From Wenzhouxiangella sp. (GTDB taxonomy: Bacteria; Pseudomonadota; Gammaproteobacteria; Xanthomonadales; Wenzhouxiangellaceae): 32,216 nucleotides of DNA. The stretch is from the NCBI GenBank assembly GCA_007118895.1, contig SKQS01000116.1, positions 1-32,216 on the forward strand, given 5' to 3'. A program made the translations under genes and the position numbers. A model generated the notes under the pieces. That model saw nothing but the letters and a program-made list of their open reading frames with translations. It made no database searches and had not been told where the DNA came from. The stretch's first letter is position 1, and each line of letters begins with the position of its first letter. Below are positions 1 through 32,216 of the stretch, in pieces.

Positions 1-17
1 GAAGCAACGCCTGTGGC

Positions 18-133
18 GTCTGCCGCCCGGCAGACGACTGCGGGCCTTCAGGCCCGGTATCAAACAAAGCGGGTTCGACTCCCGCCTGCTTTGCTGGGCC
101 CGGAAACGACAAAACCGGCACAAAGGCCGGTTT
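18..133 (+). ncRNA. Candidate structured RNA with T-arm, plus-strand copy
   Basis: In order this stretch can form a 7-bp hairpin (18-35, loop GCCC), a 6-bp hairpin (41-56, loop TTCA), a 12-nt A-rich linker (57-68), a perfect T-arm (69-85) and a terminator hairpin (112-133). The loop TTCGACT closed by a G-C pair fits the tRNA/tmRNA T-loop consensus. After the T-arm comes CTGCTTTG, which pairs at six of seven positions with GAAGCAA at 1-7. However, no CCA is encoded and there is no room for a D-arm, so it is not a normal tRNA. It also lacks the GGAC that I recall before the tmRNA T-arm. It may begin left of the window. Function unknown. It could instead be a tRNA/tmRNA-derived remnant such as an integration scar. 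Confidence 0.35.
112..133. terminator. Bidirectional terminator-like hairpin
   Basis: A perfect 8-bp stem (112-119 with 126-133) closes a 6-nt loop. On the minus strand the stem is followed by a T-rich stretch (TTTTGTCGTTT). On the plus strand only the three T of the stem itself follow. It sits exactly at the symmetry centre of the two T-arm elements, so it could end both convergent transcripts. Confidence 0.55.
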
Positions 134-230
134 CGTGCCTTCTGGGCAAAACAAAACTCGCGGGAGTCGAACCCGCTTCCTTCCATCCATCGGCTGACGC
201 CGATCCATTCGCTTGCCGCGAACAAGCAAG
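112..230 (-). ncRNA. Candidate structured RNA with T-arm, minus-strand copy
   Basis: Read on the minus strand, this repeats the layout of the plus copy: a hairpin near 230-211, a 6-bp hairpin at 204-189 (loop GTCA), a 12-nt A/G-rich linker (188-177), the identical 17-nt T-arm (176-160) and the shared terminator (133-112). Compared with the plus copy, four of the six pairs in the second hairpin differ on both sides yet still pair, which is what selection on RNA structure would give. As in the other copy, there is no CCA end. Its upstream part reaches towards the esterase gene start at 290. Function unknown. Confidence 0.35.
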
Positions 231-289
231 ATTTGAATCAATTGATGCGCATCCGTTACCCTGAAACCAGATTTTGTATTGGGATAACA

Positions 290-1660
290 ATGCAGGCTCC
301 AGGTTTCCGCCACGCACTTTCCGCCCTCCTAGTGCTGATCGCCAACCTGGCGCATGCCGACAGCCCCGCCGCCGCACTGGCACCTGGCTGGCACGATGAT
401 CTTTCGATACAGGTGGGCGAAGATACTCGCTACTTTCGTTATTTCATTCCATCCAACCTGCTTGATCCCGCACCGCCTGTCGTGCTGTTCTTTCATGGCG
501 GCACCCAGAGCATGCGCTCGACCATGCCGCCGAGCTCACAGGGCAGTGCGGCCTGGCCTTTTGTTGCCGAAGCAGAAGGTTTCGTGCTGATTGTTCCGAA
601 CGGCATGGGCGACGACCAGGACGCCTTCGGTGACGATCAACGCTGGAATGACTGCAGGAGCGACGGCGTGCAGGTCAGCCAGGCTGATGATGTGGCTTTC
701 GTGGAAGCGCTGCTGGACTGGTCGCTGGATAACCTCGGACATGATCCCGACGCGGTCTTTGCAACCGGCAACTCAAATGGCGGCATGATGACTTTTCGGC
801 TGGCCCAGGAGCGGCCCGACCTGATCACCGCAGGCGCCAGCTTCATCGCCAATCTGCCGGCCAACAGCCAGTGTGAAGAACAGGACGAACCGGTCCCGAT
901 GATGATTGCCAATGGCACCCTGGACACCTGGTCGCCATACGGGGGTGGTCAATTGATCTTCGGCAATGGCGAGGTGCTTTCTACCGACGCCACCGTGGAT
1001 TACTGGCTGGAGATCAACGGTATTCAGGGCACTCCTGTAGTCAAGACCCTGCTGCAGCTGGAACCGGATGAACCGTCGCAGATCGAGCTGCTTCGCTTTC
1101 CGGGCGATCAATCCGTCGACACGGTACGCTTTTACAGGATGATTGATGCCGGGCACACCATGCCGACTCTTTCACGCCCGATCAGTGCACTTGCCGAATC
1201 GGTAGTTGGTCCTCAGAACCGGGATATCGAAGGCGCAGCGGCAACCTGGGATTTCTTTCGCCAGTTCTATCTGACCGATGCCGATCGCCGGCACGCGCTG
1301 TCCGGACACTGGTATGACCCGACTCGCTCCGGAGAAGGCTACAACTTCATGGCCGGACAGGCCGGCGCCAGCCTGTTCTATTACGGGGCCGACCCTGAGG
1401 GTGAGCGCCTGTGGCTGGTCAGCGACCTGATCACCCACTCAGTCATCTTCGACCAGGATTACATCGTGACCCTGTACCGGACAGTCGGCGGCCAGTTGGG
1501 GCAGCCGGTTCCGCCACCGGACGGCATACTTGAATGGGGGCAGGCCACCATACGCTTTCATGACTGCGCTCACGCTGACTTCGTGCTGGAAGGCGAAGAT
1601 GGGGAACTGCTGGAAAGCGAGGTGGTGCGGCTGCTGGAGATCTCCAACACCCGCTGCTGA
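290..1660 (+). CDS. Secreted PHB-depolymerase/LpqC-like esterase with C-terminal GHWYDP module
   Basis: Exported serine hydrolase of the PHB depolymerase/LpqC/feruloyl esterase family, about 456 aa, probably cutting ester bonds of polymeric or aryl esters outside the cytoplasm. Residues 1-23 form a signal peptide ending in AHA before DSP. The oxyanion region is FFHGG (67-71), and the nucleophile is Ser162 in GNSNGG. A likely Asp lies in NGTLDTW and the His in DAGHTMP. The last roughly 120 residues form a separate module beginning SGHWYDPTRSGEGY, of the kind seen appended to secreted proteins in Xanthomonadales-like bacteria; its role is unknown. The ATG at 290 is chosen because it starts the signal peptide and has GGGA upstream. 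An in-frame TTG at 233 would add 19 unlikely residues. The substrate cannot be read from sequence. Confidence 0.85.
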   Translation: MQAPGFRHALSALLVLIANLAHADSPAAALAPGWHDDLSIQVGEDTRYFRYFIPSNLLDPAPPVVLFFHGGTQSMRSTMPPSSQGSAAWPFVAEAEGFVLIVPNGMGDDQDAFGDDQRWNDCRSDGVQVSQADDVAFVEALLDWSLDNLGHDPDAVFATGNSNGGMMTFRLAQERPDLITAGASFIANLPANSQCEEQDEPVPMMIANGTLDTWSPYGGGQLIFGNGEVLSTDATVDYWLEINGIQGTPVVKTLLQLEPDEPSQIELLRFPGDQSVDTVRFYRMIDAGHTMPTLSRPISALAESVVGPQNRDIEGAAATWDFFRQFYLTDADRRHALSGHWYDPTRSGEGYNFMAGQAGASLFYYGADPEGERLWLVSDLITHSVIFDQDYIVTLYRTVGGQLGQPVPPPDGILEWGQATIRFHDCAHADFVLEGEDGELLESEVVRLLEISNTRC

Positions 1661-1685
1661 AGGGCCAAGTGGGGTAATCGAGATG

Positions 1686-2879
1686 TCAGGGTGAGTCCTG
1701 CTCGATGACTGTCTGGGTTTCCCAGACGCCGCCGGTGACCCGGGTAATCCAGGTATCGCCCAGCAGGATATGATCCTCGGGGCCCATGCGCACATGCACC
1801 CCGGAAACTGGATCGACATAGTCCAGCGACTCCAGCGCCGCGACCAGGCTGTCGACAGTAAGCTCCTGCCCGGCGATCTCCAGCGCGCGCACCAGGGCAT
1901 AGGCAACACTGTAGCCCAGTTGCGCCATGGCATCGGGGTCGTGACCTTGGGCGCTGCGATAGGCCTCGATGAAGGCGGCCGATTCCGGGCGGTCGCGCAG
2001 GGTCTTGATGTCGGGCCCCGCCGAGGCGGCCCACATGCCCTCGGTCGCGCCGCCGGGCGCCGAGGACACCGCCGAGTGGAAAGCGGCGGTTGATACCAGC
2101 AGCTCAACGCCATCCCAGTCCATGTCGCGCACGCCCGAGGCCACTGCCACGGTGGCGCGCACCGCCAGGCCCAGCACCAGCAGCTCGCAGTTGCTCGAAC
2201 GCTTGCGTGACAGGGTGCCGGAAAAACCGGTCTCGTCGGGCCGGTGAGAAGTGGCCGAAACCAGCGTCAGGCGTTCGTCCTCGGCGGCCGCATCCCGGGC
2301 GGCGTGATGGATTTCCTCGCCAAAGTCCGACGGGATGTACATCACGCACACGCGCTCAAGCCCTTTTCTGTCGGCCAGCCAGTCGATGGCATTGCGGACG
2401 TTGTGATAGTAGGAGGCGCTGATGCTGAACCGGCGCGAGAAATCGCCGGTTTCAAGGATCGGTCGGGCCGGGGTGAGCGGGAACAGGCTGGGCACATCAT
2501 GGCGGTCCATGATCGGGAACGAGGCCAGGTTGTGCGGCGTACCCAGGGTCATCAGCATCCCGAAGACTTCATCGCGGGTGACCAGCTTGTTGGCCGCCTG
2601 GGTAGCGCGCGGAACCTGGTAGCCATGATCCTCGACGATGTAGCGAATCCGTCGACCATGCACCCCGCCTGCCTCGTTGACCTGGTCGAGGTAAAGGTTG
2701 GCGCCGCGCAGCGCCGGATTGGACACCGCGGCAAATACCCCGGACAGATCATGGGCGCCGCCCAGACGAATTTCGCTGTCGGTTACTCCACGCACCGCGG
2801 AAGGATCATCCTCGCGCCCCCCACAGGCCACCAGGCCCAGCACCAGCAGGCACATCATCAACAGCGTCAGTGGCTTCAT
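1686..2879 (-). CDS. ABC transporter substrate-binding lipoprotein, branched-chain amino acid type
   Basis: Periplasmic-binding protein of the Leu/Ile/Val receptor type (Peripla_BP_6), about 397 aa. It captures a small solute and hands it to the permeases encoded upstream in the same operon. It has a lipoprotein signal peptide with lipobox LVAC and acylated Cys19, so it is probably membrane-anchored. The mature N-terminus, VTDSEIRLGGAHDLSGVFAA, is typical of the family. The ATG at 2879 is chosen for the signal peptide and an AGGAG seven bases upstream; an in-frame start at 2915 would bury the signal. It is the last gene of the ABC-ligase operon, separated from the ligase gene by about 95 bp with a G-rich tract and a hairpin. 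The ligand is unknown, and the ligase gene argues against plain branched-chain amino acids. Confidence 0.85.
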   Translation of the reverse strand: MKPLTLLMMCLLVLGLVACGGREDDPSAVRGVTDSEIRLGGAHDLSGVFAAVSNPALRGANLYLDQVNEAGGVHGRRIRYIVEDHGYQVPRATQAANKLVTRDEVFGMLMTLGTPHNLASFPIMDRHDVPSLFPLTPARPILETGDFSRRFSISASYYHNVRNAIDWLADRKGLERVCVMYIPSDFGEEIHHAARDAAAEDERLTLVSATSHRPDETGFSGTLSRKRSSNCELLVLGLAVRATVAVASGVRDMDWDGVELLVSTAAFHSAVSSAPGGATEGMWAASAGPDIKTLRDRPESAAFIEAYRSAQGHDPDAMAQLGYSVAYALVRALEIAGQELTVDSLVAALESLDYVDPVSGVHVRMGPEDHILLGDTWITRVTGGVWETQTVIEQDSP

Positions 2880-2908
2880 CAATTGCTCCTGTAAGGGCCT
2901 GTCTTTTC

Positions 2909-2930
2909 CATGCATAGGGAATCTATCATG
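2909..2930 (-). promoter_or_regulatory. Bulged inverted repeat ahead of the binding-protein gene
   Basis: CATGATAG and CTATGCATG pair as an 8-bp stem with one bulged G and loop ATTCC, 29 bases before the start codon on the minus strand. No T-run follows, so it is not an obvious terminator. It may be an operator or an mRNA-stabilising hairpin that separates ligase from binding-protein expression. Confidence 0.35.
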
Positions 2931-2935
2931 CTTTG

Positions 2936-2971
2936 CCCCTCTTCCCCTCTCATCCTCTCCCCCTCTCCCCC
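2936..2971 (-). other. G-rich tract with four G-runs in the ligase-binding protein gap
   Basis: The minus (coding) strand has runs of 5, 5, 4 and 4 G at 2971-2967, 2963-2959, 2947-2944 and 2939-2936, with loops of 3, 11 and 4. This fits a possible G-quadruplex in the mRNA between the ligase stop codon and the lipoprotein gene. The plus strand is almost pure pyrimidine here. Confidence 0.5.
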
Positions 2972-2974
2972 GCC

Positions 2975-4780
2975 TCAGTACATCGAATCGATCAGGTCGC
3001 TGTATTTGTTCTCGACCTGCGTGCGCTTGAGCTTCATGGTAGCCGTCAGCTCCTCGTCGTCGGCGCTCAACATCACGTCGATCAGGCGGAAATACTTGAT
3101 CTGTTCGGCCTGGGCAAACTCACGATTGACCGCTTCGACCACGCCGCCGACCAGATCCTGCACAGCCTCGGCCCGGCACAGTGAGCGGAAATCGGAAAAC
3201 GGCACCTGGTGGCGCTGCGCCCATGTCTCGACGTTGTCGCGGTCGATCATGATCAGGCAGGTCAGGTACTTGCGCTTGTCGCCGATGACCACGGCATCGG
3301 CGATATAAGGCGAGAACTTCAGACGGCTCTCGATCTCGGCCGGCGCGATGTTCTTGCCGCCGGCGGTAATGATGATGTCCTTGATCCGGCCGGTGATGGT
3401 CAGCATGCCCTGATCCAGGCGCCCTCTGTCGCCGGTATGCAGCCAGCCATCGCGCAGGTCTTCAGCGGTATGCTCCGGGCGCTTCCAGTAGCCCTCGAAC
3501 ACGTGCGGTCCGCGCACCAGGATCTCGCCGTCGTCGGCTATCCGCACCTCGGTGTCGGGCAACGGCGCCCCAACCGAGCCGATTTGGCTTTTCTCAGGTG
3601 TATTGACCGAGATGATGCCGGTGGTCTCGGTCATGCCGTAGCCTTCGTACAACGGTACGCCGAGGGCATTGAACCAGCGGATCAGCTCCGGTGCGATGGG
3701 CGCTGCCCCTGTGGTCGCGCGCCGGACGCGGCGCATGCCGATCAGGTCACGCAGGTTTTTCAGCACCAGCAGATCCCACAGGGCATGGCGCAGACGCAGG
3801 GACAGTCCTGGCGATTCGGCCGCCTGAAAATCATGCCCGGCGCGCAGTGCGCGGTCAAAGGCGAAGCGGCCAATCGCGGTGGCCTCGCGGCGCTGGTCGC
3901 TGATCGCGCTGTAGAGCTTCTCCCACAGCCGGGGCACGGCAGTGAAGGCATGCGGCGAGATCTCGCGCAGGTTGTCGAACACCGTTTCCGGGCTTTCGGC
4001 GAAATTGACCCGCACCCCCTTGTAGATCGGCATCTCGACAGAAATCAGCCGCTCCAGGATGTGGCTGAGGGGCAGAAAGCAAAGCTGCTCATCGCCCGGC
4101 TGGACTTCCAGCACCCGATCACCGCGGTCGAGCATGAACAATACGTTGCGATGGCTGATCATCGCGCCCTTGGGCACCCCGGTGGTGCCGGAGGTGTAGA
4201 TCAGCATGCGAATCTCGTCACCGCTGCCGGCGTCTATGCGCTGGTCGAATCGGCGCTCACCGTCAGCGGCCGCCCGGCCCAGCGCCATCAGCTCGTCGAG
4301 AAACATTACCTGCGGGTCACTGAAATCGCGCAGGCCCTTGCGCTCGAAAACGATCACCTTCTTCAGGCCGGGCATGGCCTCGCGCTCGGCCAGGAACTTG
4401 TCCAGCTGCTCGTCGTTTTCGACCAGCAGAAAGACCGACTCGCTGTCTTCGACCAGGAAGGCCAGCTGGCTGGCACTGTCGGTGGTGTAGATGCCGTTGC
4501 TGATCCCGCCGGCGGCAACGATGCCCAGATCGGCATGCAGCCACTCCAGCCGGTCCTCGCTGAGTATCGAAACCACCTGGCCGCGCTCCAGACCCAGCTC
4601 CATCAGCCCCAGACCAATTGCCCGGGCGCCATCGAACCAGTCCTGCCAGGAATACGATTGCCAGATTCCCAGCTTCTTCTCGCGGTGGGCGATGCCTGAG
4701 CCACGCTCGCGGCAGGCCTTGCGCCACAGCTTGGCCAGAGTGTCGCAACCGTTGATTTCAAAGCTCTGGGCCATGCTCAC
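2975..4780 (-). CDS. AMP-dependent acyl-CoA ligase (FAA1/FadD15 type)
   Basis: ATP-dependent carboxylic acid-CoA ligase, about 600 aa, of the long-chain acyl-CoA synthetase COG1022 type. It forms an acyl-AMP and then the CoA thioester. Visible motifs are the AMP-binding loop YTSGTTGVPKGAMISH (195-210), YGMTET (381-386), DGWLHTGD, and the hinge and C-terminal motif GRIKDIIITAGGKNIAPAEIE beginning at GRIKD. There is no signal or membrane segment. The GTG at 4780 overlaps the upstream ATPase stop as GTGA. An ATG at 4774 is an equally possible start two codons in. Its place inside an ABC importer operon suggests that it activates the imported acid. That is inference, since the chain length and type of substrate cannot be told. 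A second, separate ligase (fadD) is encoded at 25855. Confidence 0.88.
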   Translation of the reverse strand: MSMAQSFEINGCDTLAKLWRKACRERGSGIAHREKKLGIWQSYSWQDWFDGARAIGLGLMELGLERGQVVSILSEDRLEWLHADLGIVAAGGISNGIYTTDSASQLAFLVEDSESVFLLVENDEQLDKFLAEREAMPGLKKVIVFERKGLRDFSDPQVMFLDELMALGRAAADGERRFDQRIDAGSGDEIRMLIYTSGTTGVPKGAMISHRNVLFMLDRGDRVLEVQPGDEQLCFLPLSHILERLISVEMPIYKGVRVNFAESPETVFDNLREISPHAFTAVPRLWEKLYSAISDQRREATAIGRFAFDRALRAGHDFQAAESPGLSLRLRHALWDLLVLKNLRDLIGMRRVRRATTGAAPIAPELIRWFNALGVPLYEGYGMTETTGIISVNTPEKSQIGSVGAPLPDTEVRIADDGEILVRGPHVFEGYWKRPEHTAEDLRDGWLHTGDRGRLDQGMLTITGRIKDIIITAGGKNIAPAEIESRLKFSPYIADAVVIGDKRKYLTCLIMIDRDNVETWAQRHQVPFSDFRSLCRAEAVQDLVGGVVEAVNREFAQAEQIKYFRLIDVMLSADDEELTATMKLKRTQVENKYSDLIDSMY

Positions 4781-5547
4781 CGCCAGGTCTTGCGTCGTCG
4801 CCAGCGCCGCCGGCCGCGGCTGGATTCGCTGGTCCGGCCCAGATAGAACTCGCGAATGTCTTCGGAAGCCATCAGTCGTTCGGCCGGACCATCCATCACG
4901 ATGCGCCCGATTTCCAACACGTAACCATGATCGGCCACCTCCAGCGCGGCGCGCGCGTTCTGCTCTACCAGCACGATGGTCAGGCCCTGTTCCTGGTTCA
5001 GGCGACGAATGATGGTGAAGATTTCCGAAACCAGTACCGGCGACAGGCCCAGCGAGGGCTCATCGAGCAGCATCAGCGCCGGGCGGGCCATCAATCCGCG
5101 GGCAATGGCCAGCATCTGCTGCTCACCGCCCGACAGGGTGCCGGCCTCCTGCCTGCGTCGCTCGGCCAGAATCGGAAAGTACTCATTGACCAGCTCGAGC
5201 TCGGCCGCCCACCCGGATCGGTCGCGCCGGGCATAGGCGCCCATGCGCAGGTTTTCGGCCACGCTCATGAACGGGAAAATCTCCCTGCCCTCAGGCACAT
5301 GGACGATACCTTCGCGTACCAGCCGGTCCGGCTCCATGCCGTCTATGCGCTTGCTGCGATAGCGTACGCTGCCCTTGCGTGGGGCCAGGGCGCCCGACAG
5401 GGTGCGCATCAGCGTGGTCTTGCCGGCGCCATTGCCGCCCAGCACGGTGACGATGCTGCCCTCCGGCACGCTCAATGACACCCCGCGCAGGGCCATCACC
5501 GGTCCGTAGCTGGTTTCCAGGTTGTGCACGGTCAGCAGGGGATTCAT
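4777..5547 (-). CDS. livF: ABC transporter ATPase, LivF type
   Basis: Cytoplasmic ATPase subunit of a branched-chain-type (HAAT family) importer, 256 aa. It has Walker A GGNGAGKTT (37-45), the signature LSGGEQQ (138-144) and Walker B LMLLDEP (158-164), followed by an H-loop region replaced by VEQNA, as is usual for LivF. The C-terminus is an unusually Arg-rich tail (GRRRWRRRKTWR), not part of the ATPase core. It overlaps the livG stop by 4 bp (ATGA) and the ligase start by 4 bp, so translation is probably coupled. The livF name denotes family membership; the transported substrate need not be leucine, isoleucine or valine. Confidence 0.9.
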   Translation of the reverse strand: MNPLLTVHNLETSYGPVMALRGVSLSVPEGSIVTVLGGNGAGKTTLMRTLSGALAPRKGSVRYRSKRIDGMEPDRLVREGIVHVPEGREIFPFMSVAENLRMGAYARRDRSGWAAELELVNEYFPILAERRRQEAGTLSGGEQQMLAIARGLMARPALMLLDEPSLGLSPVLVSEIFTIIRRLNQEQGLTIVLVEQNARAALEVADHGYVLEIGRIVMDGPAERLMASEDIREFYLGRTSESSRGRRRWRRRKTWR

Positions 5548-6311
5548 TCACCCACCCCGCCCAGCCAGGCCCGGATCACTTCGGGATGGGCCTGGATTTC
5601 GGCCGGAGACCCCTCGGCCAGTGGCCGACCCTCGGCTATGGCCAGCACCCGGTCGGACACCTGGCTGACCAGACCCATGTCGTGCTCGACCATGACGATG
5701 GTAAGACCCAGATCCTTCTGCATGTCCTCGATCCACCAAGCCATGTTCTCGGTCTCTTCCACGCTCAAGCCCGATGCCGGTTCGTCGAGCAGCAGCAGTT
5801 TCGGCTGCGAGACCAGCGCCTGGGCGATTTCGACCACCTTGCGAACGCCATAGGGCAGACCCTGGATCATGCGATCGCGATAGGCCGCCAGCTCGAGGAA
5901 ATCAATCACTTCCTCCACCGCGCGGCGATGGCTGCGCTCCTCGCGCCGGACCCGCGGCAGGAACAGAAGGTCCTCGAACCAGCGGGTCTGACGCCGGCTG
6001 TGACGACCGATCAGCAGGTTGTCCAGCACCGTGGCGTGATCGAACAGCTCGATATTCTGGAACGTTCGCGCGATGCCGGCATCGATCACCTCGTGCGGCT
6101 TGCGCTCGAGCAGGTCCTCGCCATCAAAGCGGATAGCCCCGCCGGCCGGATGATAGAAACGGCTGATCAGGTTGAACAGCGAGGACTTTCCGGCACCGTT
6201 GGGCCCGACGATGGTGAACACCTCGCCCGGCTCGACCGAGAAACTGACCCCGTCGATGGCGCGAATGCCACCAAAAGACAGGCTGACGTTGTTGACCTGA
6301 AGCAAACTCAT
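5544..6311 (-). CDS. livG: ABC transporter ATPase, LivG type
   Basis: The partner ATPase to LivF, 255 aa. Walker A is GPNGAGKSS (36-44) and Walker B is LLLLDEP. The signature is LPYGVRK (152-158) rather than LSGGQ. LivG proteins commonly have a relaxed signature here, so this is a family variant rather than a loss. H-loop VEHDM is present. The start ATG at 6311 has no clear ribosome-binding site and follows a 157-bp gap, while every other junction from livH to the ligase overlaps by 4 bp. This suggests its translation is set separately from livM. Confidence 0.9.
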   Translation of the reverse strand: MSLLQVNNVSLSFGGIRAIDGVSFSVEPGEVFTIVGPNGAGKSSLFNLISRFYHPAGGAIRFDGEDLLERKPHEVIDAGIARTFQNIELFDHATVLDNLLIGRHSRRQTRWFEDLLFLPRVRREERSHRRAVEEVIDFLELAAYRDRMIQGLPYGVRKVVEIAQALVSQPKLLLLDEPASGLSVEETENMAWWIEDMQKDLGLTIVMVEHDMGLVSQVSDRVLAIAEGRPLAEGSPAEIQAHPEVIRAWLGGVGE

Positions 6312-6468
6312 GTGCTGTCGGCAGGGTGCCGCGACAAGTGAGCAACGAGTAATCGCGGCTCGGACAGATGGGTAGATGCACAGAGGGAGAGAGGCAAGAA
6401 GACACCACTTCTCACCCGGAAGCTACGCCAGGCTGCGGTCCGCTTGGCTCCAAGGGCTAATCTCCAGG
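6312..6468 (-). other. Non-coding gap inside the ABC operon with possible stem-loops
   Basis: This 157-bp gap lies between livM and livG. On the minus strand there is a long-range stem CCGCGA/TCGCGG (6358-6353 with 6334-6329) around an 18-nt loop, ending 17 bases before the livG start. A pyrimidine-rich stretch lies around 6380-6397. I see no open reading frame with a start signal and no promoter that I trust. Confidence 0.4.
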
Positions 6469-7563
6469 TCATTTCAGCCGCTCGGTTTTCAGGTAGCTGC
6501 GGGCGCGTTTGAACATGCCCTTGCGATACAGCGGAAACAGCTCAAGCCAGGTGCGCACTCTGATCCAGACGCCGTAGAGTCCGCGCGGTTCGAGAATCAT
6601 CAGCACGATGATGATCACCGCAAAGACCGCCATGTCCAGACCCGGATAAGCAGCCACCCGGATGCCGACATCGGCCAGCAGATCACGGCCAATGGCGATG
6701 CCCTGCGGCAGCAGCACGATGACCACGGCACCGAAGAAGGCGCCGTGAATGGAGCCCAGCCCGCCGACGATGACCTGCAGCAGCAGGGCAATGGAAATGA
6801 TCACCAGGAAGCTTTCGAAGTTGACCGCCTGGGCGAGATGAGCGTACAGGGCGCCGGCCAGCCCGGTGATAGCGCATGACAGGGCAAAGGCCAGGGTCTT
6901 GGTGCGGGTGATGTTCACGCCCAGGGCGCGCGCCGATATCTCGCTGTCGCGCACGGCCATGAAGGCCCGCCCGGTCGGCGAGCGCAGCAGGTTGGCATAA
7001 GCCAGCGTGACCAGCACCACCACACTCAGGCACAGGTAGTAGAACGCGATGGGCGTCCCGTAACGATCGATCGTGAACCCGAACATGTCGATCGGCGGGG
7101 CGACCAGTCCGCGCACCCCGCCGGTGATCGGCTCGGCAATGATGGCCAGGTCCTCGACCAGGATTCCCAGGGCCAGGGTGGCGATGGCCAGGTAGATGCC
7201 GCTGAGCCTGAGTATCGGCAGGGCCAGCAGCGCACCGCTGATACCGCTGGCCAGCGTTGCCGCGATCAACGCGGGCAGAAACGGCCAGCCGCGCAGCATC
7301 AGGGCCAGGTGAGTGAAAGCACCGATCGCCATGAATGCGGCGTGGCCGAGGCTGACCTGGCCGGTATGGCCGACCAGCAGCATCAGCCCCAGGCCGGCCA
7401 GCGACCACACCAATACCGAGCTCAACTCGCCCACATAGTAGGCGCCCAGCATCCACGGCGCCGCAACGGCAACTGCTATCAGCAACAGGTACTGGGCGCG
7501 ATGCCAGCGACCCTGGAAGCGATCGATATCGGCGTCATAACTGGTCCTGAAGCGCGGTTTCAT
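6469..7563 (-). CDS. livM: ABC transporter permease, LivM type
   Basis: Inner-membrane permease of the branched-chain-type importer, 364 aa, with about nine or ten hydrophobic segments. The hallmark GHTGQVSLGHAAFMAIGA lies near the N-terminus. The cytoplasmic loop containing RDSEISARALGVN, followed by TRTKTLAFALS, is the likely contact with the ATPases. The ATG at 7563 overlaps the livH stop by 4 bp (ATGA). A much longer in-frame reading upstream of it is only out-of-frame livH sequence. The C-terminus carries a basic cytoplasmic tail (KRARSYLKTERLK). It forms the channel together with LivH. Confidence 0.9.
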   Translation of the reverse strand: MKPRFRTSYDADIDRFQGRWHRAQYLLLIAVAVAAPWMLGAYYVGELSSVLVWSLAGLGLMLLVGHTGQVSLGHAAFMAIGAFTHLALMLRGWPFLPALIAATLASGISGALLALPILRLSGIYLAIATLALGILVEDLAIIAEPITGGVRGLVAPPIDMFGFTIDRYGTPIAFYYLCLSVVVLVTLAYANLLRSPTGRAFMAVRDSEISARALGVNITRTKTLAFALSCAITGLAGALYAHLAQAVNFESFLVIISIALLLQVIVGGLGSIHGAFFGAVVIVLLPQGIAIGRDLLADVGIRVAAYPGLDMAVFAVIIIVLMILEPRGLYGVWIRVRTWLELFPLYRKGMFKRARSYLKTERLK

Positions 7564-8438
7564 ACTTTCTTCTGCCGCACCTGTGCAAACAGGCCGCTGG
7601 GCCTGATGATCAGCACCAGAAGCATCAGCGCATAGGGAAAGACCTGGGCCAGGTGGCTGGGCAGGTGACGACCGGCAAAAGGCTCCATGATGCCGATCAG
7701 CAGCCCCCCGGCCAGCGCGCCGGGCAGCGAGCCCAGCCCGCCGATGACGGCGGCAGCAAAGGCCTTGATGCCGAACACCAGGCCGGCAGCCGGCTCGACC
7801 GCACCCTTGGCGGCAAACAGCACGCCGGCGATGGCTGCCATCACGCCGGACATGGCCCAGACCAATGAAACCACGCGCTTGACCGGAATGCCCATGTAGT
7901 AGGCAGCCACCTGGTTCTGGCTGCTGGCCTGCATGGCAAGACCAAGCCGGGTGCGAGCAAAGAACAGCCACAGCACCGCCACCAGGAACACCGTGGTGCC
8001 GATGATCACCGCATCAATCACCGGCACGGAGAGCGCGCCGAGACTCAGGCGCTGTCCGGCCACCGGTGACTCCAGTCCGACCGGGTCATGGCCCCAGATC
8101 GCCCCGATCACGAAGCGCAGGACGAATCCCAGGGCAATGGTCAGTATCACCATGGTCAGCTGCGGCTGGCCGAAAACGCGCCGAAGCAGCAGCGAGTCAA
8201 GCAGGTAGGCGAATATTCCCAGGCTCAGGCCGGCAATAGCCAGACCAAGCAGGAAAGGCAGATCCGCCTGGTTGGTATTGATCAGTGCAATGGCCAGGAA
8301 GGCACCCAGGATCATCATGTCCCCCTGGGCGAAATTGACCGACTCGGATGCCTTGTAGATCAGCACGAAGCCCAGCGCGATAAGGCCGTATATGCAGCCG
8401 TTGGCGATGCCGCTGATCAGCAGTTGCAGAGTGTCCAT
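7560..8438 (-). CDS. livH: ABC transporter permease, LivH type
   Basis: First gene of the importer operon, a 292-aa inner-membrane permease with about eight hydrophobic segments. The family hallmark SVNFAQGDMMILGAF lies at about residues 33-47. The ATPase-contact loop includes SQNQVAAYYMGIPVKRV, and GGLGSLPGALAGG lies near the C-terminal third. The ATG at 8438 has no strong ribosome-binding site, but the N-terminus MDTLQLLISGIANGCIYGL matches the family. A sigma70-like promoter lies 30 to 58 bases upstream, making this the probable head of the whole six-gene transcript. The substrate is unknown. Confidence 0.9.
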   Translation of the reverse strand: MDTLQLLISGIANGCIYGLIALGFVLIYKASESVNFAQGDMMILGAFLAIALINTNQADLPFLLGLAIAGLSLGIFAYLLDSLLLRRVFGQPQLTMVILTIALGFVLRFVIGAIWGHDPVGLESPVAGQRLSLGALSVPVIDAVIIGTTVFLVAVLWLFFARTRLGLAMQASSQNQVAAYYMGIPVKRVVSLVWAMSGVMAAIAGVLFAAKGAVEPAAGLVFGIKAFAAAVIGGLGSLPGALAGGLLIGIMEPFAGRHLPSHLAQVFPYALMLLVLIIRPSGLFAQVRQKKV

Positions 8439-8467
8439 GGCCCGGGAGTGCCAGTTTCGCAGCCGGC

Positions 8468-8496
8468 AGAATAGCAGGGCAACGCCGACCGTTCAA
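8468..8496 (-). promoter_or_regulatory. Sigma70-like promoter of the ABC-ligase operon
   Basis: On the minus strand TTGAAC (8496-8491) and TATTCT (8473-8468) are separated by exactly 17 bp, 30 bases upstream of the livH ATG. They match four of six consensus bases in each box. A G/C hairpin (8513-8529) lies just upstream, between zapG and this promoter, but without a T-run. Confidence 0.55.
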
Positions 8497-8573
8497 AGCA
8501 TTCCGCTGGGCACGGGGCTGATCGCCCCGCAAAACGAGATCAAACTGCGGATTGGCCCTCCAACCCGCTTCGG

Positions 8574-8912
8574 TCAGCTCTTCGGCTTGTCGCGCGGCGG
8601 GCCGATTCGGCGCAGCCTGACTTCGCGGTCATCAGTGGCCGGCAGCCGCTTGCGCAGGGTTTCCGGGTCGACCAGCTCGGAGGCGCCGCTGCTCAGATGG
8701 TCGAACACCGCCTTGTAGCTGTCTGTCAACTGGTTGATGAGGTTGGCCGTCTCGACGAAATGGTCGTTGACCTGATCGTGGAAACGGGCGTTTTCCTGCT
8801 TGAGTTTCTCCACCGAGGCCTCCTGCGCGGCCGGCGCCAGCAGCCGGTAGATCAACGCCCCGAGCGCCAACCCAATCAGCAGACCAATCAGTGCCCACCA
8901 GAATTCATGCAT
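8574..8912 (-). CDS. zapG: ZapG/YhcB (DUF1043) cell-envelope and division protein
   Basis: A small bitopic inner-membrane protein of 112 aa. One N-terminal membrane segment (about residues 5-25) is followed by a coiled-coil region. The conserved stretch FHDQVNDHFVETANLINQLT and the SYKAVFDHLSSGASELV that follows match the YhcB/ZapG family. In E. coli this protein links envelope growth to division. The C-terminus is a basic, probably disordered tail. The ATG at 8912 has AGG eight bases upstream. It has its own extended -10 promoter and no partner gene in the same direction nearby. The family call is firm; the role comes from the E. coli homologue. Confidence 0.85.
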   Translation of the reverse strand: MHEFWWALIGLLIGLALGALIYRLLAPAAQEASVEKLKQENARFHDQVNDHFVETANLINQLTDSYKAVFDHLSSGASELVDPETLRKRLPATDDREVRLRRIGPPRDKPKS

Positions 8913-8944
8913 TTCGATACCTGTCAGCTTTCACGCGAGTCGTT

Positions 8945-8953
8945 ATCATACCA
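8945..8953 (-). promoter_or_regulatory. Extended -10 promoter of zapG
   Basis: On the minus strand TGG-TATGAT forms an extended -10 element about 32 bases before the zapG ATG. No good -35 box is present at 17 bp, which fits an extended -10 promoter. The implied leader is about 26 nt. Confidence 0.45.
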
Positions 8954-8997
8954 AAGCCTCTGCACCGCGCATTTGACACTTGCCTCCCGGCAGGAGT

Positions 8998-9471
8998 TCA
9001 TGAGCGACGGGCGCGAAAAAAGGCCTTGAGGCGCTGTGCCGCAGCCTCGGCCGCCACGCCCGGGGTGACCTGGCAGCGATGATTGAGTGCCGGATGGTCG
9101 AGCACGGCGAAGACCGAGTGATGGGCCCCGGCGCGTGGATCATCAGCGCCGTAAACCACCCGGGCTATACGGGCGTTGACGATGGCGCCGGCGCACATCG
9201 AGCACGGCTCCAGCGTTACATACAAGGTGGCGCCAGGCAGCCGATAGTTTCCCGCAGCGCGGGCCGCCTCGCGAAGGGCAACGATTTCGGCGTGCGCCGT
9301 AGGATCGGCTTCGGTGATGACGCGATTGTGACCGCGGCCGATGATCTGACCTTCTGCAACCACCAAGGCGCCAACCGGCACCTCTCCCATGGCCTCAGCC
9401 TGGTCGGCCAGCCTCAGCGCCTCGCGCATGAAATCGCTGTCGATCTCCTTGTCGGACAGGGCTGAATTCAT
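8998..9471 (-). CDS. tadA: tRNA-specific adenosine deaminase TadA
   Basis: Deaminates the wobble adenosine of tRNA-Arg (ACG) to inosine, allowing decoding of CGU, CGC and CGA. It is 157 aa with the zinc-dependent deaminase fold: His60 and Glu62 in HAE, and Cys90 and Cys93 in PCSMC. The ATG at 9471 lies 12 bp after the stop of the pyruvyl-transferase gene and has no clear ribosome-binding site. It may therefore be co-transcribed with the glycan genes ahead of it. In many gammaproteobacteria tadA lies close behind guaA; here five unrelated genes separate them. Confidence 0.93.
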   Translation of the reverse strand: MNSALSDKEIDSDFMREALRLADQAEAMGEVPVGALVVAEGQIIGRGHNRVITEADPTAHAEIVALREAARAAGNYRLPGATLYVTLEPCSMCAGAIVNARIARVVYGADDPRAGAHHSVFAVLDHPALNHRCQVTPGVAAEAAAQRLKAFFRARRS

Positions 9472-9483
9472 CGAACGACTCGA

Positions 9484-10722
9484 TCAGGACAAACAGCTGC
9501 GCTGGTTCTCTCTCGCCACTTCAATAATGATGTCCACATGCCGGCCCGCGCTGCTCTTTACCTGTGGAAGATGCTCCTTGATCAGCGATTTGATCCGCTC
9601 ACGTTCGACCAGCATCCGGTCCACCCCGGATAGCACCGCATCCAATGAAAGCTCGGATTCTTTCAGCGAACAATCCTGCAGAGCAAACATGTCAAGCACC
9701 TCCTGGTACTTGTGGCTCCACCCGGTGACAAACACCGGCGTGGCCATCGACAGCGCCGAGACCATGGCATGAAAACGAGCCACAACTGCCGCGTCCAGCT
9801 TTCCGATGACATAGCGAAGCTGCTGCGCAGATGAGATCGATCGCAAATATCGGCACATGTCCTGAGCCTTGACCCGGGCATAGATATCGTCACATAGCGG
9901 TATATCGTTATTGTGTCGTTTGTTGGAATTTTTCAGGCTATGTGGAACCAAATAGACCACGGCGCCATGGCGTTCGATGACGCGGTCAATCAGATCAGCC
10001 ATGAAGCCTTCATAGTCAAAACCTTTATTGGCCAGCTTCTTGCGCATGACTTCGCTGGGAAAAACGCCTATGTTGAGCTCTCCATCATCATGACGCGCTG
10101 CTTCCAGACCGGACAGCGCTGCCGCTGCTTCACGGTCGCTTACCTCCAGGCAGAATGCGTAGTCGGCAACCGGCAAAACATTATCCAGATTCATTTTTTC
10201 CAGAAACTGCTCAGTGATAGCGCCGCGGGCCAATATCCGCTTTACGCGTGGCAGGAAAACTTTCGCACAGATCCGGTTCAATCTGCCCTCGAACGGACCC
10301 ATGGCCTGCGAGCACTTGACAACTGGCGTTCCGACCAGAAGCGCTGGAAGAATGCTGGCAATGTTGTAAAGCAGGAAAACTTCCCGACCGTCAACAAAGG
10401 TGATGCCGCCCTGGTCTAGAAAGACATCGGCCTGTGCGATTGCCCCAATCTGACGGTTTCTGCGCAGCAAGCTACGCAGTGGCGGAAGCAGCCGGTACAA
10501 CAGGGCCAGAGAATTGATGACCAGGCCGAGATAAACCGGGTTAGCGCGCAGCACTTGCAGGCGCGAATGCTCATTGATCCGTTGATCACCCTCGGGGTAC
10601 ATGCTCAACAAGGTAAATTCGGCATCGGGGTCTGCCTGCAAAAGCGTTTGCATGGCCGCCTCCAGCATTGAGGCAGCACCCTTGTTACCATCAAGATGCG
10701 AGCCGATGATCACGTACTTCAT
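9484..10722 (-). CDS. Polysaccharide pyruvyl transferase family protein (WcaK-like)
   Basis: Predicted to transfer a pyruvyl (ketal) group from phosphoenolpyruvate to a sugar of a surface polysaccharide. It is about 412 aa. The N-terminus MKYVIIGSHLDGNKGAASM and the C-terminal RFHAMVSALSMATPVFVTGW are characteristic of the WcaK/CsaB family, which has a GT-B-like fold. The ATG at 10722 is chosen because it overlaps the preceding stop by 4 bp (ATGA); a longer start at 10773 would run inside the membrane-protein gene. DNA here is more A+T-rich than in the housekeeping genes: 10141-10200 has 27 G+C of 60. Acceptor sugar unknown. Confidence 0.82.
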   Translation of the reverse strand: MKYVIIGSHLDGNKGAASMLEAAMQTLLQADPDAEFTLLSMYPEGDQRINEHSRLQVLRANPVYLGLVINSLALLYRLLPPLRSLLRRNRQIGAIAQADVFLDQGGITFVDGREVFLLYNIASILPALLVGTPVVKCSQAMGPFEGRLNRICAKVFLPRVKRILARGAITEQFLEKMNLDNVLPVADYAFCLEVSDREAAAALSGLEAARHDDGELNIGVFPSEVMRKKLANKGFDYEGFMADLIDRVIERHGAVVYLVPHSLKNSNKRHNNDIPLCDDIYARVKAQDMCRYLRSISSAQQLRYVIGKLDAAVVARFHAMVSALSMATPVFVTGWSHKYQEVLDMFALQDCSLKESELSLDAVLSGVDRMLVERERIKSLIKEHLPQVKSSAGRHVDIIIEVARENQRSCLS

Positions 10723-11654
10723 AAGGATTCTGTCCCGGTTTCCGGCTGTCGATTCTTCCACCTGGTCAGGCACACATAGGCAATCCCGATTACCCCATCG
10801 GCGACTGTCGCATACAGACGGGCGACCAGTGAAAGAACAACAGCCTGTTCAATAGTAAAGACCAGACTGGCAAAAGCCACGATAACACCCTCGCGGACAC
10901 CTATACCACTCGGCACGAACAAGGCGTAGACACCTATGATGCCAGCCAGCACGTAACTGGCCCCAAGCAGCAGATACATATCGACGGTGACCGGCAACAT
11001 GACTGACGCCAAAATTACAAATCCAACGGCATTGATCAGGCGCGGCAACATGAACCAAGCACTGAAAGCGAGTATCCGACCAATACCCAGGATTTCGATT
11101 GACTCAGGCTCGGTCTTCGTCAGTCGTTTGATGGCAAGACGCGCCAGCCGATGGGGCGCCTTCTGGCTGACCAGTAGCACTGCCAGCACGAGCCCGAAAT
11201 ATCCCAACACCATGGGGCCGGCATAGGCGCCGGCAGTGACAACGATCAGAATTGGAATAACCAGCAGAGTCGAAGCAAGGGTAAAAAACAGCAGCTCATA
11301 AGCATACGCAATGGCACCTGTCGACTTGGTCGCACCCTGCTGCTGGCTCCAGTGGATCTTGTATATCAGGCCGCCAATCTGGCCGGGAATGTACTTCAGA
11401 ACCCAGCTTGCCAGATGACATCGCACCGATTCAAGCACTGAAACCGGCTTATGTGCGATGGTAGAAAACACCCTGCCCCAGAGCCAACCGGAGACAACCA
11501 CGGCCAGCGCGAACAGCAAGACTGCCAGGATGGATTCGATGGAGACAGAAAAGTCAATCTCTCGAACGCGTTCCCAGTTTCTGGCGATGGTAACCGAGAA
11601 GAAATAAACAACAGCTGCAACCACCAGCCAGCCGACAAGGCGGGTCAAGCGCAT
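10719..11654 (-). CDS. Flippase-like membrane protein, LPG-synthase TM/UPF0104 family
   Basis: An integral inner-membrane protein of 311 aa with about eight hydrophobic segments. The family hallmark FVPSGIGVREGV lies in the C-terminal third and KYIPGQIGG near the middle, both typical of the lysylphosphatidylglycerol synthase transmembrane region family (the AglD/MprF flippase half without the catalytic domain). Members are suspected to move lipids or lipid-linked sugars across the membrane. The ATG at 11654 has AGGGGGCG upstream. It is coupled to the pyruvyl transferase by a 4-bp overlap, so a role in the same glycan pathway is likely. The cargo is not known. Confidence 0.78.
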   Translation of the reverse strand: MRLTRLVGWLVVAAVVYFFSVTIARNWERVREIDFSVSIESILAVLLFALAVVVSGWLWGRVFSTIAHKPVSVLESVRCHLASWVLKYIPGQIGGLIYKIHWSQQQGATKSTGAIAYAYELLFFTLASTLLVIPILIVVTAGAYAGPMVLGYFGLVLAVLLVSQKAPHRLARLAIKRLTKTEPESIEILGIGRILAFSAWFMLPRLINAVGFVILASVMLPVTVDMYLLLGASYVLAGIIGVYALFVPSGIGVREGVIVAFASLVFTIEQAVVLSLVARLYATVADGVIGIAYVCLTRWKNRQPETGTESL

Positions 11655-11691
11655 ACCCGCCCCCTGACAAAACCTTCCTCAACCAGCATCA

Positions 11692-13461
11692 TCATTCCGC
11701 AGTCACCGGACTTACACAAGAGTCATCCGACGAGTCGATATCGTTCCGCTTGCGATACAGGAAGTACTCCCGCCCATGAATCTCATAAATGGCCAACAGT
11801 TCCTTGTCGAAGCTCGATCGGCTGATCAGGAACTCTGCTGCGCACTTTGAATCTCCTGCCGTTGAAGCATTCATTTCACCCCATGTCTGGATACGCAGCT
11901 GGTCATGCTCAAAGCCAAAAAATCGCAGTCCATTGGTCAGCTGCCGATTGGTCAACCAGCGATCATCGATCCAGATAGACACCGGACTCTGCCCGACCAT
12001 GGGATGCACGACACCGGCGAACACCATGGCATGTTTGCCATTATTCCCATCCAGCATCGCGCTGACATTGGCTCCACTCAGTACGATAAGCACGCCGGCC
12101 CAAGGTGCACATTGCCACCAGCCCGACAGACGAGGTTTCAGCCAGACAAGAACAATAAAACCAGCCAGTCCGGCAAGGAACCAGGAAAACACATGACCCT
12201 GCCTCAGTTCACCATAGCCAACGGACTGGAAACGTAGAACAGCAAACCAGCCGGTCAGCTCCCATATCAGATCACGGTACAGCAACATCCAGCTGGCTAT
12301 GGTAACCATCAAAATAACGCCAAAGGTGGCCAGACCGGGCAGGAAGCGGGGGATGGCAATACCGTCTCGCAGGTGCTGAAGGGCGAACAGGCCCAGGACC
12401 ATGAACAGGGGCCCGATATGCACCAGGTATCGCCCAATCATATACTGGGGCACAGGCACGTTGTAGGCGGCGCCATAGGAATGACGTACTGCCAGAGTCC
12501 AGTACCCAGCTGCAAGCACAAGGGTAACCAGGGCGAAGCAAATGGATGTGGGCGACCAGCCAGCCAGAAAACCCTGGGGTTTCCGGCTGATCAGCCAGAC
12601 CGCTATTGGCACGATACCGAACACGCAGGTCAACCAGGCGTAACTGGCATAGGTCGATACCCAAAGCGCAAGCAGCTCCAACTGGTCTTCCGGAAATGCC
12701 CGACCAACAGCACCCAGGCCGAGCATACGATGCCAACTGAAACCACTGGAAATACCGTACCAAAACCATAACCCCATCAGCGCCCCATACGTGACCAGTG
12801 CAACCACTACTCCGTCAACAATCCGACGCCAATCAGGACGCGGCGTCTGCACCCACGACATGGTTATCCAGGTAACAGCAAGCACCACCGCTGCAGGCAT
12901 GAACAGATATCTGGTCATGTGAGCCAGCGCCAGGGTTGCGCCGAATGCGAATGCAGCCGAGTTGCCTGTTCCTGCACCGCGAACAGCCTGAGCGACAGCC
13001 AGCGTCAAAAGGCCGACGAATAGATTCTCACTCATGATCAGGTGTGGATAGACCATGTGAAACGGCAGCAGGCTTACCAATGCTGCGGCCAGCAGGGGCT
13101 GTCGCAGCCCGATATTCCGCGCCAGCAGCCAGGCGGCCGGGACGACCAGGGTTGACCAGAAGGCGTTGAGTATGGTCATCGCCTGGTACCAGTTTTCGAA
13201 CCAGAACGCCGGAGCCAAAACCAGTGAATAAAGTGGCGGGTAGTGCGGCGTTGCGTAGGCACTCAGATCAAAGATCGCGGTGGCATTGAGACGGTAAAAC
13301 AGCTCGTCATCGAATACCGTGGGGCCGGAAGCGAAACCTGCCCATACCGCTTTGACCGCGAAGACCGCAATGGTCAATAGCCAAAGATTCTGAAGCTCTT
13401 GGCTGGAATTTCGCTCACTGTCAGTTCGATTGTCGAGTCCTGCGGGATCAGCAACGTGCAT
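11692..13461 (-). CDS. GT-C membrane glycosyltransferase (ArnT/PMT-like, GT39/GT83 type)
   Basis: A polytopic inner-membrane protein of about 589 aa with ten or more hydrophobic segments and a C-terminal periplasmic-like domain of about 120 residues. After the first membrane segment comes VFDDELFYRL, with acidic residues at about 51-53. This is the loop position of the catalytic DE in ArnT/PMT-type transferases, which use polyprenyl-phosphate sugars. PHYPPLYSLVLAP is also typical. The ATG at 13461 is preferred over the adjoining GTG at 13464 because GGGGA precedes it by about 9 bases. The acceptor could be lipid, glycan or protein. It lies between methyltransferase and flippase genes in one direction. 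Confidence 0.78.
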   Translation of the reverse strand: MHVADPAGLDNRTDSERNSSQELQNLWLLTIAVFAVKAVWAGFASGPTVFDDELFYRLNATAIFDLSAYATPHYPPLYSLVLAPAFWFENWYQAMTILNAFWSTLVVPAAWLLARNIGLRQPLLAAALVSLLPFHMVYPHLIMSENLFVGLLTLAVAQAVRGAGTGNSAAFAFGATLALAHMTRYLFMPAAVVLAVTWITMSWVQTPRPDWRRIVDGVVVALVTYGALMGLWFWYGISSGFSWHRMLGLGAVGRAFPEDQLELLALWVSTYASYAWLTCVFGIVPIAVWLISRKPQGFLAGWSPTSICFALVTLVLAAGYWTLAVRHSYGAAYNVPVPQYMIGRYLVHIGPLFMVLGLFALQHLRDGIAIPRFLPGLATFGVILMVTIASWMLLYRDLIWELTGWFAVLRFQSVGYGELRQGHVFSWFLAGLAGFIVLVWLKPRLSGWWQCAPWAGVLIVLSGANVSAMLDGNNGKHAMVFAGVVHPMVGQSPVSIWIDDRWLTNRQLTNGLRFFGFEHDQLRIQTWGEMNASTAGDSKCAAEFLISRSSFDKELLAIYEIHGREYFLYRKRNDIDSSDDSCVSPVTAE

Positions 13462-13571
13462 CACCGAAGTTCCCCAGCGACGAATTGCAAACCATGGACC
13501 AGCACCGGGCCTGGGTACGCTACGTATGGCTTCGCCAAGGTCAAGTGGCTGAACGACATGCTGATAATCTT

Positions 13572-14519
13572 TCAGTCCGTAGCCGGTGAAAGTGAGGATT
13601 CGGAGCGAATGGCGATCAGTGTCCAGAGGTCACCGGGCATGCCCAGCCCCAGGCTCCAGGGTATGCACCAGGCGGCCGTCTCAAAGCCTGCCTCACGCAC
13701 CTGCTCCAGAAAATCCCAGCCAAAGTTATAGTAGGCCAGAACGCCCTGGCTATTGATCGTATCGCCATGATACTCAGGCTCCAGCAGATGTTCGATACGA
13801 CCGTCAGCACCGACCCTTGCGCGCACAACTGTGTCGTCAGCATTGGACAGGAACGGCACGGTGAGGATCAGCACACCCTCAGGGCGGAGGCAACGAGCAA
13901 ACTCGCCCAGCGCAGCGCGGTAGTCGGGAACATGCTCAAGCACGTCGAAAGACAGCACCACATCCAGCGATGCGTCATCCATGCTCAGCCTGGTGACGTC
14001 CTCGAAGCGCAGTTGGTCATCACCCAGCCCCAGATCATGCAGCCGGCGAGTCAGTTCACGCTGCTGTTCTTTTGAAAAGTACTCGCTTCCGATGACCCGG
14101 GAAAAGCGTTTTTTCAACCAGAGGTAGGCAAAAGAAAGCTGCTCGGTGATGTAAATGTCGGGTCGTGAGGCCTCACTGCGCATCCCCTTGAGCAGGTGCA
14201 ATGCGAATCGCACGCGTGCGTTGAGCCCACAGGCACAGCTAAGCTCTTCTCTGAGATTGGGTACTGAACCCGGTTCGGCGTTGAAGCGGAAGCAGTCGGG
14301 CTTTTCACACAGGGAGCACCAGCCCGGCAAGCACCCATGGTTTCGGCATAGCGCAGCGAGCTGTTGGCCTGCACGCCAGCGCTCGGCACAGCTCTCATGG
14401 TACTCGTTCAGATACTCCTGGTAGTCGGAACGGGCAGCGAAGCTGACGACATCAACCAGGCGAGACCAGTCGTTGTCCAGGCTATCGCCGATCAACCCGT
14501 TTGCTGAAACTGAAGCCAA
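13572..14519 (-). CDS. Class I SAM-dependent methyltransferase with Cys-rich N-terminal region
   Basis: A 315-aa Methyltransf_11-type protein. The clearest part is DVVLSFDVLEHVPDYRAAL (about 186-204) followed by CLRPEGVLILTVPF, motifs II-III of the fold. Motif I is degenerate: RFSRVIGSEYFS replaces the usual Gly-rich loop. Seven Cys lie between residues 58 and 97 (58, 63, 68, 71, 76, 95, 97), suggesting a metal-binding N-terminal module. The start is a TTG at 14519 with GAGAGGG four bases upstream; no ATG lies near. By context it probably methylates a sugar or glycan intermediate, but the sequence does not name the substrate. Confidence 0.75.
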   Translation of the reverse strand: MASVSANGLIGDSLDNDWSRLVDVVSFAARSDYQEYLNEYHESCAERWRAGQQLAALCRNHGCLPGWCSLCEKPDCFRFNAEPGSVPNLREELSCACGLNARVRFALHLLKGMRSEASRPDIYITEQLSFAYLWLKKRFSRVIGSEYFSKEQQRELTRRLHDLGLGDDQLRFEDVTRLSMDDASLDVVLSFDVLEHVPDYRAALGEFARCLRPEGVLILTVPFLSNADDTVVRARVGADGRIEHLLEPEYHGDTINSQGVLAYYNFGWDFLEQVREAGFETAAWCIPWSLGLGMPGDLWTLIAIRSESSLSPATD

Positions 14520-14545
14520 TTTACCCTCTCTCTAGACAGTTGATT

Positions 14546-15556
14546 TCACGGCATGATGCGGCGAGCCAGCCAGCGCCGTCCGCGCAACACGAAACGCCGA
14601 AGCGCCCCGATTCCGCGAATCACGGCATAGCGGCCACTGGCATTGGTCAGCATCCGGTTATGAAACTCGATCAGATCATCAACTTGCTGATTGAGATCGG
14701 AGATATTGTTGTACAGGCGCTGCAGGTGCTGGTCGCGCCGAGCCAACAGGCGCTGAACGGTCTTGAAATCCTGTTCGGTTAGAAGCTGCCCAGGCCGAAT
14801 GTGATCTGGCAGGGGACGCTCTACATAGATCGTGGAGTGCGGTTTGGTCTGCTCCTCGGCAGGCCGGTCTTCGCTGTAGAAATACAGCGCCACCGATTTT
14901 CGACTGCGCTGATCCGAATCGCCTTCCGGCAAGTTGATCCGCTCGAAACCATGCCAGGACCAATGCGTGGTTTCGAACAGAACCGCGCGATTGAACGCGG
15001 GTTGTACCGTCCGGATCTCGTTCTCATCCGCCGGCAACCTGGGATCGGAGTGAAACTCGATCGCCCCACCCCACTCAACCTGCCACTCGGTGTTCAGGTA
15101 GACGATCAGGTTAAGCCGACGATGCCACCCCGATCGCGGGTGACGATTGAAATCGACATGTGGGTCCAGATCCTGGCCATGCCGGTTCTCATGGGTGCCG
15201 CCGCCGAAATAGTCGGGATCAAACAGCAACCCTTCGATACCGGTCACCCGTCCCAGCCAGTCCAGGAACTCATCGCCCTGGATCAAGGTATCGAGCTGCT
15301 GATAAGGTTCAGAAAGAGCCGCCAGGTTCTCGTGCACGCACTTGCCGCCAACCTCGCCATTTTCGTTCATCGCCCGGGTTCGGTCGAATGCCGGGAAATC
15401 ATCCAGCAACGCCTGGCAAAACCCTGGTTGAAAGAAATCGTCCATCACCAGATGACGGAAGGGGCGAGCGGTCTGGTACTGGCTGGCCAATTCCTTCTCA
15501 CCGCGGACAACATCGTCTCGCAGGCAATCGGAGATTTTCACGCTCAACGCGTTCAC
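14546..15556 (-). CDS. 2-oxoglutarate/Fe(II)-dependent oxygenase, prolyl-4-hydroxylase-like
   Basis: About 336 aa of the 2OG-FeII_Oxy type. The iron triad is visible as His133 and Asp135 (DPHVDF) and His202 (HWSWHGF), with a basic residue for 2-oxoglutarate near Arg217/Arg219 (QRSRKS). The fold markers LNLIVYLN and WGGAIEF lie between. A C-terminal coiled-coil (about 255-300) and a basic tail follow the domain. The GTG at 15556 overlaps the guaA stop as GTGA; a GTG at 15562 is the alternative. Such enzymes hydroxylate peptides or sugars. In this setting, next to methyltransferase and glycosyltransferase genes, modification of a surface glycan or protein is a guess. Confidence 0.75.
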
Positions 15557-17142
15557 TCCCACTCGATGGTCGCCGGTGGCTTGCCGGATATATCGTAAAC
15601 CACCCGCGAAACCCCGGTGATCTCGTTGATGATGCGGCGGGCCACGTGATCAAGAAACTCATGGTCCAGGTAGGCCCAGCGGGCGGTCATGAAGTCCACC
15701 GTCTCCACCGCACGCAGCGCAATCACGTATTCATAGCGGCGCGCATCGCCGACCACTCCGACCGACTTGACCGGCAGAAACACGGCGAAGGCCTGGCTGA
15801 CCCGATCATACAGACCGGCGTTGCGCAGCTCGGAGATGAAGATGTGATCGGCTTCTTGCAGCGGCTCGACGAATTCGGGCCGCACCTCGCCCAGGATACG
15901 CACGCCCAGACCCGGGCCCGGGAAAGGATGGCGCATGACCAGTTCGGCCGGCAGGCCCAATTCCACCCCGATCCGGCGCACCTCGTCCTTGAACAGCTCG
16001 CGCAGCGGCTCGACCAGGCTCAAGTCCATGTCTTCGGGCAATCCGCCGACGTTGTGGTGCGACTTGATGACCTTGGCCTTGCCGGTCGCCGCTCCGGCCG
16101 ACTCGATGACGTCCGGATAGATCGTGCCCTGAGCAAGCCAGCGCGCTTCCTGGTGATCGCGTGCGGCTTCTTCGAAAACGCGAATGAATTCCCTACCGAT
16201 GACCTTGCGCTTTTCCTCCGGGTCGGAAATGCCGCGCAGCGCAGTGAGGAAACGCTCGCGCGCATCGACCCGCTCGACCCTGACACCCAGATGCTCGGCG
16301 AAGGTCGCCATGACCTGATCGCCCTCGCGATAACGCAACAGCCCGGTATCGACGAAAATGCACAGCAACTGATCACCAATCGCCTGGTGCAGCAGTGCTG
16401 CCACCACCGAGGAATCCACCCCGCCGGACAGGCCGAGCAGGACACTGTCATTGCCGACCTGGGCACGAACCCTGGCGATCTGGTCATCGATGATGGCCTC
16501 GGTGGTCCAGCTGCCTTCGCAGGCGCAGATTTCCAGCACGAAACGCTCCAGGATCCGCCTGCCTTGCCGGGTATGGGTGACTTCCGGGTGGAACTGCAGC
16601 CCGTACAGCCGGCGCTGCTCATCGCCCATGCCCGCGATCGGCGCAGAGGGCGTGGTGCAAAGGGTTTCGAAACCTTCGGGCAGCTCGTTGACCTTGTCGC
16701 CATGGCTCATCCACACTTCCAGCAAGGCCTGGCCATCGGCATCAACCCGGTCCTCGATCCCGCCAAGCAGCCTCCCTGGCCGTTCAAGGCGAACCTCGGC
16801 GTAGCCGAACTCCTTTTTGTCGGATGGGCTGACCTGCCCCCCGAAGCGGGTAGCCATGGCCTGCATGCCGTAGCAGATACCGAGCACCGGCACCTCCAGA
16901 TCAAAAACCACCTCCGGGATTTTCGGGCTGTCATCGAAGGAAACCGACTCCGGGCCACCGGACAGGATGATGCCGCGCGGGGCAAAGCGCGCAATGGCGG
17001 CTTCGCCGACGTCGAAAGGCAGAATTTCCGAGTAAACGCCGATCTCGCGCACGCGGCGAGCGATCAGCTGCGTGTACTGCGATCCGAAGTCCAGAATCAG
17101 GATGCGGTCGGCATGAATGTCGGCACTAGCGTCACTTTTCAT
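15553..17142 (-). CDS. guaA: GMP synthase (glutamine-hydrolysing)
   Basis: Converts XMP to GMP using ATP and glutamine, the last step of guanine nucleotide synthesis. It is 529 aa, normal length. The class I amidotransferase domain has Cys90 (GICYGMQ) and HPE (185-187). The ATP-pyrophosphatase loop is SGGVDSS (239-245). The dimerisation domain holds [10 protein letters not shown] and the protein ends PPATIEWE, as expected. It begins 5 bp after the guaB stop, so the pair is one transcript. It overlaps the next gene, an oxygenase, by 4 bp, tying a housekeeping gene to an accessory one. Confidence 0.97.
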
Positions 17143-17147
17143 CGGCG

Positions 17148-18644
<1,497 letters not shown>

Positions 18645-18691
18645 TCATGCGCCCCCGTAAGACTGATCTGAATGCCGTTTCCGGCCCAATT

Positions 18692-19636
18692 TCAGCGCCG
18701 CTCGTAATCGCTTTGTCTGGCCCGGAACTGCAGCTCCTCCAGTAGCTTGCGGTTGACGCTGAGCAGATCGGCCAGAAACGCCACCATCATGCACTGGAAA
18801 CCGATGCCCAGCAGCACCGAGGCCAGGATCAGCGACTGGATATAGCCGCCACCCTGTCCGAGAAAATAGAAAATCATGAAACGCAGGCCGATCAGGAAGC
18901 CCAGGAGGAACAGAACCAGCCCGATGGTCATGAAAAAATTGAATGGCTTGTAGACGGTAAAGATGCGGACAATCGTGGCCACCGACTTGCGCACATAGGA
19001 GGGAATGCTCTTGAGCAGGCGAGAGGGTCTCAAGTCGGCATTGGTTTCTACTGGAACGGAAATAATGCGCATATTCTTCTGGCCGGCCTGAATGATGGTC
19101 TCCAGGGTGTAGGTGTATTCGCTGAACACGTTCAGGCGCATTGCCGCCTCGCGGCTTATCGCACGGAACCCGCTCGGGGCATCGGCCACCCCGGTATCAC
19201 TGGCCAGCCGCACCACCCAGCTGCCGAGCTTCTGCAAAGCCTTCTTCAGGCGCGAGAAGTGGGCGGTGGTCTCGATCGGGCGGGCGCCGACCACGATATC
19301 GGCCTCTCCGGCCACGATAGGTGCAGTCAGATCGGGAATACTGGCGGCCTGGTACTGGTTATCGGCATCGGTATTGACGATCACGTCGGCGCCGGCACGC
19401 AGGCAGGCGTCCAGGCCGGTCATGAACCCCTTGGCCAGCCCGAGATTATGACGGTGGCTGACCACATGGTCCACGCCATGCTCGCGGGCAACTTCGACTG
19501 TACGGTCGCTGCTGCCGTCGTCGATGATCAGCCACTCGACCTGGTCGAATCCGGGCACCTCGCGCGGCAGATCGGCCAGCGTCAGCGGCAGCGTTTCCTG
19601 CTCGTTGTAACAGGGTATCTGAATGATCAGTTTCAT
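18692..19636 (-). CDS. Family 2 glycosyltransferase with C-terminal membrane anchor (DPM1/DPG-synthase-like)
   Basis: A 314-aa GT-A enzyme. IPCYNEQETLP opens the domain, DDGSSD (39-44) binds the nucleotide sugar, and DAD at 90-92 binds the metal. Two hydrophobic segments at about 238-260 and 268-290 anchor it. The layout is that of polyprenyl-phosphate sugar synthases, which make the lipid-linked donors that GT-C enzymes use. It could therefore supply the GT-C gene at 13461, although guaB-guaA lie between. The ATG at 19636 has only a weak ribosome-binding site in an A+T-rich stretch, 17 bp after the nitrilase fusion gene, so the two are probably co-transcribed. Confidence 0.85.
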   Translation of the reverse strand: MKLIIQIPCYNEQETLPLTLADLPREVPGFDQVEWLIIDDGSSDRTVEVAREHGVDHVVSHRHNLGLAKGFMTGLDACLRAGADVIVNTDADNQYQAASIPDLTAPIVAGEADIVVGARPIETTAHFSRLKKALQKLGSWVVRLASDTGVADAPSGFRAISREAAMRLNVFSEYTYTLETIIQAGQKNMRIISVPVETNADLRPSRLLKSIPSYVRKSVATIVRIFTVYKPFNFFMTIGLVLFLLGFLIGLRFMIFYFLGQGGGYIQSLILASVLLGIGFQCMMVAFLADLLSVNRKLLEELQFRARQSDYERR

Positions 19637-19653
19637 TTAGAAAACTCTTGAAT

Positions 19654-21198
19654 TTACTTGTTTTTCCACTCAAGCTTGTAAAGATCAAGCCGGCGGTCCT
19701 TGAGGTTGCGCACGCTGCCATGAGAGCGAATCTCGCGCAGATTGTCCAGGTCCAGATCGGCAATCAGCATGGTCTCGGCGTTAGCCGTGGCCTCCGCGGC
19801 GATGGCATCGTGCGGAAAGGCGAAGTCCGAAGGCGTGAATACCGCTGCCTGAGAATACTGCATGTCCATATTCTCGACTCGGGGCAGGTTGCCGACCGAG
19901 CCGGATATGACCACGTAGCACTCGTTTTCCACCGCCCGGGCCTGGGCGCACAGCCGAACCCGCAAGTACGCATTCTTGGTGTCGGTCCAGTACGGAACAA
20001 ACAGTATCTGCATCCCCTGCTCGGCCATCAGGCGCGGCAGCTCCGGGAACTCGACGTCGTAGCAGACCAGGATGCCGATCCTGCCGAAGTCGGTATCGAA
20101 CACCGCGACTCGATCACCGCCGGTCAGCCCCCAGTAGGCGACTTCATCAGGGGTGACATGGACCTTGTACTGCCGGTCCCAGGTGCCATCGCGGCGGCAC
20201 AGATAGCACACGTTCTTCAGCGACTCACCGTCGTACTCCGGCATTGAACCGGCGATGATGTTGATGTTGTAGGCAACCGCCAGACGAACCATCTCTTCGC
20301 GGATGTCCTCGGTGTAGTCGGCCAGCTTGCGCACCGCCTCGGCCGGACCCTGGTCGTTGTAGCGCGCCATCAGCGGCCCATTGAAGAACTCCGGGAACAG
20401 GACAACATCGGCCTGGTAACCGGAGACGGCATCGACAAAATACTCGATCTGGGTGTAGAGATCCTCCAGCGAACGAGTTGGCCGCATCTGCCACTGCACC
20501 GCACCAATCCGAATGTCCGAGGGCCGACCACCGATCAGCTTGGGCCCGGCTTCTTCATAATAGATGTTGACCCATTCCAGCAAGGTGGCATAACCGGCCG
20601 ACGCCTTGTCGTCGGGAAGGTAGCCGCGAATGATCTTGCGGACATGAAAGTCGTTGGCGAGCTGGAAAGTCAGGATCGGATCGGTCAGTTCACGGGCCTT
20701 TACCTTGGCCACGTACTGCCCCGGCGTCATCTCCTCGGCATGCCGGGAATAACCCGGAATACGCCCGCCAGTGACCAGTGCTCTCAGGTTGAGACTTTCA
20801 CACAGCTCCTTTCGAGCGTCATACAGACGTCGTCCCAGGCGCATGCCGCGATAGTCAGGGTCGACGAAGATGTCTACCCCGTACAAGGTATCGCCCTTGG
20901 GATCGTGGGTGGTCAGATATCCGTTGCCGATAATGTCCCAGTAGCGGTGACGGTCGCCCCAGCGGCGATAATTGACGATTAGTGAGATCGCGGCGGCCAC
21001 CACCCGCCCGTCATCCTCTATGCACAGCTGTCCCTCCGGAAACCGCTTCAGCTGCGACTCGAACTGAGCAAGCGACCAGGCACCATCCAGGCCTGGGTAG
21101 ACCTTCTCCATGATCGCGGCAATGTCGCCGTAGTCCTCGGGCCGCGAGCATCGCAACACCAGGCGATGATGTTCGCTTTCCCTTGATTGGTCAGTCAT
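19654..21198 (-). CDS. GNAT acetyltransferase fused to nitrilase-superfamily amidohydrolase
   Basis: A 514-aa two-domain enzyme. Residues about 12-190 are a GNAT fold with the acetyl-CoA loop RGMRLGRRLY (117-126). Residues about 228-510 are a carbon-nitrogen hydrolase with the triad Glu270 (LFPEFF), Lys345 (YKVHVTPDE) and Cys379 (LVCYDVEFPE). The same fusion is known in other bacteria (YhcX-like), so the join is natural. The substrate is not established; an amide that is made or trimmed together with acetylation is a plausible idea. The ATG at 21198 has only a weak ribosome-binding site. It heads a short transcript with the glycosyltransferase and diverges from xseA. Confidence 0.88.
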   Translation of the reverse strand: MTDQSRESEHHRLVLRCSRPEDYGDIAAIMEKVYPGLDGAWSLAQFESQLKRFPEGQLCIEDDGRVVAAAISLIVNYRRWGDRHRYWDIIGNGYLTTHDPKGDTLYGVDIFVDPDYRGMRLGRRLYDARKELCESLNLRALVTGGRIPGYSRHAEEMTPGQYVAKVKARELTDPILTFQLANDFHVRKIIRGYLPDDKASAGYATLLEWVNIYYEEAGPKLIGGRPSDIRIGAVQWQMRPTRSLEDLYTQIEYFVDAVSGYQADVVLFPEFFNGPLMARYNDQGPAEAVRKLADYTEDIREEMVRLAVAYNINIIAGSMPEYDGESLKNVCYLCRRDGTWDRQYKVHVTPDEVAYWGLTGGDRVAVFDTDFGRIGILVCYDVEFPELPRLMAEQGMQILFVPYWTDTKNAYLRVRLCAQARAVENECYVVISGSVGNLPRVENMDMQYSQAAVFTPSDFAFPHDAIAAEATANAETMLIADLDLDNLREIRSHGSVRNLKDRRLDLYKLEWKNK

Positions 21199-21231
21199 GA
21201 CGCATATTTCACTGGATCTAGCAAGCGACCT

Positions 21232-21237
21232 ATTGTA
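21232..21237 (-). promoter_or_regulatory. Possible -10 box for the GNAT-nitrilase gene
   Basis: TACAAT on the minus strand, 33 bases before the ATG at 21198. No convincing -35 box is present. Confidence 0.3.
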
Positions 21238-21244
21238 ATCCGAC

Positions 21245-21266
21245 CAGACTGAGGCATCGGAGTCTG
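21245..21266. repeat. Perfect 6-bp inverted repeat in the divergent xseA/nitrilase gap
   Basis: CAGACT and AGTCTG are separated by 10 bp, placed between the candidate promoters of the two divergent genes. Spacing of about one and a half helical turns fits a dimeric regulator site, but chance occurrence is possible. Confidence 0.3.
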
Positions 21267-21320
21267 AACGCGCAGGTCCTGATCACACTTGTCGGGAACA
21301 GGCCAGGTACCCGTGATCCG

Positions 21321-21326
21321 TATAAT
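21321..21326 (+). promoter_or_regulatory. -10 box almost touching the xseA start codon
   Basis: A perfect TATAAT ends 8 bases before the ATG at 21335. If used, transcription would begin at about 21333, giving an mRNA with almost no leader. No good -35 box lies at 17 bp. Confidence 0.4.
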
Positions 21327-21334
21327 CGGTGGCC

Positions 21335-22726
21335 ATGTCGAACATCAGCGGGCCCGGTCCCGAACAGAGAATCTACCGCCCTGCGGAGCTGAACCAGGAG
21401 GCTCGAGTCCACCTGGAGGCCGGCTTTCCGCGCCTGTGGCTGCGCGGGGAGTTGTCAAACCTGGCCCGCCCGGCCTCCGGGCACTGGTATTTCACGATCA
21501 AGGACGAGCGGGCGCAGATCCGCTGCGCCCTGTTTCGCGGCCAGGCAGGCCGACTGAATTTTCGCCCGGCCAACGGTGACGAGGTGCTGGTGCTGGCCAG
21601 AGTCAGCCTGTACGAGCCGCGCGGCGAATTTCAGCTCATCGTCGACACCATGCTGCCGGCTGGCGCCGGGGCACTGCAGCTTGCCTTCGAGGCGACCCGT
21701 CGACGGCTGGAAAGCGAAGGCCTGCTTGATCCTGAACGAAAGCAATCCCTACCGGCATGGCCTCGTCGGATCGGCATCATCACCTCACCGACCGGCGCGG
21801 CTATCCGGGATATTCTCCACGTACTCGAACGCCGCTGGCCGAGCGCTGTCGTCCGGATCTACCCGGCCCAGGTGCAAGGCGAGGCCGCTCCGAAGGCGTT
21901 GATCCGGGCACTGGAGGCGGCCGAGCGCCACGATTTCGCCGATGTTCTGATCCTGGCCCGCGGCGGCGGTTCGCTTGAGGATCTCTGGGCATTCAACGAC
22001 GAGGCGCTGGCCCGGCGCATCGCCAGACTGAAGATGCCCGTGATCAGTGGTGTTGGCCACGAGACCGATGTCACCATCGCCGACCTGGTCGCCGACCGCC
22101 GCGCGCCGACCCCGACCGCAGCCGCCGTCATGGCTACTCCTGATGGCCCGTCGCTGGGCCGCCAGCTTGGCCAGCTCGACCAGCGCCTTTACAGCGCAAT
22201 CGGCCGCAACCTGGATCGTCATGCCCAGACCGTGGACTACCTGGGCCGCCGGCTTTTGCCCCACCATCCCAGCCGGCGGGTCAGCGACCTTGGCCAGCGA
22301 CTGGCCACATCCAATGCCAGATTGGTACGCACCATGAAACAGCGCCTCGACAGCGATTCGCGGCGCCTGGTGCAGCTGGAGCTTCGGCTGCGCTCGCAAC
22401 ATCCCGGCACCAGCCTGGGGCGCCTGGATCAGCACCATCGCGATCTGCAGGCAAGACTGGAGCGGGCCGTCAATGGCAGGCTGGAACGGGCCTCCAGCGC
22501 CCTGGCCGCTCTGGCGCGGGCGCTGAATGCGGTCAGCCCGCTGGCGGTGCTCGAGCGTGGCTATGCAGTGGTAACCGGAGCCGACGGCCAGGCCTTGAGC
22601 CGCAGGGAGCAGTTTTCGGTCGGACAACCGCTTGAGATTCTGCTGCACGGGTTCCGGGTGCGATCGGTGGTCGATGCCGAGCCGGAGGATTTCCGACTCG
22701 ACACCGACAGGCAAAAGCCGCAGTGA
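21335..22726 (+). CDS. xseA: Exodeoxyribonuclease VII large subunit
   Basis: The large subunit of exonuclease VII, which degrades single-stranded DNA from both ends and works with several XseB subunits. It is about 463 aa. The N-terminal OB fold has LWLRGELSNLARPASGHWYF. The catalytic domain has RIGIITSPTGAAIRDIL, ARGGGSLEDLWAFNDE and SGVGHETDVTIADLVADRRA. A long coiled-coil region, the XseB-binding part, fills the C-terminal half. The ATG at 21335 is chosen by comparison with E. coli XseA; a GTG two codons earlier (21329) is possible. It lacks a clear ribosome-binding site. The small subunit xseB is not in this window. It overlaps the next gene by 4 bp (GTGA). Confidence 0.95.
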   Translation: MSNISGPGPEQRIYRPAELNQEARVHLEAGFPRLWLRGELSNLARPASGHWYFTIKDERAQIRCALFRGQAGRLNFRPANGDEVLVLARVSLYEPRGEFQLIVDTMLPAGAGALQLAFEATRRRLESEGLLDPERKQSLPAWPRRIGIITSPTGAAIRDILHVLERRWPSAVVRIYPAQVQGEAAPKALIRALEAAERHDFADVLILARGGGSLEDLWAFNDEALARRIARLKMPVISGVGHETDVTIADLVADRRAPTPTAAAVMATPDGPSLGRQLGQLDQRLYSAIGRNLDRHAQTVDYLGRRLLPHHPSRRVSDLGQRLATSNARLVRTMKQRLDSDSRRLVQLELRLRSQHPGTSLGRLDQHHRDLQARLERAVNGRLERASSALAALARALNAVSPLAVLERGYAVVTGADGQALSRREQFSVGQPLEILLHGFRVRSVVDAEPEDFRLDTDRQKPQ

Positions 22727-23337
22727 CGGACAACGGTCACACGCTGTTCACGCTGAACGGGTCCGGTGAGCACGAAACAACGTTCAAGCGCAGTCGCTTC
22801 ATCGCCCGGGCGGTGGGCCTGAATAGCGTCGACTGCGCCGATGACGTGATCGCCGCACTGAGCCTGACCGATGCCAGCCACAATTGCTGGGCTTGGCGGT
22901 TTGGCGAGAACTACCGCTTTGATGATGATGGCGAACCGGCCGGCAGTGCCGGCAAGCCGATTCTGATGGCCATCGATGGCCAGCGAATCGACCGCGTCGC
23001 CGTGGTCGTGGCTCGCTACTTCGGTGGCATCAAGCTGGGCGTGGGCGGGCTGATGCGGGCCTATGGCGGTTGCGCGGCCGAGTGCCTGCGCCAGACCCCC
23101 AGCGCGCCGGTGATTGAAATGGTTGCAGTGCAGGTTCGGATCGACTTTTCGGCCAACAATGACCTGCACCAGCTGATCGCCCGGCTGCATGCCGCCAAGC
23201 TCTCCGAGCGCTTCGAAGCAAACGGGCTGGTCTCCCGGCTGGAGGTGCCAGTGCACAGCCTCGACGAATTCTGCGAGCTGCTGACCGACCTGACCAGTGG
23301 CAGCGCCGAGATTGCAGTCGGAAATCAGGGCGATTAG
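22723..23337 (+). CDS. yigZ: YigZ/IMPACT family protein
   Basis: A cytoplasmic protein of 204 aa of the UPF0029/IMPACT type. The conserved motifs RFDDDGEPAGSAGKPI (65-80) and VVARYFGGIKLGVGGL (95-110) are intact, and the C-terminal ferredoxin-like domain (DUF1949) follows. Eukaryotic IMPACT relatives affect translation control, but the bacterial role is not settled. The start is a GTG at 22723 that overlaps the xseA stop, so it is probably translated by coupling. Its 3' end overlaps the convergent lipoprotein gene by 4 bp. Confidence 0.88.
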   Translation: MTDNGHTLFTLNGSGEHETTFKRSRFIARAVGLNSVDCADDVIAALSLTDASHNCWAWRFGENYRFDDDGEPAGSAGKPILMAIDGQRIDRVAVVVARYFGGIKLGVGGLMRAYGGCAAECLRQTPSAPVIEMVAVQVRIDFSANNDLHQLIARLHAAKLSERFEANGLVSRLEVPVHSLDEFCELLTDLTSGSAEIAVGNQGD

Positions 23338-23786
23338 CCCCTCCCGACCACCGGCTCCCACGAGGCTGAAATCACCTGCCACTGGCCGCCATCCTTGCGC
23401 CAGCCAGTTTCCACCCGCCACCAGCGACCGGTATCGGGCACCAGTCCGCTACCGCCGGTAACCACGGCGTGAAAAGACACGCGGGCGCGCTCGCTGCCGG
23501 TCATCTCCACATCGATATCGAACACACGGGCGCGAATACGCTCGTGGGCCATCATTTCTCGTCGCAGCAGCAGACGCACCGCGCGCTGGTCCAGGTTCCA
23601 GGTCGTGCCGGTGAAGTCATCGGCCAGACCGTCAACAAAGGCGCGTGCGTTACCCGACTCCAGAGCTTCGGTCATGGCCCGTATCTGGGCCCGGATCTGC
23701 TCTTCGTCGGTGCCGCTTCGGCTGCAGGCGCACAGAACCAGTGCCAGGGCCATCAGCAGACATGTCCGGCGCCAGCCGGCACTCAT
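23334..23786 (-). CDS. Small lipoprotein with NTF2-like domain
   Basis: A predicted lipoprotein of 150 aa. The signal peptide ends in lipobox LCAC with Cys21. The mature part, from EEQIRAQIRAMTEALESGNA through LADDFTG to GGQWQVISASWEP, has the helix-then-sheet pattern of the SnoaL/NTF2-like fold, often used for small-ligand binding. No catalytic residues can be named. The ATG overlaps the stop of the CBS-fusion gene by 4 bp, so the two are made together, even though one product is cytoplasmic and this one is exported. Function unknown. Confidence 0.75.
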   Translation of the reverse strand: MSAGWRRTCLLMALALVLCACSRSGTDEEQIRAQIRAMTEALESGNARAFVDGLADDFTGTTWNLDQRAVRLLLRREMMAHERIRARVFDIDVEMTGSERARVSFHAVVTGGSGLVPDTGRWWRVETGWRKDGGQWQVISASWEPVVGRG

Positions 23787-25696
23787 TGCTCGGCCAGGTA
23801 GGTTTCCAGCAGTCTTCCTGCCACCACCACCAGATCATGCTCGGTTACCAGGCCGACCAGCTTGCTGCCCTCGACCACCGGCAAGCAGCTCAGCTTGTTC
23901 TCTCGCATCAGGCGAATGGCATCGACAGTGGTGGTCTCCGGCGTGACCGTAATCGGATCAGGACGCATGATGTCGCGCACCGTGATGCTGGCAACATCCT
24001 TGCCGCCGCGCGCGATCAGACGCAGCAGCTGCCGGTGAGAAATCAGTCCCAGCAACTGCCCGGAGTCGTCCTCGACCGGCACATGCCGGACATACCGCCA
24101 CTCCATCAGGCTGGCGGCAAAATCCACTATGTCGTCAGGCCGCACGGTGAACAGATCGGTTGCCATGAACTGGCCAACGGTGCGGTAGCTGTCGCGCCAG
24201 TCCTGGGTCTGGCAGAACTCGGCCAGCTCCCAGTCGGCAATCGGCTTGCCGGACTGCTGCTGTTCCAGCATGCTGGCAGTGAGCGCTCGCAGCCGTTCAT
24301 GCATGTTGCCCTGGCCAGCCATGGTTTCCAGTGACTCAAGCTGCCAGCGGGCGCCGGTGCGCCGTCTTTCGACCCGCTTCTGTACCGTCCCGAGATAACG
24401 GTCGATATCGGACTCATCTATGCCGGCCGCGACCAGGCCCTCGCGTGCCAGCGGCAGCAGCACGTCAAGAATCAGCTCCTGGGCAGTCATCTGGCGCTCG
24501 TCGAACCAGACCTGCTGGGCCCGCAAGCCCTCGCGTGCGGCAGCCAGAAAGTTTGCCTTGACGTCGGAAAAACTCAGATGCTCGCGAATGTCTGAAATCG
24601 AGTGGGACAGACGCGACATCATGCCGAAAAAGAACGCGGCATTGGCGACCTCATCGAGCACTGTAGGACCGGAGGGAATCACACGATTCTCGATCCGCAG
24701 ATGCGGTAATCCATTGTCGGAAATGCCGTAGCAGGCCCGATTCCAGCGATAGACGGTGCCATTGTGCAGGCGCAGGGCGTTGAGCTTCGGCACCTCGCCG
24801 CGGGCCACCATCCCGATCGGATCGTCCTCGAACTCGGTGGTCAGGATCACCCGGAAACGGGCGATGTCCTCCTTGAATATCTCGGAAACCGATTTCTCGA
24901 TCCACTGATCCCCGAAATGCACCCGGGGCTTGAGCCCGCGGGCGGCCAGGGCGTCGGAACGGGAATCGACCGAATGCTCGAACACCGCGATCCGGGTCTC
25001 ATGCCAGAGGCGCTTGCCAAGCAGGATGGGTGAATTGACGCAGGCAGCCAGCAGCGGTCCGGTCACCGCCTGGGCAATGTTGTAGAGGTGGGCAAACTCG
25101 TCAGCTCCGACCTGGAAATGGACCTGAAAGCTGGTATTGCAGGCCTCCAGCATCAAATTGTCGTGCTGGATGCTGAGCTGATCGATTCCCTTGATCGAGA
25201 ACTTGAAGCTTGAGCCACGAAGCCGCAGCATTGCCTCGTTGAGGGCAAAATAACGCGCGGTGGGCACCATCGACTCGAGCCCCAGATGCTCCCTGGTCAG
25301 CGTCGGCAGAATACCGACCAGGGCAATCCGGCTGCCGACCTCCGCGGCCTTGTCCTGCGCCAACACGCATATTTCCTCGGCCTCCGCTTCCAGCCGCCTC
25401 AGGCAGTCCCCACCCAGCTCCAGCGGCGACAGATTTGCCTCCATGTTGAACAAACCTAGCTCATGGGTGAAGCGCGGATCGTCGATTCGCTCCAGGATCT
25501 GCATCACGGTCAGTGCCGGCTGGTTGGCCCGGTCGACCAGGAACATCTCCTGCTCGGCGCCGATTCGCCGGATCCCGCCCTCGAACATGCCAGCCTGCAA
25601 CATGTCATCAAGCGCCCTGGCCTCATCCAGCAAAGCCTTCATGAAGGCTCTGCGCGTGGCCTCATCGCTGTTTTGCTGTACGTTTTGCTCGCCCAT
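23783..25696 (-). CDS. Glutamate-cysteine-ligase-like (GCS2/YbdK) protein fused to two CBS domains
   Basis: A 637-aa cytoplasmic protein. The first roughly 400 residues match the GCS2 family of carboxylate-amine ligases: GAEQEMFLVD, ELGLFNMEANLSP, FQVHFQVG, and a long region with RIENRVIPSGPT. Two CBS domains close the protein (about 508-560 and 572-632; for example DIMRPDPITVTPETTTVDAI). Paired CBS domains usually bind adenine nucleotides and regulate an attached enzyme. The ligase may join glutamate or a related acid to an amine, but the true substrate is unknown. The ATG at 25696 is preceded by AAGAGCGAAGAAC. It diverges from fadD and is coupled to the lipoprotein gene. Confidence 0.85.
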   Translation of the reverse strand: MGEQNVQQNSDEATRRAFMKALLDEARALDDMLQAGMFEGGIRRIGAEQEMFLVDRANQPALTVMQILERIDDPRFTHELGLFNMEANLSPLELGGDCLRRLEAEAEEICVLAQDKAAEVGSRIALVGILPTLTREHLGLESMVPTARYFALNEAMLRLRGSSFKFSIKGIDQLSIQHDNLMLEACNTSFQVHFQVGADEFAHLYNIAQAVTGPLLAACVNSPILLGKRLWHETRIAVFEHSVDSRSDALAARGLKPRVHFGDQWIEKSVSEIFKEDIARFRVILTTEFEDDPIGMVARGEVPKLNALRLHNGTVYRWNRACYGISDNGLPHLRIENRVIPSGPTVLDEVANAAFFFGMMSRLSHSISDIREHLSFSDVKANFLAAAREGLRAQQVWFDERQMTAQELILDVLLPLAREGLVAAGIDESDIDRYLGTVQKRVERRRTGARWQLESLETMAGQGNMHERLRALTASMLEQQQSGKPIADWELAEFCQTQDWRDSYRTVGQFMATDLFTVRPDDIVDFAASLMEWRYVRHVPVEDDSGQLLGLISHRQLLRLIARGGKDVASITVRDIMRPDPITVTPETTTVDAIRLMRENKLSCLPVVEGSKLVGLVTEHDLVVVAGRLLETYLAEQ

Positions 25697-25749
25697 GTTC
25701 TTCGCTCTTTAAGTCGCGGGTTTCGTCGCCGGCCAGAGCGGATGATAAA

Positions 25750-25766
25750 CCTCGGCGGTACCGAGG
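25750..25766. promoter_or_regulatory. Inverted repeat in the fadD leader/upstream gap
   Basis: CCTCGG and CCGAGG form a perfect 6-bp stem around CGGTA, in the 158-bp gap between the divergent CBS-fusion gene and fadD. It could be an operator or a leader hairpin. I find no clear -10/-35 pair for fadD in this gap. Confidence 0.3.
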
Positions 25767-25854
25767 GGCAAACATGGGTGTCCGCTTGCCTGGCCGCGTC
25801 GGCTGTGCGAAGCTTAGGGATGGGTAGATTCAAACCGTTGGAGAACAACTAATC

Positions 25855-27540
25855 ATGACAGACAAGCCCTGGCTCCAGGAGTATCCGGAAGGGATTCCGC
25901 AAGAGATCGATCTCAACGAATTCTCGTCGGTCGTCGACGTGTTCGAAAAAAGCTGCAGCACCTACGCCGACAAGGTGGCATACGTGAATTTCGGCGCCGA
26001 GTTGACCTATGGTCAGGTCGACGAAATGAGCGCCAGATTCGGCGCTTGGCTGCAATCCCAGGGGCTCGAGCGCGGCGACCGGGTCGCGATCATGATGCCC
26101 AACGTCCTGCAGTATCCGATTGCGTTGTTCGGCGCACTGCGTGCCGGCCTGGTGGTAGTCAATACCAACCCGATGTACACGGCCCGCGAGCTGAAGCACC
26201 AGCTCAACGACTCCGGTGCCAAGGCGATCGTGGTGCTGGAGAATTTTGCCAATGTGCTCGAAGCGGTGATCGACGACACTCAGGTTGAACATGTGGTGAT
26301 TACCGCGATCGGTGACCTGGTCGGTTTCCCCAAGGGCGCAATCATGAATTTCGTGCTGCGCCATATCAAGAAGATGGTTCCTGCCTACAAACTGCCGGGC
26401 GCGGTGCCTTTCAAGCAGGCCCTGGCGCGCGGGAGTGCGAGCCAGCTCAAGGCTGCCAACCTCAATCTGGACGATACCGCTTTCCTGCAGTACACCGGTG
26501 GCACGACCGGAGTTTCCAAGGGCGCGATGCTCACCCATCGCAACATTGTTGCCAACATGCAGCAATCCTCGGCCTGGCTGGGTGACCACATTCGCTACGG
26601 CGAAGAAACCATCATCACCGCCCTGCCCCTCTATCATATCTTCGCATTGACGGCCAACTGCCTGGTTTTCCTCAAGTTTGGTGGCCGGAATGTCCTGATC
26701 ACCAACCCGCGGGACATGCCCGGATTCGTCAAGGAGCTCAGCAAGGAAAAGTTCACCGCGATCACCGGGGTCAACACCCTGTTCAACGGCCTGCTGAACA
26801 CTCCCGGGTTCGCCGACCTGGATTTCAGCAACCTGCGTCTTACCCTGGGAGGCGGCATGGCGGTGCAGCGCGCAGTGGCCGACAAGTGGAAGCAGGTGAC
26901 TGGCGTACCGCTGATCGAAGCCTACGGTCTGACCGAAACCTCTCCGGCGGCCTGCATCAACCCGATGAACCTGACCGAGTACAACGGGGCAATCGGACTG
27001 CCGGTGCCATCGACCCAGTGCAAGGTGATCGACGAAGACGGCAACGATCTTCCGGTCGGCGAGCCTGGGGAGCTTTGCGTCTATGGTCCGCAGGTCATGA
27101 AAGGCTACTGGCAGCGTCCGGAAGAAACCGCCAAGGTACTGGGAGACGATGGCTGGCTCAAGACCGGCGACATGGCCAAGATGGACGACAAGGGCTATTT
27201 CTACATCGTCGACCGCAAGAAGGACATGATTCTGGTCTCGGGCTTCAATGTCTATCCGAACGAAATCGAGGACGTGGTCGCAGCCCACCCGAAAGTCGTC
27301 GAGGTCGGCGCCATCGGTGCCCCGGACGAGAAGTCAGGCGAAGTGGTCAAGGTCGTCGTGGTACGCAAGGACGACAGCCTGAGCGTCAAGGAGCTGCGCG
27401 AGTACTGCAAGCAGGAACTGACAGGATACAAGGTTCCGAAGTACGTCGAGTTCGTCGACGAGTTACCCAAGACCAACGTCGGCAAAATCCTGCGCCGCGA
27501 ATTGCGTGACCAATACGGCGAACCGAAGAGTTCGGATTGA
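25855..27540 (+). CDS. fadD: Long-chain fatty acid-CoA ligase FadD
   Basis: Activates fatty acids to acyl-CoA at the inner face of the membrane, the entry step of beta-oxidation. It is 561 aa, normal for FadD. The AMP loop is YTGGTTGVSKGAMLTH (213-228), YGLTETSP lies at 357-364, and the FadD signature runs from DGWLKTGDM (432) to GFNVYPNEIE. The C-terminal catalytic lysine region is KTNVGKILRRELR. The ATG at 25855 has GGAG 11 bases upstream. It is a single-gene unit, convergent with dinB across a hairpin. It is a different subfamily from the ligase in the ABC operon. Confidence 0.94.
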   Translation: MTDKPWLQEYPEGIPQEIDLNEFSSVVDVFEKSCSTYADKVAYVNFGAELTYGQVDEMSARFGAWLQSQGLERGDRVAIMMPNVLQYPIALFGALRAGLVVVNTNPMYTARELKHQLNDSGAKAIVVLENFANVLEAVIDDTQVEHVVITAIGDLVGFPKGAIMNFVLRHIKKMVPAYKLPGAVPFKQALARGSASQLKAANLNLDDTAFLQYTGGTTGVSKGAMLTHRNIVANMQQSSAWLGDHIRYGEETIITALPLYHIFALTANCLVFLKFGGRNVLITNPRDMPGFVKELSKEKFTAITGVNTLFNGLLNTPGFADLDFSNLRLTLGGGMAVQRAVADKWKQVTGVPLIEAYGLTETSPAACINPMNLTEYNGAIGLPVPSTQCKVIDEDGNDLPVGEPGELCVYGPQVMKGYWQRPEETAKVLGDDGWLKTGDMAKMDDKGYFYIVDRKKDMILVSGFNVYPNEIEDVVAAHPKVVEVGAIGAPDEKSGEVVKVVVVRKDDSLSVKELREYCKQELTGYKVPKYVEFVDELPKTNVGKILRRELRDQYGEPKSSD

Positions 27541-27549
27541 TTGCCGCGG

Positions 27550-27568
27550 CCCCGGCAGACCGCCGGGG
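27550..27568. terminator. Hairpin between convergent fadD and dinB
   Basis: CCCCGGC (27550-27556) and GCCGGGG (27562-27568) form a perfect 7-bp stem with loop AGACC in the 28-bp gap. There is no T-run on either side, so it is terminator-like by position and stability only. Confidence 0.5.
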
Positions 27569-28606
27569 TCAGCGCTGCGAGTCGAGGCCGGACACGCCAA
27601 CCCCGATCAGCCGGATGGCAAAGCCCTGGCGATAGCTGGCCCAGCGTTCGAGCAACGTGCTGGCAACTCCGGCAATTTCCTCCGCATCCGTCGTGAAATC
27701 CCGCAGCGACTCGCTGCGGGTGATGGTTGAAAACCCGCTGGATCTCAGTTTCAGCGTAACCACCCGGGCATGCAGCCCCCTCACCCTGAGCTTGCTTGCT
27801 ACCGATGCCGCCTGTTCGGCAATCACCGGCAGCAAGGTGTCGAGGTGGTGATGGTCCTTGTCGAAGGTCGTTTCCTGACTGATCGACCGACGTGTCCTGA
27901 CCGGGTTGACCGGGCGATCATCTTCGCCGGCAGCCAGCCGCAGCAGCGTCAATCCGTGGTCACCGAACAACTCTTGCATCAGCTCAGGTGATGCGAGGCG
28001 AAGCTGACCGATGGTCAGAATACCCGCGTCCTTCAGTCGTTCCGCGGAGCGCTTGCCAACCCCCGGAAGCCGCCGAACCGGCAGGGGATCCAGAAAACGT
28101 CGCTCCTGCCCGCGAGGAATGTGTACCAGGCCGTCGGGCTTGTCGTAGTCCGATGCCAGCTTGGCCAGCAGCTTGTTGTGCGCCATGCCGACCGATGCCG
28201 TCAGGCCGGTCTCGGCCGCAATCACCCGCTTGATCTCGCGCCCGGTCTCGACAAGCTCAGCACCCCCCTCCACGTTATCGCTCAGGTCGATGTAGGCCTC
28301 ATCCAGGCTCAGGCCCTCGACCCGGTCGCTGTAGCGATGGAAAATCTCGAACACGCGAGCCGAGACTTCCCTGTATCTCGCAAAACGCGGCTTGACAAAG
28401 ACTGCATCAGGGCACTTGCGGCGTGCAACTGACGCCGGCATGGCAGAGCGCACCCCATGCTGGCGGGCCTCGTAGCTGGCCGCCGCAACCACCCCGCGAG
28501 ACCCGTCGCCGCCAACCACAACCGGCCGGGCGCGTAACTGCGGATGGTCAGTCTGCTCGACGCTTGCATAGAAGGCATCCATGTCGACATGAATGATTGC
28601 TCGCAT
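27569..28606 (-). CDS. dinB: DNA polymerase IV (Y-family)
   Basis: A translesion DNA polymerase of about 345 aa. The N-terminus MRAIIHVDMDAFYASVEQ carries metal-binding Asp8 and the steric-gate Tyr13. Asp102 and Glu103 lie in GLSLDEAYID. The helix-hairpin-helix stretch LPGVGKRSAERL and the little-finger domain follow. The ATG at 28606 is chosen because it matches the N-terminus of other DinB proteins. An ATG at 28615 adds three residues. I see no clear LexA box in the 86-bp upstream gap, so SOS control is not shown. Confidence 0.94.
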   Translation of the reverse strand: MRAIIHVDMDAFYASVEQTDHPQLRARPVVVGGDGSRGVVAAASYEARQHGVRSAMPASVARRKCPDAVFVKPRFARYREVSARVFEIFHRYSDRVEGLSLDEAYIDLSDNVEGGAELVETGREIKRVIAAETGLTASVGMAHNKLLAKLASDYDKPDGLVHIPRGQERRFLDPLPVRRLPGVGKRSAERLKDAGILTIGQLRLASPELMQELFGDHGLTLLRLAAGEDDRPVNPVRTRRSISQETTFDKDHHHLDTLLPVIAEQAASVASKLRVRGLHARVVTLKLRSSGFSTITRSESLRDFTTDAEEIAGVASTLLERWASYRQGFAIRLIGVGVSGLDSQR

Positions 28607-28677
28607 AAGCGTCATTATCCAAGCTGTCCGGTGCGTGGCGATGAAGATACCGCTCCGGCGCAAAGCTGCCAAACTGC

Positions 28678-28683
28678 TACAAT
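28678..28683 (+). promoter_or_regulatory. -10 box close to the FHA-GGDEF start codon
   Basis: TACAAT ends 9 bases before the GTG at 28693, so transcription would start at about 28690 and leave a leader of about three bases. The spacing resembles that at xseA. No good -35 box is seen. Confidence 0.35.
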
Positions 28684-28692
28684 TTCCGAGAC

Positions 28693-29589
28693 GTGACCGA
28701 TCCTGCCAACAAGCACACCCCAACCGACTCGCAAACCGCCTTCGTGGGACGGCGCGAGGAAATCGGGGGCAACCACGAGGCCTGCCTGGTGGTGATTCGC
28801 GGTGCCCGCCTGGGCTCCAGGATCGTGCTGGGGCAGCAGGCCATTGTCATCGGGCGCAGTGTCGAGGCCGATTTCCAGATCTCCGACCGCAGCATCTCCA
28901 GGCGCCACTGCCGGATTGTCCGCCAGGACAACGATTTCTGGATCGAGGATCTCGGCTCGACCAACAAGACCTACGTCAACAATGAGTCTATCGAACGCCA
29001 CCTGCTGAGTGATGGAGATCACGTGCAGCTCAGCCAGACCGTGCTCAAGTTCATTGATGAGGGCAACATCGAAGCTGGTTATCACTCGGAACTGCATGAG
29101 ACCACCATACGCGATCCGCTGACCGGACTGTACAATCGGCGTCATCTCATGGCGGTGCTGGAGACCGAGCTGGCCAAGGCGATTCGCAACCCCGATCGCC
29201 CCCTTTCTCTGATCATCATGGACATCGATTTCTTCAAGGAAATCAATGATAACGATGGACACGTCGCCGGCGACGCCATACTCGGCCAACTGGCCCGGGT
29301 ACTTGCGGATCGTGTCCGGGACACCGACACCCTTGCACGGATCGGCGGTGAGGAGTTTGCGATCATCCTGCCCGATACCGATCGCAGCCAGGCAGTCGTT
29401 CTGGCCGAGGAAATCTGCAATCGGGTTGCCGCGCGGCGTTACCCGATCGAGGATGGTGAGCGCTCGGTCACCCTGTCGGCTGGAGTGGCCCAGTGGCATC
29501 CGGACATGGCCGACCTGTCAGGCCTGTTGCGGGCCACCGATGAGCGCCTTTACCAGGCCAAGGAACAGGGTCGAAATCAGGTCTGCTGA
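28693..29589 (+). CDS. FHA-domain diguanylate cyclase (GGDEF)
   Basis: A soluble cyclase of 298 aa that makes c-di-GMP from GTP. An FHA domain (about 31-123) has the phosphothreonine-binding set IGRS, SRRH and GSTNKTYVNN. The GGDEF domain (about 135-296) has an active GGEEF (218-222) and the product-inhibition site RDTD (209-212), five residues upstream. There is no membrane segment, so the input is probably a phosphorylated partner protein rather than a periplasmic signal. The start is a GTG at 28693 with a weak ribosome-binding site. No Ser/Thr kinase gene lies in the window. The 3' end overlaps the convergent cysteine-synthase-like gene by 13 bp. Confidence 0.92.
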   Translation: MTDPANKHTPTDSQTAFVGRREEIGGNHEACLVVIRGARLGSRIVLGQQAIVIGRSVEADFQISDRSISRRHCRIVRQDNDFWIEDLGSTNKTYVNNESIERHLLSDGDHVQLSQTVLKFIDEGNIEAGYHSELHETTIRDPLTGLYNRRHLMAVLETELAKAIRNPDRPLSLIIMDIDFFKEINDNDGHVAGDAILGQLARVLADRVRDTDTLARIGGEEFAIILPDTDRSQAVVLAEEICNRVAARRYPIEDGERSVTLSAGVAQWHPDMADLSGLLRATDERLYQAKEQGRNQVC

Positions 29590-30584
29590 TTGGCAAGCCA
29601 CGGCGGCAGCGGCAAGTCCCTGGATTCGAGAAACTCCCGGTTGAACAGTTTGGACTCATAGCGGCTGGCCGAGTCGCACAGGATGGTGACGATGGTATGG
29701 CCGGGGCCCATGTCTCTGGCCAGGCGAATCGCACCGGCCACGTTGATGCCGCTGGAAGCGCCAAGGTACAGGCCCTCGCGCCCGATCAGATCCCACAGCA
29801 CCGGAACCAGCTCGCGGTCGGGGATGTTGTAGGCCTCGTCGATGCGCGCCCCGTCCAGGTTACCGGTAACGCGGTTCTGGCCAATTCCCTCGGTGATCGA
29901 ACTCCCCGAGGACTGCATTTCACCGTGCTTGACCCAGTGGTAAACGCCGGCACCGTCGGGGTCGGCCGCTCCAATCACGATCCCCGGACGCTGCTCTTTC
30001 AGCCATAGCGACAGCCCGGCCAGGGTGCCACCGGTACCCACCGCGCAGATGAAGCCGTCGATCCGCCCATCGAGCTGTGACCAGATCTCCGGCGCCGTCG
30101 AACGCATGTGACCGGTGCGATTGGACAGGTTGTCCCACTGGTTGGCGTAGAACACGCCGTGATCACTTTCCAGCGACTCGGCCAGGCGACGGGCCTGGTG
30201 GACGTAATTGTCGGGGTTGCGATAAGGCACTGCGGGCACGGTGATCAGTCGGGCGCCCATGCCGCGCAGCGCCGACTGCTTTTCGGACGACTGGGTATCG
30301 GGCATCACAATGATGGTCTCAAGACCCAGCGAGTTGCCGGCTAGCGTCAGGCCGATGCCGGTGTTGCCGGCCGTGCCCTCGACCACGATCCCGCCAGGCT
30401 CGATCGACTTGTCGCCAAGCGCATCGAGCAGCAGGTACTTGGCCGCACGGTCCTTGACCGACCCGCCGGGGTTCATGAATTCGCATTTTCCGTAGATCTC
30501 GCAACCGGTCAGCTCCGAGGCGTGCGCCAGTCGGATCAGCGGCGTATTGCCGACCGCATCGAGAAACCGCTTCGGTTCGTTCAC
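29577..30584 (-). CDS. PLP-dependent cysteine synthase/cysteine-metabolism enzyme (CysK-like)
   Basis: A fold type II PLP enzyme of 335 aa. The Schiff-base lysine is Lys44 in NPGGSVKDRAA. The substrate loop is TAGNTG (71-76), the phosphate cup GTGGT (183-187), and the ring-nitrogen Ser lies in CDSASRY. It could make cysteine from O-acetylserine with sulfide or thiosulfate, or run as a cysteine desulfhydrase. The motif spacing, with EGTAGNTGIG in place of the usual EPTSGNTG, places it in a side branch of the CysK family. The start is GTG at 30584 with AAGGA seven bases upstream. It diverges from the rhodanese and YeeE/YedE genes, which suggests a sulfur role. Confidence 0.85.
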   Translation of the reverse strand: MNEPKRFLDAVGNTPLIRLAHASELTGCEIYGKCEFMNPGGSVKDRAAKYLLLDALGDKSIEPGGIVVEGTAGNTGIGLTLAGNSLGLETIIVMPDTQSSEKQSALRGMGARLITVPAVPYRNPDNYVHQARRLAESLESDHGVFYANQWDNLSNRTGHMRSTAPEIWSQLDGRIDGFICAVGTGGTLAGLSLWLKEQRPGIVIGAADPDGAGVYHWVKHGEMQSSGSSITEGIGQNRVTGNLDGARIDEAYNIPDRELVPVLWDLIGREGLYLGASSGINVAGAIRLARDMGPGHTIVTILCDSASRYESKLFNREFLESRDLPLPPWLANQQT

Positions 30585-30654
30585 ATCAACATCCTTATCG
30601 TATCGACGGCATCAATCTAACCGATCCGGCGTTACCAACCTGACAGCATTGGTT

Positions 30655-30664
30655 ATATCGATAT
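30655..30664. repeat. 10-bp palindrome in the divergent sulfur-gene gap
   Basis: ATATCGATAT is perfectly palindromic and lies in the middle of the 151-bp gap between the cysteine-synthase-like and rhodanese genes. It may be a regulator site, though an A+T-rich palindrome this short can arise by chance. Confidence 0.25.
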
Positions 30665-30700
30665 CGCCAGGGAATATTTGTGTTCGGGCTACACGACCAT

Positions 30701-30713
30701 AGACTGACAGTCT
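30701..30713. promoter_or_regulatory. Candidate operator before the rhodanese gene
   Basis: AGACTG-A-CAGTCT is a perfect 6+1+6 inverted repeat, 22 bases before the ATG at 30736. It overlaps a weak -10 candidate (TAGACT, 16 bp after TTGTGT). A bound protein here would block transcription. Confidence 0.4.
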
Positions 30714-30735
30714 TCCATCAACAGGAACTCTCGAC

Positions 30736-31659
30736 ATGATTACTTTTTCAAGAACTGTCTTTATCTATCTAATTTTTATATATTTATCAACTAGCGCCCT
30801 GGCTGTATCCGAGCGCGTAGTCACTACCGAATGGTTAGCCTCCCACTTGAACGATCCGACCGTTCGCGTCGTCGAGGTGAGTGTCAATCCGGGTATCTTC
30901 GAGCAGGGCCATATTCCCGGCGCGGTCAATCTGCGCTGGCATACTGACCTGGTCGACACCGTGCGTCGCGACCTGGTTGCACCCGAGCGCTTTGAGCAGC
31001 TGCTGTCTCAGGCCGGTATCGGCAACGACACGACCGTGATCATCTACGGGGATCACGACAACTGGTTTGCCGCCTGGGGCCTGTGGGTGTTCGAGCAATA
31101 CGGCCATGAAGATGTCCGGCTGCTCGACGGCGGGCGCAAGAAGTGGGAGCAGGAACGGCGCCCGCTGTCTTCCATCCCGCAAAGCCATCGCCGCACCGAG
31201 TATCGCATCAGCGAGCCGCGACCGGAGCTGCGCGCCCGCTTGAGCGATGTGCTGGCGGTGGTCGAAGGCGAGGCCTCGGCGCAGCTCGTCGATATTCGGT
31301 CTACCGATGAGTTCACCGGCCGCGTCATCGCACCGCCCGGGGTGCAGGAGCTGGCAATTCGCGCCGGCCACATTCCCGGCGCGGTCAACGTCCCCTGGAA
31401 TCGCGTGGTCAACCCGGCCGACGGCACCTTCAGGCCGGTGGAGGAACTGAAGGCGCTGTATGCCGAGGTCGGCATCGATGGCTCCAGCCCGGTGATCGTA
31501 TACTGCCGCATCGGCGAGCGCTCCAGCCACACCTGGTTCGTGCTGCGACACTTGCTGGGATTCGATGTCAGCAACTACGACGGCTCCTGGACCGAGTACG
31601 GCAACGCAGTGGGGGTACCGATCAACAATCCCTCCGGGCGCGTCTGGACCGGAACCTGA
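30736..31659 (+). CDS. Exported tandem-rhodanese sulfurtransferase
   Basis: A thiosulfate or mercaptopyruvate sulfurtransferase of 307 aa that moves sulfane sulfur to an acceptor such as cyanide or a thiol. A signal peptide (1-23, ending ALA) indicates a periplasmic location. The N-terminal rhodanese domain has Asp in place of the active Cys (YGDHDN, 104-109), as is normal. The C-terminal domain has Cys257 in CRIGERSS. The signal-peptide codons are strikingly A+T-rich compared with the rest of the gene. The ATG at 30736 has AGGA ten bases upstream. It ends 10 bp before the YeeE/YedE gene, so the two form one unit. Confidence 0.9.
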   Translation: MITFSRTVFIYLIFIYLSTSALAVSERVVTTEWLASHLNDPTVRVVEVSVNPGIFEQGHIPGAVNLRWHTDLVDTVRRDLVAPERFEQLLSQAGIGNDTTVIIYGDHDNWFAAWGLWVFEQYGHEDVRLLDGGRKKWEQERRPLSSIPQSHRRTEYRISEPRPELRARLSDVLAVVEGEASAQLVDIRSTDEFTGRVIAPPGVQELAIRAGHIPGAVNVPWNRVVNPADGTFRPVEELKALYAEVGIDGSSPVIVYCRIGERSSHTWFVLRHLLGFDVSNYDGSWTEYGNAVGVPINNPSGRVWTGT

Positions 31660-31669
31660 CCCAGGGCAC

Positions 31670-32216
31670 ATGGTTTCAACACCCGAAACGGCAGCCAGCC
31701 CAGCCCGACCGACCCCGGTCGGGCTGCTGCGTTACGGGCTGGCCGCCGGCATTCTGCTTGCGCTGACATGGTGGGGGCTTTCCGCCCATGAGCGCAGCGG
31801 TGGCGGCTTATCGATGCTGATCGTGCTCGGCGCCGCCTTCGGCTGGGTCCTGCAGCGCTCGCGCTTCTGCTTTTTCTGCATGATCCGCGAGTGGCTGGAG
31901 GAAGGCGAGGTTCGCGGCCCGCTGGGCATACTGAGTGCGCTTGCCGCAGGTACCGTGGGCTATCTGCTGATCTTCGGCGCCTGGATTCCTGACCCGAGCG
32001 CCGGTCACCTGCCGCCGCGCGCTCATATCGGCCCGGCCAGCTGGGTCGTGGTACTGGGCGGGCTGGCCTTCGGCGCCGGAATGAGCCTGTCGGGTTCTTG
32101 CATCAGCGCCCACCTGTATCGCCTGGGTGAAGGTTCGCTGCTGTCAGTTTTCGCCCTGGCCGGCGTGGTGCCGGGGTTCATGCTCGGCATGCTGGCCTGG
32201 AATCGGCTGTGGAGCC
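31670..32216 (+). CDS. YeeE/YedE (TsuA-type) sulfur transporter, 3' end cut by window
   Basis: A partial integral membrane protein; 182 codons are present and the gene runs off the end. It belongs to the Sulf_transp (DUF395) family, in which TsuA takes up thiosulfate. Hydrophobic segments alternate with family motifs: LQRSRFCFFCMIRE with Cys67 and Cys70, and LSGSCISAHLYRLGEGS with Cys144. Conserved Cys of this kind relay the sulfur compound in TsuA. The ATG at 31670 has AGGG four bases upstream and follows the rhodanese stop by 10 bp. Import of thiosulfate for the neighbouring sulfurtransferase and cysteine-synthase-like enzyme is a reasonable reading. Confidence 0.88.
   Translation, partial: MVSTPETAASPARPTPVGLLRYGLAAGILLALTWWGLSAHERSGGGLSMLIVLGAAFGWVLQRSRFCFFCMIREWLEEGEVRGPLGILSALAAGTVGYLLIFGAWIPDPSAGHLPPRAHIGPASWVVVLGGLAFGAGMSLSGSCISAHLYRLGEGSLLSVFALAGVVPGFMLGMLAWNRLWS

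Follow-up and report, generated by a model that had tools for sequence, protein, structure and literature searches.

Two tail-to-tail palindromic units carrying tmRNA T-arm copies in Wenzhouxiangella: probable mini-elements of tmRNA and tRNA gene 3' ends

The window analysed here is the whole stretch of 32,216 nucleotides that begins contig SKQS01000116.1 of Wenzhouxiangella sp. (assembly GCA_007118895.1). It opens with two copies of one structured unit arranged tail-to-tail (1-248), followed by a gene for a PHB-depolymerase/esterase-like hydrolase; further along, three ordinary genes, for DNA polymerase IV, an FHA-GGDEF protein and cysteine synthase A, stand in a row at 27569-30584. A repeat search found an ungapped mirror symmetry centred on 122.5, with arms of 72 nt (48-119 and 126-197) that are 72% complementary, and this symmetry is the best in the window (52/72 complementary positions vs 40/72 for the next-best elsewhere). 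A full-length unit is about 180-200 bp long and, on its own strand, runs through hairpins hp4, hp3, hp2 and hp1, a linker and a T-arm, ending at the terminator of the tmRNA gene, ssrA. The features are as follows.

1..16, plus strand: 3' part of hp3 of the plus unit (GAAGCAACGCC...), read in the sequence; the full hp3 is seen in relatives (alignment A4)
18..35, plus strand: hp2 of the plus unit, GTCTGCC-GCCC-GGCAGAC, from sequence and folding; covarying helix 2
41..56, plus strand: hp1 of the plus unit, CGGGCC-TTCA-GGCCCG, from sequence and folding; covarying helix 3
57..68, plus strand: linker of the plus unit, 12 nt, GTATCAAACAAA, from sequence; its ATCAAA is partly conserved in alignments A1-A4
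69..86, plus strand: inverted ssrA T-arm copy of the plus unit, GCGGGTTCGACTCCCGCC, matching an 18-mer of the family's ssrA T-arms
112..133, no strand assigned: central terminator-like hairpin, AAACCGGC-ACAAAG-GCCGGTTT, also called on the minus strand at 139-117
160..176, minus strand: second T-arm copy, GCGGGTTCGACTCCCGC, with a single change at the 18th base, from sequence and T-arm comparison
177..188, minus strand: linker of the minus unit, 12 nt, GGATGGAAGGAA, from sequence
189..204, minus strand: hp1 of the minus unit, ATCGGC-GTCA-GCCGAT, from sequence, folding and model alignment
208..229, minus strand: hp2 of the minus unit, TTGCTTG..CAAGCGAA, from sequence, folding and alignment
159..248, minus strand: entire minus unit according to covariance model R1 (38.8 bits), a copy outside the training set
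290..1660, plus strand: neighbouring PHB-depolymerase/esterase-like hydrolase gene, from gene annotation; flank, outside the element

An earlier note on this DNA had described the gapless symmetry, a perfect T-arm in both halves, linkers of equal length, compensatory changes in hp1 and a shared central terminator, and these observations were borne out. The T-arms read GCGGG-TTCGACT-CCCGC at 69-85 (plus strand) and 160-176 (minus strand), both linkers measure 12 nt, and 4/6 pairs of hp1 are changed on both sides between the copies with pairing kept, around loops TTCA and GTCA. The terminator stood as a terminator-like hairpin, whose sequence type is that of the ssrA terminator of relatives. The extent that had been given, 18-227, holds for the core but not for the limits, the minus unit reaching 248 and the plus unit beginning at the contig end. 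The contig (G000:C83) stops at base 1 of the window, so that the plus unit is cut within hp3, in the hairpin loop, and R1 aligns to this hp3 from position 8. Folding gave z = -3.8 for 18-145 on the plus strand and z = -2.4 for 230-105 on the minus strand.

Homologous loci, which the note had proposed to collect, are present in the Wenzhouxiangellaceae. Searching the DNA of 60 relatives gave matches to the plus half in several genomes of the family, and ARAGORN identified ssrA adjoining many of the matches, a layout confirmed by direct reading: the unit lies directly downstream of ssrA, inverted and hence tail-to-tail with it, with one terminator common to both. Covariance model R1, built from five units of the plus type, was run on 43 genomes of the family and 200 of the order. 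Matches with E < 1e-4 came from ssrA sites in G027, G029, G021, G004, G009, G036 and G034 and otherwise from the window only, while weaker matches at ssrA in G003, G008 and G062 have the same layout as the strong ones. Every other weak match inspected in family and order was a tRNA, ssrA itself or coding DNA. Homologous units were seen in one family. The minus copy of the window scored its 38.8 bits (E 1.7e-6) without being in the model and, being found independently, establishes that both halves are genuine members of one family. The segment hp1-hp2-T-arm was found solely beside ssrA or in the window. Units largely track host relatedness, and many sister genomes with ssrA carry none. Phage and plasmid collections contained no match to the unit, viral contigs contained none to the hp4-ssrA junction and one chance match to hp4, and a gapped T-arm plus hp4 pattern, which was too strict, found none. 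Searches of the literature turned up ssrA islands and REP repeats, and nothing that matches the hp1-hp4/T-arm unit.

For the window itself the link to ssrA is drawn from homology, since its assembly yielded no tmRNA over the cut-off; nor were hp4 and a displaced ssrA end found there, the far end of the unit lying beyond the contig. Pairing of unit with unit, instead of unit with ssrA, occurs in the window only in this sample. Most relatives are represented by draft genomes and several of their contigs end inside units; contig ends G000:C83, G021:C100, G021:C101, G027:C180 and G036:C14 fall inside units or the ssrA tail. For the window's livK-like gene, the orthologues in G021, G027 and G029 are not on the contigs that carry the ssrA units and are uninformative on synteny.

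Conservation along the unit is uneven. Identity between units is 92% in the T-arm, 67% in hp1, 54% in the linker and 49% in hp3 and hp2, and the T-arm shows no double change among units. Outside genus g4 the T-arm of a unit differs from the ssrA T-arm at one position at most, and the 18-mer of the window's plus unit is identical to that of 25/25 ssrA T-arms checked in the family; from this we conclude that the T-arm of the units is the ssrA T-arm copied in inverted orientation.

At its far end the unit abuts, through hp4, a displaced ssrA 3' end, the junction falling between CGCAACGCC and CCGCCGCCTCCACCA; relatives read AACGCC directly before CCGCCGCCTCCACCA, with the variant AAGGCC in G004. 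Exact repeats of the ssrA end measure 68, 26, 17, 59 and 14 bp in G034, G009, G008, G003 and G004 respectively, at spacings of 182-199 bp, or 355 bp in G003, where there is an insertion inside, and in this set the displaced end often brings the terminator along. In G008 the terminator adjacent to ssrA is new or different and the displaced terminator matches that of G003, as would follow if the terminator had arrived with the unit. At the far boundary the 3' end of the target gene recurs as a displaced direct repeat, both at ssrA, in these five genomes, and at tRNA-Ser. The tRNA-Ser cases come from two related genomes, where the displaced 3' end adjoins a hairpin of the hp4 type, with an exact repeat of 43 bp at 269 bp spacing in G070 (L183) and a 12-bp repeat at 66 bp spacing in G067 (L184). 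When 84,980 species were scanned for the hp4 pattern, it turned up in other Gammaproteobacteria, along with chance matches within genes of unrelated bacteria, and the covariation of hp4 in 12 sequences from these contexts is 0.309 vs 0.089.

True islands at ssrA offer a reference for this boundary. In G012 and G016 their far end reads TAG directly before CCGCCGCCTCCACCA, one base off the point where the exact repeat starts, and directly behind ssrA G012 and G007 encode tyrosine integrases that combine Arm-DNA-bind_3 and Phage_integrase domains; in the units themselves no integrase was seen. What look like empty and filled sites beside the same kind of neighbouring gene were found in G031/G025 vs G027 and in G064 vs G034, a comparison between species rather than strains and judged by similarity of the neighbouring genes. 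At L056 in G003 (about 5237-5428) a MITE-like insertion with terminal inverted repeats TAGGAGCCTGTCGGA...TCCGACAGGCTCCTA sits between terminator and T-arm copy and splits the ssrA-proximal unit, and at L055 in G032 an inverted-repeat insertion of another kind (CTGATGAGGTCGTTCATCAG...CTGATGAATGACCTCA) sits immediately after ssrA and before the terminator, with a decayed T-arm copy following.

The explanation that we consider probable is a family of palindromic mini-elements at the 3' ends of tmRNA and tRNA genes, placed there by integrase-type recombination, with two tail-to-tail copies in the window. Two features favour insertion of this type: the junction agrees with the one seen in true islands, and it is found at both tmRNA and tRNA genes. 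The earlier note had listed, among its possible meanings, remnants that integration events left of tRNA or tmRNA, and also a mobile palindromic element; the inverted copy of the ssrA T-arm and the position of units behind ssrA between duplicated ssrA 3' ends in relatives support both, which prove to be one and the same thing. The parts are read directly in these genomes, and from them we infer a mechanism in which units would enter at the RNA gene 3' end by site-specific recombination of the circle type, run by an integrase encoded elsewhere, and would then multiply in tandem and decay. The hairpins and the T-arm copy would act as DNA, either as sites for recombination or protein binding or as a folded single strand, and template switching in the hairpins may help to preserve perfect stems and a perfect T-arm copy. 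As for the window genome, its neighbouring ssrA would have been lost at an assembly gap, or the pair would have moved away from it; these repeats may be the reason for the loss of ssrA from drafts, that of the window included.

The main rival is tandem instability of palindromic repeats, which may also be at work alongside insertion. In its full form it holds that the units are an old, vertically inherited hairpin array of the REP/BIME kind, shaped by tandem duplication, template switching and gene conversion without a site-specific recombinase, and we consider this unlikely, if still the nearest competitor. It draws on the behaviour of hp3-hp4, which in genus g4 is a dispersed intergenic palindrome with 12 matches in G003 and 22 in G008 (at most 3 mismatches), compared with 0-1 copies elsewhere in the family. 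In G003 and G008 these copies are embedded in dRS3-like palindromes and are often tandem, at 145-185 bp spacing and away from RNA genes, so that the duplications could stem from repeat instability; since units follow host relatedness, old vertical inheritance with tandem duplication is also conceivable. At L108 (3749-3959) a palindrome-bearing 43-nt direct repeat, its copies 168 bp apart, encloses hairpins of the hp3-hp4 type with no nearby tRNA gene detected, and an inverted T-arm copy with perfect stems is what template switching in hairpins would homogenise. An array of this kind would, however, leave three observations aside: the junction and the displaced end of ssrA islands are no more than one base apart, displaced tRNA-Ser ends too are adjoined by hairpins of the hp4 type, and hp1-hp2-T-arm keeps solely to ssrA and the window. 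The intergenic dRS3-like arrays of G003 and G008 (L215-L225) carry tandem hp3-hp4 hairpins, with three 145-bp repeats in L218 as an example.

The note had also offered two paralogous small RNAs that mimic a T-arm. Taken further, this reading has a structured small RNA, tail-to-tail with tmRNA, recruit T-arm-binding proteins through its T-arm, with the two copies in the window as paralogues, and we think it quite improbable. It would account for the strong covariation of hp1-hp3, the near-frozen T-arm and the folding scores of both strands. Across the 16 sequences of A4, which were aligned to the model and so give figures that lean towards its structure, 94.4% of cells are paired, double changes occur in 16/24 pairs (52 cells) and the covariation score is 0.341 vs 0.118 in shuffles and at most 0.095 with the partner slid. 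The stems do covary among relatives, but the use of covariation as a mark of a selected RNA fails: dispersed DNA palindromes from related genomes covary likewise, so covariation does not tell RNA from DNA palindromes. Template switching is an established mechanism that corrects palindromes in DNA and yields double changes. T-loop residues C56 and A58 are needed for the tRNA fold; they are changed in G027 and G029, and genus g4 has one extra base there. With T-loop residues not strictly kept and covariation undiscriminating, an RNA that mimics a T-arm is not supported. Against it stand also the lack of any promoter-like site within 1-420, the share of G-U pairs (about 5% of cells in A4), the loss of conservation 5' of hp1 in several copies (G036b, G004b and the minus copy of the window) and the absence of the unit from many ssrA-bearing sister genomes.

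That the tail-to-tail pair is an assembly artefact is very unlikely: it does start at base 1 of a contig in a draft genome, and contigs of several relatives end in such units, but the two units are not the same in sequence, on the 160-320 side the DNA continues into an intact gene, and the plus unit and terminator match relatives unbroken. A divergent tRNA (tRNA-Sec-like, anticodon TCA) or a tmRNA gene or pseudogene, for which an Rfam tRNA-Sec alignment over 5-93 with loop TTCA (RF01852; 20.9 bits, E 0.08) and a T-arm-only tmRNA match at 160-176 could be cited, is refuted for practical purposes by a score far under the gathering score of 47, a supposed anticodon loop that varies in relatives (TTGT, GTCA, GGAA, GCA), the lack of CCA and acceptor, a negative ARAGORN result and the lack of any Rfam match at gathering thresholds. 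The tag frame and full tRNA-like domain of tmRNA (RF00023) were not found, and a tRNA-like closing acceptor stem, checked by eye, is not conserved in relatives.

Should the mini-elements be mobile, they would rank with the smallest known integrative elements of the site-specific kind, without genes, and would tie palindromic intergenic repeats to integration at tRNA and tmRNA genes. They also counsel caution, since strong covariation of stems near a T-arm can arise from DNA palindromes and need not signal a new RNA gene. Furthermore, units seem to break assemblies at ssrA, and tmRNA can then appear absent in draft genomes.

Among known systems, tmRNA and tRNA share with the unit an 18-mer identical to the ssrA T-arm; the unit differs in having no acceptor stem, CCA, D-arm or tag, and in relatives it is reversed relative to ssrA. 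With integron attC cassettes it has in common a covarying hairpin right before the junction and new units that seem to enter beside a fixed site; the consensus RYYYAAC/GTTRRRY was not seen by eye, and the likeness is one of analogy only. By that analogy one might picture a cassette-like system, in which gene-free mini-elements would recombine into tmRNA and tRNA-Ser 3' ends through a folded, attC-like hp4, the RNA gene end serving as the fixed entry and the inverted T-arm as a second recombinase site, a proposal that we hold to be distinctly doubtful. REP and CGTC palindromes occur in tandem with flanking DNA (PMC3733652), and the REP/BIME and CGTC (dRS3-like) repeats resemble the units as short perfect intergenic palindromes, grouped or in tandem with flanking segments (PMC3733652, PMC2817692). 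In the units, direct reading found no GTAG/CGTC tetranucleotide at the ends of hp1-hp4, CGTC being seen only in the surrounding dRS3-like repeats of G003 and G008, and hp1-hp2-T-arm differs from REP/BIME in being locus-specific, low-copy and accompanied by duplicated RNA gene ends. Islands in tRNA and tmRNA genes are collected in the Islander database (PMC4383910), and those at ssrA in Dehalococcoides (vcr-GI) are stacked, some of them without an integration module (PMC3146451). Like ssrA islands, the unit has the ssrA 3' end as target, a far boundary marked by direct repetition of that end, and tandem stacking; it differs in being only about 180-200 bp long and gene-free, and in carrying covarying hairpins in a chain together with the T-arm of its own target, copied in inverted orientation.
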